Assembly (NCBI RefSeq): GCF_013387465.1
Contig: NZ_VYGV01000016.1
Coordinates: forward strand, 306,872-370,871
Reading direction: 5' to 3'
DNA from: Hydrogenophaga aromaticivorans
Lineage (GTDB): Bacteria; Pseudomonadota; Gammaproteobacteria; Burkholderiales; Burkholderiaceae_C
DNA: 64,000 nucleotides
The notes under the pieces were generated by a model. It was not told the DNA's origin. It searched no databases and was given only the letters and a program-made list of their open reading frames with translations. Below, in pieces: positions 1 to 64,000 of the stretch. The translations under genes were made by a program, and so were the position numbers. How positions within the stretch are numbered: position 1 is the first letter of the stretch; each line of letters begins with the position of its first letter.

Positions 1-42
1 GCGACTCAGTACATCACCCCGGTTCCCACTCAAGGAGTCATC

Positions 43-423
43 ATGGTTCTTCGCCGTGCCTTTTTTGCTTCTGTTCTGTTGCTCGCCAGCGCCGCCTCGC
101 ACGCGCTGGACATCAAACCCTTCTCCGCTGCGCTGCTGGCACAGGCACAGGCCAGCGACCAGCCGGTCGCGCTGCATTTCCATGCCGACTGGTGTCCGAC
201 CTGCCGCGCGCAGGAAAAGGTCTTGCAGTCCCTCAAGAGCGAGCCGGGTCTGGACCTGACGGTGCTGGTTGTCAACTACGACACCGAGAAGGAGCTCAAG
301 AAGCTGTTCAATGTGCGTGCCCAGTCCACCTTCGTGGTGCTGCGCGGGCAGCAGGAGTGGGCGCGCCTGGTGGGTGACACCGATCCCGCAGCCATCCGCA
401 CTGCGTTCAAGTCCGCGCTCTGA
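43..423 (+). CDS. Periplasmic thioredoxin-like protein
   Basis: 126 residues. An N-terminal hydrophobic signal segment (about residues 5-20) is followed by a thioredoxin-fold domain with the redox motif W-C51-P-T-C54, so the product is probably a periplasmic or membrane-tethered thiol reductase. A good ribosome binding site (AAGGAG) lies 7 bases before the ATG. The next gene, 13 bp downstream, encodes a CcdA-like membrane electron carrier, so the pair probably moves electrons from cytoplasmic thioredoxin to periplasmic disulfides. The partner substrate (cytochrome c maturation or another protein) cannot be told from the sequence. Confidence 0.88.
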   Translation: MVLRRAFFASVLLLASAASHALDIKPFSAALLAQAQASDQPVALHFHADWCPTCRAQEKVLQSLKSEPGLDLTVLVVNYDTEKELKKLFNVRAQSTFVVLRGQQEWARLVGDTDPAAIRTAFKSAL

Positions 424-436
424 GCGGGGCGAGCGC

Positions 437-1171
437 ATGTCGGCTCTGGTATCGCTTCCACAACTGGGTTTCAGCCTGGCCGCTGGCGGCCTGACGACGC
501 TCTCGCCCTGCGTCTTTCCTATGCTCCCCCTGGTGGTCGGTGGTGCGCTGCAGGGCAACCGCCTGGGGCCGGTGGCCATGGGCCTGGGCATGATCGCCTC
601 GTTTGCCGGCATCGGCATGCTGCTCGGTGCGCTCGGGCCGGCGCTGGGGATTGACGGTGACTCGGTGCGCATCGCGGGCGCGGCCATGTTGATCGCCTTT
701 GCGGTGGTGATGCTGGTGCCAGCGCTGGGCGAGCGCTTCACGCGCTGGATGTTGCCGCTGGCCAATTCGGCCCATGCCGCCTCGTCGGGGATTCAGGGCG
801 GTTCGCTCACTGGCGCTTTTCTGCTCGGTGGTGTGCTGGGTCTGGTCTGGAGCCCCTGCTCGGGCCCCTTGCTCGGCTCGGCACTCACGCTTGTGGCGAG
901 TGAAGGCGGTCTGGCGCGGGGCGGGCTGATCCTGGGTGTCTTCGGTTTGGGAGCCGCCATTCCCCTCGTGGCCGTGGCTTACGCCTCGCGCAGCGGCTTC
1001 AACCGCGTGCGCGACTGGGTGATGGCCCGCATCGAACGCTTGCGCCATGCCTTCGCCGTTCTGTTGGGTCTGCTGGGTGTGGCCATCCTGATGGGGTGGG
1101 ACAAACGCCTCGAAGCTTTGTTCGTCCGGTGGATGCCCGACGCCTGGGTCAATCTCACGGTGGGCATCTGA
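437..1171 (+). CDS. CcdA/DsbD-type cytochrome c biogenesis membrane protein
   Basis: 244 residues, almost entirely hydrophobic with about six membrane segments. Two conserved half-sites are visible: S-P-C25-V-F-P near the N terminus and S-P-C141-S-G-P in the middle. These are the paired membrane cysteines typical of the CcdA and DsbD-beta families, which relay electrons across the inner membrane. I chose the ATG at 437; an open frame extends upstream but overlaps the thioredoxin gene. The tight spacing to the upstream CPTC protein supports a two-protein thiol relay, a split version of DsbD. Confidence 0.88.
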   Translation: MSALVSLPQLGFSLAAGGLTTLSPCVFPMLPLVVGGALQGNRLGPVAMGLGMIASFAGIGMLLGALGPALGIDGDSVRIAGAAMLIAFAVVMLVPALGERFTRWMLPLANSAHAASSGIQGGSLTGAFLLGGVLGLVWSPCSGPLLGSALTLVASEGGLARGGLILGVFGLGAAIPLVAVAYASRSGFNRVRDWVMARIERLRHAFAVLLGLLGVAILMGWDKRLEALFVRWMPDAWVNLTVGI

Positions 1172-1227
1172 CCGTTTCATCCACCACGGGTTCTACAGCG
1201 AGCCATCCCTATCAAGGAGACATTCCC

Positions 1228-2304
1228 ATGCAAGCCATGTTCAAGACCCTTCCGCTGGTCGGCGCTTCGGCGCTGCTGCTGGCCGCGTGCGGCAGCGTCG
1301 AACCGCAGAAGCCGCTGGCGCTGCCCACGGCGCCGGCTCCGGTGTCGTACGACGGGCATGTGGCTGGCGAAGCAACCGACTACGTTTTCGTGCTGGTGCC
1401 TGACAGCAATCCGGCCACGCCAGGTCTGGCGATGAAGGCGGGCGAGTCGCTGCACCTGGCGCTGTCTCCGGCGTTCAAACGCAATGCTTCGGTGCCCATC
1501 GTCTCCGACCGCGACACCAACCTGGTGCTGACCAAGGGCTGGCCGCAGGGTGCCGTGCCGCTGGCCGGGCAGTACCGCATCGACTTCGTCGAGAAGGACC
1601 ATGCCATCACCGTCACCGCGCTCAAGGACATCGCGGCCGCCGGCGGCAACGCGCCGGGCATCAAGGTGATGCATGTGAGGGGTCGCAGCTTCACCAACCC
1701 TGCGACCGGTGGCTATCCGGTGACGGTGACACGCCGATCCGCCGGTGGACAGGTTCAGGCGGTGTGGCAAGGCGGCATGCGGGTGCAGGAGGAGATGCTG
1801 GAGACCCGGCTGGTGCCGACCAACTTTCACGTGCCACCGGGCGCAAACACCGACTACCAGACGGTGGCGACCGGTCAGGTCGCACCCATGCACCTGGGCT
1901 TGCTGCTTTGGGGGGCCGACGGCGCACCGCTCAACGGTGTTGGCGTGGCCCCGCGCGACATCAACCGCTTCCCGCGCTACACCGGCGGCTTGCTTGTGCA
2001 GGACAGCAACGGCGACAAGCGCCTGGACCCGGCGGTGGACACGGTGGTGGGGGGCATCATCGGCGCGGCCCCGAAGGGTGCCACGGGCCAGGCGGCCACC
2101 AGCCCGCAGGGTGCCGATGGCAACCCGGTGCTCTCGGGTCAGGTGCCACGCAGCGACCGCTTTCCGCCGGCAGCGGGTGGCGGCAAACCCAACCCGGGTC
2201 TGATCGCGATCCAGTTCCGCGCCGGCAGCCTGCCGGGCCTGTACCGGCCCACGGTCGAACTGCTCAAGGGGAACAGCTACCAGTTCACGGTCGAGGCCCG
2301 CTGA
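1228..2304 (+). CDS. Putative lipoprotein of unknown function
   Basis: 358 residues. A signal peptide ends in a clear lipobox (L-L-L-A-A-C at about residue 21), predicting a lipid-anchored envelope protein. The rest is soluble, rich in Gly, Pro and beta-type sequence, with a D-S-N-G-D-K stretch near residue 270 that resembles a calcium-binding loop. I do not recognise the family. The start at 1228 follows an AAGGAGA ribosome binding site. It lies 56 bp after the CcdA-like gene and may be in the same transcription unit. An inverted repeat follows the stop codon. Confidence 0.75.
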   Translation: MQAMFKTLPLVGASALLLAACGSVEPQKPLALPTAPAPVSYDGHVAGEATDYVFVLVPDSNPATPGLAMKAGESLHLALSPAFKRNASVPIVSDRDTNLVLTKGWPQGAVPLAGQYRIDFVEKDHAITVTALKDIAAAGGNAPGIKVMHVRGRSFTNPATGGYPVTVTRRSAGGQVQAVWQGGMRVQEEMLETRLVPTNFHVPPGANTDYQTVATGQVAPMHLGLLLWGADGAPLNGVGVAPRDINRFPRYTGGLLVQDSNGDKRLDPAVDTVVGGIIGAAPKGATGQAATSPQGADGNPVLSGQVPRSDRFPPAAGGGKPNPGLIAIQFRAGSLPGLYRPTVELLKGNSYQFTVEAR

Positions 2305-2316
2305 TTCGGCGTTGCC

Positions 2317-2395
2317 TTCAAGCGTATAACTTCGTTGCTTCGCCTTGCCGTGCTGTAGCACTGTCTGCGGCTTCGCGCCTTGTTCTACGCTTGAA
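2317..2395. repeat. Intergenic inverted repeat with internal hairpin
   Basis: Arms TTCAAGCGTATAAC (2317-2330) and GTTCTACGCTTGAA (2382-2395) are inverted copies with one mismatch. A shorter hairpin, GTGCT-GT-AGCAC, lies at the centre. It sits between the ends of two convergent genes, so it may act as a bidirectional terminator. It also has the look of the dispersed palindromic elements common in Burkholderiales genomes, though only one copy is seen in this window. Confidence 0.6.
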
Positions 2396-2424
2396 TGCAA
2401 AACCGTATGAAGCGCTGCGGTTGA

Positions 2425-3132
2425 TCAGAGCCCGCGCCGGGTCGCTTCGGTCTGCAGGGCATCGAGATCGGCGGCCCAGTCCACGCGGGACTGGCTGAGC
2501 ACTTCGAGGCGGTGGTTGTTCAAGGCATCCACCAGCGCGCCGTGCTTTGCCAGGCGGGCGTCCCGGCGCTGCAGCAGGTCGGCGATCAAGGGGCGGTACA
2601 TCGCCAGAAAGTGACCCAGCCAGGCGCAGGCGTTTTCATGCCCGGGCACTTGGCCTGGCCGGCAACGGTCCAGGCAGGTCAGGGTGAGCGCGGCATCGAA
2701 CCAGTGGCCCTCGGTGACCCACTGGTTGGTGGTGAAGAGCTTGACGGGCAGGCCCCGGGCATCAAGCGCAATGGCCAGCATGTGGGTCGGCGCGTGACGC
2801 TTCCAGACCTTGCGGCCTTGTGTGGCGCGGCTGCGGCGGCCGGTGGCGGTGGCGTGCCAGAAAACATGCAGGTGTCCGTGTTCGTCGCCATGGGTGCGGT
2901 GCGCGTGGTAATAGAACTGGGTCCCGCTGCCCAGGTCGATCACGTCGGCCGGCGGGTAGTGTTCGTACTCCACCACCTCGGCGCCTTGCACCCAACTTTG
3001 CAGCAGGGAACCGGAGGACTCCGTCGCGGTGGCGAATGCGTCCACACTGGCCTGGCCGTTGTACAGGGCGGTGCCCAGTTCGGTCAAAGAGGCGGAGTGC
3101 CAGTGTCGGCGCAGCGTGGCGGATGCGGGCAT
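2425..3132 (-). CDS. His-rich protein, resembles DUF6969
   Basis: 235 residues, soluble, no signal peptide. The notable feature is a histidine cluster at residues 76-93 (H76, H78, H81, H85, H87, H89, H93, with D83 and E84), suggestive of metal binding. I recall this type of sequence as the DUF6969 family, but I cannot confirm that here; its function is unknown to me. It lies 69 bp downstream of, and on the same strand as, a 60-residue Cys-rich lipoprotein gene, so the two are probably cotranscribed. That pairing suggests a shared role in handling a metal or in modifying the small peptide, which is inference. Confidence 0.7.
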   Translation of the reverse strand: MPASATLRRHWHSASLTELGTALYNGQASVDAFATATESSGSLLQSWVQGAEVVEYEHYPPADVIDLGSGTQFYYHAHRTHGDEHGHLHVFWHATATGRRSRATQGRKVWKRHAPTHMLAIALDARGLPVKLFTTNQWVTEGHWFDAALTLTCLDRCRPGQVPGHENACAWLGHFLAMYRPLIADLLQRRDARLAKHGALVDALNNHRLEVLSQSRVDWAADLDALQTEATRRGL

Positions 3133-3201
3133 GGAAACGGATGGGTGAAGCGAACCCGGAGCAGGGCGCTGCTCCGGGTTCGCGTGAGCCAGATGGAGCG
3201 T

Positions 3202-3384
3202 TTACTTCTTCGGTGCGCAGGCGCCACACTTGGCCTTGCAGGCGCCGCATTTGGGCATCATCTTGGAAGTGCCGCACTTGGCGCCGCCGCAAGCGCGACA
3301 CGCCATGGCGCAGCCACCCAGGGCTGCGGTGGTGACAACGGCCGCGGCCAGGCTCAGGGACAGGCGGGATGAGAGTGACGACAT
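3202..3384 (-). CDS. Small Cys-rich lipoprotein
   Basis: 60 residues. A hydrophobic leader (about 8-22) ends at a lipobox-like A-L-G-G-C25. The mature part is only about 36 residues and holds eight cysteines (25, 29, 32, 37, 46, 49, 53, 56), mostly as K-C-G-A-C and C-G-type units spaced by Lys, Gly and Ala. This composition suggests metal binding, or a precursor peptide of the kind modified on Cys residues. The start at 3384 is supported by GGAGA about 7 bases upstream; longer in-frame starts exist but lack this. It is followed by the His-rich protein gene. Confidence 0.72.
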   Translation of the reverse strand: MSSLSSRLSLSLAAAVVTTAALGGCAMACRACGGAKCGTSKMMPKCGACKAKCGACAPKK

Positions 3385-3533
3385 GGTGGTTCTCCGGTGA
3401 GGTGACATAAGCCAGTGACTGACGCGCGGCCGAATGCACACACGCCGTCCTTGGTGGGGTTTGGTCGTTCACCGTGGCCGGATCGTTACAGCGGTCGATG
3501 TAATTCGAAGCCCATGCGCGACGACCAAGCGAC

Positions 3534-4502
3534 ATGTGGCTGAGTTTTGTGCTGGTTTTCCTCATTGGTTTTGCGGCCCACCGCGCCAGCCTTTGCACGG
3601 TGCGGGCGGTGATGCAGTGGATGGAACAACGCAAATCCAGCTTGCTGGTCAGCTTTTTCTACGCGTCACTCTGGGCCAGCCTGGCCACGGGGCTGTTTGC
3701 TTGGGCTGGGGTGCCAATCTCCGGACGTCCCGTGCTCGCCAGCAGTTGGCTGTTCAGCGTGGTTGGTGGTTTGCTGTTCGGCATGGGCGCGGCGGTCAAC
3801 GGCGGCTGTTCCTTGTCCACCTTGCAGCGGCTGGCGGACGGCGAGGCCCGTTTGTTCACTACGCTGGTGTTCTTTGTGCTGGGGAGCCTCGTGGTGACGT
3901 GGCTGCAATCGCTCGGCGCGGTGCCCTGGCCGCATGTCGAAGCGCTCTGGTGGAATGCCATAGGCCCGGGCGCACGGAGTGCGCTGGTGTTGATCCTGCT
4001 GGTGTGGGCCGTATGGCAGCTTGCCGTGCTCTGGCGCTGCAGAGACCGCCTCCAGCGCCCGGACCAGTGGCTCTTGGCGCCTAGGTACCGCCTCTCATTG
4101 GCCGCGATGGTGCTGGGCCTTTGCAGCGGACTGCTGTTCCTTCTGGAAGGGGCCTGGACCTACACCAACTACCTGCGCGAGCTGGGTCTTTCATGGGTGA
4201 CTGAAACGAATGCACCAAGGTGGCATCGCCTGGCGCTGGTTGCCTGCCTGTTCTTGGGCATGGTGGTTTCGTCGGTGCAGCGTGGTCAGTTCGAGTGGCG
4301 GGGTACGCAGTCCATTTTCGGGTGGCGCAACATGCTGGGCGGCGGACTCATGGGCATTGGTGGCGCCCTGGTGCCTGGGGGTAACGACACCGTGTTGCTG
4401 GTGCTGATGCCGACACTGTCTCTCCAGGCGTTAGCTAGCTTTGGAGCAATGTTGGTGGGGATCTATGGGGTGGTCAAACTGATGAGGGTGATCAGTGGCT
4501 AG
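3534..4502 (+). CDS. YeeE/YedE-family sulfur transporter
   Basis: 322 residues with about nine membrane segments. The conserved motif G-M-G-A-A-V-N-G-G-C-S-L-S-T-L (about residue 85) and the second repeat G-I-G-G-A-L-V-P-G-G-N-D (about residue 275) are the two halves of the YeeE/YedE (TsuA) fold, which takes up thiosulfate or related sulfur species. The second half has Val-Pro where many members have a Cys, so the substrate may differ. It is divergent from the Cys-rich lipoprotein gene, about 150 bp apart, and stands alone without a TusA-like partner. Confidence 0.85.
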   Translation: MWLSFVLVFLIGFAAHRASLCTVRAVMQWMEQRKSSLLVSFFYASLWASLATGLFAWAGVPISGRPVLASSWLFSVVGGLLFGMGAAVNGGCSLSTLQRLADGEARLFTTLVFFVLGSLVVTWLQSLGAVPWPHVEALWWNAIGPGARSALVLILLVWAVWQLAVLWRCRDRLQRPDQWLLAPRYRLSLAAMVLGLCSGLLFLLEGAWTYTNYLRELGLSWVTETNAPRWHRLALVACLFLGMVVSSVQRGQFEWRGTQSIFGWRNMLGGGLMGIGGALVPGGNDTVLLVLMPTLSLQALASFGAMLVGIYGVVKLMRVISG

Positions 4503-5114
4503 TTGTTGAAGCAGCTGTGCTGCACAAAATTCATCCGTCACATGCGCTCCAGTCTGATCGGCGTGCGCCCGTTGCAAGTCATGGATTTGTTCGGTTCGAT
4601 CTCCTCACACACTGACGGCCGAGGCATGTCGGAATGACCGTTGGGCTGTTTTTCAAGAATGGCGTCTGAATCAGAAAGGTGGTGCCGGACCAAAGCGTTT
4701 GTGGGTTTCAAGTGTTGTTTGTGCTTATCAATGGCCGACTGGACAAACAAGTGTCGAGAAGTTCAGGGTCCTTCGAAGGCTGAACGGTGAAATCGGGCAG
4801 GGGGTATGCGTCTGCTTTGAAACTTGCTCACCGACCGCGATGTGTCGGTGTCGCCAGTTCAGGTAATGGGTAGACGTCGGCGGCACGGAGCCAGTCAGGT
4901 CGCGGAAGCCCAATGACCGCAGTACTTCTTACAGGAGCCATTCCCTCCCGCGTCGGTCGCCGTACCCAACAGCCGCTTCATGGCAGTCAGCGTGAGTACG
5001 CCTGGTAGCACCCATCGTCAGCATTCGCTGCACACCCGTCGCTCAAGTTCTGATGCAGGCTACCGATCAGATTCGAGGGTGGCGAGATAGATCAATGCCA
5101 GCACCTGCGAAGCC
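4503..5114. other. 612-bp stretch without a recognisable gene
   Basis: No convincing coding region, RNA or strong terminator is visible. Two short minus-strand open frames (about 4538-4750 and 4728-4913) overlap each other, lack good ribosome binding sites and have low-complexity composition, so I do not call them. The GC content looks lower than in the flanking transporter gene. The text resembles a decayed intergenic repeat, but no second copy is present in the window. Confidence 0.4.
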
Positions 5115-6002
5115 TCATCTAGCAATGAGAGCCTTCAGTCCTCCGTCTGGTTCGAATCGCCCGTTCCGGAAGGTCAGGCGAGTCGGACCTTCCCAGGCGG
5201 TGTCCAAACAGCTGTGCATGGGATCACCGGGGTAGCACATGACCCGTTCTCCATCCTGATCAAATGACTCCGGACGTATCGTGCGCGGAGAATGAGATCT
5301 GGCGTATGCCATCACTTGGTCGATCGTCGTAAATTGGGCCAAGTGTTGAAGACAGATGATCTGGGGGGCTGCCAGATCGATCGCACCTGCCCAATACCGT
5401 TCCAGCGCGATTCGTGGCTGCATCCATGCGCAGTCAGTCACCTCGCTTTGATCGTGAACCGCCATTTGGTTTGGTGGCAAACTGGAGACGAAAAAGCGGG
5501 TGTCGAACCGGCGGTTGGTCACCGTTGGGCGTCGAGGCGTGATCCACCGACTCCAGGGCAGCAAGCTCGACGCATTGAGACGCCAACCGAAATGCGCCAG
5601 TACCGTGTCCAGAGACAGACCACTGTTCACCATGCCCTGGGCTTGAACCAGCGCTTGGCCGTCCGGGAGCCCATCGATACCCAACAGCAGACCGCATTCT
5701 TCAAGCGTCTCCCGTACGGCGGCGGCGTAGATCTGACAGGCTGTGTCCCGCTCGATATCAGGCTCGCAAAGAGCGGAGCGCAGCTGCTCGGTTGTCATAT
5801 TCACCAGCGATGGAGACAGCTGTCTGTCACGCTGTTCGAGCTTGCCGCCCGGAAAGACGTATGCGCCGCCAAGTACACCGGCTGCCGCATGCCGCCGCAG
5901 AAGAAGCACCTCAAAGTGTTCTGCAGAGTCGCGCAGGACCATGACAGTCGCAGCGGGCGCTGGCATTGAGTCCACATACTCTGCGTTGAGTTCAAGTGCC
6001 AT
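5115..6002 (-). CDS. Nudix hydrolase, NUDT19-like
   Basis: 295 residues. The Nudix box is present but split: F-P-G-G-K-L-E56 at its start and R97-E-T-L-E-E-C-G at its end, with about 33 extra residues between the two parts. A large insertion inside the Nudix box is a feature of the NUDT19/RP2 branch, whose mammalian members cleave CoA and acyl-CoA to 3',5'-ADP and phosphopantetheine. Given the CoA-centred genes nearby, activity on CoA esters is plausible but is inference. It lies downstream of sucD on the same strand, 87 bp away, and is less GC-rich than sucCD. Confidence 0.82.
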   Translation of the reverse strand: MALELNAEYVDSMPAPAATVMVLRDSAEHFEVLLLRRHAAAGVLGGAYVFPGGKLEQRDRQLSPSLVNMTTEQLRSALCEPDIERDTACQIYAAAVRETLEECGLLLGIDGLPDGQALVQAQGMVNSGLSLDTVLAHFGWRLNASSLLPWSRWITPRRPTVTNRRFDTRFFVSSLPPNQMAVHDQSEVTDCAWMQPRIALERYWAGAIDLAAPQIICLQHLAQFTTIDQVMAYARSHSPRTIRPESFDQDGERVMCYPGDPMHSCLDTAWEGPTRLTFRNGRFEPDGGLKALIAR

Positions 6003-6089
6003 AGGTTTCAGGACGTTTCGTTGTTTCCAGCGTATGCCTTGATCAGCATTTGCCGCGCATGACGTTGATGTCGGATGGTGCTTCCGATC

Positions 6090-6983
6090 TCAAATTGAGG
6101 CCTTGAGCAGCTTGCCCAGCTCGGAGGGGTTGCGCGTGATGATGAAGCCCGACTCTTCCATGATGGCGAGCTTGGCGTCCGCCGTGTCGGCACCACCGGA
6201 GATCAGCGCACCGGCGTGGCCCATGCGCTTGCCGGGAGGGGCCGTCACACCGGCGATGAAACCGACGATGGGCTTCTTCATGTTCGCCTTGCACCACATC
6301 GCGGCTTCGGCTTCATCCGGGCCACCGATCTCGCCGATCATGATCACGGCGTCGGTATCGGGATCGTCGTTGAAGGCCTTCATCACGTCGATGTGCTTCA
6401 GGCCGTTGATCGGGTCACCACCGATGCCGACGGCGCTGGACTGGCCCAGGCCCACTTCGGTCAGCATGGCCACGGCTTCATAGGTCAGCGTGCCCGAACG
6501 GGACACGACGCCGATGCGGCCTTTGCGGTGGATGTGGCCGGGCATGATGCCGATCTTGATTTCTTCCGGCGTGATCAGGCCGGGGCAGTTGGGGCCCAGC
6601 AGCAGGGTCTTCTTGCCGCCGGCGGCTTCCTTGGCCTTCATTCGGTTGCGCACTTCCAGCATGTCCTTGACCGGGATGCCTTCGGTGATGCAGACCGCCA
6701 GGTCCAGATCTGCCTCGACGGCTTCCCAGATGGCGGCGGCAGCGCCAGCGGGCGGCACGTAGATCACCGACACGGTGGCGCCGGTCTGCTGCGCGGCTTC
6801 CTTGACGGAGGCGTAGATCGGGATGTTGAAGATCGACTCACCGGCCTTCTTCGGGTTCACGCCAGCCACGAAGCAGTTCTTGCCGTTCGCGTATTCCTGG
6901 CACTTCTCGGTGTGGAACTGGCCGGTCTTGCCCGTGATGCCCTGGGTGATGACCTTGGTGTCTTTGTTGATGTAGATCGACAT
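6090..6983 (-). CDS. sucD: Succinyl-CoA synthetase alpha subunit
   Basis: 297 residues, the usual length for SucD. The N-terminal CoA-binding Rossmann domain has G-I-T-G-K-T-G near residue 15, and the phosphohistidine is H256 in the motif [11 protein letters not shown]. With the beta subunit it interconverts succinate, CoA and nucleotide triphosphate with succinyl-CoA in the TCA cycle. The start lies 18 bp after the sucC stop, so the pair is an operon. Its position beside a pyruvate carboxylase and a CoA-transferase suggests it may also recharge succinate released by CoA transfer, which is inference. Confidence 0.97.
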
Positions 6984-7001
6984 GGTGTTTCTTCTCCGGG
7001 C

Positions 7002-8162
<1,161 letters not shown>

Positions 8163-8304
8163 TTTTAACCTTTGTATTGATAGAAATGGTGTCTTGGTTC
8201 AAACCACTCGACAGCTTCATCAAACCGTCGCCAGTTCGTAGTGGAATGACGGGTGACTTTGATGGTGTCCGATGCCAGGTTGATACACCGGGAAGCGCAG
8301 ACAG

Positions 8305-11300
8305 TCAGCCGCCGATTTCAAACAACAAGCCCCGGACTGGGACGGAGTCACCTTGCTGCACATGGACATGGGTGACAACCCCGTCGTGCTCGGCGCACAC
8401 CAGACTCTCCATCTTCATGGCTTCGATGGTGGCCAGGACATCGCCCCTGGACACGCGCTGGCCTTCGCGCACGGCCACGCGCGCCACCGCACCTGGCATG
8501 GGTGACCCCACATGGTGAGGGTTGTTCTCTTCGGCCACCCGGGTGGCCTTGCTCGTGACGACCGCGCCTGCCATCGGAATGCGGATAAGGCGAGGTTGAC
8601 CGTTCAGTTCGAAGAACACACGGCATTGGCCCTCGGCGTCTGGTGGGGTGCTCCCCTCGACCTTCACGTGCAGCGTCTTGCCGGTGTCGATGGTGACCGC
8701 GATTTCCTCGCGCTCCTGTTGTCCATAGAAGAAGGCGGGCGTCGGAATACCCGAGACGTCACCGTAGTGGCTGCGGTGTTTCGAGAAGGCTTGGTACACC
8801 TTCGGGTACATCAGGCTGGACGCCAGGTCCTGGTCGCTGATCGCGTGACCCAGCTGTCGCGTCAGCTTTCCCCGTTCGGCTTCAAGGTCAACCGGGGGCA
8901 GTTGCGCGCCGGCTCGACCCGTCAGGGGTGGCTGGCCCTTGAGCACCTTGCGCTGCAAGGCCTCGGGAAAGCCATCCGCGGGGAATCCGAGCTCACCCTT
9001 GAACAGCGACACCACCGACTCCGGAAAGGCCAGCTCCTTGTTGGGGTCGGTGACGTCGGCGGGCGTCAGATCATTGGCCACCATGAACAGCGCCATGTCA
9101 CCCACCACCTTGGAGGTGGGTGTTACCTTGACGATGTCGCCGAACAGCAGGTTGACCTGGGCATAGGTTTCGGCGATCTCGGGCCAGCGGGCCTCCAGTC
9201 CCAGGGAGCGGGCCTGTTCACGCAAGTTGGTGTACTGCCCGCCGGGCATTTCGTGTCGGTACACATCGGAGGTGCCGCAGCGGATGTCGCTCTCGAACGG
9301 GCTGTAGTAGCGGCGAACCCCTTCCCAGTAGTGCGACAGGTCGCGCAGCGCCTCCTGGCGCACGCCCGGATCGCGGGGGTGGCCTTCGAGTGCCGCCGCC
9401 AGACTGCCCAGGCTGGGCTGGGAGGTCAGGCCACTCATGGCGTCCAGGGCGCCGTCCACGATGTCACAGCCGGCATCGATGGCCGCCAGCACGCTCGCGC
9501 CGGACATCCCGCTGGTGTCGTGTGTGTGAAAGTGGATCGGCAGTCCGGTTTCGTCTTTCAGTGCGCGCACCAGGGCCGCCGCGGCACGGGGGCGGCACAC
9601 GCCGGCCATGTCCTTGATGGCCAGCACATGCGCGCCGGCGCGCTGCAGCGCCTGGCCCATCTTCACGTAGTAGGCCAGGTTGTACTTGTCCCGCCGGGTA
9701 TCCCACAGATCCCCCGTGTAGCAGATGGCGGCTTCACACAGGGCGCCGGACTCCTTCACCGCGTCGATGGCCACCCGCATGTTCTCGACCGAGTTCAGCG
9801 AGTCGAAGACCCGGAAGACGTCGATGCCGGCCTGGGCCGCCTGGGCCACGAAGAAGCGCACCACGTTGTCCGGATAGTTGGTGTAGCCCACCGCGTTCGA
9901 AGCGCGCAGCAGCATCTGCAGCAGCACGTTGGGCATGGCAGTGCGAAGTTGTGCCAGGCGCTGCCACGGGTCCTCGTTCAGGAACCGCATCGCCACATCG
10001 AAGGTGGCGCCACCCCAGCATTCGACCGAAAAGAGGTCCGGCAGCAGCCGGGCGTAGTGCGGTGCGATCGCCACCATGTCATGGGTGCGCATGCGGGTGG
10101 CCAGCAGCGACTGGTGGGCGTCGCGCATGGTGGTGTCGGTCAGCAGCACGCGTTGCTGTGCCTTGATCCACTGGGCAAATGTCTCCGGGCCGAGTTCGCG
10201 CAGCAGGTCCCGCGTGCCGGGCGGCGCCGGCTGGATCAGGTCGCACGCAGGTTTGACGGGCGTGGGCAAAGGCAGCGCTGGCAGCGTCCGCCCCTTCATT
10301 TCCGGGTGTCCGTTGACGCTGACCTCACCGAGAAATCGCAGGAGCTTGGTGGCCCGATCCCGCCGCTGTGCGACTTTGAGCAGTTCCGGACTCTGGTCGA
10401 TGAAGCGGGTGGTGCACGTCCCGCTGACAAACTGCGGATGTGTGATGACGTTTTCCAGGAAGGCGAGGTTGGTGGCGACACCGCGGATGCGGAACTCCCG
10501 CAGGCAGCGCCCCATGCGCGAAATGGCGTCGTCGGAACTCATGCCCCAGGACGTGACCTTGACCAGCAGGCTGTCGTAGTAGGGCGTGATGACCGCGCCG
10601 GAGTAGGCGGTGCCGCTGTCCAGGCGCACACCAAAGCCACCGGTGGACCGGTAGTTCGAGAGTCGACCATAGTCGGGTGAAAAGTTCTTCTCGGGGTCTT
10701 CGGTGGTGACCCGGCACTGCAGTGCGTGGCCGTTCAGCCGGAGCGCCTCCTGCGGCGGCACGGCGGCACCAGGCACACCGATGGCCGCGCCTTGCGAGAT
10801 GGTGATCTGTGCCCTGACCAGATCGATGCCGGTGACCTGTTCGGTCACGGTGTGCTCGACCTGGATGCGCGGATTGACTTCGATGAAATGGAAGGCGCCG
10901 GTGTCGGCATCCAGCAGGAACTCGACGGTGCCGGCGTGGGTGTAGTTCACGGCGCGGCCGAGTGTGAGTGCCGCTGCGCACAAGGCCTCGCGTTGTTCGT
11001 CGCTCAGATAGGGCGCCGGCGCCCGTTCAACGACCTTCTGGTTGCGCCGCTGGACCGTGCAGTCGCGTTCGAAGAGGTGCAGCAGGTGCCCGTGGGTATC
11101 GCCCAACAGTTGCACTTCCACGTGGCGCGCCCGCTCGACCAGCTTTTCCAGGTAGATCTCGTCGTTGCCGAATGCGGACCGGGCTTCGCTGCGGGCGATG
11201 GGCATCTGCTCCAGCAGATCGTCGCGGCTGCGGATGACGCGCATGCCGCGGCCACCGCCACCCCAGCTCGCCTTGAGCATGAGCGGGTAGCCGATGGCTT

Positions 11301-11760
11301 CGGCGAGCGCGATGGCCTGATCCGTGTCCAGCGGTAGCGGGGGTGTGGCCGGCATCACAGGCACGCCCACGGACTCGGCCAGATGGCGCGCGGCGACCTT
11401 GTTCCCCAGGGTGCGCATCACGGTGCTGGACGGCCCGATGAAGACCAACCCGGCCGCCGCGCAGGCGTCTGCAAAGTCGGGGTTCTCCGACAGGAAACCA
11501 TAGCCGGGGTGGACCGCATCCACTTTGGCGAGTTTGGCCACCCGGATGATTTCGGCGATGTCCAGATACGCGGCGATGGGTTTCTGCCCCGCGCCAACCA
11601 GGTAGCTCTCATCGGCCTTGAAGCGGTGCAGGGCGAAGCGGTCTTCGTTGGAATAGACGGCCACGGTACGGATGCCGAGTTCGGTGGCCGCGCGCATGAC
11701 GCGGATGGCAATTTCGCCACGGTTGGCGATCAGGATCGATTCGATGGTGGGCTGTTTCAT
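8305..11760 (-). CDS. pyc: Pyruvate carboxylase, single-chain form
   Basis: 1,151 residues, the full length of the one-chain enzyme that converts pyruvate, bicarbonate and ATP to oxaloacetate. Domains in order: biotin carboxylase (I-A-N-R-G-E-I-A-I-R at about residue 10; W-G-G-G-G-R-G-M near 165), carboxyltransferase (D-T-T-M-R-D-A-H-Q-S near 555), and a C-terminal biotinyl domain with E-A-M-K-M-E, biotinylated Lys at 1116. The open frame continues upstream of 11760, but the ATG there begins the conserved N terminus. It lies between a CoA-transferase/DUF2889 pair and sucCD on the same strand, which hints at use in a dedicated catabolic route as well as anaplerosis. Confidence 0.95.
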   Translation of the reverse strand: MKQPTIESILIANRGEIAIRVMRAATELGIRTVAVYSNEDRFALHRFKADESYLVGAGQKPIAAYLDIAEIIRVAKLAKVDAVHPGYGFLSENPDFADACAAAGLVFIGPSSTVMRTLGNKVAARHLAESVGVPVMPATPPLPLDTDQAIALAEAIGYPLMLKASWGGGGRGMRVIRSRDDLLEQMPIARSEARSAFGNDEIYLEKLVERARHVEVQLLGDTHGHLLHLFERDCTVQRRNQKVVERAPAPYLSDEQREALCAAALTLGRAVNYTHAGTVEFLLDADTGAFHFIEVNPRIQVEHTVTEQVTGIDLVRAQITISQGAAIGVPGAAVPPQEALRLNGHALQCRVTTEDPEKNFSPDYGRLSNYRSTGGFGVRLDSGTAYSGAVITPYYDSLLVKVTSWGMSSDDAISRMGRCLREFRIRGVATNLAFLENVITHPQFVSGTCTTRFIDQSPELLKVAQRRDRATKLLRFLGEVSVNGHPEMKGRTLPALPLPTPVKPACDLIQPAPPGTRDLLRELGPETFAQWIKAQQRVLLTDTTMRDAHQSLLATRMRTHDMVAIAPHYARLLPDLFSVECWGGATFDVAMRFLNEDPWQRLAQLRTAMPNVLLQMLLRASNAVGYTNYPDNVVRFFVAQAAQAGIDVFRVFDSLNSVENMRVAIDAVKESGALCEAAICYTGDLWDTRRDKYNLAYYVKMGQALQRAGAHVLAIKDMAGVCRPRAAAALVRALKDETGLPIHFHTHDTSGMSGASVLAAIDAGCDIVDGALDAMSGLTSQPSLGSLAAALEGHPRDPGVRQEALRDLSHYWEGVRRYYSPFESDIRCGTSDVYRHEMPGGQYTNLREQARSLGLEARWPEIAETYAQVNLLFGDIVKVTPTSKVVGDMALFMVANDLTPADVTDPNKELAFPESVVSLFKGELGFPADGFPEALQRKVLKGQPPLTGRAGAQLPPVDLEAERGKLTRQLGHAISDQDLASSLMYPKVYQAFSKHRSHYGDVSGIPTPAFFYGQQEREEIAVTIDTGKTLHVKVEGSTPPDAEGQCRVFFELNGQPRLIRIPMAGAVVTSKATRVAEENNPHHVGSPMPGAVARVAVREGQRVSRGDVLATIEAMKMESLVCAEHDGVVTHVHVQQGDSVPVRGLLFEIGG

Positions 11761-11801
11761 GGTGTGTTGCGCGCTGTCTGCCGATACATCAGCAGGTGTG
11801 C

Positions 11802-12365
11802 TCAGGTGTCGCGGTCGTGTGGTGGTCGGTGGAGGTCGGGCCAGAGCTGTGCCACGACTTCCCGCTGCGCCGCATAGGCGTAGCAGCTGTCCACCTTGGC
11901 CCGGCGCTGTGCTTCGCCTGCCGGTGCATTGATGCTGGCCAAGCGCTGGGGCGCCAGTCCCTGGAAGGCGGTGGTGGCCATGGGGCCGAGCAGTTCGACG
12001 ATGTGCGTGCAGGACTGTGCGCCGCCGAGGCGCTCTCGCACTTGCTTGCCCCAGCCCGCGCCGAGGCGAAGGCCCTGGAGTGGCGCCAAGGTGTTCACTG
12101 CGCCGCGGCAAACGCCGAAAGGGGTCGCTACCATCTCCGCCGATGCCTCGTGCACCAGCATGTCCTCGTCGATCACGAGGCGCACGAGGAGGTCGTGCAC
12201 GGGCACGCCCGGTGGTGTGTCCTGGTGGGCAAGCTGTCGTCGGAATGGGTGGCTCTTGGTATCCACCAGACGTCCTTCGATCTCGAAAAGCCCGTCGGTG
12301 CGCCGGAAAAACCGCAGGTCGATCTGGCGGTGGTGGATCTCTTCCCGATCAGCAGGGTGGGTCAT
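11802..12365 (-). CDS. DUF2889-like protein
   Basis: 187 residues, soluble. Its pattern (an N-terminal H-H-R-Q-I-D-L-R-F-F-R-R-x-D-G-L-F-E-I-E-G stretch and a middle E-D-M-L-V-H-E segment) matches what I recall of DUF2889, a family often found in aromatic, steroid and acyl-CoA catabolic clusters; no enzymatic role is known to me. The start at 12365 is the first Met before the conserved region. It sits between the CoA-transferase gene (22 bp upstream) and pyc (41 bp downstream), all on the minus strand, so the three probably form one transcript. Confidence 0.72.
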   Translation of the reverse strand: MTHPADREEIHHRQIDLRFFRRTDGLFEIEGRLVDTKSHPFRRQLAHQDTPPGVPVHDLLVRLVIDEDMLVHEASAEMVATPFGVCRGAVNTLAPLQGLRLGAGWGKQVRERLGGAQSCTHIVELLGPMATTAFQGLAPQRLASINAPAGEAQRRAKVDSCYAYAAQREVVAQLWPDLHRPPHDRDT

Positions 12366-12387
12366 GGGTTCTCCGGGGCTGGCGTGT

Positions 12388-13617
12388 TCAGGTGCCAGGG
12401 CGAACCGGGGCCCAGGCAAAACTGTCCGGCCGGGCCACCGCCACAGCACCTGACGCGATCAGGGCCTCGCAGGCCTGAGGGCTCAGGCCCGCAGCTTGCA
12501 GCACCTCCAGGGTGTGCTCGCCGAGCTCGGCCGGGGGCAGGGTGACGATGCCGTCATCGCAGGCACCCAGCCGCGGAAACTCGGGCACCTCGAAATCCAT
12601 GCCGCGCAAGGGCACCGTGCGCAGCTTGCCGGGCTGGTGCGCCTGCGGCGCCTCCAGCACACGTTCCAGCGGCAGCACTTCGGTACAGCCGACGCCTGCT
12701 GCCTTCAACCGGGATTCGACGTCGTCGAAACGGTGCTGGGCCACAGCGGCCTTCACGATCTCCTCCACCTCTTCGCGGCGCTTCTTGCGGTGGCGCAGCG
12801 CGGCCAGCGACGCATCTGTCGCCTGCGGCAGCTTCAGGGCTTCGCAGAACTTCAGCCAATGGGCGTCGTTCAGGATCAGCAGGTAGATCCAGCGTTCGTC
12901 GGCGGTGAGGTAGGCGCCGTAGCCCGGCATGCTGAACTCCCCATGCGGTTCGCGTTCGGGTCGGCCAAGCAACTGGGTCTTGAGCTGAACACCCACCAGG
13001 TCGCGCGATGCCACGTGCAGACCGGTTTCGTAGAGGCCGATCTCCACCTGCCGTTCGCCCGGGTCGGCCTCGGGCTGCAGCATCGACGCCAGGATGCCAA
13101 TGACCGCATAGGCACCTGCGAACTGGTCGTGGTACGAGGGGCCGAGGCGGCTGGGTCGGCCGTTGACCCGGTTGGCTTCCATCACACCGGTGGCGGCTTC
13201 GGCCACCGGATTCGAGGCCAGGTCATCGGCCTGCGGGCCGGCCGCGTAACCGCGGATGTGGCAGTAGATCAGGTTCGGATTGACCGCGGCGCAGTCTTCG
13301 CGCGTGACCCCGAGCTTTTTCGCGGCCTTGGGCGCCAGGTTGTGCACCAGTGCGTCGGCGCTGGCGATCAGCTGGAGAAATGCGGCGCGGCCCTCGGGTC
13401 GGCCCAGGTCGATGCACACGCTCTTCTTGCCGTGGCTGTAGGCGATGAAGGTGCCGCTGGGGCCGCCGCGCACCAGGCTGCGTGTGGGGTCGCCGGCGGG
13501 CGGCTCCACCTTGATCACCTCGGCGCCGAGCTGGGCCAGGATGTGTGAGGCAAAGGGCGCTGCCAGCATGGTGCCCAGTTCAATGACGCGTCGTCCGGAG
13601 AGTGGAGGGTGGTGCAT
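12388..13617 (-). CDS. Family III (CaiB/BaiF-type) CoA-transferase
   Basis: 409 residues. The N-terminal fold shows V-I-E-L-G-T-M-L-A-A-P-F and G-A-E-V-I-K-V-E-P-P. The expected catalytic Asp of the family (D169 in formyl-CoA transferase) is D164 in S-Y-H-D-Q-F-A-G. It should move CoA between an acyl-CoA donor such as succinyl-CoA and a carboxylic acid. The ATG at 13617 has GAAGGG about 9 bases upstream; an alternative ATG at 13647 would fall in the promoter palindrome. It is divergent from the 13785 binding-protein gene and heads the minus-strand operon that includes pyc. Confidence 0.9.
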   Translation of the reverse strand: MHHPPLSGRRVIELGTMLAAPFASHILAQLGAEVIKVEPPAGDPTRSLVRGGPSGTFIAYSHGKKSVCIDLGRPEGRAAFLQLIASADALVHNLAPKAAKKLGVTREDCAAVNPNLIYCHIRGYAAGPQADDLASNPVAEAATGVMEANRVNGRPSRLGPSYHDQFAGAYAVIGILASMLQPEADPGERQVEIGLYETGLHVASRDLVGVQLKTQLLGRPEREPHGEFSMPGYGAYLTADERWIYLLILNDAHWLKFCEALKLPQATDASLAALRHRKKRREEVEEIVKAAVAQHRFDDVESRLKAAGVGCTEVLPLERVLEAPQAHQPGKLRTVPLRGMDFEVPEFPRLGACDDGIVTLPPAELGEHTLEVLQAAGLSPQACEALIASGAVAVARPDSFAWAPVRPGT

Positions 13618-13638
13618 GGGATGCCCTTCATCGTTAAA

Positions 13639-13657
13639 AGAATGCATTGTATATCGG
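13639..13657. promoter_or_regulatory. Candidate operator A (AATGCATTGTAT)
   Basis: A one-mismatch copy of the 12-bp palindrome ACAATGCATTGT lies at 13639-13650, followed by ATATC. It is just upstream of the minus-strand CoA-transferase gene. Read against the reverse complement of operator B it shares the 12 bases AATGCATTGTAT. A GntR/FCD regulator encoded at 28272 is the obvious candidate ligand; this is inferred from the shared sequence only. Confidence 0.5.
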
Positions 13658-13717
13658 TAAAAACAGAAGATTTCCCTGTTTTTTCAGTGGAAACCCTAAT
13701 TTTAATGACTTCTGCAT

Positions 13718-13738
13718 TCCATACAATGCATTGTGCGT
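13718..13738. promoter_or_regulatory. Candidate operator B (ACAATGCATTGT palindrome)
   Basis: ACAATGCATTGT at 13723-13734 is a perfect 12-bp palindrome, flanked by CAT on the left and GCG on the right. It lies about 50 bp before the start of the plus-strand catabolic cluster. The TTGTGCG half recurs near 30 kb. Together with operator A it would allow one regulator to control both divergent units. Confidence 0.55.
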
Positions 13739-13784
13739 CGAGTGATCTTGGCGCATATCCCGAACATCCACAGGAGACACCAAG

Positions 13785-14996
13785 ATGCACAGAAGAACTT
13801 TTCTCTCCAGCAGCGCTGCGGTCACATCGCTGGCCCTGCCGGGTTGGGTGCAAGCCCAGCAGGCTTCCCCGGGCATTGATCTGGCCAACAAGACGGTGAC
13901 TGTGGGGGCGTTCACGCCCATTACGGGGCCGGTGCCGTTCTATACGATCCTCACGCACGCAGCCGAGGCCTGCTTCAAGTGGGCCAACGAGACCAACGCC
14001 CTGAACGGCTGGAAGATCAACTATGTGACCTACGACGACGGCTATGAGCCGGCGCGCAGCGTCGCGGTCACGCGTCGCCTGGTGGAGGAGAACAAGGTCT
14101 TTGCCTTAGCGGCTCCGGTGGGGACTGCGCAGTCGGTGGCGGTGATCCCCTACGCCAAGGAAGTGGGGCTGCCCATGATTGGTCCGATCGGTGGCGCCAC
14201 AGCGTTGTTCGCCGAGAGGCTGGTGTTTCCGCTGTTGCCGGATTACGGGTGGTCGGCTGCCTCCAACTTGGACTATGCCCTGAATGGACTGAACGCCAGC
14301 CGCGTCGCCCTGCTGTGGGAGAACGATGAGTTGGGGCGCTCGGCCAAACGAGGTTTCGATCTGCACATGAGCACGCTCAAGAAAGAGGCGGCCGAATCGA
14401 TCCCCTTCGAAGTGCGCAACACCGACTTCACGCCGCATGTGCGGCGACTGGCCAACACCAAGGCTGAAGTGGTGATCCTCTTCGGCTCCAACGCCAACCT
14501 GGCGGCGGCGCAGAAGGCTGCCGACCGCATCGGTTTCCAGACCAAGTGGATGGCGCCTTTCTTCACGGCCGATCCGACGACGCGCAAACTGGCGGGTGAC
14601 CTGCTGAATGGCACCTTTTTCTCCTCGTGGCTGATGCCGGTCGGTGCCGACGATCCGGACATCAAGGCCTACCGCGACAACGTGGCCAAGCACTTCCCGA
14701 ACGATCCCATCGGCGTGTTCGGCCTGAACGGCTGGAGCAATGGCGCGCTGTTCGTCAAGGGTTTTCAGATGTTGTTGGCCAGTGGCAAGCCGCTGACCCG
14801 CGCCAACCTGGTGGACGTGATGGAAACCATGAGCAACGCCACGGTCGGTGGTGCACGCAATGTCACCTTCAAGGCGGGCGACCACCGCGGCGCGCGCCAG
14901 GAGGGAATCATCCAGGCGGCGCCAGATGGCAGTTTCAAGCTGGTGCGCGACTTCCGTCCGTTCCCAGCCGATGTGTTCGACGCCAAGATTTCCTGA
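13785..14996 (+). CDS. ABC transporter periplasmic binding protein, branched-chain amino acid type
   Basis: 403 residues. The N terminus H-R-R-T-F-L-S followed by a hydrophobic stretch and A-Q-A resembles a Tat or Sec signal. The mature part is a type I periplasmic binding fold of the LivJ/LivK and ABC-type urea/amide group (V-G-A-F-T-P-I-T-G-P near residue 45). It is first in a cluster that also encodes LivH-, LivM-, LivG- and LivF-like parts 2.6 kb downstream, so it should deliver the ligand to that transporter. Such systems in Burkholderiales often carry aromatic or dicarboxylic acids; the ligand here is unknown. Confidence 0.9.
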   Translation: MHRRTFLSSSAAVTSLALPGWVQAQQASPGIDLANKTVTVGAFTPITGPVPFYTILTHAAEACFKWANETNALNGWKINYVTYDDGYEPARSVAVTRRLVEENKVFALAAPVGTAQSVAVIPYAKEVGLPMIGPIGGATALFAERLVFPLLPDYGWSAASNLDYALNGLNASRVALLWENDELGRSAKRGFDLHMSTLKKEAAESIPFEVRNTDFTPHVRRLANTKAEVVILFGSNANLAAAQKAADRIGFQTKWMAPFFTADPTTRKLAGDLLNGTFFSSWLMPVGADDPDIKAYRDNVAKHFPNDPIGVFGLNGWSNGALFVKGFQMLLASGKPLTRANLVDVMETMSNATVGGARNVTFKAGDHRGARQEGIIQAAPDGSFKLVRDFRPFPADVFDAKIS

Positions 14997-15006
14997 GGAG
15001 CCGAGT

Positions 15007-15849
15007 GTGACAACTGCCTATGACGACTGGGTTGGCCGGGAAGAGGAACGAACGGAGCGGGTGCTCGCGCCGTCGGTTCAAGCCTTGGCCGCGGCCCTGG
15101 ATCTTGAAGACGCGCCGGGCCCCGGGAAGCCCCTGCCACCGGGCTGGCAGTGGTTGTTTTTCAACCCGGTCGTGCGCCGCAGCGGACTGGGCGGTGATGG
15201 CCACCCCCTGCGCGGTGGATTCCTGCCGCCGATCGAGTTGCCGCGCCGCATGTGGGCCGGCAGCCGGGTGCGCTACCTGGCCGATGTCCCTGTCGACGCC
15301 ACGGCGACGCGGCGCAGCCTGATCCTGAAAGTGGAGAACAAGGTCGGCAAACGAGGCTCGTTGTGGTTCGTCACGGTAGAGCACGTGATCAGCTGCGAGG
15401 GCAAGCCTTGCATCGCCGAGGAACAGGACATCGTCTACCGGGATGCGACGCCCCCGGGGGCTTCGCCCGTTGCGGCACCAGAACCGTACGACGGGCAGGC
15501 GAAATGGAGCCAGGAGTTCCGGCCCGACACGACGTTGCTGTTCCGCTATTCGGCCCTGACCTTCAACGGGCACCGCATCCACTACGACCAGGCTTACGCG
15601 CGTGAAGAAGAAGGCTATCCCGACCTCGTGGTTCATGGGCCGTTGACGGCCACGCTGCTGCAGCAGTTTGCGGTGGCGCACGGCGGCGCTCGCCGGCTGG
15701 CGAGCTTCGATTTCCGAGGTGTCAGTCCCCTGTTCGTCGGTCGTCCCTTTCGCCTGGAGGGCCGTGACGCGGAGAGCGGCGCCATGTCCCTGTGGGCCCG
15801 GGGCCCGGACGGCGAGCTGGCCATGTCCGCCACGGCCACTTTCCGCTGA
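15007..15849 (+). CDS. Hotdog-fold acyl-CoA hydratase (mesaconyl-CoA hydratase / HTD2-like)
   Basis: 280 residues. The GTG start at 15007 follows GAGGAG closely and lies 10 bp after the binding-protein stop. The sequence has two hotdog halves with the catalytic-type segment T-F-N-G-H-R-I-H-Y-D (about residue 182), as in the FAS1-like/HTD2 dehydratase group that includes mesaconyl-C4-CoA hydratase (Meh) and itaconyl-CoA hydratase (Ich). It should add water to, or remove it from, an unsaturated acyl-CoA. The CitE-like lyase and CoA-transferases in the same cluster fit a transferase-hydratase-lyase route. The exact substrate is not shown. Confidence 0.82.
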   Translation: MTTAYDDWVGREEERTERVLAPSVQALAAALDLEDAPGPGKPLPPGWQWLFFNPVVRRSGLGGDGHPLRGGFLPPIELPRRMWAGSRVRYLADVPVDATATRRSLILKVENKVGKRGSLWFVTVEHVISCEGKPCIAEEQDIVYRDATPPGASPVAAPEPYDGQAKWSQEFRPDTTLLFRYSALTFNGHRIHYDQAYAREEEGYPDLVVHGPLTATLLQQFAVAHGGARRLASFDFRGVSPLFVGRPFRLEGRDAESGAMSLWARGPDGELAMSATATFR

Positions 15850-15908
15850 CGATGCAAGCACGGGACCGGTGTCCCGAGAACCCAACCCACACAAGGAGCA
15901 CCAAAAAC

Positions 15909-16652
15909 ATGGCACAACATATGAGCGGACCGGCCAGCCTGGAAGGCCAGGTCGCGCTGATCACCGGCGGCGCCGGCGGCATGGGCCGCGCCATCAGCGC
16001 GGCGTTCAAGGCCGCAGGCGCCACGGTGGTGGCAACGGACCGCGCGGACAAGGAAGACCTCGGTCCGGGCATCGAATACCTGCGTTACGACGTGACTTCG
16101 CGCAGCGACACCGACCGGGTGATCGATGCGGTGATTGCCCGACACCAGAAAGTCGACATCCTGGTGCTGTGCGCCGGCACCATCGCCCGGACACCCCTCG
16201 CAGAGAGCACCGATGAGGAGTGGCAGTCCATCCTCAACGTGAACGTGATGGGCGTGGTGAACCCGGCCCGCAAGCTGTTTCCGCTGATGTGCGAGCGTGG
16301 TTTCGGCAAGATCCTGGCCGCAGGCTCGATCGCCGCCAAGAACGGTGGCGTAGCGTCCGGTCCGGCTTATGTGGCCTCCAAATCGGCCGTTCACGGAATG
16401 ATGCGCTGGATTGCCAAGGCCGGCGCCCCACATGGCGTCTACGCCAACACCCTGGCCCCCGGTCCGGTGGAAACCGCCATGTGGGCCAACGTCACGGGCA
16501 ACGCGGCGCCATCCGCCCATGCGTCGGTGCCGCTGGGTCGCTGGGGGAATGCAGATGACATCGCGCAAGCCGCCCTGTTCCTGTGCTCGCCCGCTTCCAA
16601 CTGGATCACAGGCACATCGCTGGACATCAGCGGCGGCATGTGGATGGACTGA
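15909..16652 (+). CDS. Short-chain dehydrogenase/reductase
   Basis: 247 residues, a classical SDR. The cofactor motif T-G-G-A-G-G-M-G (about residue 19) and the catalytic Y-V-A-S-K (about residue 155) are clear, with a Ser about 13 residues before the Tyr. Asp after the second strand (V-V-A-T-D) suggests NAD rather than NADP. The C-terminal I-S-G-G segment is typical. The ATG at 15909 has AAGGAG about 11 bases upstream; a second Met is four residues in. It likely oxidises a hydroxy intermediate of the pathway. Confidence 0.9.
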   Translation: MAQHMSGPASLEGQVALITGGAGGMGRAISAAFKAAGATVVATDRADKEDLGPGIEYLRYDVTSRSDTDRVIDAVIARHQKVDILVLCAGTIARTPLAESTDEEWQSILNVNVMGVVNPARKLFPLMCERGFGKILAAGSIAAKNGGVASGPAYVASKSAVHGMMRWIAKAGAPHGVYANTLAPGPVETAMWANVTGNAAPSAHASVPLGRWGNADDIAQAALFLCSPASNWITGTSLDISGGMWMD

Positions 16653-16669
16653 CACCAAGGGGCTTCAAG

Positions 16670-17590
16670 ATGGCAACAGATGCAGTGATCGGTTTTGTCG
16701 GGCTCGGCGTGATGGGTGGGGCGATGTGCCGCAACGTCGCGATGAAGCACGCGGGCGATGTCCTCGCCTTCGACACCAACCCGGGGGCGTTCGAGGTGCT
16801 CGACGGAACCAAGGCCCGCCGCGTGGGAACGCTGGCCGAGCTGGCCGCGCAGGCCGACGTGGTGTTTCTGTCGCTGCCGGGCGGACCAGCCGTGGAGCAG
16901 GTCTGCCTGGGAAGCAGCGGATTGACCAGTGGGGCGAGGCGACCACAGGTGATCGTCGACCTGAGCACGACCACCGTGGCCGTGGCGCGCAGCGTGGCCG
17001 AACGGCTCGCGGCCCTGGGTGTGGCGTTCGCCGATGCCCCGGTGGCGCGCACACGGGAAGCGGCGCAACGCGGCGAACTCAGCATCATGGTGGGGGCGGA
17101 CGCGGAGCTGTTCGCACGCATTGAGCCGTGGCTGCGCTACATGGGGTCGGACGTGACGCATTGCGGCGTCACCGGCTGCGGCCAGGTGGTGAAGCTGATC
17201 AACAACGCACTGGTGTTCGAGAACACCCTCGCCCTGGCCGAGATGATGGTGCTGGGCGAGCGTTCCGGCGTACAACCCGCGACGCTGCTGGATGCCGTGT
17301 CCAAGGGTTCGGGCGACAGCTTCGCGCTGCGCAACCACGGGCGAAAGTCCATGCTGCCGCGGGAGTACCCGGCGAAGTCCTTTCCTCCGGAGTACGTGCT
17401 CAAGGACATTGGCTACGTGCTGGAACTGGCCGAACAGACCGGTGTGAGGACGCGCGTCACCGAACTGGCGCAGCGCTACTACGCGGCGACGGCTGAAAAC
17501 GGCTGGAGTGGTCGCTACTACCCCGCGGTGATCGAGGTCATTGACCGCAACATCGCCCTGGCACCCGCCACGGGCACCACCAAGGACTGA
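16670..17590 (+). CDS. NAD-dependent dehydrogenase of the 3-hydroxyisobutyrate dehydrogenase family
   Basis: 306 residues. The N-terminal Rossmann motif G-F-V-G-L-G-V-M-G-G-A-M is followed by a helical C-terminal domain with the conserved catalytic Lys region (G-C-G-Q-V-V-K-L-I-N-N, about residue 175). This beta-hydroxyacid dehydrogenase family acts on 3-hydroxyisobutyrate, tartronate semialdehyde and related acids. It lies 17 bp after the SDR gene and shortly before the permease genes. Which hydroxy acid it uses is not evident. Confidence 0.88.
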   Translation: MATDAVIGFVGLGVMGGAMCRNVAMKHAGDVLAFDTNPGAFEVLDGTKARRVGTLAELAAQADVVFLSLPGGPAVEQVCLGSSGLTSGARRPQVIVDLSTTTVAVARSVAERLAALGVAFADAPVARTREAAQRGELSIMVGADAELFARIEPWLRYMGSDVTHCGVTGCGQVVKLINNALVFENTLALAEMMVLGERSGVQPATLLDAVSKGSGDSFALRNHGRKSMLPREYPAKSFPPEYVLKDIGYVLELAEQTGVRTRVTELAQRYYAATAENGWSGRYYPAVIEVIDRNIALAPATGTTKD

Positions 17591-17594
17591 TGCC

Positions 17595-18473
17595 GTGGAC
17601 GATTTATTGGGCCTGCTCTGGGCCGGGATGGTGAGCGGTTGTCTCTATGCGATGGGGGCGATCGGCATCGTCCTGATCTACAAGAGTTCCATGGTGGTGA
17701 ACTTCGCCCATGGCAACCTGGCCGGTCTTTCGGCCTTCCTGGTGTTCGGTTTCACCGCCGGCATTTTTGCGAACATGGCCTGGGGGCTGGCGGTGCTGCT
17801 CACGCTGGTGATCATGGTGGCTGTCATGGCCGGCTGCTACTTTCTGATCGCGCCGCTGGTGTTCAAGTCGGACCTGACCAGCACGATCGCCACGCTGGGC
17901 ATCGGCTTGGTCGCACAGGGCGCGACGCAGCTGCTGTTTGGCTCCAACGTCGTGTCGATGGACCTGCCGCTGCCCGACTGGCGCGGGCAGCTCGGCCCGG
18001 TGCGCATCTCGACCTATGACCTGGCGGTGCTGGGCGTGACGCTGATCGTGATCGGACTGTTGTACCTTCTGATCGAGCGCACCCGAATCGGGATCGCTTT
18101 CCGGGCGGTGTCGGCGAATCCCTTCGCCAGCCGCGTGTGCGGGCTGAACCTGCGCCAAGTGCACCTGTTCTCCTGGGTGGTGGCCGGCCTGCTGGGGCTG
18201 GTGGCCTCGCTGCTGATCGTGCCCACGACGTTCCTGTCCTCCACCAGCGTCTCGTCTTTCATGCTCCAGGCCTTCGCCGCTGCGGTGGTGGGTGGGTTCA
18301 GCAGCCTGCCGGGCGCTGTGCTGGGTGGGATCTTTGTGGGCATCCTGATGAATCTGCTGTCCTTCTACATCGCGGCGGAGTTCAGCAACACCTACCTGTT
18401 GCTCACCATGCTGCTGGTGCTGAACGTCTTTCCCAAAGGGGTTCTGTCTGTGCGAGGAGGTACCCGTGTCTGA
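17595..18473 (+). CDS. Branched-chain-type ABC transporter permease, LivH-like
   Basis: 292 residues with about eight membrane segments; L-I-Y-K-S-S-M-V-V-N-F-A-H-G-N near residue 28 is the typical LivH signature. I prefer the GTG at 17595, 4 bp after the upstream stop, over the TTG or ATG-like starts inside the dehydrogenase gene. It forms the translocation pore with the LivM-like product, whose gene overlaps it by 8 bp. Confidence 0.92.
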   Translation: MDDLLGLLWAGMVSGCLYAMGAIGIVLIYKSSMVVNFAHGNLAGLSAFLVFGFTAGIFANMAWGLAVLLTLVIMVAVMAGCYFLIAPLVFKSDLTSTIATLGIGLVAQGATQLLFGSNVVSMDLPLPDWRGQLGPVRISTYDLAVLGVTLIVIGLLYLLIERTRIGIAFRAVSANPFASRVCGLNLRQVHLFSWVVAGLLGLVASLLIVPTTFLSSTSVSSFMLQAFAAAVVGGFSSLPGAVLGGIFVGILMNLLSFYIAAEFSNTYLLLTMLLVLNVFPKGVLSVRGGTRV

Positions 18474-19470
18474 TGCATTGATGGTTCAAGGGGCCGTGGC
18501 CGACCATGCGCCTGCTGCCGGCGTGACCGGTGGCGCTGGCGGCCACCGCCTGACGATGCGGATCGGCGTTGCCGTCGGTTTGCTGTTCCTGTTGCTGCTG
18601 CCGCTGGTGGCGGGTGGCTACTGGACGTTCACACTGGGGCTGTGTTTCGCCAACGCGATCGCGATCATTTCTGTGAGCTTCCTGGTGCGCTACGGCGGCG
18701 AGGTGTCGATCGGGCACGGCGTGTTCGTCGCAGCAGGCGCATACACAGTGGCCTTGATGGAGAAGTACTTCGGACTGTCGCTGCTCTTCAGCCTGCCGGT
18801 GGCCGCGGTGGTTGGCGCGGCGATGGGACTGGTGTTTGCCTATCCCTCGCGCAACCTGTTCGGTATCGGTCTGTCGGTAACAACGATGGCGCTGGCGCTG
18901 GCGCTGCCCGAAGTGTTGTTGCACTTCTCTTCGGTGACCGGCGGTTACGAAGGACTGTATGTGAAGCTCGATGCCTTGCCGGTCATGGGCAAGTCGCTGC
19001 AGCGCTACTACCTGCCGCTCATGGGGTTGTTCCTCGTGGTGGCCCTGTTGTGGCGCTTCCGGCGCTCGCGTCAGGCCACGGCCCTGCTGCTGATCCGCAC
19101 CTCCGCGCACGCGGCGGAGTCCTTCGGTGTGCGCCGCAGCTGGGCCCGCCTGTCCTGTGTGGCCTTGAGCGCCGGCATTGCGGCGATCGCCGGTGCGCTG
19201 CTCTCGTTCAGTTCGTCGACTGTTTCGCCCAACAGCTTCACGCTCTGGACATCCATCTTCCTGCTCGTGGGATCGGTGGTGAGCCTGTATTCCCTGTCGG
19301 TCGTGGGCAGCATCGTAGGTGGCCTGTTCCTGACGCTGATGCCCCTGCTGCTGGCTGGCGCGGGTGACTGGGTGCCCATCCTCTACGGCGGTGCGCTGCT
19401 GGGTGTCGTGCTGGGGGTCAACGCGCTGCCGGCGGGGCTTCGTGCCCGCCTCGAAGGAGGCCGCGCGTGA
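18466..19470 (+). CDS. Branched-chain-type ABC transporter permease, LivM-like
   Basis: 334 residues with about nine membrane segments. The first about 30 residues are a soluble N-terminal extension. The GTG start overlaps the LivH-like gene by 8 bp and the stop overlaps the next ATPase gene (GTGA), so translation is probably coupled. The segment V-S-F-L-V-R-Y-G-G-E-V-S-I-G-H is the LivM hallmark. It is the second pore subunit. Confidence 0.92.
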   Translation: MSDALMVQGAVADHAPAAGVTGGAGGHRLTMRIGVAVGLLFLLLLPLVAGGYWTFTLGLCFANAIAIISVSFLVRYGGEVSIGHGVFVAAGAYTVALMEKYFGLSLLFSLPVAAVVGAAMGLVFAYPSRNLFGIGLSVTTMALALALPEVLLHFSSVTGGYEGLYVKLDALPVMGKSLQRYYLPLMGLFLVVALLWRFRRSRQATALLLIRTSAHAAESFGVRRSWARLSCVALSAGIAAIAGALLSFSSSTVSPNSFTLWTSIFLLVGSVVSLYSLSVVGSIVGGLFLTLMPLLLAGAGDWVPILYGGALLGVVLGVNALPAGLRARLEGGRA

Positions 19471-20255
19471 ACACCACAACGGTCATGGAAGCGGTGCCTC
19501 TGGTGGTCGAGAACCTCGCGCTCTCGTTCGGCGGCAACCAGGTGCTGCACAACATCGCGATGCACCTGGCGCCGGGAGAAATCACCGGGCTGATCGGTCC
19601 CAACGGTGCCGGAAAGACCAGTTTCTTCAACTGCCTCACCGGCCTGTATTCGCCGCAGCAGGGCAGCATCCGGCTCGGTCAGGTGCAGCTCAAGGGCATG
19701 GCGCCCACCGAACGGGCCGCACTCGGGTTCTCGCGCAGTTTCCAGCATGTCGCCTTGTGCCCCGAACTCAGCGTGGTCGAGAACGTGATGATCGGGCTGG
19801 ACCGTCAGTCTTCTGCGGGCTGGCTGGACGCGTTCCTGCCATTGGCGCGCGGCCGGGCCGAGCGCCAGCACAACCGCGATCTGGCGCTCGCGGCGCTGAG
19901 CCGGCTGGGCATCGCCCAGGCGGCCGACGAGTCGCCCTCACAACTGCCGCCGGGCATGCTGCGGCTGGCCGAAATCGCTCGCGCCATTGCGGGGTCGCCG
20001 CGTGTGCTGCTGCTGGACGAACCCGCAGCGGGCCTGAACTCGGTGGAGACGCGTGACCTGTCGAACGCACTCAAAAAGCTGCGTACGCCGCAGATGGTGC
20101 TGGTGGTGGTGGAGCATGACATGGACCTGATCATGGAAGTGTGCGACACCATCCACGTGCTCAACGTCGGGCGACTGTTGGCCTCGGGAGACCCCGAGCA
20201 GATTCGGTCCAACCCGGAAGTGGTCCGCGTGTATCTCGGAGACGACGATGAGTGA
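19467..20255 (+). CDS. ABC transporter ATPase, LivG-like
   Basis: 262 residues. Walker A is G-P-N-G-A-G-K-T (about residue 46) and Walker B L-L-L-D-E-P (about residue 181). The signature motif is unusual: L-P-P-G-M-L-R in place of L-S-x-G-Q, which may weaken or change nucleotide handling, although Liv-type ATPases tolerate variation here. The C-terminal E-H-D-M-D-L-I-M switch region is typical of LivG. GTG start, overlapping the LivM-like gene by 4 bp. Confidence 0.92.
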   Translation: MNTTTVMEAVPLVVENLALSFGGNQVLHNIAMHLAPGEITGLIGPNGAGKTSFFNCLTGLYSPQQGSIRLGQVQLKGMAPTERAALGFSRSFQHVALCPELSVVENVMIGLDRQSSAGWLDAFLPLARGRAERQHNRDLALAALSRLGIAQAADESPSQLPPGMLRLAEIARAIAGSPRVLLLDEPAAGLNSVETRDLSNALKKLRTPQMVLVVVEHDMDLIMEVCDTIHVLNVGRLLASGDPEQIRSNPEVVRVYLGDDDE

Positions 20256-21009
20256 TACGACTTCAGACCTGCTGCAGGTGGATGGCCTGACCGTGCGCTA
20301 TGGCGCCGGCCCCGTGGTGCACGGGGTTTCGATGGGGGTGGCCAGTGGGACGGTCGCGGCGCTGCTGGGTGCCAACGGTGCCGGCAAGTCCAGCACCCTG
20401 CGGGCGATAGCCGGGCTGGAGCCGTCGCAAGGGCGGGTGCGCTTCGACGGGCAGGATGTGAGCCGGTTGTCCTGCGCGCAGCGGTTCCGCGCGGGCATCG
20501 TTTACGTGCCCGAAGGGCGTGCGATCGTCACCGATCTGTCGGTTGCCGAGAACCTCACGCTGGGCTCGTATTTCGTCGATGCCCGCACACGGGTGCGGCG
20601 CCAGCAGATGGTGCTCGAGTTCTTCCCGGAGATCGCGACCCGCTTGAAGTCGCCGGCGGGTCTGCTCAGTGGCGGTGAACAGCAGATGCTGGCCATCGGC
20701 CGCGGATTGATGTCCGGTCCCCGGTTGCTGCTGCTGGATGAGCCCTCGCTGGGACTTGCCCCTTTGCTCGTTGCTCGGGTGTACGAACGGCTGGCCCTGA
20801 TCCAGCAGGAGCAGAAGCTGACGGCGCTGCTGGTGGAACAGAGCTTCCACGCGGCGGCCAAGCTGGCGGCGCGTGCCTGGGTGATGCGCCATGGCCACAT
20901 CGTGGGCGAGCTGGATGCCCATGCCCTGCGCAGCCGCGAGGGACGCCAGCAGGCCATCGATGCCTATCTGGGGGCGCGGCAGGACGCCGCGCCCACCGCC
21001 CATGCTTGA
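20248..21009 (+). CDS. ABC transporter ATPase, LivF-like
   Basis: 253 residues. Walker A G-A-N-G-A-G-K-S (about residue 43), signature L-S-G-G-E-Q-Q-M (about residue 138) and Walker B L-L-L-D-E-P-S (about 163) are all intact. The LivF hallmark Y-V-P-E-G-R-A is at about residue 86. It overlaps the LivG-like gene by 8 bp and completes the five-part uptake system of this cluster. Confidence 0.93.
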   Translation: MSDTTSDLLQVDGLTVRYGAGPVVHGVSMGVASGTVAALLGANGAGKSSTLRAIAGLEPSQGRVRFDGQDVSRLSCAQRFRAGIVYVPEGRAIVTDLSVAENLTLGSYFVDARTRVRRQQMVLEFFPEIATRLKSPAGLLSGGEQQMLAIGRGLMSGPRLLLLDEPSLGLAPLLVARVYERLALIQQEQKLTALLVEQSFHAAAKLAARAWVMRHGHIVGELDAHALRSREGRQQAIDAYLGARQDAAPTAHA

Positions 21010-21022
21010 AACGGGAGCTGTC

Positions 21023-21946
21023 ATGAAACAGAAATTGCAGGGGCGGGTGATCGCCAGCGGGTTGCAATTTCCCGAGGGGCCGGTGGCGCTGCCGGATGGC
21101 AGTGTGCTGGTGGTCGAGATCGCCGCTGGGCGCCTGACGCGGGTCTTGCCGGATGGGACGCAGCGTGTTGTTGCCGAGGTGGGTGGCGGTCCGAACGGCG
21201 CGGCCCTGGGGCCGGACGGCCATTGCTACATCTGCAACAACGGCGGTTTCAGCTGGCGCACCGACGGCGGCTTCATGCGACCCACCGGTCCGGCCGCGGA
21301 CTACCGTGGCGGTGCGATCCAGCGCGTGAACCTCGACAGCGGCCTTGTTGAAACCCTGTACACCCATTGCGACGGCGTGCCCCTGCATGGTCCGAACGAT
21401 TTGGTGTTCGACGGCCAGGGCGGCTTCTGGTTCACCGACTTTGGCAAGACCTTCGAGGACCGCATGATGCGCGGCGCGGTGTATTACGCCACCACGGATG
21501 GCCGTTTCATCCGCCGCGCCGCCCACCCCGTGCTGACGCCGAACGGCGTCGGACTGTCACCCGATGGCGGCACGCTGTATGTGACGGAAACGGAAACCAG
21601 CCGGCTGTGGTCCTTTCCTGTCATCGGACGTGGCGAACTCGGGCACGAAGCCTGGCCGTCGCCCAACGGTGGGCGCCTGGTGCATGGCCTGCCCGGTTTC
21701 CAGCGCTTCGATTCGCTGGCGCTGGAGGAGGGCGGCAACATCTGTGTGGCCACGCTGGTGCGCGGCGGCATCAGTGTGTTTTCCCCGGTGGGCGAGCTGC
21801 TGGAGTTCCACGATGCGCCCGAAGGCTACTGCACCAACATCTGTTTCGGTGGGCCCGACCGGCGCACCGCCTTCATCACCCTCTCCGGTTATGGCCAGCT
21901 GTTTGAGGCCGTCTGGCCGCGAGCCGGTCTACCGCTTTCCGCCTGA
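21023..21946 (+). CDS. SMP-30/gluconolactonase-family lactonase
   Basis: 307 residues, a six-bladed beta-propeller. The metal-site pattern is visible: E18 in F-P-E-G-P, N in G-P-N-G-A (about residue 60), N in H-G-P-N-D-L (about 125), and N/D residues in T-P-N-G-V-G-L-S-P-D-G (about 175). These enzymes hydrolyse aldonolactones or other lactones with a divalent metal. ATG at 21023 with a GGGAG ribosome binding site, 13 bp after livF. Its presence suggests a lactone intermediate in the pathway. Confidence 0.87.
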   Translation: MKQKLQGRVIASGLQFPEGPVALPDGSVLVVEIAAGRLTRVLPDGTQRVVAEVGGGPNGAALGPDGHCYICNNGGFSWRTDGGFMRPTGPAADYRGGAIQRVNLDSGLVETLYTHCDGVPLHGPNDLVFDGQGGFWFTDFGKTFEDRMMRGAVYYATTDGRFIRRAAHPVLTPNGVGLSPDGGTLYVTETETSRLWSFPVIGRGELGHEAWPSPNGGRLVHGLPGFQRFDSLALEEGGNICVATLVRGGISVFSPVGELLEFHDAPEGYCTNICFGGPDRRTAFITLSGYGQLFEAVWPRAGLPLSA

Positions 21947-21981
21947 CCCCCTCCGGCAACCACCCCTGAAAGGACGCATCC

Positions 21982-22983
21982 ATGAAGCCATCGAAACTCC
22001 ACAACCGGCGCACCACCTTGCGCGCCGGCTGTGCGCTGGTCGCCTCGACGCTGTTGGCGTGGGCACTCCCTGCGGCCGCGCAGACGACCTGGCCTGAGCG
22101 ACCGATCCGCATCATCGTGCCGTATGCCGCGGGGCAGGGCGCCGACGTGCTGACGCGCCTGCTCACGCAGGAGCTGGCCAAGACGCTGAACCAGCCGTTT
22201 GTGGTGGAAAACCGTGCCGGTGCGGGCGCCAACATCGGAACCGCAGTCGCCGCCAAATCCGCGCCAGATGGCTACACCTTCCTGCTCGGAACGAACGCCA
22301 CCCACGCGGCCAACGAATTCCTCTACAGCAACCTCGGGTTCAGTCCCTCCGCCGACTTCGAAGGCGTGGCCATGATCGGCCTGCTGCCGATGGTGATCAG
22401 CACGTCGTCACCCGATTTCCCCACCAATGGCATCCCCGAACTCATTGCACGCGCCCGTGCGAACCCGAAGACCCTCAATGTCGGACTGCCTAGCACCACC
22501 GCCAGCGTGGTGCTGGCGCAGTTCGAGAAGGTGGCACAAGCGCCGTTGTTCGGGGTGAAGTACAAATCCTCCGCCCAGTCGATGACCGATGTGCTCGGTG
22601 GGCAGATCCCCCTGACCATCGACACGGTCACCGCCGCGCGGGCACACATCGCTTCCGGAAAACTTCGTGCATTGGGCATCACATCACTCAAAGCCAGCGA
22701 GATGCTGCCTGGCGTCAAGTCTGTGGCCGAGCAAGGCGTGTCCGGGTTTGACGTCGTGGCCTGGGACGCCCTGTTTGCGCCCCGTGGCACACCACGCGAC
22801 GTCGTGCAAAAGCTGAGCGAGCACATACAGCGTGCGCTGCAACAGCCCGAGACCCGGCGCAAGATGCAGGAGATCGGGATAGAGCCTCTTTACATGGGGG
22901 CGAGCCAGCTCGACGCGTTCGTGAAGGACGAGCGCCTCAAGTGGGGCGGCATCATCAAGGCGGCCGATATCCGCATCGATTGA
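21982..22983 (+). CDS. Bug-family tripartite tricarboxylate transporter binding protein
   Basis: 333 residues. A twin-Arg-containing hydrophobic signal ending A-A-A-Q-T is followed by the Bug fold (W-P-E-R-P-I-R-I-I-V-P-Y and a V-V-E-N-R-A-G-A-G segment). Bug proteins bind carboxylated small molecules in the periplasm. No TctA/TctB membrane subunits are encoded near it, the common orphan situation in Burkholderiales. The ribosome binding site AAAGGA precedes the ATG. Confidence 0.9.
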   Translation: MKPSKLHNRRTTLRAGCALVASTLLAWALPAAAQTTWPERPIRIIVPYAAGQGADVLTRLLTQELAKTLNQPFVVENRAGAGANIGTAVAAKSAPDGYTFLLGTNATHAANEFLYSNLGFSPSADFEGVAMIGLLPMVISTSSPDFPTNGIPELIARARANPKTLNVGLPSTTASVVLAQFEKVAQAPLFGVKYKSSAQSMTDVLGGQIPLTIDTVTAARAHIASGKLRALGITSLKASEMLPGVKSVAEQGVSGFDVVAWDALFAPRGTPRDVVQKLSEHIQRALQQPETRRKMQEIGIEPLYMGASQLDAFVKDERLKWGGIIKAADIRID

Positions 22984-23034
22984 TCGACGTCTGACGTGCA
23001 AAGTCAGGCCTTTGGCATTGACTTTTTTCTCAAA

Positions 23035-23052
23035 AGAATGCATTATGCATTC
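23035..23052. promoter_or_regulatory. Candidate operator C (GAATGCAT-T-ATGCATTC)
   Basis: GAATGCATTATGCATTC at 23036-23052 is a 17-base palindrome around a single central base. Its left half plus flank (AAAAGAATGCATT) repeats the sequence of operator A. It lies about 34 bp before the ATG at 23086, which makes it a likely control point for an internal promoter of the cluster. Confidence 0.55.
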
Positions 23053-23085
23053 AACATCAAATTTTCAACGACCGGAGCTACACAC

Positions 23086-24300
23086 ATGAATGCCATCGCA
23101 ATCCCCCAGCAGAACGAAGTCGGCAATGCGCCCGCTGAAGGCCTCATCACCGATCAGGCCATCGCCGACGCCAGAGCGATGATCGGCTTGCACCTGCGCC
23201 CGGAAGGACCGTATCTGCAGGACGCCACCGCGGACACCCTGCGCAACTGGTGCAATGGCATTGGTGACCTGAATCCGCTGTACCGCGACATCGGGTATGG
23301 CGCAGCATCGCGCTACGGCACGATGCTGGCCCATCCCATGTTCCCCATGGCTTTCGGCTGGCTGGGTCGTACCCGCTGGGGTCTGCCTGGCGTGCACGGC
23401 TTCTATGCCGGCAACGACTGGGAGCTGATGCGCCATGTGCGCCCGGGTGATCGCATCACCCCGATCGAGCGCGTGGTCGGTGTCGAAGAGAAGGAAAGCA
23501 AGTTCTCTGGCCGCCTGGTGCTTCAGTACGTGGAAGCGTGCTACTACAACCAGCGCAGCGAGCTGGTGGCCCGAGCGCTGGGCACCTGTACCCGCCACGA
23601 GCGCAAGGCTGCGCGAGACACCGGCAAGTACAAAGAAATCGAGCAGTACGAGTACAGCAACGAAGAACACGACCGCATCGATCAGATCGTTCTGGACGAA
23701 CCCAAGAACATCCGTGGTGCCGCCGTTCGTTACTGGGAGGAAGTGGAGGTGGGTGAAGAGCTCCCGACCATCGCCCGTGGTCCGCTGTCCTTGATGGACA
23801 CCATGGGGTTCCTGGTGGGCTGCGGTCGGGGCCATACCCACGGTGTGGTGTTGCAGGCTGCGGTGAAGCATCCGGGTCACTTCTTCCGCAATCCGGAAGC
23901 GGGCGGTGGGGTGGAGTACACCGGCATCGGTCACCACCGCGAGTCGGTGGCCAAAGAGGTTGGCGTGCCGGGCACCTACGACTACGGTCCGCAGCGTTCC
24001 TCCTGGATGTGCACGCTCATCACCAACTGGATGGGTGATGCCGGTGTCATCAAGCGGGTGCGCACGGAGATGCGCCGTTTCAACATCGTCGGCGACACAA
24101 CGTTCTGCAAGGGCAAAGTCGTGCGCAAGTATGTGAAGAACAACGTGCCGCTGGTGGACATTGAAATTGCCGCGGAGAACCAGCGCGGTGAAGTGACCAC
24201 CCCGGGGCTGGCCACGGTGGCGCTGCCCTCGCGCGACGTCAAGTTGCCAGCGTTCATCGACGGCTCCGCCATGGACCTTGAGTTGCCCGTCGTCCGTTGA
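23086..24300 (+). CDS. Double-hotdog MaoC-like acyl-CoA hydratase
   Basis: 404 residues, two hotdog domains. The first contains the conserved hydratase motif G-I-G-D-L-N-P-L-Y with R-Y-G-T-M-L-A-H-P just after (about residues 60-85); the second begins near residue 215. Length and layout resemble mesaconyl-C1-CoA/2-methylfumaryl-CoA hydratase (Mch) and related enzymes that work on dicarboxylyl-CoAs. It begins a sub-operon with its own palindromic operator and is followed by two CoA-transferase genes. Substrate unknown. Confidence 0.85.
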   Translation: MNAIAIPQQNEVGNAPAEGLITDQAIADARAMIGLHLRPEGPYLQDATADTLRNWCNGIGDLNPLYRDIGYGAASRYGTMLAHPMFPMAFGWLGRTRWGLPGVHGFYAGNDWELMRHVRPGDRITPIERVVGVEEKESKFSGRLVLQYVEACYYNQRSELVARALGTCTRHERKAARDTGKYKEIEQYEYSNEEHDRIDQIVLDEPKNIRGAAVRYWEEVEVGEELPTIARGPLSLMDTMGFLVGCGRGHTHGVVLQAAVKHPGHFFRNPEAGGGVEYTGIGHHRESVAKEVGVPGTYDYGPQRSSWMCTLITNWMGDAGVIKRVRTEMRRFNIVGDTTFCKGKVVRKYVKNNVPLVDIEIAAENQRGEVTTPGLATVALPSRDVKLPAFIDGSAMDLELPVVR

Positions 24301-24336
24301 ACGGCGCCGAGCGGAACAACCAGCGAAAGAGCCACC

Positions 24337-25503
24337 ATGTCCAGCAACGACGCACCGCAAATGCCATCTCTGCCCTTGACCGGTTGTCGCGTTCTTGAGT
24401 GTTCACGCACAGTCGCTGCCGCCTACGCAGGCCGCTTGATGGCCGCGATGGGGGCGGACGTCGTGATGCTGGAGCCGAGCGGTGGCTCACCGCTGCGCCA
24501 TGCCGCACCGCTGCTGGACGGTACGGGGGACAGCGCGCTGTTCACCTACCTGGCGGTGGGAAAACGCAGTCAGGTGTGTGATCTGGATTCTGCCGAGGGT
24601 CGGCTCGTGCTGGAGCGCGAGCTGGTTCATGCCGACATCCTGATCGACGACACGCCGCTGCGCGATCGAGCGCGGCACGGGCTGGATCCGGCGTTGATCG
24701 GGGCGCGGCATCCGGGCCTGGTGCACGTGAGTGTCTTGCCCTTTGGCGCCTCGGGACCGAAGGCGAACTGGGATGGGGAGGAGATCAATTTGCTCCACGC
24801 CGGGGGCGAGGGCTTCCTGCTGCCCAATGGACTGTCCCATGAGCTGTTCCCGGACCGTCCGCCACTGAAGATCTATGGCCACTTTGCCGGCTATCAGGGA
24901 GGCACCATGGCGGCGTTGGCCGCGCTCACGGCCTGGTGGGCTGTGCCTGTGGCGGGTGGCCAGTACGTCGATGTATCGGTGCAGGACGCCGTGCTGTCGG
25001 TGGGGGCCTTCGCCTTGCAGCGCTTGGGCGATGGTTCGCTGGAGCACCGCACATCGAGGCGCTTCCGCTATGGCGGTGTGTTCGAGGCGAGCGATGGCTA
25101 TGTCGAGTTGCTCACGCTGGAAGACCGGCAGTGGCACGGGCTTGTGGATTTGCTGGGGCGCCCGGCATGGGCTGAAGAAGAAAGCCTGAGCGATCCGCTG
25201 GAACGCAGCCGCCGCGGCGACGAGATCAATGGCCATGTGCGCGAGTGGATGCGCAGGCACCCGGTCGAGGAGATTGTTCGTCGGGCGCAGGAACTGGGCG
25301 TGCCCGCGGCGAAGTACCGGACACCTATGGAGGTGACACAGAGTGAGCACGAGCGGGCGCGTGGCCTGTTTGCGCGCTCGGAACTGGAGAGCGGTGGATC
25401 GGTGGAGGTGCTGGTTGCACCTTTCCAGTTCCGCTGCTCGCTCTTGCCTGGCGGCGGACGCGTGCCGGCGCTGGGAGAAATGGACGCGGTGGTGCTGGCA
25501 TGA
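24337..25503 (+). CDS. CaiB-type CoA-transferase homologue lacking the catalytic Asp
   Basis: 388 residues of the family III CoA-transferase fold (G-C-R-V-L-E-C-S-R-T-V-A-A-A-Y-A-G at the N terminus). At the place of the catalytic Asp this protein has Gly181 in I-Y-G-H-F-A-G, while the downstream neighbour keeps Asp. It may therefore be the non-catalytic partner of a heteromeric enzyme, as known for two-subunit family III transferases of the BbsEF type. Its stop overlaps the start of that neighbour by 4 bp (ATGA), which favours equal production. It could alternatively be a diverged homologue with another role. Confidence 0.82.
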   Translation: MSSNDAPQMPSLPLTGCRVLECSRTVAAAYAGRLMAAMGADVVMLEPSGGSPLRHAAPLLDGTGDSALFTYLAVGKRSQVCDLDSAEGRLVLERELVHADILIDDTPLRDRARHGLDPALIGARHPGLVHVSVLPFGASGPKANWDGEEINLLHAGGEGFLLPNGLSHELFPDRPPLKIYGHFAGYQGGTMAALAALTAWWAVPVAGGQYVDVSVQDAVLSVGAFALQRLGDGSLEHRTSRRFRYGGVFEASDGYVELLTLEDRQWHGLVDLLGRPAWAEEESLSDPLERSRRGDEINGHVREWMRRHPVEEIVRRAQELGVPAAKYRTPMEVTQSEHERARGLFARSELESGGSVEVLVAPFQFRCSLLPGGGRVPALGEMDAVVLA

Positions 25504-26702
25504 TGAAACGTACCAATGCGCCTTTGGCTGGCGTGCGTATCGCCGATTTCACGATCCACGCTGCAGGACCCTACTGCACACACCTGCTCTCGCAACTGGG
25601 CGCGGAGTGCATCAAGATCGAAAGCCGAACCCGACCGGATGCCTTTCGCAAACCGCACGCCGTATACGGCCGCATGCAGGCCGCGACCTTCGACCAGGTG
25701 TCGGCCAACAAGTTGTCGGTGCGCTTGAACCTCAAGCAGGCCGAGGCCGTTGCGCTGGCCAAGCGGCTAGTGGCGGTGTCCGATGTGGCGACCGAGAGCT
25801 TCCGGGCTGGTGTCATGAACCGCCTCGGCCTCGGGTTCGAGGCGCTGCGCGAGGTCAAGTCCGACATCGTGCTGCTCTCGCTTTCCTCGTGTGGACAGAG
25901 CGGACCGGACTCGCACTTCGCCGGCTATGCGCCCCTGTTCGGTGCCTGGGGGGGCCTGGGCTGGATGAGTGGCTACAGCGATGGACCTCCCGTGGAAATG
26001 CGCCATGTGATGGACCATTCGGCCGGCTTGCACGCGGCTGTGGCCACGGTGGCCGCGATGCACCAGCGTCGCAGAACCGGGCTGGCGCAGCACGTGGATC
26101 TGGCAGCTCGCGAAGTCGCCTCGGCCATGATCGGTGATGCCCTGGTCCAGGCGAGCGCCGGCATGACGCCCGTTCGCCCTGGCAACGCTGACCTGGGGAT
26201 GGCGCCCCACGGGGTGTACCGCACGGCCAAGCCGGATCGGTGGCTCACGCTTGCGGTGCGCAACGATGATGAGTGGGGCAAGCTCCTGCAGGTGTTGTGC
26301 CGCGAGTGCAGCGATGTCCGCTTTGCAACGGCCCAGGGTCGCCTGAAACACCGCGAAGACCTGGACCGACTGGTGTCGTACTGGCTGGCCACCTGTGATG
26401 CCGATGCCATGGCGGGCCGCATGCAGGAAGCGGGTCTGTGCGCTCACGTGTCGTGGAACATGCAAGACATCGCCAGCGATCCGCACCTGCTCGCACGACA
26501 GGCGCTGGTCGAGGTGCGTTCGCCGGACATTCCTCCGCGGCTGGCGGTGGGGGCTCCGGGACGGTTTGGCGGCACCGACGACGTCGGCATCCGTCGGTTG
26601 ACCCCCACGCTGGGACAGGATGAGGATTACGTGTTCGGCGAGTTGCTGGGCCTGAGCAGCGCGCAGCGCTCGGATCTCGAAGCACGCGAGATCATCTACT
26701 GA
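25500..26702 (+). CDS. Family III CoA-transferase, catalytic
   Basis: 400 residues. G-V-R-I-A-D-F near residue 11 and G-A-E-C-I-K-I-E near 34 are family features. D172 in V-M-D-H-S-A-G-L-H-A-A aligns with the catalytic Asp that forms the acyl anhydride. It overlaps the preceding, Asp-less paralogue by 4 bp, so the two may act as one enzyme. With the hydratases it should activate a dicarboxylic or aromatic acid using succinyl-CoA or another donor; the substrate is inference. Confidence 0.88.
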   Translation: MMKRTNAPLAGVRIADFTIHAAGPYCTHLLSQLGAECIKIESRTRPDAFRKPHAVYGRMQAATFDQVSANKLSVRLNLKQAEAVALAKRLVAVSDVATESFRAGVMNRLGLGFEALREVKSDIVLLSLSSCGQSGPDSHFAGYAPLFGAWGGLGWMSGYSDGPPVEMRHVMDHSAGLHAAVATVAAMHQRRRTGLAQHVDLAAREVASAMIGDALVQASAGMTPVRPGNADLGMAPHGVYRTAKPDRWLTLAVRNDDEWGKLLQVLCRECSDVRFATAQGRLKHREDLDRLVSYWLATCDADAMAGRMQEAGLCAHVSWNMQDIASDPHLLARQALVEVRSPDIPPRLAVGAPGRFGGTDDVGIRRLTPTLGQDEDYVFGELLGLSSAQRSDLEAREIIY

Positions 26703-26748
26703 GCGCACCGCGAACCCACATTCAACAAACCCAAGAAAGGATTGCCCT

Positions 26749-27330
26749 GTGAAAGATGCCATTTACCTGGTGCTGGACATGATGAACGATTTGGTCCACG
26801 CCGACGGTCCCAACGGCAAGGGCGCCTACGGCGAGCAGGTGCGCAGCCGCCGTGTGCTTGAAAACACGCGCGTGGCCCTGGACAAGGCGCGTGCTGCCGG
26901 CCTACCGGTCGGCTTCGTCCGTGTTGGCTTTTCTGCCGACTACCGCGAGTGCCCGCCCAGTTCGCCGATTTTCTCCGGAGCCCGTAAGAACGGCATCTTC
27001 AAGCTGGGCACCTGGGGCACCGAGGTGCATCCGGACCTGGGCCAGCAGACCAGCGACTTCGACATCGTCAAACACCGCGTGAGCCCGTTCTACAGCACCA
27101 GTCTGGAGGCGATCCTGCGTGCGCACGGTATCCGGACAATCTATTGTTCGGGCATATCAACCAACGCCGTGGTGCAGGCCACGGTGCGCGAAGGCCATGA
27201 CCGGGACTACGAGATGGTGGTTCTAGAGGATGGCTGTTGTGGACTGTCCGATGAGGAGCACGACAACGCGATCAAGGGTCTGCAGCGTTTTTGCCGCATC
27301 ACCACGTCGCAAGACGTGGTCTTCGGGTGA
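26749..27330 (+). CDS. Isochorismatase-family hydrolase without the usual Cys
   Basis: 193 residues, GTG start after AAAGGA. The isochorismatase/cysteine-hydrolase fold keeps D10 and K108 of the catalytic set, but the position of the nucleophilic Cys is Val141 (S-G-I-S-T-N-A-V-V-Q-A-T). Cys-less members include true isochorismatases (EntB and PhzD types), which hydrolyse vinyl ethers, so amide hydrolysis is unlikely. It lies in the cluster between CoA-transferase and CitE-like genes, whose pathway does not obviously need isochorismate; the role is unclear. Confidence 0.8.
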   Translation: MKDAIYLVLDMMNDLVHADGPNGKGAYGEQVRSRRVLENTRVALDKARAAGLPVGFVRVGFSADYRECPPSSPIFSGARKNGIFKLGTWGTEVHPDLGQQTSDFDIVKHRVSPFYSTSLEAILRAHGIRTIYCSGISTNAVVQATVREGHDRDYEMVVLEDGCCGLSDEEHDNAIKGLQRFCRITTSQDVVFG

Positions 27331-27337
27331 GAAGCAA

Positions 27338-28150
27338 ATGAGTCGAGTTGCACACAGCCTGCTTTTCGTCCCAGGGCACCGACCGGACCGCTTCGACAAG
27401 GCCGCCGCCAGTGGCGCCCATGAGGTGGTGCTGGACCTGGAGGACGCGGTCGCGCCGGCGGCCAAGGCAGAGGCACGAGGCCACGTGGCGTCCTGGCTCG
27501 CGACCGGACGGCAGGCTTTCGTGCGCATCAATGCGGCACAGACAGCGTGGTACGAGGACGATATCCGGATGCTCCAGTCGGTCGCAAGCGCCAACGTGAT
27601 GCTGCCCAAGGCAGACCCGGACTCGCTGGCGCGCACAGTCAGCCGTCTGAACGGACGCAGGCTCATTGCGTTGCTGGAGACCGTGGACGGGTACATGGAC
27701 CTGAGGGAGGTGGCGGCTGTCCATGGTGTGGAGCGGATCGCATTCGGCAGCGTGGACTTTTCGGCTGAAAGCGGGATCGCGGACGAGGGTGAGGCCATGA
27801 CCGCTGTGCGCACCCAGATCGTTCTGGTATCGCGGTATGCGGGACTGGCGGCGCCGGTTGACGGCGTCAGCGTGAACTTCAATGACAACGATCGCATGCG
27901 GGCCGACGCCCTGCGTTCGCGCCAGCTCGGTTTCGGTGGAAAGCTGTGCATCCATCCGGGCCAGGTGGCGGCGACTAACGCGGCGTTCCGGCCGAGCCGC
28001 GAGGAGATTGAATGGGCGCAGCGCGTGCAATCTGCATTCGAAGCGAGCGGCGGCGCAGCGACGGCGGTGGACGGAAAGATGATCGACAAGCCGGTGGTTG
28101 ACCGGGCCCGGCGTATTCTGGCCGAGGCCGCGTTGCACGGCACCGATTAG
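27338..28150 (+). CDS. CitE-like acyl-CoA lyase (HpcH/HpaI aldolase family)
   Basis: 270 residues, starting S-L-L-F-V-P-G with V-L-D-L-E-D-A-V at about residue 34, A-L-L-E-T near 112 and F-G-S-V-D-F near 138. These are the CitE/malyl-CoA lyase landmarks including metal-binding Glu and Asp. Members cleave citramalyl-CoA, malyl-CoA or beta-methylmalyl-CoA to an acyl-CoA plus pyruvate or glyoxylate. In this cluster it is the likely C-C cleavage step after hydration. It begins 7 bp after the isochorismatase-like gene. Confidence 0.88.
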   Translation: MSRVAHSLLFVPGHRPDRFDKAAASGAHEVVLDLEDAVAPAAKAEARGHVASWLATGRQAFVRINAAQTAWYEDDIRMLQSVASANVMLPKADPDSLARTVSRLNGRRLIALLETVDGYMDLREVAAVHGVERIAFGSVDFSAESGIADEGEAMTAVRTQIVLVSRYAGLAAPVDGVSVNFNDNDRMRADALRSRQLGFGGKLCIHPGQVAATNAAFRPSREEIEWAQRVQSAFEASGGAATAVDGKMIDKPVVDRARRILAEAALHGTD

Positions 28151-28271
28151 AATCCGGCAAGCCCTGGCCCTTCCCATTGGCGTCTTAGGACGGCTATCAG
28201 AGGGGCCAGCCGTTTTGGGGACTAACCTGGAATTTGCTAACGGCCTGGCACGGCCTGTCAGCCCGCCGCGA

Positions 28272-28901
28272 ATGGACTACCGAACAAAAGAAGAGCAGGT
28301 GGCTGACTACCTGCGCGAACGGATCATCTCGGGGGTGTTCCCTCGCGGATCTCGTCTCAAACAGGCGGAGATCGCCAAAGAGCTGCACCTGAGTATCACG
28401 CCGGTGCGGGAAGCCCTGAAGCTGTTGGCGGCGGAGGGCTATGTCAGCGGTGACTCTTACCGCGGTGCTCGGGTTGTGCCTTTCGACGCATCCGCATCCG
28501 GAGAGATCCTGAATTTGCGGCTGTTGCTTGAAGCACAGTTGGTCCGCGGGGCGGTGGAGCATGTCACTGCGCAAGACATCAGCGACCTGCGGGCGCTCGG
28601 TGAAGAGTTTGAGAAGGCGTTCGAAGCCGGTGACCGTGCGATCGCCCGTGGCGTCAATTACCGTTTTCACCGCCGGCTCTACGACATCGCGAAAATGCCG
28701 CAGACCTTGCACTTTGTTCAGATCCTGTGGGCGCGCTACCCGTTTGATCTGATCAACGCGGTCGAGGAGCGGGGCAAGGACGCGGTCAAAGAGCACGATG
28801 AGATTCTGCGAGCGCTCACATCTGGCGATCCTTCGGCTTCGATGCTTGCGATGCGTAAACACATCGAGTCCGGCTGGTCCATCTTGAAGTCGAAGCAGTA
28901 G
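28272..28901 (+). CDS. GntR/FCD-family transcriptional regulator
   Basis: 209 residues. An N-terminal winged helix (Y-L-R-E-R-I-I-S-G-V-F-P-R-G-S-R-L, with I-A-K-E-L-H-L-S-I-T-P-V-R-E-A-L as recognition region) is followed by an FCD effector domain with its metal-type residues (H in V-N-Y-R-F-H-R-R-L and H-D-E-I-L). FadR-subgroup proteins of this kind bind short palindromes and respond to small carboxylates. The start at 28272 is the first Met before the conserved domain; no strong ribosome binding site is seen. It is the only regulator in the cluster and the likely binder of operators A-D. Confidence 0.9.
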   Translation: MDYRTKEEQVADYLRERIISGVFPRGSRLKQAEIAKELHLSITPVREALKLLAAEGYVSGDSYRGARVVPFDASASGEILNLRLLLEAQLVRGAVEHVTAQDISDLRALGEEFEKAFEAGDRAIARGVNYRFHRRLYDIAKMPQTLHFVQILWARYPFDLINAVEERGKDAVKEHDEILRALTSGDPSASMLAMRKHIESGWSILKSKQ

Positions 28902-28972
28902 GTCCGCCGGGCAATGGGGATACCTGCGCCCACCAGCCGCCGGGTTCGGGTGAAGCCTTTCTTGGCAGGGTC

Positions 28973-28993
28973 CCCGGACACGCCCGGTCCGGG
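28973..28993. other. Hairpin between convergent genes
   Basis: CCCGGAC (28973-28979) and GTCCGGG (28987-28993) form a 7-bp stem with a 7-base loop, in the gap between the convergent GntR and Bug genes. It is followed by five A residues on the plus strand and no T run on either exit side, so it is not a canonical intrinsic terminator. Confidence 0.35.
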
Positions 28994-29013
28994 AAAAAGA
29001 TGCGAGAGCGGTT

Positions 29014-29985
29014 TCACTCTGCCCGGATACCCGCTTCTCGAATGACTTTCCCCCACTTGTCGATGTCCCTGACCAGGTATGCGCCCAGCGCATCGGGCGT
29101 TCCGCCAGCGGGCTGTACGCCATGGTTGGTCATTTTCTGCTGCACATCAGGCATCGCAAGGATCTTCACGAGTTCGGTATTTAGCCGTTTGATTGCGGCC
29201 AATGGGGTGCCTGCAGGAGCGAACAGGCCGAACCAGGCCGTCACGTCAAAGCCGGGCAGACCCGATTCGGCAACGGTAGGCACCTGGGGCAGTTCGGTGC
29301 TTCGTTCCGTGCCTGTCACGGCCAGTGCGCTCAGCTTGCCAGACTCGATGTGCTGCTGCACCGGTGGAATGGTGGAAAAGTAGACTTGAACGTGACCGCC
29401 CAAGAGGTCGGTGACAGCGGGGCCGCCGCCCTTGTAGTTGATGCTGACCATCTTGATACCCGACATGCGGTTGAAGAGTTCGCCAGCGAGATGTGCCGTC
29501 GTTCCGTTGCCGGAATTGGCGTAGTTGAGTGGCTGCTTCGAGTTTTTGGCCAGGGTGATCAGTTCGCCAACGTTTCGCGCGGGAACCCCTGGGTGGGTGA
29601 CCAGCACCAGGGGCAATGTGCCGACAAGGATCACAGGGGAAAAATCCTTGACCGTGTCAAAAGGGAGCTTCTGGAGGTTGGGGTTGATCGGGAATGAGGT
29701 GATCGGCATGACCAGGGTGTAGCCATCCGGCGTGGCTGTGGCGACTTGCTGGACGCCCAAGTTGCCCGACGCTCCAGGACGATTCTCGACCACCACAGGC
29801 TGTGCCAGTGCGGCAGACAGTCTCTCTGCCAGCAAGCGTGCGGTGAAGTCAGTGCCTCCTCCGGCGGCAACAGGGACGATCAGTTTGATCGGGCGGTTGG
29901 GGTAGTCCGTCGACGCAAAACTTGGAAGGGAACTGCTCAGGGCAGCCGCGTAAATGATGGTCAGCAACTTCTGAAGGGCGCGCAT
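29014..29985 (-). CDS. Bug-family tripartite tricarboxylate transporter binding protein
   Basis: 323 residues. An N-terminal signal (about residues 5-25, ending S-F-A-S) precedes the Bug fold: Y-P-N-R-P-I-K-L-I-V-P-V-A-A-G-G near residue 29 and V-V-V-E-N-R-P-G-A near 65. It should bind a carboxylate in the periplasm. Its promoter region carries an AATGCATT palindrome related to those of the catabolic cluster, so it probably belongs to the same regulon although transcribed the other way. Confidence 0.9.
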   Translation of the reverse strand: MRALQKLLTIIYAAALSSSLPSFASTDYPNRPIKLIVPVAAGGGTDFTARLLAERLSAALAQPVVVENRPGASGNLGVQQVATATPDGYTLVMPITSFPINPNLQKLPFDTVKDFSPVILVGTLPLVLVTHPGVPARNVGELITLAKNSKQPLNYANSGNGTTAHLAGELFNRMSGIKMVSINYKGGGPAVTDLLGGHVQVYFSTIPPVQQHIESGKLSALAVTGTERSTELPQVPTVAESGLPGFDVTAWFGLFAPAGTPLAAIKRLNTELVKILAMPDVQQKMTNHGVQPAGGTPDALGAYLVRDIDKWGKVIREAGIRAE

Positions 29986-30009
29986 GGATGTCTCCGTTGT
30001 TTAATATGG

Positions 30010-30047
30010 AACGCACAACTACGATAATGCATTAAATATTGTGCGTT
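30010..30047. promoter_or_regulatory. Candidate operator D (AACGCACAA ... TTGTGCGTT, with AATGCATT inside)
   Basis: AACGCACAA (30010-30018) and TTGTGCGTT (30039-30047) are perfect 9-bp inverted arms 20 bases apart. Between them lies AATGCATT. It is 25 bp upstream of the minus-strand Bug gene. The TTGTGCG arm and the AATGCATT core both recur in operator B near 13.7 kb. Confidence 0.5.
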
Positions 30048-30264
30048 GTATAGCGATGTTGCACACTCTGGCTATGTTGAGCCGCGATCTTGAGCGTCCT
30101 GTACCGTATGCAATTGGTGCGCTAGAGGCCGAAACCAGCCGATCACATCGCTCTTTGAAAACGTGAGTGTTGAGCGATCCCCGTCATCAGCTTTGCTCCA
30201 CCCCATAGGGTGATGCAACACGTTTCAACATGGAGGGGCCTGCTCTCTCCACAGTAAGGCACTC

Positions 30265-31854
30265 TTGCACCACGACCTGTCTCCCCTCGCGCCGCTTCGC
30301 CAGCCGGTCTTCCGCATGTTGTGGACCACCTGGCTCATGGCCAACGTGTGCATGTGGATGAGCGATGTGGCGGCGGCCTGGATGATGACCTCGCTCACCA
30401 CGACGCCGCTCTGGGTCGCGCTGGTGCAGACGGCGTCCACCCTGCCGGTTTTCCTGCTGGGCCTGCCCAGCGGCGCGCTGGCCGACAGCCTGGACCGCAA
30501 GCGCTTCTTCCTCTTCACGCAGCTGTGGGTGGCGGTGGTGGCGTCGATCCTGAGTGCCTTCATCTTCCTGGGCGCGTTGACCCCGGCCCTGCTGCTGGCG
30601 CTGACGTTTGTCAACGGCATCGGCATGGCGATGCGCTGGCCGGTGTTCTCGGCCATCGTGCCCACGATCGTGCCCCGGAACCAGTTGCCGGCGGCGCTGG
30701 CGCTCAACGGGGTGTCGATGAATGCCTCGCGCATCATCGGTCCGCTGGTGGCCGGCGCGCTGATCGCCAGCGCCGGCAGTGCCTGGGTGTTCCTGCTCAA
30801 CGCAGTGTTGTCCGTGGTGGCCGCCGTCATCATCAGCCGCTGGAAGCACGAGCACAAGCCGCATCCGCTGGGGCGCGAGCGCCTGGGCACCGCGATGCGC
30901 GTGGGCCTGCAGTACGTGGCCCAGTCCTACCACCTGAAGGGCGTGCTGCTGCGCATCTCGATTTTCTTCTTTCACTCGACTGCGCTGCTGGCGCTGCTGG
31001 CCCTGCTGGCGCGCGGCATGCAGGGCGGCGGTGCCGGCACTTTCACGCTGTTTCTGGCGGCCATGGGCGCGGGCGCCATCGCTTCGGCGGCGTTCCTGCC
31101 GGCCTTGCGCCGCCGTTATCCGCGCGACGGTCTCGTCCTGCGCGGCACGGCCCTGCAGGCGGGTGCCATGGCGACCATGGCGTTGACCGACCAGGTCTGG
31201 GTGGCGGTTCCCGCGATGTTTCTGGGCGGCGCGGCCTGGATCACCTCCGCCAACACGCTCAGCGTCTCGATCCAGATGGGCCTGCCCGACTGGGTGCGCG
31301 CGCGCGGCATGTCCATGTACCAGATGGCGATCATGGGCTCCAGCGCCCTGGGTGCCGCGATCTGGGGCCAGGTGGCCACCTGGACCAGCGTGCCGGTCAG
31401 CCTGGGCATCGCTTCCGTGACTGGGCTGCTCTCCATGTTTCTGGCCAACCGCCTGATGCCCGACTCCGGGCTGGAAGACGACCTCACGCCCAAGCGCATT
31501 TTTCCGGCGCCACAGATCACAGCACCACCGCCCCGGGGCCATGTGATGGTGATGGTCGAGTACCGCATCGATCCGGCACGCTCGGCCGACTTCCGCGACC
31601 TGATGCTGGGCGAGGGGCGCCGCAGCCGTTTGCGCCACGGGGCCTTGTCGTGGGAGTTGCTGCACGACATCCACGACCCCAGCCGTTTTGTCGAGGTCAT
31701 CGTCGACGAGTCCTGGACCGATCACCTGCGGCGCTTCGACCGCGTCACCGCCGCCGATGTGGCGCTGCGCGACCGCAAGCTGGCCTTTCACCTCGGTGAG
31801 GAGCCGCCGCGCGTCACCCGCAGCCTGATGGAGACGACGACGGGTTCCGCCTGA
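30265..31854 (+). CDS. MFS exporter with C-terminal antibiotic-biosynthesis-monooxygenase-like domain
   Basis: 529 residues. Residues 1 to about 410 have about twelve membrane segments and the DHA3/MFS_3 features seen in EntS-like exporters (G-A-L-A-D-S-L-D-R-K-R near residue 70). From about residue 428 a soluble domain begins (M-V-M-V-E-Y-R-I-D, with S-W-E-L-L-H-D and D-E-S-W-T-D-H-L-R-R), like the ferredoxin-fold monooxygenase (ABM) domain. I chose the TTG at 30265, with AAGG 8 bases upstream; no ATG precedes the first membrane segment. Substrate unknown. Confidence 0.85.
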   Translation: MHHDLSPLAPLRQPVFRMLWTTWLMANVCMWMSDVAAAWMMTSLTTTPLWVALVQTASTLPVFLLGLPSGALADSLDRKRFFLFTQLWVAVVASILSAFIFLGALTPALLLALTFVNGIGMAMRWPVFSAIVPTIVPRNQLPAALALNGVSMNASRIIGPLVAGALIASAGSAWVFLLNAVLSVVAAVIISRWKHEHKPHPLGRERLGTAMRVGLQYVAQSYHLKGVLLRISIFFFHSTALLALLALLARGMQGGGAGTFTLFLAAMGAGAIASAAFLPALRRRYPRDGLVLRGTALQAGAMATMALTDQVWVAVPAMFLGGAAWITSANTLSVSIQMGLPDWVRARGMSMYQMAIMGSSALGAAIWGQVATWTSVPVSLGIASVTGLLSMFLANRLMPDSGLEDDLTPKRIFPAPQITAPPPRGHVMVMVEYRIDPARSADFRDLMLGEGRRSRLRHGALSWELLHDIHDPSRFVEVIVDESWTDHLRRFDRVTAADVALRDRKLAFHLGEEPPRVTRSLMETTTGSA

Positions 31855-31966
31855 ACGGTCAAACGCGTTCGATGGGTCGGCTCCGAATTGGGATCTCCTC
31901 ACTAGATGTGAAGAGTCAAGTGCTAGTTCTGGGACTGAGGCCTTGAAGTCCGGCTGGGACAAAGGG

Positions 31967-32590
31967 TCAGTTCAGACGGTAGTGCCCCCGCGCTTTCTGC
32001 ACGACCCTCCCAGCATCTTGTAGGCGGTGCAGGGAGGCGGCTATCGAACCAACGGGAATGCCCGCCTCGGCTGCGATTTGCGCCTGCGGCAGCGCGGTGT
32101 TCTTGAATACCTTGAGCAGGCGGCGCAATGCGGCCAGCACCTTGTCGTCGTTGGTGCTGACACGACCACCGCGGCGTTGGACGGGCGCTGCATCTGCAAC
32201 GGGCTTCGCCGAAAGCTTCCTGCCTGGCTTTCGGCGCACAACTGGCGCCACGACTTTCGCGTCCTCCACTCGCTCGTAGGAGGCTTCGGAGGATCGACGG
32301 TGGGGTAGGGCTTCGATAATCTGTACGTCGTTCGACTTGAGATGCGTGGCCGACTGGTAGATCCCGCGGAGCTGTTCTTCCAGTCCCTGCATTTCCTGGT
32401 GCATCCGTGCGACCAGTTTGAGTTGCCCGAACGCGCTGTCCGCCATGGGTCCCAAAGGCTGCGAGCCCATCACACTGATCAAGTGTTCGGTGTAGCGGGC
32501 CACTTCGGCTTTGAGCAACTCCCGGCTGTCATGGATTGCCTTGCCGGATTTCTGGATCGATTGGAGGATGTGGTCGTTGTTCAAGCTCAT
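31967..32590 (-). CDS. Putative DNA-binding protein with AT-hook-like linker and winged helix
   Basis: 207 residues, family not recognised. The N-terminal about 90 residues are helical and probably coiled. A basic linker (about 118-145) holds R-R-K-P-G-R-K and R-R-G-G-R, resembling AT-hooks. The C-terminal about 60 residues read as a winged helix (L-P-Q-A-Q-I-A-A-E-A-G-I-P-V-G-S-I then L-H-R-L-Q-D-A-G-R-V). It therefore looks like a DNA-binding regulator or nucleoid-type protein. It is divergent from the 32852 gene across 261 bp. Confidence 0.65.
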   Translation of the reverse strand: MSLNNDHILQSIQKSGKAIHDSRELLKAEVARYTEHLISVMGSQPLGPMADSAFGQLKLVARMHQEMQGLEEQLRGIYQSATHLKSNDVQIIEALPHRRSSEASYERVEDAKVVAPVVRRKPGRKLSAKPVADAAPVQRRGGRVSTNDDKVLAALRRLLKVFKNTALPQAQIAAEAGIPVGSIAASLHRLQDAGRVVQKARGHYRLN

Positions 32591-32799
32591 GGGGCTTCAT
32601 CTGCTGGGCAGATGCCGTTTGGTGGGAGTTCCGCAGTCTATGGCATCCGGTTTGGCTGGCGGTTGACTGTAGCTACGGCTCGCACACTAAGAGAAGGCGT
32701 CTTGGTGGGCCTCACTTCAGGTGCGATTGAATTTGCCCATACGGCAGGCGCGTGGGGAACCTCGGTCTATTCGAACTGCGCCAATAAAGCCTCAACTTT

Positions 32800-32850
32800 A
32801 AGTCGCCACATGATTGTTTAGTTGCCACCTCTTTGATAAGGTTGCGACTT
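32800..32850. promoter_or_regulatory. Repeated operator-like sites directly before the 32852 start
   Basis: AAGTCGC (32800-32806) and GCGACTT (32844-32850) are inverted copies. A direct near-copy of the left site (AGTCGCCAC at 32801, AGTTGCCAC at 32820) lies 19 bp further on. The last copy touches the start codon, so a protein bound here would block transcription or translation initiation. This suggests autoregulation by the winged-helix protein encoded next. Confidence 0.5.
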
Positions 32851-32851
32851 C

Positions 32852-33955
32852 ATGATCGATGAACTTCGAAAATCACGGGCGCCAGACACAAATGCGAATG
32901 GCTGTTGGAAGGGTTCCAACGGTCACATACATGTTGAAGTCAAGAAAACCAACAGCGTGCGCGACGTTCGAGGTGCCTTGTTGACGCTCGCTTTCATCAT
33001 CGGACAAGAGCCTTCGAAAAACCAGGCCGTGTGCGTTGTCGTTGAAACGCGGCTCTCATCCGGGAGACTGAAAGAAGAACTGGTGCGTTTTCGGCAAGTG
33101 ATCCACCCAGCGATTGCAGACCGCATTCACTTCCTCGTTGGCAAGGGGAATCCGCAGGAACACATCGTGAACGCGTTCAGTGGTTCGATGGAGAACGCGC
33201 CAGCCGGGTTCTATGACTGGTTGGAAGAACTGGTTGCCAAGGAGCGCCAGGATGTTTACGCCCACCAACTCCCTCCACGGCAGATCGTCGTTGCAGCCCT
33301 GGCGCAGTTGCGTCTTTGGAATGCCTCCCCGGTGACGGTCAAATACCTGCAGGAGACCTGCCGAGTGAGCTATCCAACCGTGGCGGCAGTGCTCAAGGAG
33401 CTTGCAGACCTGGGATGGTTGGAAGACTCGGGTGAGCGTGGTGTCCGGCTGCGATATCTGACCTCAGGGGAATGGATGGAGCTGGCCCGTGAACATGCCC
33501 GGCAGCGCAAGGTACACCTGTTCACAGATCCAACCGGCCAGAACACACCCGAACAGATGGTCAAGCGCCTTGCCAGCCTTCGGGAAGCCGACAAGCTCCC
33601 GCAAACCGTTCGCATCGGAGGGGTCATCGGTGCCGCCAAACACTTTCCAGAGCTTGACATCACGGCGCCTCCCCGCCTCGACCTGTGCGTCGACAGAGAT
33701 CCCTCTCGTATCGCGTCAATCCTGGACGCTGGGTTGCTTCGCAAGGCCAAGCCGGATCAACGCGTTGCCCTTGCCATCCATGTCACCAGTTTCCCCTTGG
33801 ACGTCTCGCGCTGGGAATCGAAGTCGCAAGGGCACTGGGCCAGCGAACTTGAGTGCCTCGCCGACATCATGGAAATGGGATACACGCGTGAAGCGTCCGA
33901 GATGGCCCACCACATCGCGTTGACCAACAAGGAAACAAGCACGCAACATGAGTGA
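32852..33955 (+). CDS. Winged-helix protein, AbiEi-like, with possible nuclease-like N terminus
   Basis: 367 residues. Residues 24-115 (H-I-H-V-E29-V-K31-K, then alternating hydrophobic strands) are compatible with a restriction-nuclease-like fold carrying an E-x-K, though the usual upstream Asp is not clear. Residues about 145-205 form a winged helix (V-K-Y-L-Q-E-T-C-R-V-S-Y-P-T-V). The C-terminal half (I-G-G-V-I-G-A-A-K-H-F-P-E-L and following) resembles AbiEi-type antitoxin C-terminal domains as I recall them. No AbiEii-like toxin gene follows. It may be a solitary regulator; the assignment is tentative. Confidence 0.6.
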   Translation: MIDELRKSRAPDTNANGCWKGSNGHIHVEVKKTNSVRDVRGALLTLAFIIGQEPSKNQAVCVVVETRLSSGRLKEELVRFRQVIHPAIADRIHFLVGKGNPQEHIVNAFSGSMENAPAGFYDWLEELVAKERQDVYAHQLPPRQIVVAALAQLRLWNASPVTVKYLQETCRVSYPTVAAVLKELADLGWLEDSGERGVRLRYLTSGEWMELAREHARQRKVHLFTDPTGQNTPEQMVKRLASLREADKLPQTVRIGGVIGAAKHFPELDITAPPRLDLCVDRDPSRIASILDAGLLRKAKPDQRVALAIHVTSFPLDVSRWESKSQGHWASELECLADIMEMGYTREASEMAHHIALTNKETSTQHE

Positions 33956-34209
33956 CCTCTGATCAGTTGCCCTGGTGGTCCAAAATCGCCGCAGCCCTCC
34001 CGGCGGTGGAATGCCCCCCTCCACAAAGAGCGAGTGAGCTGAGGGGAGATTGAACTTCTCGTCGAGGCACATGGATGCCGTACCCCGCAACTGTGTGGAT
34101 CACTCGGGACAGGGACGTCCTTTTCATTCGTTGTGCGACGAATATGCCTGCTCTGAACGTTTCCGTAGTGCGAGTCAGAACCAAAAACAATTTCGGTTCT
34201 GGGGGAGAG

Positions 34210-35256
34210 TCAGATTGATCGTGCCGCAAGCGTCTGCAAGATGACATACACCATCAGCGCAAGGGCCACCGTCTCGATCAGCATCAATGCGACCGGTTTC
34301 CAGCCGACGGCGAGTACTTCCTTGAGGTGGGTTTTCATGCCGATCGCGGCCATGGCGGCGATCAGGCACCATTGCGAAGCTGACTGGCCGATCTTGACCA
34401 GGTCATCAGGTACCCAACCTGCGCTGTTGACGACCACGAAAACGGCGAAGGCCACCGCGAAACCCGGCAGCAGCGGCGCTCGCTTTTCGCCTGAATTTGC
34501 TTCGCCCTGGGATGCCGCCTGGCGGCTCGAAACCCAGGCGACGATCGCAATGATGGGCAGCAGCAGGGAGACACGCAGCAGCTTGATCAAGGTCGCGGTG
34601 TCGCCGGCCTCGTCCGAAATGCTGTAGCCAGCCCCCACGACCTGCGCGACATCGTGAATGGTGCCGCCGATGAAGATGCCCGCCTGCTCATCGGTCATGT
34701 GCAAGCTGTTTGTGATCAACGGGTACAACATCATCGCCAATGTCGATAGCGCGCTGACCCCGATCACCGTGAACAACGCGGCCTTTTCCTTCAAGGGATG
34801 GCCAGGCTGCGCGGCGGAAATGGCCAATGCAGCCGATGCGCCGCAGATCGCGACCGCGCCACCCGTCAGCACACCGAAAGAAGCCCTGAACCCCATTGCC
34901 CGGGCCAGAACCACCCCGATACCGATGGTGAGCGCTACGGTCACCACCACCATCAGAACCGGCTGCCACCCCAACGCTGTGAATTGGTCCAGCGTGATGC
35001 GCAGGCCCAGCAAGCCAACGCCGAAGCGCAACAATTGCCTGGCGACGAAGTCGACACCGGCTTGGCAAGTCCCGTCTTGCGACAGGAAGTTGAGCGCCAT
35101 TCCCAGGAGCAAAGCCATCAACATGACCGGTGCGCCATAGTGTTCTGACATGAACATCGCCGCAACCGCGACGATGACACTGATCGAAGCGCCCGGCATG
35201 CGCGCAACGATCCAGGCAAAGGAGCGGGAAACCTTCAACTCGTAAGCGGCCAGCAT
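34210..35256 (-). CDS. YeiH-family putative sulfate exporter
   Basis: 348 residues with about ten membrane segments. The conserved G-G-A-V-A-I-C-G-A-S-A-A-L-A-I (about residue 132) and F-I-G-G-T-I-H-D-V-A-Q-V-V-G-A-G (about residue 195) identify the YeiH/UPF0324 family, proposed to export sulfate or related anions. Its start is 1 bp after the stop of the carboxymuconolactone-decarboxylase-like gene, so the two are cotranscribed. An exporter of this type beside a TauD-like oxygenase operon may point to sulfur-containing substrates (inference). Confidence 0.88.
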   Translation of the reverse strand: MLAAYELKVSRSFAWIVARMPGASISVIVAVAAMFMSEHYGAPVMLMALLLGMALNFLSQDGTCQAGVDFVARQLLRFGVGLLGLRITLDQFTALGWQPVLMVVVTVALTIGIGVVLARAMGFRASFGVLTGGAVAICGASAALAISAAQPGHPLKEKAALFTVIGVSALSTLAMMLYPLITNSLHMTDEQAGIFIGGTIHDVAQVVGAGYSISDEAGDTATLIKLLRVSLLLPIIAIVAWVSSRQAASQGEANSGEKRAPLLPGFAVAFAVFVVVNSAGWVPDDLVKIGQSASQWCLIAAMAAIGMKTHLKEVLAVGWKPVALMLIETVALALMVYVILQTLAARSI

Positions 35257-35257
35257 G

Positions 35258-35788
35258 TCAGCCTACTCCAGGTTCGAGTTCGCAGTCCAGCGAGTTGACG
35301 ATGCGCGCCACGGCGCAATAGAACGCGCCGGTTGCGAGCAGCTCAATCAGATGCTTCTCTTTGAAGCGCTCCAGCAAGGCCTTCATGGTCGCCGCGCTCG
35401 CGCCGCTGGGCTGCGTCAGGTCGTCCGCGAGCTGCAACACCAGGGCTTCGTCCGCATCGAACAGCGCGCTATCGCGCCAATCGGGCAATGAGGCCAGCTG
35501 TGCCGGCGTGACGCCTTCGGCTTGAGCCATGTTCACATGGTGTCCGTATTCGTACTTGGATTCGTGCCGCAAGGCGATCTGCACGATCAGTAGCTCACGA
35601 ATCCTGCGAGAGACAGAAAGGTCGTTGCGAAGGCCGCGCGAGAAAGGCGCCCACACCTTGGCCAGCGACGGGGACCAGGCCATCATTCGCCAGACGTTCA
35701 GCACTGTGCCTTGCTGCTTCATCTTCTCGAAGACGTCCTTCAGCTCCGGGTCCACGGTATTCGTATCGACCATCTCCATGCGTGCCAT
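35258..35788 (-). CDS. Carboxymuconolactone decarboxylase-family protein
   Basis: 176 residues, all helical. The CMD core is visible at R-R-I-R-E-L-L-I-V-Q-I-A-L-R (about 61-74) and K-Y-E-Y-G-H-H-V-N-M-A (about 78-88). It lacks the C-x-x-C of the AhpD peroxidase type, so it resembles decarboxylase or lyase-type members with Glu and His in the active site. It lies between the AraC regulator and YeiH genes. Confidence 0.85.
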   Translation of the reverse strand: MARMEMVDTNTVDPELKDVFEKMKQQGTVLNVWRMMAWSPSLAKVWAPFSRGLRNDLSVSRRIRELLIVQIALRHESKYEYGHHVNMAQAEGVTPAQLASLPDWRDSALFDADEALVLQLADDLTQPSGASAATMKALLERFKEKHLIELLATGAFYCAVARIVNSLDCELEPGVG

Positions 35789-35855
35789 GCTCTTGTCTCC
35801 TTCGGTGAGCGGTCTCCCGCGACAAGAGAAATTATGTCGATCGGTCGGCCGGAAC

Positions 35856-36908
35856 CTATTGATCGCCTGTCACATGGAATTGTTCTTCCGTCTCACGCTG
35901 GCGAGCCCGCCGAGATCTGATGAAGCTGGTCCCAAAGCTGGCCTGGAACCAGTGCGCAAAGGCGCTGGCTGAGGAGAAGCCGAGCATCGAAGCCGCGTCT
36001 TCCAGTGAATGGTCGCTGTCGTCGCGAAGCTTCAGCGCAACTTCGCGGCGGACGGAATCCAGCACCGACTTGAACTGCTCGCCCTCCAGGCTCAGTTGCC
36101 GGTGCAAGGTCTGGCGACTGACACCCAAGTGCTGTGCCACTTTCTCGACCGTGCAACGGCCGCTGTCCAATAACGCCGCGATCAGGTGGCGCACTGTCTC
36201 ACTGCGCGCCGGCTTGCGCTGGTTGAGCGCGGAGTCCATAAAACGGCGCGCGAAACTGGCGAGCCCGGCCTGCGTCGAAGTCAACTCACGGGCCATGTCG
36301 CTTGCTGCGCAGACGATTCCGTTGAAGGCGCTGTTGAACTCGAGGTTTTTGCCGAGAAAGGAACGGTGAAAACGCAGGTCCCGCGGTGGCCGATGGGTGA
36401 AGCAGACCAGTCGAGGCTCCCAGCTGGGGCCCAGAAGATCGCGCAGCACATGAAACATCACGCCGACCGTCAGTTCCATCGCCTGGCGCGTCGGCACCGA
36501 TTTGCCCAGTATCAATTCCTCGCGGACGACGACGACGTCTTCCTCTTCATCAACCCGCGCCAGCAGTGCGTCATTCAGCACACGGTTGTAACCCAGCAGC
36601 GTCTTGATCGCGCCCAGCGCCGTGCGCTCCTGCTTGATCACGAGGCTGACGGGGCCGAGTTCCCAGATTTGGCGGCGACTGGCCAATCTGAGGCCGAACG
36701 CCTCCATGTCCGAGGCTTGGGCGCAGTGGTCCAGCAAGCGGCACAACGCCTCCATGCCGATCAAGGTCTCGTTGTCGTCGAGGCAGCGGCGAGGCAGGCC
36801 CACCTTACGCATCATCGCAAAAGGGTCGATTCCTGCCGACTGCGCCAAGTCCGCGAACCCCGTCAGGCTGGCGCTGCGGATGAGGTGGGGCATCTGGGCA
36901 ATGGACAT
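35856..36908 (-). CDS. AraC-family regulator with N-terminal arabinose-binding-type domain
   Basis: 350 residues. The N-terminal about 200 residues resemble the Arabinose_bd effector domain of OruR/ArgR-like regulators (F-A-D-L-A-Q-S-A-G-I-D-P near residue 16). The C-terminal AraC helix-turn-helix pair is clear: V-E-K-V-A-Q-H-L-G-V-S-R-Q-T-L-H-R-Q-L and S-L-E-D-A-A-S-M-L-G-F-S-S-A-S-A-F. It is divergent from the BKACE operon across 141 bp, so it probably controls that operon and its own CMD/YeiH unit. The Met at 36908 starts the conserved domain; the frame is open further upstream. Confidence 0.9.
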   Translation of the reverse strand: MSIAQMPHLIRSASLTGFADLAQSAGIDPFAMMRKVGLPRRCLDDNETLIGMEALCRLLDHCAQASDMEAFGLRLASRRQIWELGPVSLVIKQERTALGAIKTLLGYNRVLNDALLARVDEEEDVVVVREELILGKSVPTRQAMELTVGVMFHVLRDLLGPSWEPRLVCFTHRPPRDLRFHRSFLGKNLEFNSAFNGIVCAASDMARELTSTQAGLASFARRFMDSALNQRKPARSETVRHLIAALLDSGRCTVEKVAQHLGVSRQTLHRQLSLEGEQFKSVLDSVRREVALKLRDDSDHSLEDAASMLGFSSASAFAHWFQASFGTSFIRSRRARQRETEEQFHVTGDQ

Positions 36909-37049
36909 TTTCGATAGCCTTCGCCTGCTACAGATAATCAATTTTACGCGACAACGGATCAATTCTGTCGAGGCGGCGCCCCGCATCATATCTGCAAGCG
37001 CGGTCACGGCCTGCCATCGCAGACACCGCAGCCCACACAGGAGATCACC

Positions 37050-38111
37050 ATGCACTTTCTCGACGGAGCCCTGCTGCCCGAAAACCAGGAAAAACTTGTC
37101 ATCACCGCCGCCCCGTACGGCCCGCAATGGGAGCCAGGCGACTTTCCGTCCGACATCGCGGTCACGATCGAGGAGCAGGTGCAAAAGGCAGTGGATTGTT
37201 ACAACGCTGGCGCCACGGTGCTCCATTTTCATGCCCGCGAGGATGATGGTTCTGGCTGCAAGAACCTGGACCGCTTCAACGAGATTCTCTCGCGCCTGAA
37301 GCAGGCGGTGCCCGACATGATCATCCAGGTCGGTGGCTCAATCTCGTTCGCGCCCGTCGAGGAAGGCGCCCCCGCCGAGTGGCTGAGCGACGAGAAGCGT
37401 CACATGCTGGCGCGCCTGAAGCCGACGCCCGAACAGGTCACCGTGGCCGTCAACACCGGGCAGATGAACACGGTGGAGATCATGACCCCCGAGGACCGCG
37501 CAGGAACCTCGTTCGAACGCAAGGCGGTCTACGACGCCTATGAGGAGATGGTCGTTCCAGCGGGCCCCGCCTGGCTGCGGGAGCATCTCGCGCAACTGGC
37601 GGCCAATGGCATCCAGCCGCACTTCCAGATCACGATGAAGTCGGGACTCGTCACCCTTGAGCGCCTGATCCGGCAGGGCATCTACAAGGGGCCACTCAAT
37701 GTGAACTGGGTCGCGCTCAGCGGTGGTTTCGACAACCCTGACCCTTACAGCATGATGGAGTTCATCCGCCTGCTCCCCGATGGGTCGACACTCACGTTGG
37801 AAGCGTTGATGCGCGCCTGTCTGCCGATCAACACCATGGCGATCGCCATGGGCCTGCACGTGCGCTGCGGTATCGAGGACACGCTCTGGGGTCCCAAGGG
37901 GGAGCACATCAGCAGCGTGAAGCAGATCGAACAACTGGTGCGTATTTCGCGGGAATTGGGGCGAGGGGTCGCATCGGCCAAAGAGGCCCGTGCGATCTTC
38001 AAGATCGGCACGCAGTACCAGACGACCGAGCAGACGCTCGCCGAGTTGCGCTACCCAACCGCGCACCGGCCGCTCAGGCCGGCACTGGCCGAACGCAAGG
38101 TGGCGGCATGA
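37050..38111 (+). CDS. BKACE (beta-keto acid cleavage enzyme, DUF849 family)
   Basis: 353 residues. The TIM-barrel zinc ligands H59 and H61 lie in V-L-H-F-H-A-R, and G-L-H-V-R-C-G-I-E-D near residue 275 provides further active-site residues. BKACEs condense a beta-keto acid with acetyl-CoA to give acetoacetate and a new CoA ester; Kce of lysine fermentation is the founding member. The substrate side pocket cannot be predicted here. First gene of a five-gene operon, with an AGGAGAT ribosome binding site. Confidence 0.92.
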   Translation: MHFLDGALLPENQEKLVITAAPYGPQWEPGDFPSDIAVTIEEQVQKAVDCYNAGATVLHFHAREDDGSGCKNLDRFNEILSRLKQAVPDMIIQVGGSISFAPVEEGAPAEWLSDEKRHMLARLKPTPEQVTVAVNTGQMNTVEIMTPEDRAGTSFERKAVYDAYEEMVVPAGPAWLREHLAQLAANGIQPHFQITMKSGLVTLERLIRQGIYKGPLNVNWVALSGGFDNPDPYSMMEFIRLLPDGSTLTLEALMRACLPINTMAIAMGLHVRCGIEDTLWGPKGEHISSVKQIEQLVRISRELGRGVASAKEARAIFKIGTQYQTTEQTLAELRYPTAHRPLRPALAERKVAA

Positions 38112-38719
38112 AAGACCTGCATGAAGTGACCGTTGTCATGGTGCCGGGGTTGCGCGAGGAGACACCGGCGCACTGGCAGTCGATCCTGACCAGCGAACTG
38201 CCCAATGTGCGCTCGCTCCCTGCGCTGGGGCGCACCAACATCGACCTGGATATCCGCATGACGCAGATCGAAGAGGCTGTCCGGGCCATCAAGGGGCCCG
38301 TGGTGGTGGTCGCGCACAGTGGCGGAGTCATTGCCACGGTGCATTGGGCCCAGCGCACCCGAGTTGCCATTCACGGCGCCCTGCTGGCGACGCCGCCGCT
38401 GTTCGCGGGCCCCCTGGGCTCCGAGTTTCCGGCCCTTGCCGAATTCCAGCGCCACGGCTGGACGCCGGTACCCCGCTCGCCACTGCCGTTTCCCAGCATC
38501 GTGGCGGCGAGCCGCAACGACCCCCTGGGCTCGTATGAGGGCGTTTGCGAACTGGCGCGAGCCTGGGGCGCTCGCCTGTTCGACCTCGGTCACAGTGGCC
38601 ACCTGAATCCGGCCTCGGGCTTCGGCCCCTGGCCTGCTGCGAGTCAACTGGTCCGCGAACTGGCGCAAGACACGTCGATGTTGAAAGTCCAATCGCCCGC
38701 AGAAGACCGCATCGCGTGA
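38108..38719 (+). CDS. RBBP9/YdeN-family serine hydrolase
   Basis: 203 residues. The nucleophile is Ser71 in V-V-A-H-S-G-G, and the C-terminal G-H-S-G-H-L-N-P supplies the catalytic His. This small alpha/beta hydrolase family has esterase or thioesterase activity. It overlaps the BKACE gene by 4 bp (ATGA), so it may hydrolyse the CoA ester or an ester precursor of the BKACE substrate, which is inference. Confidence 0.88.
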   Translation: MKDLHEVTVVMVPGLREETPAHWQSILTSELPNVRSLPALGRTNIDLDIRMTQIEEAVRAIKGPVVVVAHSGGVIATVHWAQRTRVAIHGALLATPPLFAGPLGSEFPALAEFQRHGWTPVPRSPLPFPSIVAASRNDPLGSYEGVCELARAWGARLFDLGHSGHLNPASGFGPWPAASQLVRELAQDTSMLKVQSPAEDRIA

Positions 38720-38739
38720 AACAAACCAAGGAGACAATC

Positions 38740-39714
38740 ATGAAAGCATCAATCCCAGTGTCTTGTCGTTTCGCGCTCGGCGCGCTGTTGCTGGCCTGCT
38801 CATCGCTGGCCCAAGCCTGGCCCGAGCGGGCAATCAAGCTCATCGTCCCCGCGCCGCCCGGCGGGAACATGGACGTGCCGGCTCGCATCTTTGCCAACTT
38901 TCTGTCCAAGGAAGTCGGCCAACCTGTCATCGTCGAGAACAAAAAGGGCGCGGGTGGCGCCATCGGCGTGCAGGCAATGCTGACCGCACCTGCCGACGGT
39001 CATACCATCCTGTACACCAGCTCCAACGTGCTCACGGAAATACCGCACGTGATGAAGCCACCCTTCGACCCGATGAAGGATGTACTGCCGGTGGCGGCGC
39101 TCACGCAGTACCGTTACCTTCTGGTCGTTGCGCCCGACTACCCCGCGAATGACCTGGCCGGCATGGTGAAGCAGCTCAAGGCAGCGCCGGACAAGAGCAG
39201 CTTTGCGTCACCGAGTCCCGGAACGATTGCGCAACGCGGGGGAGAGATCCTCAATCGAAAACTTGGCGTGAACATGCTGCACGTGCCATTTTCGGGTACG
39301 CCTCCCGCACTGCTCGCTGTGATGTCCAACCAGATCACGATGTATCTGGACAGCGTCGTGACCTCGGGACCCCTGCTGCAGGGCGGCAAGCTGAAGGCAC
39401 TGGCCATCGCGGGCACCACCCGCTATCCCGAAATGCCGCAGGTTCCGACTTTCGCCGAACAGGGTTTTCCGGAGTTCAATGATTTCAGCAGCTGGCAGGG
39501 CATTGCGGTGTCACCCAAGGTGCCTGCCGCCGTTGTCGAACAGCTCTACGCCGTTACGCGCCGCATCGCCGGTCAGGCGACGTTTCGCGAGAGTATCGCC
39601 AAGCTGAGATTCGAGCCGATCCTGCCCGATTCGTTGCAGCAGTTCGCGCAGCGCCTGCAGTCTGACTACGACCACTTCGAAGCACTGAACCGCACGATGA
39701 CCCTGAACAAGTGA
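38740..39714 (+). CDS. Bug-family tripartite tricarboxylate transporter binding protein
   Basis: 324 residues. The signal (about 8-26, ending S-L-A-Q-A-W) leads into W-P-E-R-A-I-K-L-I-V-P-A-P-P-G-G and V-I-V-E-N-K-K-G-A-G, both Bug landmarks. The ATG follows AAGGAGA. As an operon member it probably binds the substrate of the BKACE pathway in the periplasm. No TctAB subunits are nearby. Confidence 0.9.
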   Translation: MKASIPVSCRFALGALLLACSSLAQAWPERAIKLIVPAPPGGNMDVPARIFANFLSKEVGQPVIVENKKGAGGAIGVQAMLTAPADGHTILYTSSNVLTEIPHVMKPPFDPMKDVLPVAALTQYRYLLVVAPDYPANDLAGMVKQLKAAPDKSSFASPSPGTIAQRGGEILNRKLGVNMLHVPFSGTPPALLAVMSNQITMYLDSVVTSGPLLQGGKLKALAIAGTTRYPEMPQVPTFAEQGFPEFNDFSSWQGIAVSPKVPAAVVEQLYAVTRRIAGQATFRESIAKLRFEPILPDSLQQFAQRLQSDYDHFEALNRTMTLNK

Positions 39715-39747
39715 AATCTCATCAACCTTGATAGAAATGAGTCAGCC

Positions 39748-40779
39748 ATGAAAGCAGTCATGATTGTTTCGGGCCCGCAAGGCGGCCGCCTGGAAATTCA
39801 GGAGATTCCCCGCCCGACGCCAGGTTCCGGCCAAGTGGTGGTGCAGGTGATGGCCTCGGGCCTTAACCGGGGTGAATTGATTCGGGTGGGTGAAGCGAAA
39901 AGCGGCGCCCCGATACGGGCCGGGATCGAGTTCGCCGGCATTGTCAGCCAGGTTGGACCCGATGTGCGCGGCGTTTGTGAAGGTGACCGTGTAGCCGGCC
40001 ACGGCTGGGGCGGCCAGTCCGAGTATGTTCTGGCCGAAGCGCGTGCGCTGATCGAGATGCCGTCTACGCTGTCCTGGGCTGAGGCGGCTGCATTCCCCAA
40101 TGTGTTTATCAGCGCGCACGACGCACTGGTCACCAATGGCGAATTCCGCGCCGGCCAGTCCGTACTGGTGAATGCCGCCACCGGTGGCATGGGGCTGGCC
40201 GCCATCCAGCTGGCCGCCCAGCTCGGCGCCAGCCAAGTCATTGCCACCTCGCGTTCGGCGGCCAAGCTGGCGCGGCTGCGCGAATATGGCGCGACCCATA
40301 CTATCGATACGTCGCAGCAGGACACCGTGCAGGCTGTGAAGGACGCCACCGGCGGGCGCGGCGTGGACGTGATCATCGACTCACTGGGCGGCGCGGTGTT
40401 GGACGCCAATCTGAAAAGCCTGGCTGTGTGCGGCCGCCTCGTCATCATCGCGCGCATGAGCGGCGTCGATACCGCCCAGGTCGACATCAAGCACCTGTGG
40501 ATCAATCGCCTAAAGGTGGTCGGGACCACCTTCCGCACCCGAACCGAGGAAGAGCGTCTTGCACTGATTGAAGCGTGCGCTCGCGATGTGCTGCCGCTGC
40601 TGCGCGCGGGGCGTCTCAAGCTGCCGGTCGACCGCATGTTCGCACTCGATGACATCGCGCAGGCCCACGCCTACATGGCAAGCGACCAGCACTTCGGCAA
40701 GATCGTGCTGGCCGTCCATGAAGGTGCGATGGAAACCGGTGCACAGACCTCACTGGCCACAACCAAGGAGTTAGCATGA
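39748..40779 (+). CDS. Zinc-independent quinone oxidoreductase-like MDR protein
   Basis: 343 residues of the medium-chain dehydrogenase/reductase fold. The NADPH-binding segment is V-N-A-A-T-G-G-M-G-L-A-A-I-Q-L-A-A-Q-L-G-A (about residue 147). The Cys/His zinc ligands of alcohol dehydrogenases are absent, as in quinone oxidoreductases and enoyl reductases. Its stop overlaps the next gene by 4 bp (ATGA). It probably reduces an enone or quinone intermediate. Confidence 0.9.
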   Translation: MKAVMIVSGPQGGRLEIQEIPRPTPGSGQVVVQVMASGLNRGELIRVGEAKSGAPIRAGIEFAGIVSQVGPDVRGVCEGDRVAGHGWGGQSEYVLAEARALIEMPSTLSWAEAAAFPNVFISAHDALVTNGEFRAGQSVLVNAATGGMGLAAIQLAAQLGASQVIATSRSAAKLARLREYGATHTIDTSQQDTVQAVKDATGGRGVDVIIDSLGGAVLDANLKSLAVCGRLVIIARMSGVDTAQVDIKHLWINRLKVVGTTFRTRTEEERLALIEACARDVLPLLRAGRLKLPVDRMFALDDIAQAHAYMASDQHFGKIVLAVHEGAMETGAQTSLATTKELA

Positions 40780-41579
40780 ACCTCAAGACAACCCCGCTCA
40801 CCGGGTCGGTCGGTGCCGCCGTCGAGGGCATCTCCCTTTCGGAGCCCTTGACCAGCGAAGTGTTCGAGCTACTGCGCGAGGCTTTCCTGCGCCACTGCGT
40901 GCTGGTGTTCCGCGATCAACATCTTGCTCCGGCACCGCAACTCGCTTTCGCCCGACTCTGGGGCGAACCGGTGGTTCCGGCCTTGCTCTCCAAGCTGCAA
41001 CTCGGTGAGTATCCCGAGTTGGTCCAAATCCGGACGATGTCAAAGGAGCTCGTCTCGACCGAGGCCTGGCACTACGACGCCCCACACACACCCGTTCCTC
41101 CAAAGGTCACTATGCTCAGCGCGCAGGTGGTGCCGGCGGGTGGCGACACGATGTGGAGCAACCAATACCTCGCCTACGAGCGCCTGACTCCCGTCATGCA
41201 ACGCATGCTGCAGGGTCTGCGTGTGCATTTCCGCGCCGTGCGGCTGGCTCGTTCCCAAGGCGTAGCTGCCTCCGATGCGCCCTCGGCGGTGCACCCGCTC
41301 GTGCGCACGCATCCGGAGACCGGCCGCAAGGCGCTATACATCGGGCATCCTGACAACGTGATGGGCATCGAGGGCATGACGGAGGCCGAAGGCCGGCCCT
41401 TGCTGAACTTTCTGTATGTGCACAGCACGCAGCCAGACAACGTCTACCGCCACATGTGGCGCGTCGGCGATGTGGTCATGTGGGACAACCGTTGCACCAT
41501 GCACTATGCGGTGCACGACTATGGCGATCAAGAGCGGGTTTTGAACCGCGTCACTCTGAAGGGGGAAGCGCCCGCCTGA
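40776..41579 (+). CDS. TauD/TfdA-family 2-oxoglutarate dioxygenase
   Basis: 267 residues. The iron triad is W-H99-Y-D101 and H243 (in T-M-H-Y-A-V-H-D), and R258 is placed to bind 2-oxoglutarate. TauD and TfdA oxidise a carbon next to a sulfonate or ether oxygen and release sulfite or a phenol plus an aldehyde or keto acid. Last gene of the BKACE operon. A sulfonate, sulfate ester, ether or quaternary amine substrate is possible; the family alone does not decide. Confidence 0.9.
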   Translation: MNLKTTPLTGSVGAAVEGISLSEPLTSEVFELLREAFLRHCVLVFRDQHLAPAPQLAFARLWGEPVVPALLSKLQLGEYPELVQIRTMSKELVSTEAWHYDAPHTPVPPKVTMLSAQVVPAGGDTMWSNQYLAYERLTPVMQRMLQGLRVHFRAVRLARSQGVAASDAPSAVHPLVRTHPETGRKALYIGHPDNVMGIEGMTEAEGRPLLNFLYVHSTQPDNVYRHMWRVGDVVMWDNRCTMHYAVHDYGDQERVLNRVTLKGEAPA

Positions 41580-41677
41580 TAAGCGCTGTTGCCTGACCAC
41601 ACGGCAGCCGCTTTGCGCGGGCGTCGGGTCCCCTTGAGCAATGCAATTTATCAGTGATCAGCCAAATTCGAGCGACT

Positions 41678-42097
41678 TCAGCTGAGCAAGAGCTTTCGCA
41701 CCAGGACATACTCGTGCATGCGTAGCATGTCCTTCTCGGTCGGGTCCGCCAAACGCGTGAGGTCCATGTTGTCGGCGTTGTCTGCCAACTTGACCTCCCG
41801 TGCCAGCGAATTGATCTTGGCTCTCTTGGCGGCCTCAATGCGTGTCTCTTTTGGTCCCTTGGTCAGCGCCAGTACGGCTTCAACGATTTCCGCATCGAAG
41901 CCCGCGTCACGCAAATCCTGCTCGGTCACCTTGGTGTCCTCCAGCAAGTCGTGCATTGCAGCCACGGTTTTCGCCTTGATGCCTTCCACGGCGTGCATCA
42001 CGCGTAGCACATGCAGGATGTACGGCTCTCCCGCCTTGTCGATTTGACCTGCGTGGTGAATGGCTGCGAGTTCCAGAGCTTTTTCGAGTGTGGGCAT
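41678..42097 (-). CDS. HD-domain phosphohydrolase, MESH1/SAH-like
   Basis: 139 residues from the Met at 42097; a 19-residue longer version from 42154 is possible. The HD signature is complete in outline: an early His pair (A-A-I-H-H-A-G), H-D in A-A-M-H-D-L-L-E-D-T and D in K-L-A-D-N-A-D-N. The length matches stand-alone small alarmone hydrolases (ppGpp hydrolase-like). It stands alone on the minus strand at the left edge of the accessory region, so it may be island cargo. Confidence 0.83.
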   Translation of the reverse strand: MPTLEKALELAAIHHAGQIDKAGEPYILHVLRVMHAVEGIKAKTVAAMHDLLEDTKVTEQDLRDAGFDAEIVEAVLALTKGPKETRIEAAKRAKINSLAREVKLADNADNMDLTRLADPTEKDMLRMHEYVLVRKLLLS

Positions 42098-42218
42098 GCG
42101 AAGTTGTTTTGCGCAGTGGTGAGATGAACTGATCGTATGCTTGATCTGCCCCACTATGGGGTGGCGCCGTTGTCATCGCGTGGCGGGAAATCATGAACAC
42201 TTGGGGCTGAGAGAAAAA

Positions 42219-43145
42219 TCACAGATCCAAGTTCAGCTGGCGAATGAGAGCTTCTTTGATCTGCTCCAGTGACTGTGTTTGCTCCAGCACCACGATATCT
42301 TCCAGATCGCAACGAAAGTCTGCCTTTGCAGGCGCGGACAGGGTGAGCGGAATGCGTGGAATTTTGACTCGGACTCGAACGGGTACCTTGGCCAACTGCG
42401 CCAACAAAAGGCTCACCCGGTGTTCTTCCTGTACGACCTTGAGTGTGATGCGGCTGCCCAAGGTGAACAGTCTCGTGTCGGCATCGTCGAGTGCAGATAT
42501 TTCTATGATCACGGTGCCTGCCTGCTCTTCATACCCCCCTGTGACACGACCTTGCAGATGGTGCTCGCGCTGGCTCGCTACTTGCTTGACGGCAAGCTTT
42601 CCCATGTTGAGATCAATGGGGCCGGCCAGCGACTGAACTGTAGGTACTCGCTGACCTAGCAGGGATAAGACGCTGTTCGTCAGAGCTGGATTGGGGAGCT
42701 TGTCCAACTGGTCTCGGATGCTCTCAAAACTGATCGAGCCGCTCTGCGCAGCGGCAATCACCTTCTTGATTGCCTGTACCGTTTCTCTCAACGTCACGTG
42801 TTCAGCAGCAATTTCCGGCGTAGGGTCCAGCTCTTGCATCAAGCCGACCGACGTGTTGGCCAACACCAGTGTCAGGATCAGGTCTCTGGCGTCCTTGACG
42901 CGAATCAACACGAAATGGCGACCGGGCGTTGGGTTCATGGTCAAAAGCTGGTTTTCGACGCGGCGCATCGCTTTGAGCATGTCGTCCAGCGTGCAGAACT
43001 CATCGTCTGGTAAGGCCTCACTGACGGCAGCGGGTACATCACTGGCACTGGCAAAAAATGCCGAAGCGCAATAGCCCTTTCTGGCGTTTCCTTCGCGAGC
43101 AGCCTGAGTCAGGGGGGTGGATGTTTTTCGTGGAGCAGAAGCCAT
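42219..43145 (-). CDS. Unknown 308-residue protein paired with the giant recombinase
   Basis: I do not recognise this protein. The first about 40 residues are basic and low-complexity. A possible globular domain runs from about 45 to 115 (E-F-C-T-L-D-D-M-L-K-A-M), followed by helices, and the C-terminal third is beta-rich with many Val, Arg and Lys (V-P-V-R-V-R-V-K-I-P-R-I-P-L-T-L near 265). It lies 44 bp downstream of the giant recombinase gene on the same strand with no other partner, so the two probably form an operon. Confidence 0.7.
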   Translation of the reverse strand: MASAPRKTSTPLTQAAREGNARKGYCASAFFASASDVPAAVSEALPDDEFCTLDDMLKAMRRVENQLLTMNPTPGRHFVLIRVKDARDLILTLVLANTSVGLMQELDPTPEIAAEHVTLRETVQAIKKVIAAAQSGSISFESIRDQLDKLPNPALTNSVLSLLGQRVPTVQSLAGPIDLNMGKLAVKQVASQREHHLQGRVTGGYEEQAGTVIIEISALDDADTRLFTLGSRITLKVVQEEHRVSLLLAQLAKVPVRVRVKIPRIPLTLSAPAKADFRCDLEDIVVLEQTQSLEQIKEALIRQLNLDL

Positions 43146-43189
43146 ACAAACTCAAGCGGTTGGGGAAAAGGAATGGATTGCTTTCCAGA

Positions 43190-46100
43190 TCACTGCCGGG
43201 ATGTCCTAAGGATGAGCAATGCATTCGCGAGCACTCTCACCAGGGTGGTCCAACGTGCCTTTGCAACGGTGTTGCGGGCCCATGGATCTCTGGGTTGGAT
43301 GAAGATGCGAGGCAATGAGCCGATATCGTGCGCAGGTGACCCGATGAGCACCGCATCCAGTTTGGACAGCTGGATATTGAGCGCTGGGTCCACTCTCCTG
43401 ATATCGCTGACCACTTCCAGGCAGATCTGCGACTTTTCTAAGCGAGGTGCTACGGCGATGATTTCGTCTTCCCAGTGGACCAGTTCATGCCTGGGCAGAA
43501 GCAGTTGAAGGAGCATCTGCAATTGCTGTGTCGGGATGCCTGAAAGTACCGTGATGAGATCGTGAGCTTGCGGGGATTGCAACTGCCGAACGTCGGCCGC
43601 CATGGCTCGACCTGTGATGTCGCCCTTGACTCGACCTCGAAGAGTCTCTGAACTGAAATTTGACAAGGCCAATCTTGATTCCAGGGCATCAACGGCTTGT
43701 CGTTGCAGACCGCTCAACATGTTGTTTGCCGTGCGCTGATCCTGACCCAGCATGCGAAGTCCCAAGTACATCACCTGAAGCGACAAATTAGATTCCGCGC
43801 TTGTAGGTGCACTACCCCACGCAGACGTTCTCACTGGGAGCACAGGTGATACAGCGGCGATGGGTGGCAACGTCTGACTCTTGTCCTTCGTGGTTCCCTC
43901 GGGCAGTTTGCTTTGGAAGTACTCCCATGGATCTTGATACCGTTGATCCCGTGAGCGGGCCTTGGTCAAGGCGGCTGTGCTGACACCGAGCTGGTTGAGC
44001 AGATGCTCGGTTGGACGATGTCGAATCAGTGTGGCTCGGAGTGCAAGCGCCCTGACCGGAATCCAAGCATGGAAGTAGTAGCTCAGTGTCGTCCGAACCG
44101 ATGCGTGACCTGCGCATAGTCGAACAACGTCTGTGGCCCATGCCCGGTGCTTTTGATACCCAAACAGTGCGCTGGTAGCCCTCGGCCCCGTCCCTCCTGG
44201 CTGAGGTGGTTTGGTTGCCCATCTCCAATCCGGGAGCAGAAGATGAGACACGACGTGAGCGCGGAATGCATGAATTCGAAAATTCGGGTTCCGGGCAACA
44301 CTTTGTATTGCTTCGGTGATGGCACTTCTGATCCACGCAGAGTCCACGGTCCAGGTGCCGTCGTGCAGGGTTCTGCTTCCAAAAATCAAGGCCTCAGGAA
44401 CGCCATGGGTTTTCAGTTCTTCGATCTGCTGAATGAGCGAAGTGAGTTCGTGAAGGTGTTCTTCAGTGAGTGCCAGCCTTCGGCGAGCCGCGTGGCTTTT
44501 GAGGTGTGCGTATCCGCGCGATGTAATACAGATTGCGCCGTCAGCAGTGGCGTCGCTGATGGCCGCCGTGGCCAGCTCGCTCCATCGCATGGGTAGACTG
44601 CCGAGCAACTTGATCGCGAGCTGAATGCGTGCCTGACGTAAGGGGCCGTCTTGCGATGAAATCAGCAGAGAAGCGGCTTGATCCAGTTGTTCTTGTGTAA
44701 AAGCCGCAATCGCTGTCGTGGCTGTGGCTACTGGGTACCGTTTGATCTGAGTGAGATCTGCGCGCGACGGCAGCGGGTGTCCCAGCTCCCGGAGGCATTC
44801 CATGAGCCACTCGGACGCTTCGGTCGCGGTGACCGTTTGCTTTTCATCGGCGTGTGAAAACGCCATAAGGTCCCGGCAAAATTCAGCCCATTCTTGCGCG
44901 TCAAACGCGTCAGGATCCAGATTCCTCGCCATAGTCAGAAATGGGCGCAGCGTACTCAGATAGGTGGCTTGGCTGCTCCATTCGATCGCATTTCGTTTGC
45001 TTGCTCTGATGCGGGCGGCGTTGACGGAAACCACGCGAACCAAGGTGCATGTGAGTTCGCCTTCTGTTGGAATCCTGGACAAAGACACCCAGCGATCAAA
45101 AAGTTGCGCGCGCTTCTTTTGCTCTCCCAACTTGTGGCGCGATGACCCCAGGCGGTTGACCACTTTGTAGAAGGCGCTGAACAAGTCAGTGGTGGTCCGA
45201 AGTACATGACGCGGACGGGCAGGGGGCTCGGCGCCCTGTGATGCCTCCAGCCCAAATAGGTCGGCATTTGAGCGGCTGTCCAGAACCGGAGCATGACTGT
45301 CGTTGGAATAGCAGAGTTGCACTGCAGGGGGTAGGCACCAGTCGGCCCACAGCCGGCTGCATGCAAGCAACGCCTTGGCCACGTCGACTTTTTCTCCTCC
45401 CCAGCAGTCAGGGGTCGCCTCACCGATCCACTTCTCCGCTGCTTCGAGAACCTCGGAGTAAGCACTTGGTTTGATCTCTGCGTTCTGACCATGCCGGGAT
45501 AGAAATATGGCGGTCGGTAGCTGAACAGGCGTGACCAGCACATGTTTCGAATTGGAACGCTTGAATTTTGCAACCCACCCCGCCGACCCCAGTTCGAACG
45601 ACACGTTGATGTCTTCAAATATTGCTTCCAGGTCGATGGGCTCGTTGAGCGCGTCGAAGCTGACCAGGTGAAGCCACAGCAGGGCGTGTGGGTGGTTTGG
45701 TCCATGGCCATTCATCAGCAACTCCCGGACACGATCCATGATCCGGACGGCGGCCAGGTGCCAGCGGCTGAAAACCGGTGCATCCCATTTCTCGATGTGC
45801 ACACGATAGGCGTAGTGAACTTTTTGTACCCGGCTACCAGGCGTGACAACGAATTTATAGGGGTCCGGAAAGGATGCTTTCGCGCCGATGTCTGGAAGCC
45901 ACTTCTTCAGCAAACTTTCGAGTAGGACGCCGGCAGCTTGTGTGGCTGATTCCGGCGTGTACATGGCCCCTCCGGCAGGCAGCGCGAGTCCAGCTGTGGC
46001 ATGCCCGGTGATCAACCGCAGGAGATGAGGGTCCTCGCCATCAAGCGCCCAGTGGGTGATCAGCACGTGGCGCATGAAGTTTTTTCCAGCTGAAAAGTAG

Positions 46101-48115
46101 CGTTGGGAAACAGCTTCGATATCCGCGGCCGTGACAGCCGATCTCGTGACCTTCTCTGAGCTGAAATCGAGGTACTCAAAAGCCGGCGCATCAAATCGAA
46201 GTTGACCTGAAGCCAGCTCCTTCCATCGTTCAGCAAGATCGCGTCGCAGGCGGCTTGCAAGCCGTTCCGCAACGGCTTTGCGGGCAATAAACCATCGGTG
46301 CAATCCATGACGCAGATGTATTGGTTTGGGCAGGATCCTCGACGAGTTTTCGTGCTCAACCTTTTTGTCTTCCAGCCACCAACAATCTGGTGCGCAGTAC
46401 AGCGCGCCGCATGTGATCTCTTCAACCCTTGAGCCGCGACCGCCTACGAGAAATGTGGTCAGTGCTGCCGTCAACTGAGTGAGTTCGTTGAGGTTGTGAA
46501 TTGATGAAGTCAGGTCGGTTCGCCTGTTGAAAATGATCGCCTGCAACGCGTCCGCACGCGCTTCCATTTCAGCGAATCCCGCCGCAATGTGTTCATCCGA
46601 TGGAATGTCACGCTCGTGTGCCACTTCCATGGCAGAAACGCAAGGTCCAACGCCCAAGCGTTCGTAGACTTCACCGACCGATTGCCGGATGTCCTGCTCT
46701 GATGGGTGAAAGTAGTAAAGCGCGGCTTGTGGTGTTAGAGCCAAATCCAGCGAGCACACGCTCGCCATCAAATCTGATCCACAAGAATCGAGATACACCC
46801 TTGAAAGGGAGTTGGCCCATCTGCCAGGGAACGCTGGAAATGCAGGATCGCTGAGCTCCATGAGCAGGTCATGCGTCTGCCTGAGCAGCGCATCCCAGGC
46901 GGCCGTATCGACGTCCACTCCAAAAACGTCCGAGAAATGCCGAAGGGCATTGACGTTCTTACCATGCGCCAATCCTGCGATTGCCTGCGCCAAGGGCATA
47001 GGAAACGGGACCGCAATTTTGGCGGAATTGCGATTCGGGTCAGCCATGTTGGGCTCGCCTCGAAGCGACTGCATCGTCCAGCTGAACCGCAGATGATTGA
47101 GATCTATGTTGAGGTCAACGTCACGATTGACATTGGCATGCAGCAACACATGCCCCGGTGTTGAGGTCAACAGACTGGTTGTAGCGATCACAGCGGCGCG
47201 GTGCCATGGGGAGCTGACGTCAGTCAGCAGCGCAGGGAGCCTGGCTGCGATCTGACACGTCTGTTCGATCGGAAGCGAGGTCCATGATTCGAGCGCAAGC
47301 CGGTCGTTGCGCGGGGCGTTGCTGGCTCGCTTGATGTGCCAACCAATGATGGAGTCTCCCCGAGCAAACTTCGGAAGTGACGGTTCCGGATTCTCCGGCC
47401 CTTCGATGGCATCGACTCCACTGGATGTAGCCGAAAGGCCAGGATCCGACTTGCCTTCCTCAGGGTTTTCGCAACTCGCAGAATCCAGGCTTGGTTTCTG
47501 ATTTTGAACGCCCCACTCGGCGATGCCAGCCGGCGTCGGCATGGGTCGCTCAAGGAGGCCCAGCACCAGTTTGCCAAGAGCGCGGACCGGAGGATGGGCA
47601 AGACCCTCAAGGAGGTTGACGAGCTGTGAGCGCTCGATGAGAGCGGGTGTCGTCAATAGAGACCACTCGGCATGTAGCTTGCGTCTGCCTGCGAGTGCGA
47701 TGTAGCAGGTTCTCAAACCTTGAAGTGCTGCGTCGGTCAGTAGGTGGCGGCTTGCAGCGGCTTCCAGCACAAAGTGCACGAACAAGGTGTCGAGGTATTT
47801 GGTCGACTGGGTTTTGACCAGGCCGCGGGCTTCGATGCACCCGTGCAACCCACCCCAGGGTTGATGTTCGAGGTCGGCTGCCTTGGGCGATGCGGACGCC
47901 TTGCGCGCGTCGACTGTGACTGCCCTGGAAAGATGACGAACGATCCTCAGCCACTCTTGTGTGCTGGCCCCAACACCCAAGGCCTGACATGCTTCCAGCG
48001 AGCGGGCTAGCTGCTGTAGATATACCGGCGCACCGTTCCCACTGGGAGGACAACCTGCTGCAGTCAGCAGGGGATGATCAAAGGGATTTTCGATGGAGAG
48101 GGCACTAGTGGACAT
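43190..48115 (-). CDS. Giant protein with two tyrosine-recombinase-like cores
   Basis: 1,641 residues, four to five times a normal integrase. The second core (about residues 1130-1360) has the full catalytic set: R1177 in P-M-R-W-S-E-L, H1282-x-x-R1285 in I-H-A-F-R-A-H, H1337 in A-G-H-A-S-V and Y1346 nine residues later. An earlier region (about 535-730) repeats the pattern in degenerate form: R563 in G-S-R-V-E-E, N679-x-x-R682 in N-F-M-R-H, H705 in T-G-H-A-T, and a Tyr at 719 with wrong spacing. The remaining about 900 residues are unrecognised and contain no obvious membrane segments. The ATG at 48115 has a poor ribosome binding site; a TTG at 48145 would add 10 residues. Lower GC than its neighbours. 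Confidence 0.78.
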   Translation of the reverse strand: MSTSALSIENPFDHPLLTAAGCPPSGNGAPVYLQQLARSLEACQALGVGASTQEWLRIVRHLSRAVTVDARKASASPKAADLEHQPWGGLHGCIEARGLVKTQSTKYLDTLFVHFVLEAAASRHLLTDAALQGLRTCYIALAGRRKLHAEWSLLTTPALIERSQLVNLLEGLAHPPVRALGKLVLGLLERPMPTPAGIAEWGVQNQKPSLDSASCENPEEGKSDPGLSATSSGVDAIEGPENPEPSLPKFARGDSIIGWHIKRASNAPRNDRLALESWTSLPIEQTCQIAARLPALLTDVSSPWHRAAVIATTSLLTSTPGHVLLHANVNRDVDLNIDLNHLRFSWTMQSLRGEPNMADPNRNSAKIAVPFPMPLAQAIAGLAHGKNVNALRHFSDVFGVDVDTAAWDALLRQTHDLLMELSDPAFPAFPGRWANSLSRVYLDSCGSDLMASVCSLDLALTPQAALYYFHPSEQDIRQSVGEVYERLGVGPCVSAMEVAHERDIPSDEHIAAGFAEMEARADALQAIIFNRRTDLTSSIHNLNELTQLTAALTTFLVGGRGSRVEEITCGALYCAPDCWWLEDKKVEHENSSRILPKPIHLRHGLHRWFIARKAVAERLASRLRRDLAERWKELASGQLRFDAPAFEYLDFSSEKVTRSAVTAADIEAVSQRYFSAGKNFMRHVLITHWALDGEDPHLLRLITGHATAGLALPAGGAMYTPESATQAAGVLLESLLKKWLPDIGAKASFPDPYKFVVTPGSRVQKVHYAYRVHIEKWDAPVFSRWHLAAVRIMDRVRELLMNGHGPNHPHALLWLHLVSFDALNEPIDLEAIFEDINVSFELGSAGWVAKFKRSNSKHVLVTPVQLPTAIFLSRHGQNAEIKPSAYSEVLEAAEKWIGEATPDCWGGEKVDVAKALLACSRLWADWCLPPAVQLCYSNDSHAPVLDSRSNADLFGLEASQGAEPPARPRHVLRTTTDLFSAFYKVVNRLGSSRHKLGEQKKRAQLFDRWVSLSRIPTEGELTCTLVRVVSVNAARIRASKRNAIEWSSQATYLSTLRPFLTMARNLDPDAFDAQEWAEFCRDLMAFSHADEKQTVTATEASEWLMECLRELGHPLPSRADLTQIKRYPVATATTAIAAFTQEQLDQAASLLISSQDGPLRQARIQLAIKLLGSLPMRWSELATAAISDATADGAICITSRGYAHLKSHAARRRLALTEEHLHELTSLIQQIEELKTHGVPEALIFGSRTLHDGTWTVDSAWIRSAITEAIQSVARNPNFRIHAFRAHVVSHLLLPDWRWATKPPQPGGTGPRATSALFGYQKHRAWATDVVRLCAGHASVRTTLSYYFHAWIPVRALALRATLIRHRPTEHLLNQLGVSTAALTKARSRDQRYQDPWEYFQSKLPEGTTKDKSQTLPPIAAVSPVLPVRTSAWGSAPTSAESNLSLQVMYLGLRMLGQDQRTANNMLSGLQRQAVDALESRLALSNFSSETLRGRVKGDITGRAMAADVRQLQSPQAHDLITVLSGIPTQQLQMLLQLLLPRHELVHWEDEIIAVAPRLEKSQICLEVVSDIRRVDPALNIQLSKLDAVLIGSPAHDIGSLPRIFIQPRDPWARNTVAKARWTTLVRVLANALLILRTSRQ

Positions 48116-48313
48116 GCCCTGTTTATCCGCTGCGCGCTGTCCCAACTCCCGGAGACAAAACCCTCCTTTTGGCCGGTATCTCCCGGAAGGATGTCAATTT
48201 CTGTTTTTTTCGCCGATTTTTCCGACGGGCAGAATTGTGGAGTCCTGACTGACGAGAACGGAGGGCTGGTTGGCGCTGACATACTGATGACCGCTGACAG
48301 GTCTTCCGTGTAG

Positions 48314-48514
48314 TCAGCCGTACTTGAGCACATCAAGCAGGCTGCATCTCGCGTCTTGGGACCGATCTAGGCTCTGCGCCAATTTGCGAACCAACATCAA
48401 GCCCGCTTCGAGCCCACGGGCAATGGACTCCAGGCGCTGGCGGTTGAGAGAGTCGCCTTGGTCCTCGACGCTTTCTGCCGGAGTGAACCCCTCGGGCGAC
48501 AGCAACCGTATCAA
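48314..48514 (-). CDS. Small protein translationally coupled to hipA
   Basis: 66 residues from a TTG that overlaps the hipA stop (TTGA). The protein is largely helical with regular spacing of Leu and Ala (R-L-E-S-I-A-R-G-L-E-A-G-L-M-L-V-R-K-L). No family is recognised. The coupling argues that it is real, but the TTG start and short length keep this uncertain. If expressed it would be a third member of the hipBA operon. Confidence 0.4.
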   Translation of the reverse strand: MIRLLSPEGFTPAESVEDQGDSLNRQRLESIARGLEAGLMLVRKLAQSLDRSQDARCSLLDVLKYG

Positions 48515-49869
48515 AGGTACTTTGAAGGCAATTTGGCCGCTTCAGTGGCTATCGTCGCCAGCAAGGCACCGGCGCTCAGCGCTTGTTGCGCTATGCCCGA
48601 CGCAAACACCCGTTCTTCGTCCTCATAGACGCCTGATTGGGCGAGTGCCACGGCGTGTTGCTCCACGCCTTTCTGCAGGCGCTGCGTTTCCCTGGCCAGC
48701 AGGCGGCGGTCAATGTCACAGCGGATGGCAAAGTCGGCCAACGGAAAGGCTTTCACGTCTTCGAACCTGAACGCATCGCCAAAGGCCATCGCCATTTCCT
48801 GCGACATCTGCGGGTACTGGCTGACGCTCACCAGGTCGTACCAAGGCGCTGCCGACAGTCCGTATGGACCCACAAAAAACGAAAAATTCTTGCCGTGGGC
48901 ATCGCAGTTGCCGATCACGTACTGGAACAAGGCCCAGCGCAACAGGTTCAGTTTGTCGATCGCCTTTTTGTTGACGTACTGAAGGAGACCGAACAGCTTT
49001 TCAAAGCTCACCCCGTCACGGTACTGCGCAGCGGCTCCGGCGCTGCCGACGTTGCGCTCGTACTTGAAGCTCACGGGCAGGTCGCAGGCCTGGCAGGCAT
49101 CGATGATGTGCAGCCGGAGGACCCAGGTGCCACCTGCATCCTGCACCACTTCGCGGTCGAAGCGACGGATCGCCAGCACCGGCCGGGGCGTGCGAAGGAT
49201 GGACACTTCTGCGGCGGGCAGTCCCAAGGCCCGGGCCAGGCTCATGCAGTAGTGCTCGTTGATCACCATGTGCGGCAGCTGGTTGCCGAGCGGCTGAGGC
49301 TTCAGGATGTGGGTGGATGCGAGCGGGTATTCAGGCAAGACCAGGCTGCCCGTCGCCCCCATGTCGCCATCCACATAGACCAGCAATTTGTCCTGGTAAC
49401 CCGCTACCGACAGGCGCACCTGGCCGTCCCACTCCATGAACGGACGGTGGTCACGGTCCTGGATGCGTTGATCGAGTTCATCCAGGGAAACCCGGCGCCA
49501 GGGTGCTGCAGCGGGCTTTGATCGACCGTCCTGATCGGGGGTGAGAAAACGGAAGGCGCCCGTGGTCTCGGTTCCCAGTGCCTGGATCAACCCATACACA
49601 TTGCTTTTAGCAACCCCTTGGCTGGCTGCCACGATGTCGAGGGCGCGGCCTTCCGGTAGCAGGTTTTCGATGAAGCGCCGCACCGATGCGGATGTGTAGC
49701 CACCGGCCGGTGCCTGCAGGGGCAATGCCGGTGAAAGGCCGTAAGCCTCGGGTGATGCGAGCCACTCGGGGCTGTAGGCCAGGGCCCAGGTCTCGTCTTC
49801 AGCCTGGTAGCGGATGTCGGCCACGGGCGTGTCCAAGGACCACAGTCTCAGGAAGTGGGTGGTGCTCAC
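48511..49869 (-). CDS. hipA: HipA-family serine/threonine kinase toxin
   Basis: 452 residues with the two HipA parts: an N-terminal domain with T-S-A-S-V-R-R-F-I-E-N-L-L-P-E-G-R (about 60-76) and a kinase domain with the catalytic loop N-C-D-A-H-G-K-N-F-S-F-F. HipA kinases inactivate targets such as glutamyl-tRNA synthetase and cause dormancy. The GTG start overlaps hipB by 4 bp, so the antitoxin is translated first. It is the closest recognisable gene pair to the tRNA-Arg scar. Confidence 0.92.
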   Translation of the reverse strand: MSTTHFLRLWSLDTPVADIRYQAEDETWALAYSPEWLASPEAYGLSPALPLQAPAGGYTSASVRRFIENLLPEGRALDIVAASQGVAKSNVYGLIQALGTETTGAFRFLTPDQDGRSKPAAAPWRRVSLDELDQRIQDRDHRPFMEWDGQVRLSVAGYQDKLLVYVDGDMGATGSLVLPEYPLASTHILKPQPLGNQLPHMVINEHYCMSLARALGLPAAEVSILRTPRPVLAIRRFDREVVQDAGGTWVLRLHIIDACQACDLPVSFKYERNVGSAGAAAQYRDGVSFEKLFGLLQYVNKKAIDKLNLLRWALFQYVIGNCDAHGKNFSFFVGPYGLSAAPWYDLVSVSQYPQMSQEMAMAFGDAFRFEDVKAFPLADFAIRCDIDRRLLARETQRLQKGVEQHAVALAQSGVYEDEERVFASGIAQQALSAGALLATIATEAAKLPSKYL

Positions 49870-50204
49870 TTGGACGCCTCGCGATGACCGGCGGATGCTT
49901 CGCGCAGCATTTGCATCTGCGGATGGTCTTTGGGCAACAGCACCAGTGCCAGGCCCAAGCCGTCGAGCACGCCCATCAATTTGTCGGTGCGCACGCTGCC
50001 CTGGCCGTTCTCCAGCCGCGAGAGCAGATCAACCGACACGCCGGTCAAGGCGGCCGCATCATCGATGCGCAGCGACTGGTTCATGCGTTGCGCACGCACC
50101 TGCAGGCCGACGTCGACCATGTTTTGGACAACCTGGACGGCCGGCACCGAGGGCGCTTGGCGGGTCCGGGGCGGGCGATCGGTGCGGGGGGCAGTGGGCT
50201 TCAT
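49866..50204 (-). CDS. hipB: HipB-like XRE antitoxin
   Basis: 112 residues. A basic, Pro-rich N-terminal tail of about 25 residues precedes a Cro/C1-type helix-turn-helix (I-D-D-A-A-A-L-T-G-V-S-V-D-L-L-S-R-L-E-N-G-Q-G). It should neutralise HipA and repress the operon through sites upstream of its start. Inverted TTTCGGAGTA/TATTCCGAAA copies are found there. Confidence 0.88.
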   Translation of the reverse strand: MKPTAPRTDRPPRTRQAPSVPAVQVVQNMVDVGLQVRAQRMNQSLRIDDAAALTGVSVDLLSRLENGQGSVRTDKLMGVLDGLGLALVLLPKDHPQMQMLREASAGHREASK

Positions 50205-50207
50205 ATG

Positions 50208-50272
50208 TTTCGGAGTATCAGAAAGTTCGCGCTGAAAAAGATAGATCAGACATAATTTCTGCTATTCCGAAA
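50208..50272. promoter_or_regulatory. Inverted operator-like pair upstream of hipB
   Basis: TTTCGGAGTA (50208-50217) and TATTCCGAAA (50263-50272) are inverted copies with one mismatch, 45 bp apart, immediately upstream of hipB. A related ATCCGAA lies shortly beyond. Paired sites of this type are how HipB and HipBA repress their own promoter in studied systems; the binding here is inferred. Confidence 0.5.
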
Positions 50273-50568
50273 TCATAGCTAAAAGCCAGAAAACAATGAA
50301 GAAGTTTCTGAAAATCCGAAGCTCAACAGAGCCACGAGGGCGTAAGGCTTGAGCACCTTCCCGATCAGCTCGACGAGGATGTCTCAGGACAAGGCGTCAT
50401 GCAAAAGAGGGTGTCGCGCCCGCCTTCTGGCGCAGCCAGCGCATGAGACCAAGGGTCAATACAATGCGAAGGCGAGTGCGTTTGGCTCGAAAAGAAGTTG
50501 GACATTAAACTGTGTCAGTTGAAACCATCTGTCCATTTGCACGGCAGAATAACCACCACCGTACCCAC
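50273..50568. other. Island edge without a recognised gene
   Basis: No coding region with support is visible between the hipB control region and the hairpin at 50569. The text is of mixed GC, and short open frames here lack ribosome binding sites. It may hold the non-coding end of an integrated element, given the tRNA fragment that follows. Confidence 0.4.
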
Positions 50569-50596
50569 TATGAAAGCACTCAAAAAGTGCCTCATA
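50569..50596 (+). other. Strong hairpin near the island edge
   Basis: TATGA-AA-GCACT-CAAAA-AGTGC-C-TCATA forms a nested stem of two 5-bp blocks. It lies 21 bp before the terminator at 50617. It may be part of a small RNA or of the element's end structure. Confidence 0.4.
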
Positions 50597-50616
50597 AGAA
50601 CGACCGGGTAACGATC

Positions 50617-50645
50617 AAAACCATCCAACAACCAGATGGTTTTTT
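50617..50645 (+). terminator. Intrinsic terminator adjoining the tRNA fragment
   Basis: AAAACCATC (50617-50625) and GATGGTTTT (50635-50643) form a 9-bp stem with loop CAACAACCA, continuing into a run of T. It ends one base before the tRNA-Arg fragment begins. No annotated plus-strand gene lies just upstream, so it would end an unrecognised transcript or insulate the element edge. Confidence 0.7.
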
Positions 50646-50648
50646 GCC

Positions 50649-50693
50649 CTCCGAAGCCAAGGGTCGTGGGTTCGATCCCCGCCAGCCGCACCA
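50649..50693 (+). other. 3' fragment of tRNA-Arg(CCG), probable attachment-site scar
   Basis: The fragment starts at the anticodon loop CTCCGAA (anticodon CCG), continues through GCCAA, a full T arm (GTGGG-TTCGATC-CCCGC) and the 3' acceptor strand CAGCCGC-A-CCA. The 5' half (acceptor strand, D arm, anticodon 5' stem) is missing and is replaced by the terminator. Such 3' halves arise when an element integrates into a tRNA gene. With this orientation the element lies to the left and an intact tRNA-Arg copy should be further left; none is seen in the window. Confidence 0.82.
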
Positions 50694-50795
50694 CCATCAC
50701 AACGACTTACGTGGGTTCCTCGTGACCCACGCGACAGTCCAACATGCTCCTCTTGAGCTGTTCATTCGGTCGCATGCGACAGGTAGCCTTCACGG

Positions 50796-51782
50796 ATGAC
50801 CCAGTTCAGTTTCGAATTTGACCCGCCCAAGCCCACGGAGCCGCCGGCCGCGGCACCCGTTGTGGCACCCCTGGCGCTGAATCTGGAGCAGATGGCGCAG
50901 TTGCTGGAGCAGCACGCCGACTACCGGGTCCTGCGCCGACTGGTGCCCTGCATGGACTTCGGTCCGAATCCCGGCAACCCGGGCGCCGGCCTGCGCGTGC
51001 TGGTGCTCGACACCGAAACCACCGGACTCTCCCACCAGACCGACAAGATCATCGAGTTGGCCATGTTGCTGGTGCAGGTGGACGCCGCCACGGGTTTGCC
51101 GTGGGGGCCGGTTGAGGTCTTTGAAGGTTTTGAAGACCCTGGCATGCCGATTCCGCCGGCGGCGCTGGCCGTGACGGGCATCAGCGACGACATGGTCAGG
51201 GGTCAGCGCCTGGACGACGAGCAGGTCGCGGCCATGGTGTCGAAGGCCGATCTGATCGTGGCGCACAACGCCGGCTTCGACAGGCCCTTCGTGGAGGCCC
51301 GTTTTCCCTGCTTCGCTGCCAAAGCCTGGGCCTGTTCGTTCATGGACATCGACTGGAAAGCGGCCGGTTCGGGCTCGTCCAAGTTGAGTGCGCTGGCCAA
51401 CGACCAGGGCTGGTTCTACGACGCGCACCGTGCACAGGTGGATTGCCATGCCTTGCTGCAGGTGCTGAGCCGACCCGTGGGCCCCGCCACCACGGGCCTG
51501 AGCCAACTGATCACAGCCGCTGCGTTGCCCAGCTTCAAGTTGCGGGCGACGGGTTCACCCTTCGAGTCCAAAGACAAGCTGAAGGCCCGGGGCTACCGGT
51601 GGGATGCGGATGCCAGGGTCTGGACCTGCACGCTGGCGAGCCAGGCGCTGCTGGATGCCGAGCTGGCATGGCTCAAGGCCGAGGTCTATGGCCGGCGCAG
51701 CGCGCGGCTGGACATCGAAGCGATGGACAGCACCGTGCGTTATTCAGCGAGGCACGGTCGCACCGTTGAACAGGGCTTGTAG
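50796..51782 (+). CDS. DnaQ-like 3'-5' exonuclease
   Basis: 328 residues. Exonuclease motif I is L-D-T-E-T-T-G-L (about residue 71), motif II is in A-H-N-A-G-F-D-R-P-F (about 155) and motif III D-C-H-A-L-L (about 217), matching the DEDD superfamily. A C-terminal extension with G-Y-R-W-D-A-D-A-R-V-W-T-C (about 266-278) occurs in some stand-alone proofreading-type exonucleases. It is the first ordinary chromosomal-looking gene right of the tRNA scar. Confidence 0.88.
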   Translation: MTQFSFEFDPPKPTEPPAAAPVVAPLALNLEQMAQLLEQHADYRVLRRLVPCMDFGPNPGNPGAGLRVLVLDTETTGLSHQTDKIIELAMLLVQVDAATGLPWGPVEVFEGFEDPGMPIPPAALAVTGISDDMVRGQRLDDEQVAAMVSKADLIVAHNAGFDRPFVEARFPCFAAKAWACSFMDIDWKAAGSGSSKLSALANDQGWFYDAHRAQVDCHALLQVLSRPVGPATTGLSQLITAAALPSFKLRATGSPFESKDKLKARGYRWDADARVWTCTLASQALLDAELAWLKAEVYGRRSARLDIEAMDSTVRYSARHGRTVEQGL

Positions 51783-51798
51783 GCCCGCAACCGCGTGT

Positions 51799-53451
51799 TC
51801 ACGCCGACTCCCAGTTCGATCGCAGCGCCTCGGCCTCGGTGCGGTACAGCCGCAGCAGTTCGCCTTCGGGCAGTTCGCCCGCCTTGCGCAGCAGCGCCTC
51901 CACCGGCAGTTTCAAACCCACCAGGTGCAGTGCGATGCCCTGGCTGGCCAGCTGCGTGCGCAGGCGGCCAAAGGCTTCGACGCCGGTGGCGTCGATCCAG
52001 TTGATCGGGTGCGCGAACAGCATCACGTGGCGCGTGTCCGGGTGCTGGGTGAGGTGTTGCGTGATGGCCAGTTCGAAACCGTTGACGGTGGCGAAGTCCA
52101 GCGCCGCGTCCATGCGCAGCGCGCAGGTGTGATCGTTCAGCGGTGGCAGCTTCCAGAGGTGGCGGTCGCGCAGGCTGCCGTCGGTGTGCAGCCCGACCTC
52201 GATGATGCGGGGGTGCAGCCGCAGGTAGAGAAAGTGCGACAGCGCCATCAGCATGCCGGCGAGCACGCCCCAGTAGAGCTGGGGCGCGGCGAGCACCGTG
52301 ATGGCAAACGTCAGCGCCGCCGTGACCGCCTCCACCCGCGACAGCCGCCACAGCCGCAGGAAGGCCCTGGGCCGGATCAGGCCCGCCACCGCCACCACCA
52401 CGATCGCCGCCAGCACCGCCAGTGGCACATACGCCAGCAGCGGCGTGAGCAGCAACAGCGTGAGCAGCACCACCGCCACCGAAAACACCGTCGCCCAGCC
52501 GGTGCGCGCGCCGGCGTACAGGTTGAGCGCCGAACGCGAGAACGAGGAGCTGGTGGGGAACGCGCCCACCAGCGCCGAGGACAACTTGGCCAGACCCTGG
52601 CCGATCAGGTCCTGGTTCTGGTCCCAGCGCTGGCCGCGGTCGCCGCTGTCGACCTTGGCACTCGACGCGGTTTCCAGAAAACTCACCAGCGTGATCACCA
52701 GCGTGGGCAGCAACAGCTGGCGCAGCGTTTCCCAGCCTGGCCAGCCCGGTGCGTAGAGCGCGGGAAGGCCCTGCGGCAGGGCGCCGATCAAGGCGCCGCC
52801 CGAGGCCTGAAAACCGGTCCAGTAGCTCAGGCCCGCGGTGCCCACCACCAGCAGCAGCACGCTGGGAAAGCCGGGCCGCCAGCGCCGCGCCAGCATCAGG
52901 ACCGCCGCCGCCCCGAGGCCGAAGGCCAGCGTGGGCCAGTGCAGCCGGGGCTGCGTCAGCAACGCGGCCCAGCCGTCGGAAAAACCCAGCATCGCCGGCA
53001 GCTGTGAACCGATGATCAGCACCGCCGCGCCTTGCGTGAACGCCATCAGCACCGGCGAGTTCACGAGGTTGAGCAGCCAGCCAAAGCGCGCAAAACCCAG
53101 CACGACCTGCAAGCCACCGCTCAGCAACGCCAGCCACACCGCCAGCTCGATCCAGCGCGCGCTGCCCGGTTCGGCCAGTCCGGTGAGCGAGGCGCTCACC
53201 AGCAGGCAGGTGAGTGCGGTGGGGCCGACCGAGAGCCGCACCGACGAACTGAACAGCACCGCGATCAGCGCCGGCAGCATGGACGCGTAGATGCCCGTCA
53301 CCAGTGGCATGCCCGCCAGCGCGGCGTAGGCCACGCCCTGCGGAATCACCATCAGCCCGACCGTCAAACCCGCCAGTGCTTCGCTGCGCAGCAACGCGGC
53401 GTCGGGCCGGGGCCAGTTGAGAAAGGGGAAGAGGCGGTGCAGGCGGGGCAT
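51799..53451 (-). CDS. SulP-family anion transporter with STAS domain
   Basis: 550 residues. Residues 1 to about 405 hold the SulP membrane core (G-L-M-V-I-P-Q-G-V-A-Y-A near residue 32; A-F-P-T-S-S-S-F-S-R-S near 275). The C-terminal about 110 residues form a STAS domain (W-I-D-A-T-G-V-E-A-F near 485). The family carries sulfate, bicarbonate and other anions. It lies at the downstream end of the sulfite-oxidation cluster, so sulfate is a reasonable guess. Confidence 0.92.
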   Translation of the reverse strand: MPRLHRLFPFLNWPRPDAALLRSEALAGLTVGLMVIPQGVAYAALAGMPLVTGIYASMLPALIAVLFSSSVRLSVGPTALTCLLVSASLTGLAEPGSARWIELAVWLALLSGGLQVVLGFARFGWLLNLVNSPVLMAFTQGAAVLIIGSQLPAMLGFSDGWAALLTQPRLHWPTLAFGLGAAAVLMLARRWRPGFPSVLLLVVGTAGLSYWTGFQASGGALIGALPQGLPALYAPGWPGWETLRQLLLPTLVITLVSFLETASSAKVDSGDRGQRWDQNQDLIGQGLAKLSSALVGAFPTSSSFSRSALNLYAGARTGWATVFSVAVVLLTLLLLTPLLAYVPLAVLAAIVVVAVAGLIRPRAFLRLWRLSRVEAVTAALTFAITVLAAPQLYWGVLAGMLMALSHFLYLRLHPRIIEVGLHTDGSLRDRHLWKLPPLNDHTCALRMDAALDFATVNGFELAITQHLTQHPDTRHVMLFAHPINWIDATGVEAFGRLRTQLASQGIALHLVGLKLPVEALLRKAGELPEGELLRLYRTEAEALRSNWESA

Positions 53452-53535
53452 GTGTGGATGCTACCCGGGCTCGGGTGCGCTGGCAGACACGCCCGCCCGG
53501 CTCACGGGCGCATCTGTCCCGCCAGAGGCGCGGGC

Positions 53536-54162
53536 CTACCAGTGCGCGTGGATGCGTCCTTCGACCACCCTGGACTCGTAGCGCTTGAGCGGGCTGTTGC
53601 CTTTCTTGATGCAGGCACCGCTGTGGGCGTCGAAAGCCCACTGGTGCTTGGGGCAGGTCAGGGTGCCGTCCTGGAGGGCCAGTTCGGGAATGTCGGTGCT
53701 CTGGTGCGGGCAGCGGCTGTCGAACACGTTGTAGGTCTGCTGGTCCCGGTAGATGAACAGCCCCCGGCCGTCGCATTCCGTGCGGACCACCGCGCCATCT
53801 TCGATCCCGGCGCTGTCCATCACGTCGTGCCACCGGGCCGTCCGGGTGAGCACCTCCGGATCGAACTCGGGGATGTTCATGGCCAGGATGATGTCCACCG
53901 CCCAGACGATCTTGGCCAGCCCCAGCGTGGGGAATGCCATCAGCAGCGCGTCCAGCACCTCCATGGGCGTGCAGCCCTCGCGCAGCGCACGGCCCAGGTA
54001 CTGCTTGAAGCCGCGTTCGGTCTGTGAATCGACCTTGGTGATGACCGAGATCAGGTTCCGGGTCTTGGGGTCCAGGTGTTTGCCCGCGTCCTTCAGGAAG
54101 GCAAAGTAGTGGCTCAGCGCGTCGGGCCGGGCCTTGAGCAGGTAGTTCAGTGCGTCACTCAT
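53536..54162 (-). CDS. Fusion of carboxymuconolactone-decarboxylase-like and Rieske domains
   Basis: 208 residues. Residues about 1-100 are a helical CMD-like domain (N-L-I-S-V-I-T-K-V-D-S-Q-T-E-R-G-F) without C-x-x-C. Residues about 115-208 form a Rieske [2Fe-2S] domain with C151-P-H153 and C170-P-K-H173. The Rieske half resembles small electron carriers of dioxygenase or nitrite reductase type. I know of no function for this combination. It lies 19 bp after the universal stress protein gene. An upstream TTG at 54168 is an alternative start. Confidence 0.85.
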   Translation of the reverse strand: MSDALNYLLKARPDALSHYFAFLKDAGKHLDPKTRNLISVITKVDSQTERGFKQYLGRALREGCTPMEVLDALLMAFPTLGLAKIVWAVDIILAMNIPEFDPEVLTRTARWHDVMDSAGIEDGAVVRTECDGRGLFIYRDQQTYNVFDSRCPHQSTDIPELALQDGTLTCPKHQWAFDAHSGACIKKGNSPLKRYESRVVEGRIHAHW

Positions 54163-54181
54163 GGTCAATCGCTTTCGGTTG

Positions 54182-55003
54182 TCAACAATGCAAAACCAGC
54201 ACCGGGTGTTCGGTCAGGCCCATCACCTTCTGCGCCACGCCGCCCACCAGGGCGCGGCCAATGCGGCCGTCGTCCCGGCTGCCCATCACGATCAGGTCGG
54301 ACCGGCTCTCGGACGCCGTGGCCAGAATCTCGGTGAAGGGCTTGCCGCAGCGCACTTCGCCCTGGGCCGCCACGCCGCCTTGCCCGGCGAGCGCCTGCAT
54401 CTCGGCGATGAAGGCCTCGGCCTGGGGACGCAGGCCTTCCGTGGCGACCACGGTCACCAGGTGCAGCGGCAGGCTGCACTGGGCCGCCACCGCGACCCCG
54501 ACGGCGAACACCTGGCGCCCTTGTGGACTGGGCTCGGCGGCCACCAGCACACGCTGGCTCCACATGCGGGCGCCGCGCGGCACGATCAGCACATGGCAGG
54601 GCGCGTGTGCCACCACCTTGCTGACCATCTCGCCCACCAGCAAATTGGCCAGGAAGCTGCGCTTGCCGCGCCGGCGGATGATGATCAGGTCGCTGGCCTG
54701 TTCCCGGGCTTCCTGCACGATCTCCTCGTAGGGCTCCTCCCCGCGGCGCAGGCGCAGCTCGATCGTCACGCCGGCCGCTCCGGCGAGCGTGCGCAGATCG
54801 GCGATCCGCTTCGCCGCCTCGCTCTCGGCGCGGGCCGCGATCTGGGGCGCCAGGGCCTCGTACTCCGGGTTGCTGACCAGGGGCATGACCGTTTGCAGCG
54901 GCAGCTGGCAGCGCGTGGCCATGCCGAAGGCCACGCTTTCGGCGCCGGTGTCGTAGGCCGTGTGTTCGGTGGCCAGCAGCAGGCGCGTGAAGAGATGGCC
55001 CAT
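54182..55003 (-). CDS. Tandem universal stress protein
   Basis: 273 residues with two UspA domains (about 1-140 and 145-273). The second ends with the ATP-binding type motif G-S-R-D-D-G-R-I-G-R-A-L-V-G-G-V-A-Q-K-V. The first has L-L-V-G-E-M-V-S-K-V instead, a weaker version. The start at 55003 begins the conserved F-T-R-L-L-L-A-T-E strand. It is part of the sulfur cluster by position. Confidence 0.88.
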   Translation of the reverse strand: MGHLFTRLLLATEHTAYDTGAESVAFGMATRCQLPLQTVMPLVSNPEYEALAPQIAARAESEAAKRIADLRTLAGAAGVTIELRLRRGEEPYEEIVQEAREQASDLIIIRRRGKRSFLANLLVGEMVSKVVAHAPCHVLIVPRGARMWSQRVLVAAEPSPQGRQVFAVGVAVAAQCSLPLHLVTVVATEGLRPQAEAFIAEMQALAGQGGVAAQGEVRCGKPFTEILATASESRSDLIVMGSRDDGRIGRALVGGVAQKVMGLTEHPVLVLHC

Positions 55004-55099
55004 GTCAGTTTTCCACGGCGCCGGAGCGCCACCCTGGACGCATGAAACAACGCCACCCAGAGGCACCGCCGGGCCGGCTTTGCCGGACGGCCAGTGCCG

Positions 55100-55115
55100 C
55101 CCCCCTTGAGGGGGG
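55100..55115. repeat. CCCCCC-TTGA-GGGGGG hairpin repeat
   Basis: A perfect 6-bp stem with a TTGA loop, followed by GTGACGCGAAGCGGCGCGGGG. This combination is a widespread intergenic element in Comamonadaceae genomes as I recall them. It separates the universal stress protein gene from the small membrane protein gene and may act as a terminator or transcript stabiliser. Confidence 0.55.
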
Positions 55116-55146
55116 TGACGCGAAGCGGCGCGGGGGGTGTTTCATC

Positions 55147-55575
55147 CTAGTGCCCTCCCGTCAGCACACCGGAAGCGGCCAGCAGGACCACCGCCGCCAC
55201 CAGAAAGCAGATCGCGGCATAGGCGTGGTCGCGCCGTTTCAGGTACAGGGGGATCAGGCCCAGCAGGGGCGCCAGTGAGCAGCCGGCCAACAGGGCAATG
55301 CCGATGAGGTTGGCCATGTCGCCCTTGTGGGCCAGCGCCAGCCAGCCCCAGCCCGTGGGCGTGTCGGTGCGCTGCAGGAATTCACCCACTGGCAGGTTCC
55401 ACAGGCCGGGCAGATCCTCCAGCGGGACATGGGGTGACAACAGTCCGGTCAGGTAGGCCGCAAAACTGAGGAACAGCGCCACGACGCCGACGCGTGTGCC
55501 CCAGTCGAGCAACAGCGCATAGCGCGATGCCTCGGCTTGTTGTTGCAGGGCGTTCGTGGATGGTGGGGTGTTCAT
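55147..55575 (-). CDS. Small membrane protein next to TauE, DUF1634-like
   Basis: 142 residues with three predicted membrane segments (about 25-45, 86-108 and 118-138). Proteins of this size often accompany TauE/SafE exporters (DUF1634 type), and it lies 13 bp downstream of that gene here. No catalytic motif is visible. The start at 55575 is the first Met before the conserved part. Confidence 0.7.
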   Translation of the reverse strand: MNTPPSTNALQQQAEASRYALLLDWGTRVGVVALFLSFAAYLTGLLSPHVPLEDLPGLWNLPVGEFLQRTDTPTGWGWLALAHKGDMANLIGIALLAGCSLAPLLGLIPLYLKRRDHAYAAICFLVAAVVLLAASGVLTGGH

Positions 55576-55588
55576 GGCGGTGTCGCTT

Positions 55589-56566
55589 TCAGGCCCAGAT
55601 GCCCAGACCCTTGAGCAGGGCCCGGATGCCCGCAAACAGCAGCAGTGCAATGACCATCCTGCGGATGATCGACGCTTTGAGCACATGCAGCAACCGGGCG
55701 CCCAGGCGTGCCCCCAGCATCATGCCCACCACCGATGGTACGGCGATCATGGGCAGCACCGCGCCACGGTTCAGGTAGACCCAGGCGGCGGAGGAGTCCA
55801 CCAGCGACAGCACCAGTCCCGACGTGCCCGCAGAGACCTTGAGGGGCGCGCCCATCAGCAGGTTGAGTGCCGGCACATTGGCCCAGCCCGCGCCAATGCC
55901 GAACATCCCGGCCATGACGCCGATGGCCAGGAACAGGACCAGCCCGATGGGCGTGCGGTGGACCTGCCAGTCGATGGAGCGCCCCGATGCGCCGTCAATG
56001 AACACGCCGTGTATGCCCAGGGCGGACGACAGACGGTCCGGTTGCGGCACGTGAGGAAATTCCGATTTCTTCGATACCAGCATCAGCACCACGATGCCCA
56101 GCACGATCACGCCCAGAGCGGTCTGGATCGCCGCGGCAGGCAGGGCCAGGCCCAGCAACGCACCGGCAATGGAACTCATGCAGGCCAGCAAGGCCAGCGG
56201 CAGCGCCAGGCGCAGGCTGGCCAGGCCACCCCGCAGCAAGAAGGGCCCGGCGGCCAGGGCACTCGCCAGCGCCACCAGCAACCCGGCGCCGCGCACAAAA
56301 TCCAGATGGAAGGGAAAGAAGCCGCCGATGATCGGAACGAAGAGCGTGCCGCCGCCGATGCCCGCAGGCACCGCCACGATGCCGATGAGGAAGCAGGTGA
56401 CGAACAGGGCCAGTGGCCAGAACCACCAGGGCATCGCACTCCCGGGCACCGCGCTGTCGCCGGCGAACGCCAGGTCGGGCAGCATGAACAACCAGCCCCA
56501 GGCCACGCAGGCTTTCAAAACGGGCATGAACGACGCAGGGGTCAACCGGGGCATGGTGGACCGCAT
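55589..56566 (-). CDS. TauE/SafE-family sulfite exporter
   Basis: 325 residues. After an N-terminal hydrophobic segment that may be a signal anchor, about eight membrane helices follow with the family repeats G-I-V-A-V-P-A-G-I-G-G-G-T-L-F-V-P (about 62-78) and G-V-M-A-G-M-F-G-I-G-A-G (about 218-229). It follows soeC with no gap (TGAATG). Together with a sulfite-oxidising enzyme it would control sulfite in the cell; direction of transport is not shown. A second Met at 56554 is possible as start. Confidence 0.88.
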   Translation of the reverse strand: MRSTMPRLTPASFMPVLKACVAWGWLFMLPDLAFAGDSAVPGSAMPWWFWPLALFVTCFLIGIVAVPAGIGGGTLFVPIIGGFFPFHLDFVRGAGLLVALASALAAGPFLLRGGLASLRLALPLALLACMSSIAGALLGLALPAAAIQTALGVIVLGIVVLMLVSKKSEFPHVPQPDRLSSALGIHGVFIDGASGRSIDWQVHRTPIGLVLFLAIGVMAGMFGIGAGWANVPALNLLMGAPLKVSAGTSGLVLSLVDSSAAWVYLNRGAVLPMIAVPSVVGMMLGARLGARLLHVLKASIIRRMVIALLLFAGIRALLKGLGIWA

Positions 56567-57508
56567 TCAGGAGATGGTCTGGTAGTACAGGTTTTGCGGG
56601 TGGTTCGCCTGCGCAAAAAAGTACCAGCGCTCGGCCAGCAAGCCCAGGTACTGCAGGGCAAAGGCCGCCAACAGCCAGGCCGTGGAGGCGCTGGACAGGG
56701 CCAGCGCCAGACACATCAGCGGCAAGGGAAACACCAGCAGCAGGAAGATCCATTTCACCGAGCGCAGCAATGCCGCGCTCTGGCCGTGGAAGAACTCCCG
56801 TGTGTTGAACGAACCGCCCATGAAGCCCTGTGCCTTCTGCACGATGCGCGGGTGCTTGATGCCGATGGCGCTCTGCACGGACGATTTGGGTTTGAGGCGG
56901 GCGTTGCGCACCAGCGAGGCGCCGCGCGAGACCGCGGCCAGCAGCGTCAACCCGATGGCCGCGAGCGCGTAAGGGGGCACCAGATCGGGCATGCCCAGCA
57001 GGGCCGCGAGCAGCGTGGCCAGGGTGAGGCCCGATGCACAACCCAGCAGCAGGTAGTTCAACAGGGTCAGGGGGCTGGCCCACTCCTGCAGGAAGCGGAC
57101 CGAGGCGTAGATCATCGCGGTGCAGACGAACAGCGCCAGGCTGAGCAGGGCGGTCACGGCGCCGATCGGCACGGTCTGGGTCCAGCCCAGATACTGGGCG
57201 CTGCCGTACACCAACAGCCCCAGCATGAAGAAGGGCAGGGCGATGACCTCGCGCGACAACCAGGATGTGCGCCACATCGTGGCCGAGCGCCAGGCGCGCT
57301 CGGGGCGTCCCAGGTGGAAGAACGAGGCGATCAGTCCCAGCCCCGTCAGCACCAGTGCCACCAGGCTGCCCAGGAACAGGAACTGCCGGCCGGCGGCTGC
57401 GTCGGTCTGGGACAGAAGGGTCAGTTCGGCGCCATACAGCGCAAAAAACAGCCCTTGCGCGGCACCGATCAGCGTCGTCAAAAAAATGACCGAAAAAGCG
57501 GGTCTCAT
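56567..57508 (-). CDS. soeC: SoeC/DmsC-type membrane anchor subunit
   Basis: 313 residues with about eight membrane helices, F-F-H-L-G-R-P-E-R-A-W (about residue 63) being the DmsC hallmark. DmsC-type anchors exchange electrons with the quinone pool. It follows the iron-sulfur subunit gene by 18 bp. The gene symbol rests on the context (SoeABC order with TauE and SulP); a DMSO-reductase-like role cannot be excluded from this subunit alone. Confidence 0.82.
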   Translation of the reverse strand: MRPAFSVIFLTTLIGAAQGLFFALYGAELTLLSQTDAAAGRQFLFLGSLVALVLTGLGLIASFFHLGRPERAWRSATMWRTSWLSREVIALPFFMLGLLVYGSAQYLGWTQTVPIGAVTALLSLALFVCTAMIYASVRFLQEWASPLTLLNYLLLGCASGLTLATLLAALLGMPDLVPPYALAAIGLTLLAAVSRGASLVRNARLKPKSSVQSAIGIKHPRIVQKAQGFMGGSFNTREFFHGQSAALLRSVKWIFLLLVFPLPLMCLALALSSASTAWLLAAFALQYLGLLAERWYFFAQANHPQNLYYQTIS

Positions 57509-57526
57509 GGTGTGGGGTGCTGCGGT

Positions 57527-58255
57527 TCAGGTGGCGAAATCTTCGTGTCCCGGGTCGCGGTGGGCGGCGTCGGCGGGCCGGCTGTCGATCTTCAGCGGGT
57601 TGTCCACGCGCTCCAGATCTTCGGCATGGATCCGCATCTCCGTCTTGCGCCGGGGCAGGTAGTGGTTGGCCGGGCGGGTGCCCCATTCGGGCATGAGCTG
57701 GTAGCCGCCGCGCTCGGCGATGGCCTGGGAGACCACGGACTCAGGGTCGTGCACATCGCCGAACAGGCGCGCGTTGGACGGACAGGCCAGCACGCAGGCC
57801 GGCTTGCGTTCGCGCTCGGGCAGGGCCTGGTCGGTGACCCGGTCCACACACAGGGTGCACTTGGTCATGACCTTGCGCTGTTCATCGAACTCGCGCGCAC
57901 CGTAGGGGCAGGCCCAGGTGCAGTATTTGCAGCCGATGCACTTGTCGTAGTCGACCAGCACGATGCCGTCTTCGGCCCGCTTGTAGCTGGCGCCGGTGGG
58001 GCAGACCGGCACGCAGGGCGGGTCTTCGCAGTGCAGGCACGACTTGGGGAAGTGCACCGTCTGCGTGATGGGAAACTCGCCCACTTCAAAGGTCTGCACC
58101 CGGTTGAAGAAGGTGCCGTTCGGATCGGCCCCATAGGGATTCAGGTCGGTCAGCGCACCCGCCGTGCCCGAGGTGTTCCACTGTTTGCAGCTCGTCACGC
58201 AGGCGTGGCAGCCCACACACACGTTGAGGTCGATCACCAGAGCCAGCTGGGTCAT
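57527..58255 (-). CDS. soeB: SoeB-type iron-sulfur subunit (four [4Fe-4S] clusters)
   Basis: 242 residues. Four Cys groups are visible, starting with C13-V-G-C-H-A-C-V-T-S-C, then C-L-H-C-E-D-P-P-C, C-I-G-C-K-Y-C-T-W-A-C-P and C-T-L-C-V-D. This is the DmsB/NrfC layout that carries electrons between the molybdenum subunit and the membrane anchor. The start overlaps the soeA stop by 4 bp. The last about 45 residues are a polar tail. Confidence 0.9.
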   Translation of the reverse strand: MTQLALVIDLNVCVGCHACVTSCKQWNTSGTAGALTDLNPYGADPNGTFFNRVQTFEVGEFPITQTVHFPKSCLHCEDPPCVPVCPTGASYKRAEDGIVLVDYDKCIGCKYCTWACPYGAREFDEQRKVMTKCTLCVDRVTDQALPERERKPACVLACPSNARLFGDVHDPESVVSQAIAERGGYQLMPEWGTRPANHYLPRRKTEMRIHAEDLERVDNPLKIDSRPADAAHRDPGHEDFAT

Positions 58256-61173
58256 TTGCGTCCCCCTTTGCCGGCAAACCAGGCCTGCCAGCGGGCAGGG
58301 GCCGCCTCGACCCCGGGCGCTCTGGGCACGGCCTTGAACTGTGGCCAGCTCTGTTCAGGCTCGCCGGCTTGCGCCTTGTAGATGCGCACGCGCACGTCGT
58401 ACCAGGCGGCCTGACCGGTGATCGGGTCCGAGTTGGACAGGGACGCACCGGCACCCGATGGCGGCAGTTCTTCCGAGATCAGGTGGTTGAGCAGAAATCC
58501 GCGCTGCGCTTCGTTGGCGTCCGGCGTCAGGTTCCAGGCGCCGGCGGACTTGCCGATGGCGTTCCAGGTCCAGACCGTGCCGGGCTCCACGGCCTCCGAA
58601 TAGCGGCACATGCAGCGCACCTTGCCCCACTGCGACTCGACCCACATCCAGCCGCCATCGGCGATGCCTTCGGCGCTGGCGGTTTTGGGATTGACGAACA
58701 GGTAGTTGTGCGTGTGGATCTGGCGCAGCCAGGCGTTCTGCGAGTCCCAGGAGTGGTACATCGCCATCGGGCGCTGGGTGATGGCGTTGAGCGGGTACCT
58801 GACGGTGTCGGTGGCCTGTTCTTCCAGCGGCACGTAGTAGAACGGCAGCGGGTCGAAGTAGGTCTCGACGCGTTTGCGCAGGTGCTCAGGCGGCTGCTTG
58901 CCCGCGCGTTTGCCCTGCGCCGCGCGCCGGAAGCCCTGCAGGAATTCCGAGTAGATGTGGATGACGATCGGGTCCTTGTCGCGCCGCAGGCCCATCTGCT
59001 GTGCCCACTCCATGTAGCCCCGGTTCCAGTTGCGCATGTACTGGTGTTCGGGCGGCATCTGGTGGTGGAAGACGCAGTTGTTCTTCTCGTACATCTCCCA
59101 TTGCTTGGGATTGGGCTCGCCCCGCATCGACTTCTCACCGGCCTTGCCCCGCCAGCCCGCGAGGAAGCCGATGCCCGAGCCGGGCGCGGTTTCGTAGTTG
59201 ACGATGAAGTCCGGGTAGTTGCGGAACTTGCGCGTGCCGTCGGCCTGCGTGAACGCGGGCAGCTTGAGGCGGCCGGCCAGTTCGACCAGCACTTCCTGGA
59301 ACGGTTTGCAGTCGCCCTTGGGCGGCACCACCGGGATGCGCACCGCGTCCACCGGTCCGTCGAACTCGGAGATCGGGCGGTCCAGCATGGACATGCAGTC
59401 GTGCCGCTCCAGGTAGGTGGTGTCGGGCAGGATGAGGTCGGCAAAAGCCGTCATCTCCGACTGGAAGGCATCGCAGACCACCAGGAACGGGATCTTGTAT
59501 TCCCCGCTGTGTTCGCCCTCGGTGTGCTTGTCGTTCAGCATCTGGCGCACTTCGGCGGTGTTCATGGTGGAGTTCCACGCCATGTTCGCCATGAAGATCA
59601 GCAAGGTGTCGATCGGGTACGGGTCCCCGCGCCAGGCGTTGGTGATGACGTTGTGCATCAGGCCGTGGGCCGACAGCGGGTGTTCCCAGGAGAAGCCCTT
59701 GTCGATCCGCACCGGCTGGCCCTGGGCGTCCACGAACAGGTCGTCCGGGCTCTCCGGCCAGCCCAGCGGCGCGCCATCGAGCGGCGTGTCGGGCTTGACG
59801 GCCTGCGGTCCCTTGGGCGGGCGGGCATTGGGCGGCACGGCGCGCGGATACGGGGCCTTGTGCCGGAAGCCGCCCGGGCGGTCGATGGTGCCCAGCAGCG
59901 ACATCAGGATCGCCAGCGAGCGGATGGTCTGGAAGCCGTTGGAGTGCGCCGCCAGCCCGCGCATGGCGTGGAAGGCCACCGGGTTGCCCTTGACCGAGGG
60001 GTGCCGCTGGCCCCAGCTGTCGGTCCAGGCGATCGGCAGCTCGATCTTCTGGTCGCGCGCGGTGATGCCCATTTCGTGGGCCAGGCGCCGGATGGTCTCT
60101 GCCGGGATGCCGGTGATGCCCTCGGCCCATTCCGGTGTGTAGGGCTTCACGCGCTCCTGCAGCAGCTGGAAGGCGGGCACGGCGGCCGTGCCGTCGGGCA
60201 TCTTGAAATGCCCCAGCAACGCCGGGTCTGCGCCCTCGGCGTGATCGGCGACCGGGCTGTCGGTCAGCCGGTCCCACCAGTGGAAGTTGGCGGGTCGCAG
60301 CGGGTTGACGGTGTCGCCGTCGGCCTTGCGCAGGAACATGCCGAAGTCGTCGCTGGCATCGTCCTGGTTCACCAGCTGGCCGGCGTTGGTGTAGCGGGCC
60401 AGGAACTCGCGGTCGTACAGGCCGAGCTTGATGAGTTCGTGGATCAGCGCCAGCAACAGGGCGCCATCGGTGCCGGGTTTGATGGGCACCCACTCGTCGG
60501 CGATGGCGGAATAGCCGGTGCGCACCGGGTTGATCGACACGAAGCGCCCGCCGTTGCGCTTGAACTTCGACAGCGCCGTCTTCATCGGGTTGGAGTGGTG
60601 GTCTTCGGCCGTGCCGATCATCACGAACAGCTTGGCGCGCTCCAGGTCCGGGCCGCCGAATTCCCAGAACGAGCCGCCGATGGTGTAGATCATGCCGGCG
60701 GCCATATTGACCGAGCAGAAGCCGCCGTGCGCCGCGTAGTTGGGCGTGCCGAACTGGCGCGCGAACAGGCCGGTCAGGGCCTGCATCTGGTCGCGCCCGG
60801 TGAAGAGGGCGAACTGTTTGGGGTCGGTGGAGCGGATCTTCTGCAGCCGCTGCGCCAGCATCGAGAAGGCTTCTTCCCACTCGATCTCGACAAACTCGCC
60901 ATCGCCGCGTTCGCTGCCGGGCTTGCGCAGCAGCGGCTTGGTGAGGCGGGCCGGCGAGTACTGCTTCATGATGCCCGACGAACCCTTGGCGCAGATCACG
61001 CCCTGGTTCAGGGGGTGCTCGGGGTTGCCCTCGATGTAACGAACCTCGCCGTTGCGCAGGTGCACCCGGATGCCGCAGCGGCAGGCGCACATGTAACAGG
61101 TGGTGTTGCGCGTCTCGGTGGTGGCGCCCGCCAGTGGGGGGCTGCAGGGGTCGTGAAGCGGTGTGGCGGACAT
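58252..61173 (-). CDS. soeA: SoeA-type molybdopterin oxidoreductase (probable sulfite dehydrogenase)
   Basis: 973 residues. The N-terminal [4Fe-4S] site is C26-x-x-C29-x-x-x-C33 with C61. The molybdenum ligand is probably C153 in G-G-F-C-S-V-N, as in polysulfide reductase-type enzymes. There is no Tat signal, so the complex should face the cytoplasm, as described for SoeABC of purple sulfur bacteria, which oxidises sulfite to sulfate and feeds the quinone pool. Neighbouring TauE and SulP genes fit this. Polysulfide or thiosulfate reductase activity is an alternative. The start at 61173 is the Met before the conserved region; the frame continues to 61206. Confidence 0.87.
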   Translation of the reverse strand: MSATPLHDPCSPPLAGATTETRNTTCYMCACRCGIRVHLRNGEVRYIEGNPEHPLNQGVICAKGSSGIMKQYSPARLTKPLLRKPGSERGDGEFVEIEWEEAFSMLAQRLQKIRSTDPKQFALFTGRDQMQALTGLFARQFGTPNYAAHGGFCSVNMAAGMIYTIGGSFWEFGGPDLERAKLFVMIGTAEDHHSNPMKTALSKFKRNGGRFVSINPVRTGYSAIADEWVPIKPGTDGALLLALIHELIKLGLYDREFLARYTNAGQLVNQDDASDDFGMFLRKADGDTVNPLRPANFHWWDRLTDSPVADHAEGADPALLGHFKMPDGTAAVPAFQLLQERVKPYTPEWAEGITGIPAETIRRLAHEMGITARDQKIELPIAWTDSWGQRHPSVKGNPVAFHAMRGLAAHSNGFQTIRSLAILMSLLGTIDRPGGFRHKAPYPRAVPPNARPPKGPQAVKPDTPLDGAPLGWPESPDDLFVDAQGQPVRIDKGFSWEHPLSAHGLMHNVITNAWRGDPYPIDTLLIFMANMAWNSTMNTAEVRQMLNDKHTEGEHSGEYKIPFLVVCDAFQSEMTAFADLILPDTTYLERHDCMSMLDRPISEFDGPVDAVRIPVVPPKGDCKPFQEVLVELAGRLKLPAFTQADGTRKFRNYPDFIVNYETAPGSGIGFLAGWRGKAGEKSMRGEPNPKQWEMYEKNNCVFHHQMPPEHQYMRNWNRGYMEWAQQMGLRRDKDPIVIHIYSEFLQGFRRAAQGKRAGKQPPEHLRKRVETYFDPLPFYYVPLEEQATDTVRYPLNAITQRPMAMYHSWDSQNAWLRQIHTHNYLFVNPKTASAEGIADGGWMWVESQWGKVRCMCRYSEAVEPGTVWTWNAIGKSAGAWNLTPDANEAQRGFLLNHLISEELPPSGAGASLSNSDPITGQAAWYDVRVRIYKAQAGEPEQSWPQFKAVPRAPGVEAAPARWQAWFAGKGGRK

Positions 61174-61399
61174 GCGTGGGTGTCTTTTCGCTAAAGATGG
61201 AGCCATGCCAACCGTCCACCCTCGCTTCGCACAGGCCGGACTGTCAGTAGGGTCTTATTAAAGACAGGGGGCGCAGCCCCGTCTATTACCGACACGGGTG
61301 AGCCGGCATCACCCAGATGGGTAGCGTGGCCGGTGCCGGGTGCGCTGGAAAACCGCCTGCGAACCCGCGGGAACTGCTCTCAGGCGACTTGGGGTTTTC

Positions 61400-61419
61400 A
61401 GCATGTATCCGTACATGCT
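61400..61419. promoter_or_regulatory. Inverted repeat upstream of the sensor kinase
   Basis: AGCATGTA-TCCG-TACATGCT is a perfect 8-bp inverted repeat with a 4-base spacer, 57 bp before the kinase start chosen here. It lies in the region shared with the divergent soeA promoter. It is a candidate operator, perhaps for the response regulator encoded with the kinase; it does not match the NarL heptamer consensus. Confidence 0.45.
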
Positions 61420-61475
61420 TGTGCACTACTATGGTTTGTTCGCAATCCGATACCCCACCGGGTTCCACCCACGAC

Positions 61476-62678
61476 ATGTCCACGCTCACAGTCAACCCTT
61501 CGCTGGATGGTGCCGCCGCCATCTTGGGAGTGGTCCCGTCCGGGACTTCGGGCGACGACGATCTGGAGTTGCTGCTGGAGCGCTTTCTGGTGTCCATCGC
61601 CGCGCTGGCGGGCGCCCAGGCGGGCGCTGTGCGGGTGCTGACCGACGACGGGCTTCACATGCGGCTGGTTGCGCAGCAGGGCCTGCCCCCCCATGTGCAG
61701 GAGGCCGAGCAGCTGGTGGACCGGGGATGCGGCATGTGCGGCACCGCGGGCGGCGCCGACGGGCTGGGCTGGGTGGACGATCTGCGGTCCTGTGACCGGC
61801 AAGGCGGCGGGCACTATTTCGGCGGGCAGTGCAAAGGCGTGCTGGCCATCTCGCTGGTGCACGCCGATCAGGTGCTGGGTATCTACAACCTGTTTTTTGA
61901 ATCCAGGGTCCAGATCCCGCCAGCGACGCAGACCATCCTGCGCCTGATCGGGCAGTTGCTGGGCCTCTCGCTGCACAACGCCCGGATCGAGCGCGAGCGC
62001 CTGCGGGTGACCGTGATGAAGGAACGCCAGGAAATGGTCAACGAAGTGCACGACTCGATCGCGCAGACCCTGGCCTACGCGCGCATGCGCCTGCCCCTGC
62101 TGAACGACGCCATGCTGGCCCACGACGACACCCGGGCCATCAAGTATTTTTCGGACGTCAAGCAGGCGGTGGGGGAGGTGCACGACAACCTGCGCGAGGT
62201 CATGACCTATTTCCGCACCCGCATGGACCCGCTGGGTCTGCTGCACGCGCTCCAGGGCATCGCCGACGGCTTCTACGGTCGCAACGGCATCGCGCTGGAG
62301 ATCCGGAACACGGTCCGGCACCTGAACCTGTCCGATGCACAGGAGGTCCAGGTGTTTTTCATCGTGCAGGAAGCGCTGGCCAACATCGCCAAACACTCCA
62401 TGGCCCGCCACGCGGCAATCATCATCAACAAGACGCCCGCAGGCCTCGAGTTCGTGGTCGAGGACGATGGCCTGGGCATGGCCGCGCCGGGCGTTTCCAC
62501 CATCGTGACCTCGGCCAAGGAGCTCGCAGCGCCCACCCATTTCGGGCTGGAGATCATGCAGAGCCGGGCGCAGCGCCTGGGGGCGAGCCTGGAGGTCGGC
62601 GACAACGCGGGGGGTGGTACCCACGTGCGCCTGCTGTTGCCCACGCCACCCGCCACCACCGCAGAACACACACAATGA
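61476..62678 (+). CDS. NarX-like sensor histidine kinase with Cys-containing GAF domain
   Basis: 400 residues, no membrane segments. A GAF domain (about 30-175) carries C85-G-M-C88, C106 and C119, able in principle to hold an iron-sulfur cluster or sense redox state. The HisKA_3 phosphoacceptor is H192 in E-V-H-D-S-I-A-Q-T-L, and the ATPase part has E-D-D-G-L-G-M near residue 328. I chose the ATG at 61476; an in-frame ATG at 61431 would add 15 residues, and neither has a clear ribosome binding site. It overlaps the response regulator gene by 4 bp and is divergent from soeABC. Confidence 0.87.
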   Translation: MSTLTVNPSLDGAAAILGVVPSGTSGDDDLELLLERFLVSIAALAGAQAGAVRVLTDDGLHMRLVAQQGLPPHVQEAEQLVDRGCGMCGTAGGADGLGWVDDLRSCDRQGGGHYFGGQCKGVLAISLVHADQVLGIYNLFFESRVQIPPATQTILRLIGQLLGLSLHNARIERERLRVTVMKERQEMVNEVHDSIAQTLAYARMRLPLLNDAMLAHDDTRAIKYFSDVKQAVGEVHDNLREVMTYFRTRMDPLGLLHALQGIADGFYGRNGIALEIRNTVRHLNLSDAQEVQVFFIVQEALANIAKHSMARHAAIIINKTPAGLEFVVEDDGLGMAAPGVSTIVTSAKELAAPTHFGLEIMQSRAQRLGASLEVGDNAGGGTHVRLLLPTPPATTAEHTQ

Positions 62679-63400
62679 CGACGCCCGCCACGCAGGCCAT
62701 GCAGACCCGGGTGATGCTGGTGGACGACCACGCCATGTGCCGCAGCGGATTGTCTGAATTGCTGCAGAACCGCAGCGGCATGGTCGTGGTCGCGGCCACC
62801 GGGGATCGTGAGCAGGTCATTCCTCTGTTGCGCGAGTTTCAGCCCGAACTGATGGTGCTGGACCTGAGCCTGGGTCCGGTCGACGGCTTGAGCGTGCTGC
62901 GCATGGTGCGCACGGAAGGCATCGAGGTGCCGGTGGTCGTGCTGACCATGAGCAACAGCGAAGAAGACCTGTCCGCCGCGCTGCGGGCCGGCGTGCGCGG
63001 CTACCTGCTCAAGGACATGGACCCCGACGACGTGATCGAATCCATCGGCCGTGCCGCACGCGGCGAGCTGGTGGTGGCGCCGACCATGGCCGTCAAGCTG
63101 GCCCAGATGTGGCAGAGCGGACAGAAGGGCTCGGTCAAGCGCGACCTGGTGGACACGCTGACCGAGCGCGAACGCCAGGTGCTGGACCAGGTGGCGCGCG
63201 GCAAGAGCAACAAGGTGATCGCGCAGGCGCTGGACATCAGCCACAACACCGTCAAGCTGCACGTGCGCCACATCATGGCCAAACTCGACCTGGGGTCGCG
63301 CGTGGAAGCGGCCGTGTTTGCGTTCGAGCACCGCACCTCGTCCGAACATCCGGGCAAGGGCGGCGAGCCGGAGAACCCCTCCGGGCGCCGATCTTCCTGA
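62675..63400 (+). CDS. NarL/FixJ-family response regulator
   Basis: 241 residues. The receiver domain has D17/D18 and phosphoacceptor D63 (M-V-L-D-L-S-L). The LuxR-type helix-turn-helix is L-T-E-R-E-R-Q-V-L-D-Q-V-A-R-G-K-S-N-K-V-I-A-Q-A-L-D-I split around residues 165-190. A polar tail of about 20 residues ends the protein. With the kinase upstream it probably controls the divergent sulfite-oxidation operon. Confidence 0.92.
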   Translation: MTTPATQAMQTRVMLVDDHAMCRSGLSELLQNRSGMVVVAATGDREQVIPLLREFQPELMVLDLSLGPVDGLSVLRMVRTEGIEVPVVVLTMSNSEEDLSAALRAGVRGYLLKDMDPDDVIESIGRAARGELVVAPTMAVKLAQMWQSGQKGSVKRDLVDTLTERERQVLDQVARGKSNKVIAQALDISHNTVKLHVRHIMAKLDLGSRVEAAVFAFEHRTSSEHPGKGGEPENPSGRRSS

Positions 63401-63413
63401 CGGCGCTTGCGTT

Positions 63414-64000
63414 TCAGTTGGATGTTGCCGCGTTGAGCGGCGGCAAGGGCTGCTCCACCTCGTGGTGGGCGGGTGACAGTTGGCTGGCGGCCCCGGTCTG
63501 CGGGTCGAACCAGTGCAGCGTGCCGTGCAGTTTCACCACGTCACCCACGATCAGCAGGCTGGGCGATGTGAAGCCGCTGCCCGCCACCTTGGCCGGCAGG
63601 TCGCTCAGCGTGCCGGTGAGCACCTGCTGCGTGGACAGCGTGCCGTGCTGCACGGCGGCGATCGGTCGCGTGGCGGGGGCGCCGTGCGCCATCAGCTGGC
63701 GGCAGATGTCGGGCAGCGCGTTCAGCCCCATGTAGATCACCACCGTCTGGTTCGGGCGCACCAGCGCTTCCCAGTCCAGGTCGGCGCTGCCGTCCTTCAG
63801 GTGGCCGGTGACGAACAGGCAACCCTGGGCGTGGTCGCGGTGCGTGAGCGGGATGCCGGCGTAGCTGGCCACGCCGCAGGCGGCGGTCACGCCGGGAATC
63901 ACCTCGAAGTCCACACCGTGGGCGGCGAGCTCCTGCATTTCTTCGCCGCCGCGACCGAAGACGAAGGGGTCGCCCCCCTTGAGGCGGACCACCTGCTTGC
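63414..64000 (-). CDS. cobA: Uroporphyrinogen-III C-methyltransferase, C-terminal part (cut by window end)
   Basis: The visible part covers about 195 residues and begins just before the motif V-V-R-L-K-G-G-D-P-F-V-F-G-R-G-G-E-E, the signature of SUMT enzymes that make precorrin-2 for sirohaem and cobalamin. The N terminus lies beyond base 64000. Y-M-G-L and G-T-L-S-T-Q-Q motifs complete the methylase fold. Sirohaem is needed for sulfite and nitrite reductases, so the location beside sulfur genes is sensible. The product is a stand-alone SUMT at its C-terminal end rather than a CysG fusion; the N-terminal side cannot be judged. Confidence 0.93.
   Translation of the reverse strand, partial: KQVVRLKGGDPFVFGRGGEEMQELAAHGVDFEVIPGVTAACGVASYAGIPLTHRDHAQGCLFVTGHLKDGSADLDWEALVRPNQTVVIYMGLNALPDICRQLMAHGAPATRPIAAVQHGTLSTQQVLTGTLSDLPAKVAGSGFTSPSLLIVGDVVKLHGTLHWFDPQTGAASQLSPAHHEVEQPLPPLNAATSN

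Follow-up and report, generated by a model that had tools for sequence, protein, structure and literature searches.

A 1,641-residue Hydrogenophaga protein that appears to join two tyrosine-recombinase cores of different lineages in a single chain

The window analysed here, a stretch of 64,000 nucleotides from Hydrogenophaga aromaticivorans (contig NZ_VYGV01000016.1), carries a giant gene and a smaller partner gene close to a tRNA scar. The two reading frames of 1,641 and 308 residues reported by the first-pass annotation are both present with those lengths on the minus strand. The features of the locus are as follows:

42219-43145, minus strand: partner gene P0002, 308 aa, 44 nt after the giant gene
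42276-42578, minus strand: partner C-terminal domain (residues ~190-290), a possible OB-like small barrel in a model of moderate confidence
43190-48115, minus strand: giant gene P0001, an open reading frame of 1,641 aa with a Rec1-like N-terminal half and a Rec2-like C-terminal half
43961-44707, minus strand: core 2, residues 1137-1385 (R1177, E1180, K1206, H1282, R1285, H1337, Y1347), placed by PHROG, Pfam and alignments
45746-47368, minus strand: Rec1-like part of P0001, residues 250-790, placed by hhalign to separate Rec1 proteins
45881-46558, minus strand: core 1, residues 520-745 (R560, K584, R593, N679, R682, H683, H705, Y719), placed by sequence profile and alignments
48460-48490, no strand: breakpoint; rightward from ~48483 genome G068 is 94% identical, leftward (the giant side) it is unrelated
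48511-49869, minus strand: hipA, encoding a HipA-type kinase (Pfam HipA_C, E 1.8e-44), between the giant and the tRNA scar
49866-50204, minus strand: hipB-like HTH antitoxin gene
50649-50693, plus strand: 45-nt 3' scar of tRNA-Arg(CCG), the right end of an island
50796-51782, plus strand: exonuclease-like gene on the right flank of the island, named by reading and not by family search

As a whole, the giant is recognised by neither Pfam nor NCBIfam, and PADLOC gives no match for P0001 or P0002. Its frame is free of stops in three other Hydrogenophaga relatives, at 93, 28 and 27% identity, and the gene is under purifying selection: between the window's genome (G000) and G015, Nei-Gojobori point estimates of dN/dS are 0.28 for the whole gene, 0.17 for core 1 and 0.25 for core 2. 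Relatives of P0001 were found neither among 72,556 plasmid records (tblastn, E 1e-5) nor among 50,697 phage records (tblastn, E 0.01), nor in viral contigs by a pattern-limited scan; the G254 giant as query likewise found none among the plasmid records at E 0.01.

Judged by its sequence, the segment of residues 1137-1385 is a complete tyrosine-recombinase core. It matches a PHROG integrase family (E 1.1e-7), and residues 1020-1400 alone reach Pfam PF00589 at E 1e-5 with 25.8 bits, below the cut-off of 27.1. The core carries the full set of R, K, HxxR, H and a Tyr at H+9/+10, with E1180 and K1206 belonging to the same site as R1177, H1282, R1285 and H1337. These last four residues had been named from the outset together with Y1346, but the catalytic Tyr is more likely Y1347, which is invariant in alignments of four, six and seven sequences; the residue preceding it is His in G014. 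Both the RxxE box with the Tyr at H+9/+10 and the R, H and Tyr of the site are kept in all 13 proteins compared. The box-II His is replaced by Tyr in G452 and G254, and scoring by the HxxR pattern missed G478, G265c and G134b.

Core 1 is assigned as a tyrosine-recombinase core by sequence profile. Solved tyrosine recombinases fill the first six of the 16 rows matched by a 12-row profile of its family, including 4a8e (E 8e-8) and XerD (E 2e-6), and in both the R box and the RH..GH box line up in register with it. In a leave-one-out HMM, the core of P0001 scores 125 bits, and relatives reach PF00589 below the cut-off (Vibrio cyclitrophicus Rec1 at E 2e-4 over profile positions 16-157, G552 at E 4e-5). 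These matches make it very improbable that core 1 is not a recombinase domain and resembles one by chance, a reading that would agree with three other results: searched by itself, core 1 matches nothing in Pfam or NCBIfam at E<=1, the profile of either core fails to find that of the other (0.1% by hhalign), and a structure model built from a four-row alignment is not usable (pLDDT 40.9, with Foldseek matching nothing at E<=0.001).

The catalytic set of core 1 is incomplete, as the box-II His position holds an Asn (N679) and the Tyr is not found at +9/+10. From the degenerate site first described there, N679, R682, H705 and Y719 are retained, and the box-I Arg is R560, invariant in alignments of four, six and 12 sequences, instead of R563, which is Lys in G014. 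Y719 lies 14 residues after H705, an offset confined to the Hydrogenophaga clade, and no Tyr is conserved across the family. Among the 13 core-1 sequences scored, from which G478 was left out because the pattern found no box in it, a Tyr occurs at +8 to +16 in six (near-identical G000 and G015 included), at differing offsets, and a Ser at +12 in eight; this Ser is conserved in the separate Rec1 proteins described below. All four giants of Hydrogenophaga keep Y719, so an active core 1 is conceivable in this clade. The corresponding alternative, in which Y719 serves as nucleophile from a shifted position and the giant, as an obligate two-active-site enzyme, exchanges both strands, draws on the invariance of R560, K584, R682, H705 and Y719 in all four Hydrogenophaga sequences and on the lower dN/dS of core 1, but the Asn in box II, the +14 spacing and the variable or missing Tyr in the wider family make it unlikely.

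The relation between the two halves is clarified by two separate, adjacent genes in other Proteobacteria, for which the names Rec1 and Rec2 are coined here. The N-terminal half of P0001 matches separate Rec1 proteins with 98.9% (hhalign, E 3.3e-17) over template columns 512-862 of 864, that is, their C-terminal portion up to its end, and the C-terminal half matches separate Rec2 proteins with 98.1% (E 9e-14). Crossed pairs stay at or below 1%, with the Rec1-like part against Rec2 giving 0.5% as a control. Because the halves match two separate adjacent genes, sequence comparison identifies the giant as a fusion of Rec1 and Rec2, two tyrosine-recombinase cores of different lineages, and not as a duplicated integrase; an internal duplication as the origin of the cores is not supported either, as they match each other with only 0.1%. 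With leave-one-out HMMs and E values computed per single protein, core 1 followed by core 2 was found in eight of eight fused proteins. The earlier proposal of a fused heterodimeric recombinase is thus upheld as regards two cores of different lineages in one chain, whereas recombination by the giant is something that we infer.

Queries with the G518 proteins located such pairs on plasmids of V. cyclitrophicus (NZ_AP025482.1, WP_261896629.1 and WP_261896631.1) and Ketogulonicigenium vulgare (NZ_CP103998.1, WP_273691786.1 and WP_273691787.1). In both, which lie outside the training rows, each protein matches its own core type, and the two types stand in the same order as in the giant, although as two genes instead of one. 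The giant belongs to a Rec1-Rec2 family, defined by a Rec1 core and then a Rec2 core, whether in neighbouring genes or in one chain. The pair is preceded by a small companion gene in Vibrio and has one on both sides in K. vulgare, where the 248-aa companion shows no homology to P0002. G539c, cut by a contig end, has no core 2, and a 395-aa frame, G721, was dropped from the relatives. The split in G134 was discarded as proof of the fusion point, as its break falls within core 1. Trees of fused and separate forms, with long branches, require two label changes, and the fusion may have a single origin, one or two events being compatible with them. A repeated 7.3-kb element of the same genome has no match to Rec1 or Rec2, and among the papers listed in the literature searches none concerns a comparable fused tyrosine recombinase; the term 'double integrase' occurs once in PMC5559632.

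The partner gene follows the giant in all four Hydrogenophaga loci, broken in G015 and possibly cut short in G066, and its first 100 codons have a dN/dS of 0.04 (Nei-Gojobori, point estimate). Its C-terminal domain is possibly OB-like among the fold families compared. Giant and partner co-occur in the Hydrogenophaga genomes. Elsewhere, by the layout of reading frames, the fused relatives G296 and G478 have no partner at the corresponding position, and the partners of G254 and G134 have no detectable homology to P0002.

In G000 both genes are part of a 111-kb island at tRNA-Arg(CCG), with the tRNA scar 2.5 kb away, which supports a mobile context beside such a scar. The island shows a direct repeat of the tRNA 3' end, an integrase gene and an empty site in a relative, G065, in which the exonuclease-like gene adjoins the tRNA. 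An ordinary integrase is present in the same islands (79% identical between G000 and G014) and probably made the scar. Accordingly, the idea of integrative-element machinery stands as to the mobile location, while a role of the giant as the integrase of the island is unsupported. The search for the ends of a unit mobilised by the giant found none; the two near flanks share no exact direct repeat of at least 10 nt. G068 was rejected as an empty site of the giant, because outside the edge that both share, its left flank matches G000 at 68% or less. In G066, contig C5 carries the giant and contig C176 the tRNA scar; no link between them is claimed, as they show no end overlap and only a 34-nt match of 82%.

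The genes next to the giant and its partner are an HD-domain gene and hipA, and HipA recurs in G014, in G518 and on the K. vulgare plasmid. This recurrence of toxin-antitoxin-type neighbours, together with the island's own integrase, would suit a passenger that no longer moves DNA, namely a protein descended from a recombinase that serves in DNA binding, defence or island maintenance and is kept with toxin-antitoxin genes. Such a role is improbable, however, given the core-2 R, H and Tyr kept throughout, the absence of a PADLOC match for either protein, and the occurrence of the giant in four of 67 Hydrogenophaga genomes, which fits mobility.

The preferred reading, considered probable from the sequence comparisons, is that the giant is a site-specific tyrosine recombinase, a fused pair of a cutting and a non-cutting half, with an accessory protein. 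The Rec2 half would cut the strands. The Rec1 half most likely leaves the DNA uncut, and instead holds one attachment-site arm and gives the synapse its shape, because core 1 has neither the box-II His nor a nucleophile conserved in its family, although its signature and phosphate-binding residues are kept. The partner, with its possible OB-like domain, would act as the accessory protein of the recombination complex. We infer this division of labour, as well as DNA binding by the partner and DNA movement by the enzyme. Through the fusion, cutting and non-cutting subunits would always be present 1:1, so that one strand might be exchanged per site, a scheme suggested by the strand-biased SE elements. 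A broader proposal, put forward tentatively, is that Rec1-Rec2 modules form an undescribed class of a Rec1 with a replaced nucleophile (the Ser at H+12 conserved in separate proteins) and a catalytic Rec2, fused in Hydrogenophaga as a built-in half-active synapse; with only one strand exchanged at each site, DNA with toxin-antitoxin cargo would be forced into a strand-biased mobility that depends on replication.

According to the available sections of their descriptions, SE and GInt elements need several recombinase-like proteins, some without catalytic residues (PMC10214605, PMC5385486). The giant bears on the reason for this: it joins a cutting and a probably non-cutting half by nature, so that their ratio is fixed and a single protein suffices for the test, in which point mutations in each core could identify the cutting half and the number of strands exchanged, one or two. 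Beyond this, the giant brings to light a protein family missed by Pfam and NCBIfam in the whole protein, and may represent a self-contained version of a machinery that other bacteria assemble from separate proteins.

Several known systems resemble the locus in part. The Gamma-mobile-trio (GmtX, GmtY, GmtZ) likewise combines a recombinase with companions. Membership in it was rejected, as no Gmt model is among the NCBIfam matches and direct comparison was negative with L117, a locus with a true GmtY (441 aa by the model, which has 441 positions; the others, of 908 and 200 aa, by position): none of core 1, the giant and the partner is matched by a profile of its trio, and core 2 is matched only weakly and generically, by GmtY (E 4e-4). 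GInt islands (ginABCD) are site-specific and, in the accessible text of PMC5385486, encode an operon of several tyrosine recombinases, one without a catalytic residue, and a small protein, to which the giant locus is similar; their flanking repeats measure 10-17 nt, protein genes are the insertion sites named, and the main text nowhere uses the word tRNA (PMC5385486). By that description, three recombinase genes and GinD set GInt apart from a locus with the giant and its partner only. In SE (strand-biased circularizing elements), a recombinase-fold protein without catalytic residues stands beside catalytic ones, as proposed for the giant, but the intA-tfp-intB-srap arrangement comprises four genes, including an IntA of ordinary size, and the sections available mention no fusion (PMC10214605); the giant locus lacks this operon and has no third recombinase gene beside the giant. 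Finally, several tyrosine recombinases act together in RIT elements and Tn554 (TnpA, TnpB, TnpC). RitA, in the part of its description at hand, has two core-binding domains and not two catalytic ones (PMC8138268), and these systems are described as sets of separate proteins, in contrast to the one chain of the giant.

The minus strand of the window carries, in transcription order, hipB, hipA, a gene for a giant protein and a partner gene. In the giant, two large tyrosine recombinases, one catalytic and the other probably non-catalytic, are joined in a single chain. This fusion is genuine and conserved, is accompanied by an accessory gene and lies in an island context; the mechanism beyond this we infer.

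Features of the locus
43190-48115, minus strand: giant protein, 1,641 aa
42219-43145, minus strand: partner protein, 308 aa
50649-50693: 3' end of tRNA-Arg(CCG), the scar

Searches with the entire giant gave no match at E<=1 in Pfam, NCBIfam or PADLOC. Its residues 1047-1359 match a PHROG integrase profile (E 1.1e-7), and PF00589 on residues 1020-1400 alone gives E 1e-5 and 25.8 bits, slightly below the cut-off of 27.1. Giants are present in four of the 67 genomes of the genus, namely the window's genome (G000), G015 (93% identity, same place), G066 (28%) and G014 (27%). Even draws of the order and the class gave matches in 6/399 and 8/369 genomes, G000 counted in each; one class-draw match (G721) was left out of further comparison. 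Fused relatives from these draws are G452, G254, G296 and G478, and the relative in G134 is split inside core 1 (giant residues 520-745) into two genes overlapping by 4 nt (L018 8626-13424). Other relatives are separate genes, here named Rec1 and Rec2 for those matching the N- and C-terminal halves of the giant, respectively.

Separate large proteins, in tandem unless stated
G518: 844 + 787 aa
G574: 831 + 1033 aa
G265: 863 + 1023 aa
G539: 800 + at least 513 aa (contig end)
G552: 415-aa frame with the Rec1 core + 1067 aa
G472: single protein, 869 aa, close to contig end

Profile-profile comparisons relate each half of the giant to one of these proteins: residues 250-790 match separate Rec1 proteins (98.9%, E 3.3e-17, aligned up to column 862 of 864), and for residues 1020-1400 the match is to separate Rec2 proteins (98.1%, E 8.7e-14), while crossed pairs stay at or below 1%. 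Core 1 against core 2 (residues 1137-1385) scores only 0.1%, no link being detected by this method, which argues against a recent duplication. With leave-one-out HMMs, core 1 followed by core 2 is found in all eight fused proteins, the weakest being that of G478 (33.9 + 18.5 bits). All six separate Rec1 proteins match core 1 (68-180 bits), and none scores above 2 bits for core 2; the second proteins of G518, G574, G265 and G552 match core 2 at 96-153 bits and leave core 1 unmatched, and that of G539, truncated at the contig end, is hit by neither HMM. Two annotated plasmids, retrieved with the G518 proteins, serve as an external check. In each of them Rec1 adjoins Rec2: the pair of Vibrio cyclitrophicus NZ_AP025482.1 matches core 1 at E 5e-33 and core 2 at E 2e-20, that of Ketogulonicigenium vulgare NZ_CP103998.1 at E 2e-38 and 5e-12, and no crossed comparison scores better than E 0.01. 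Trees do not tell one fusion from two.

Core 2 is the predicted catalytic half. All 13 proteins scored have its RxxE box and, at H+9/+10, a Tyr. In G452 and G254 a Tyr replaces the His of HxxR, and the HxxR pattern found no box in G478 or in the second proteins of G265 and G134, despite which the His of the G265 protein is seen in alignment. The catalytic Tyr, placed at Y1346 by the first-pass annotation, more likely lies one residue further on, as Y1347 is invariant and Y1346 variable across alignments.

For core 1, a family profile of 12 rows, the giant included, has tyrosine recombinases as the first six of 16 PDB rows (4a8e, E 8.4e-8; 1a0p, 2.1e-6; 5dcf, 2.3e-6; three Int proteins, ~0.009), with the R box and RH..GH in register. 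R560, K584, R593, R682 and G704 are invariant in 12/12 rows, and N679 and H705 nearly so. Of 13 sequences scored, six have a Tyr between +8 and +16, the four Hydrogenophaga proteins at +14 and those of G518 and G265 at +11; the other seven lack Tyr in this stretch. A Ser at +12, close to where the catalytic Tyr would stand, is present in eight (G254, G296, G518, G539, G574, G265, G472 and G552) and, as read from the boxes, also in the Rec1 proteins of the two plasmids. The nucleophile is thus not conserved, and core 1 is, judging by sequence, most likely the non-cutting half. Between G000 and G015, dN/dS is 0.17 for core 1, 0.25 for core 2, 0.28 for the whole giant and 0.20 for hipA. An AlphaFold model of residues 250-790, built from only four rows, has a pLDDT of 40.9, and Foldseek with this low-confidence model returned nothing at E<=0.001.

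The partner gene follows the giant in all four Hydrogenophaga genomes, with 300 aa in G014 and 230 aa in G066 (near a contig end). That of G015 is broken after ~100 residues, next to what we take to be an IS66-type transposase; dN/dS over the first 100 codons (G000 vs G015) is 0.04. A homologue occupies the same place in G452 (hhalign 83%, E 8.7e-6), genes of similar size there in G254 and G134 have no detectable homology (0.7-2.4%), and the ORF layouts of G296 and G478 have no gene in this place. In a moderate structure model (pLDDT 58), partner residues 190-290 best match SilF (Z 11.6, 79 aligned, 1.6 A), followed at Z 7-8 by single-strand-binding, RecO, PriB and RPA structures, which may reflect just a common arrangement. 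These structures are OB folds, and the modelled likeness may point to DNA binding.

The scar closes a 111-kb island on the right, the intact tRNA-Arg(CCG) lying ~111 kb away (G000:C21:246539-246614). G065 has, by sequence comparison, an empty site for this island, because DNA matching the exonuclease-like gene that follows the scar in G000 lies 130 bp past its intact tRNA, and to the left of both tRNAs the flanks stay collinear for 12.5 kb (six pieces, 77-90% identity). A single tRNA base agrees with this: the scars of G000, G015, G014 and G066 have A, as do the intact tRNAs of G065 and G025, and the intact tRNAs of G000, G015, G014 and G068 have G. G066 has A in its intact tRNA too, and the pattern used found no match in the G068 scar. 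Scar, hipA, giant and partner share order and orientation in G000, G015 and G014, despite HipA identity of 29% and the low giant identity between G000 and G014. In G066, scar and giant lie on different contigs, and no linkage is claimed; in G068, the 94% identity that begins at window 48483 covers hipBA, scar and exonuclease, and the giant is absent. An ordinary integrase common to the G000 and G014 islands (79% identical) most likely made the scar, so that the giant may instead act for an element nested in the island, or as a helper of the island itself; ends of a unit moved by the giant were not found. An inverted repeat, ACCATC..GATGGT, lies just inside the scar in G000 (window 50617-50648) and G066 (L091 7234-7265), where contig C176 (L091) has a HlyD/TolC-like set, by reading, ahead of the scar.

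Several other genes occur around these loci. HipA-type genes adjoin Rec1/Rec2 loci in four places, those outside the window having a low identity (26-29%) to the window's HipA.

HipA-type genes near Rec1/Rec2
Window 48511-50204
L006 822-2168
L034 14935-16194
L110 12622-14161

Further neighbours are AbiE-like (L017) and Phd/PIN-like (L018) genes, both by reading, Fic (Pfam) and RelE/Phd (L109, annotation). An HD-domain, SpoT-like gene at window 41678-42154 has copies at 94% (G089, L095) and, elsewhere in G000, 83% (L096 3717-4187), similarity stopping at the gene borders. A CRISPR-like array (L033 13400-14619; 17 repeats of ~36 nt, 71-76 nt period) lies close to the fused relative in G478 (1767 aa), and a 2,354-aa frame with glycine-rich calcium-binding-type repeats, by reading, adjoins the G066 giant (L022 6983-14047). 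A 7.3-kb block, present twice in the window's genome at 99.4% identity (L118 3186-10521, L119 3619-10954) with two PF00589 matches, is probably a recently moved multi-recombinase element; it has no profile match to the giant.

Among known systems, GMT membership is excluded by profile comparison (locus L117, where GmtY alone was identified by model and its two neighbours assigned by position). RitA is described with two core-binding domains in PMC8138268, whose main text has no mention of fusion, fused or two CAT. A GInt requires four genes, encoding three recombinases plus GinD, with GinC lacking the first Arg (PMC5385486), and SE elements rely on IntA, Tfp, IntB and Srap, with Tfp lacking catalytic residues (PMC10214605). 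The giant is similar to both in working principle and is set apart from each by gene content.
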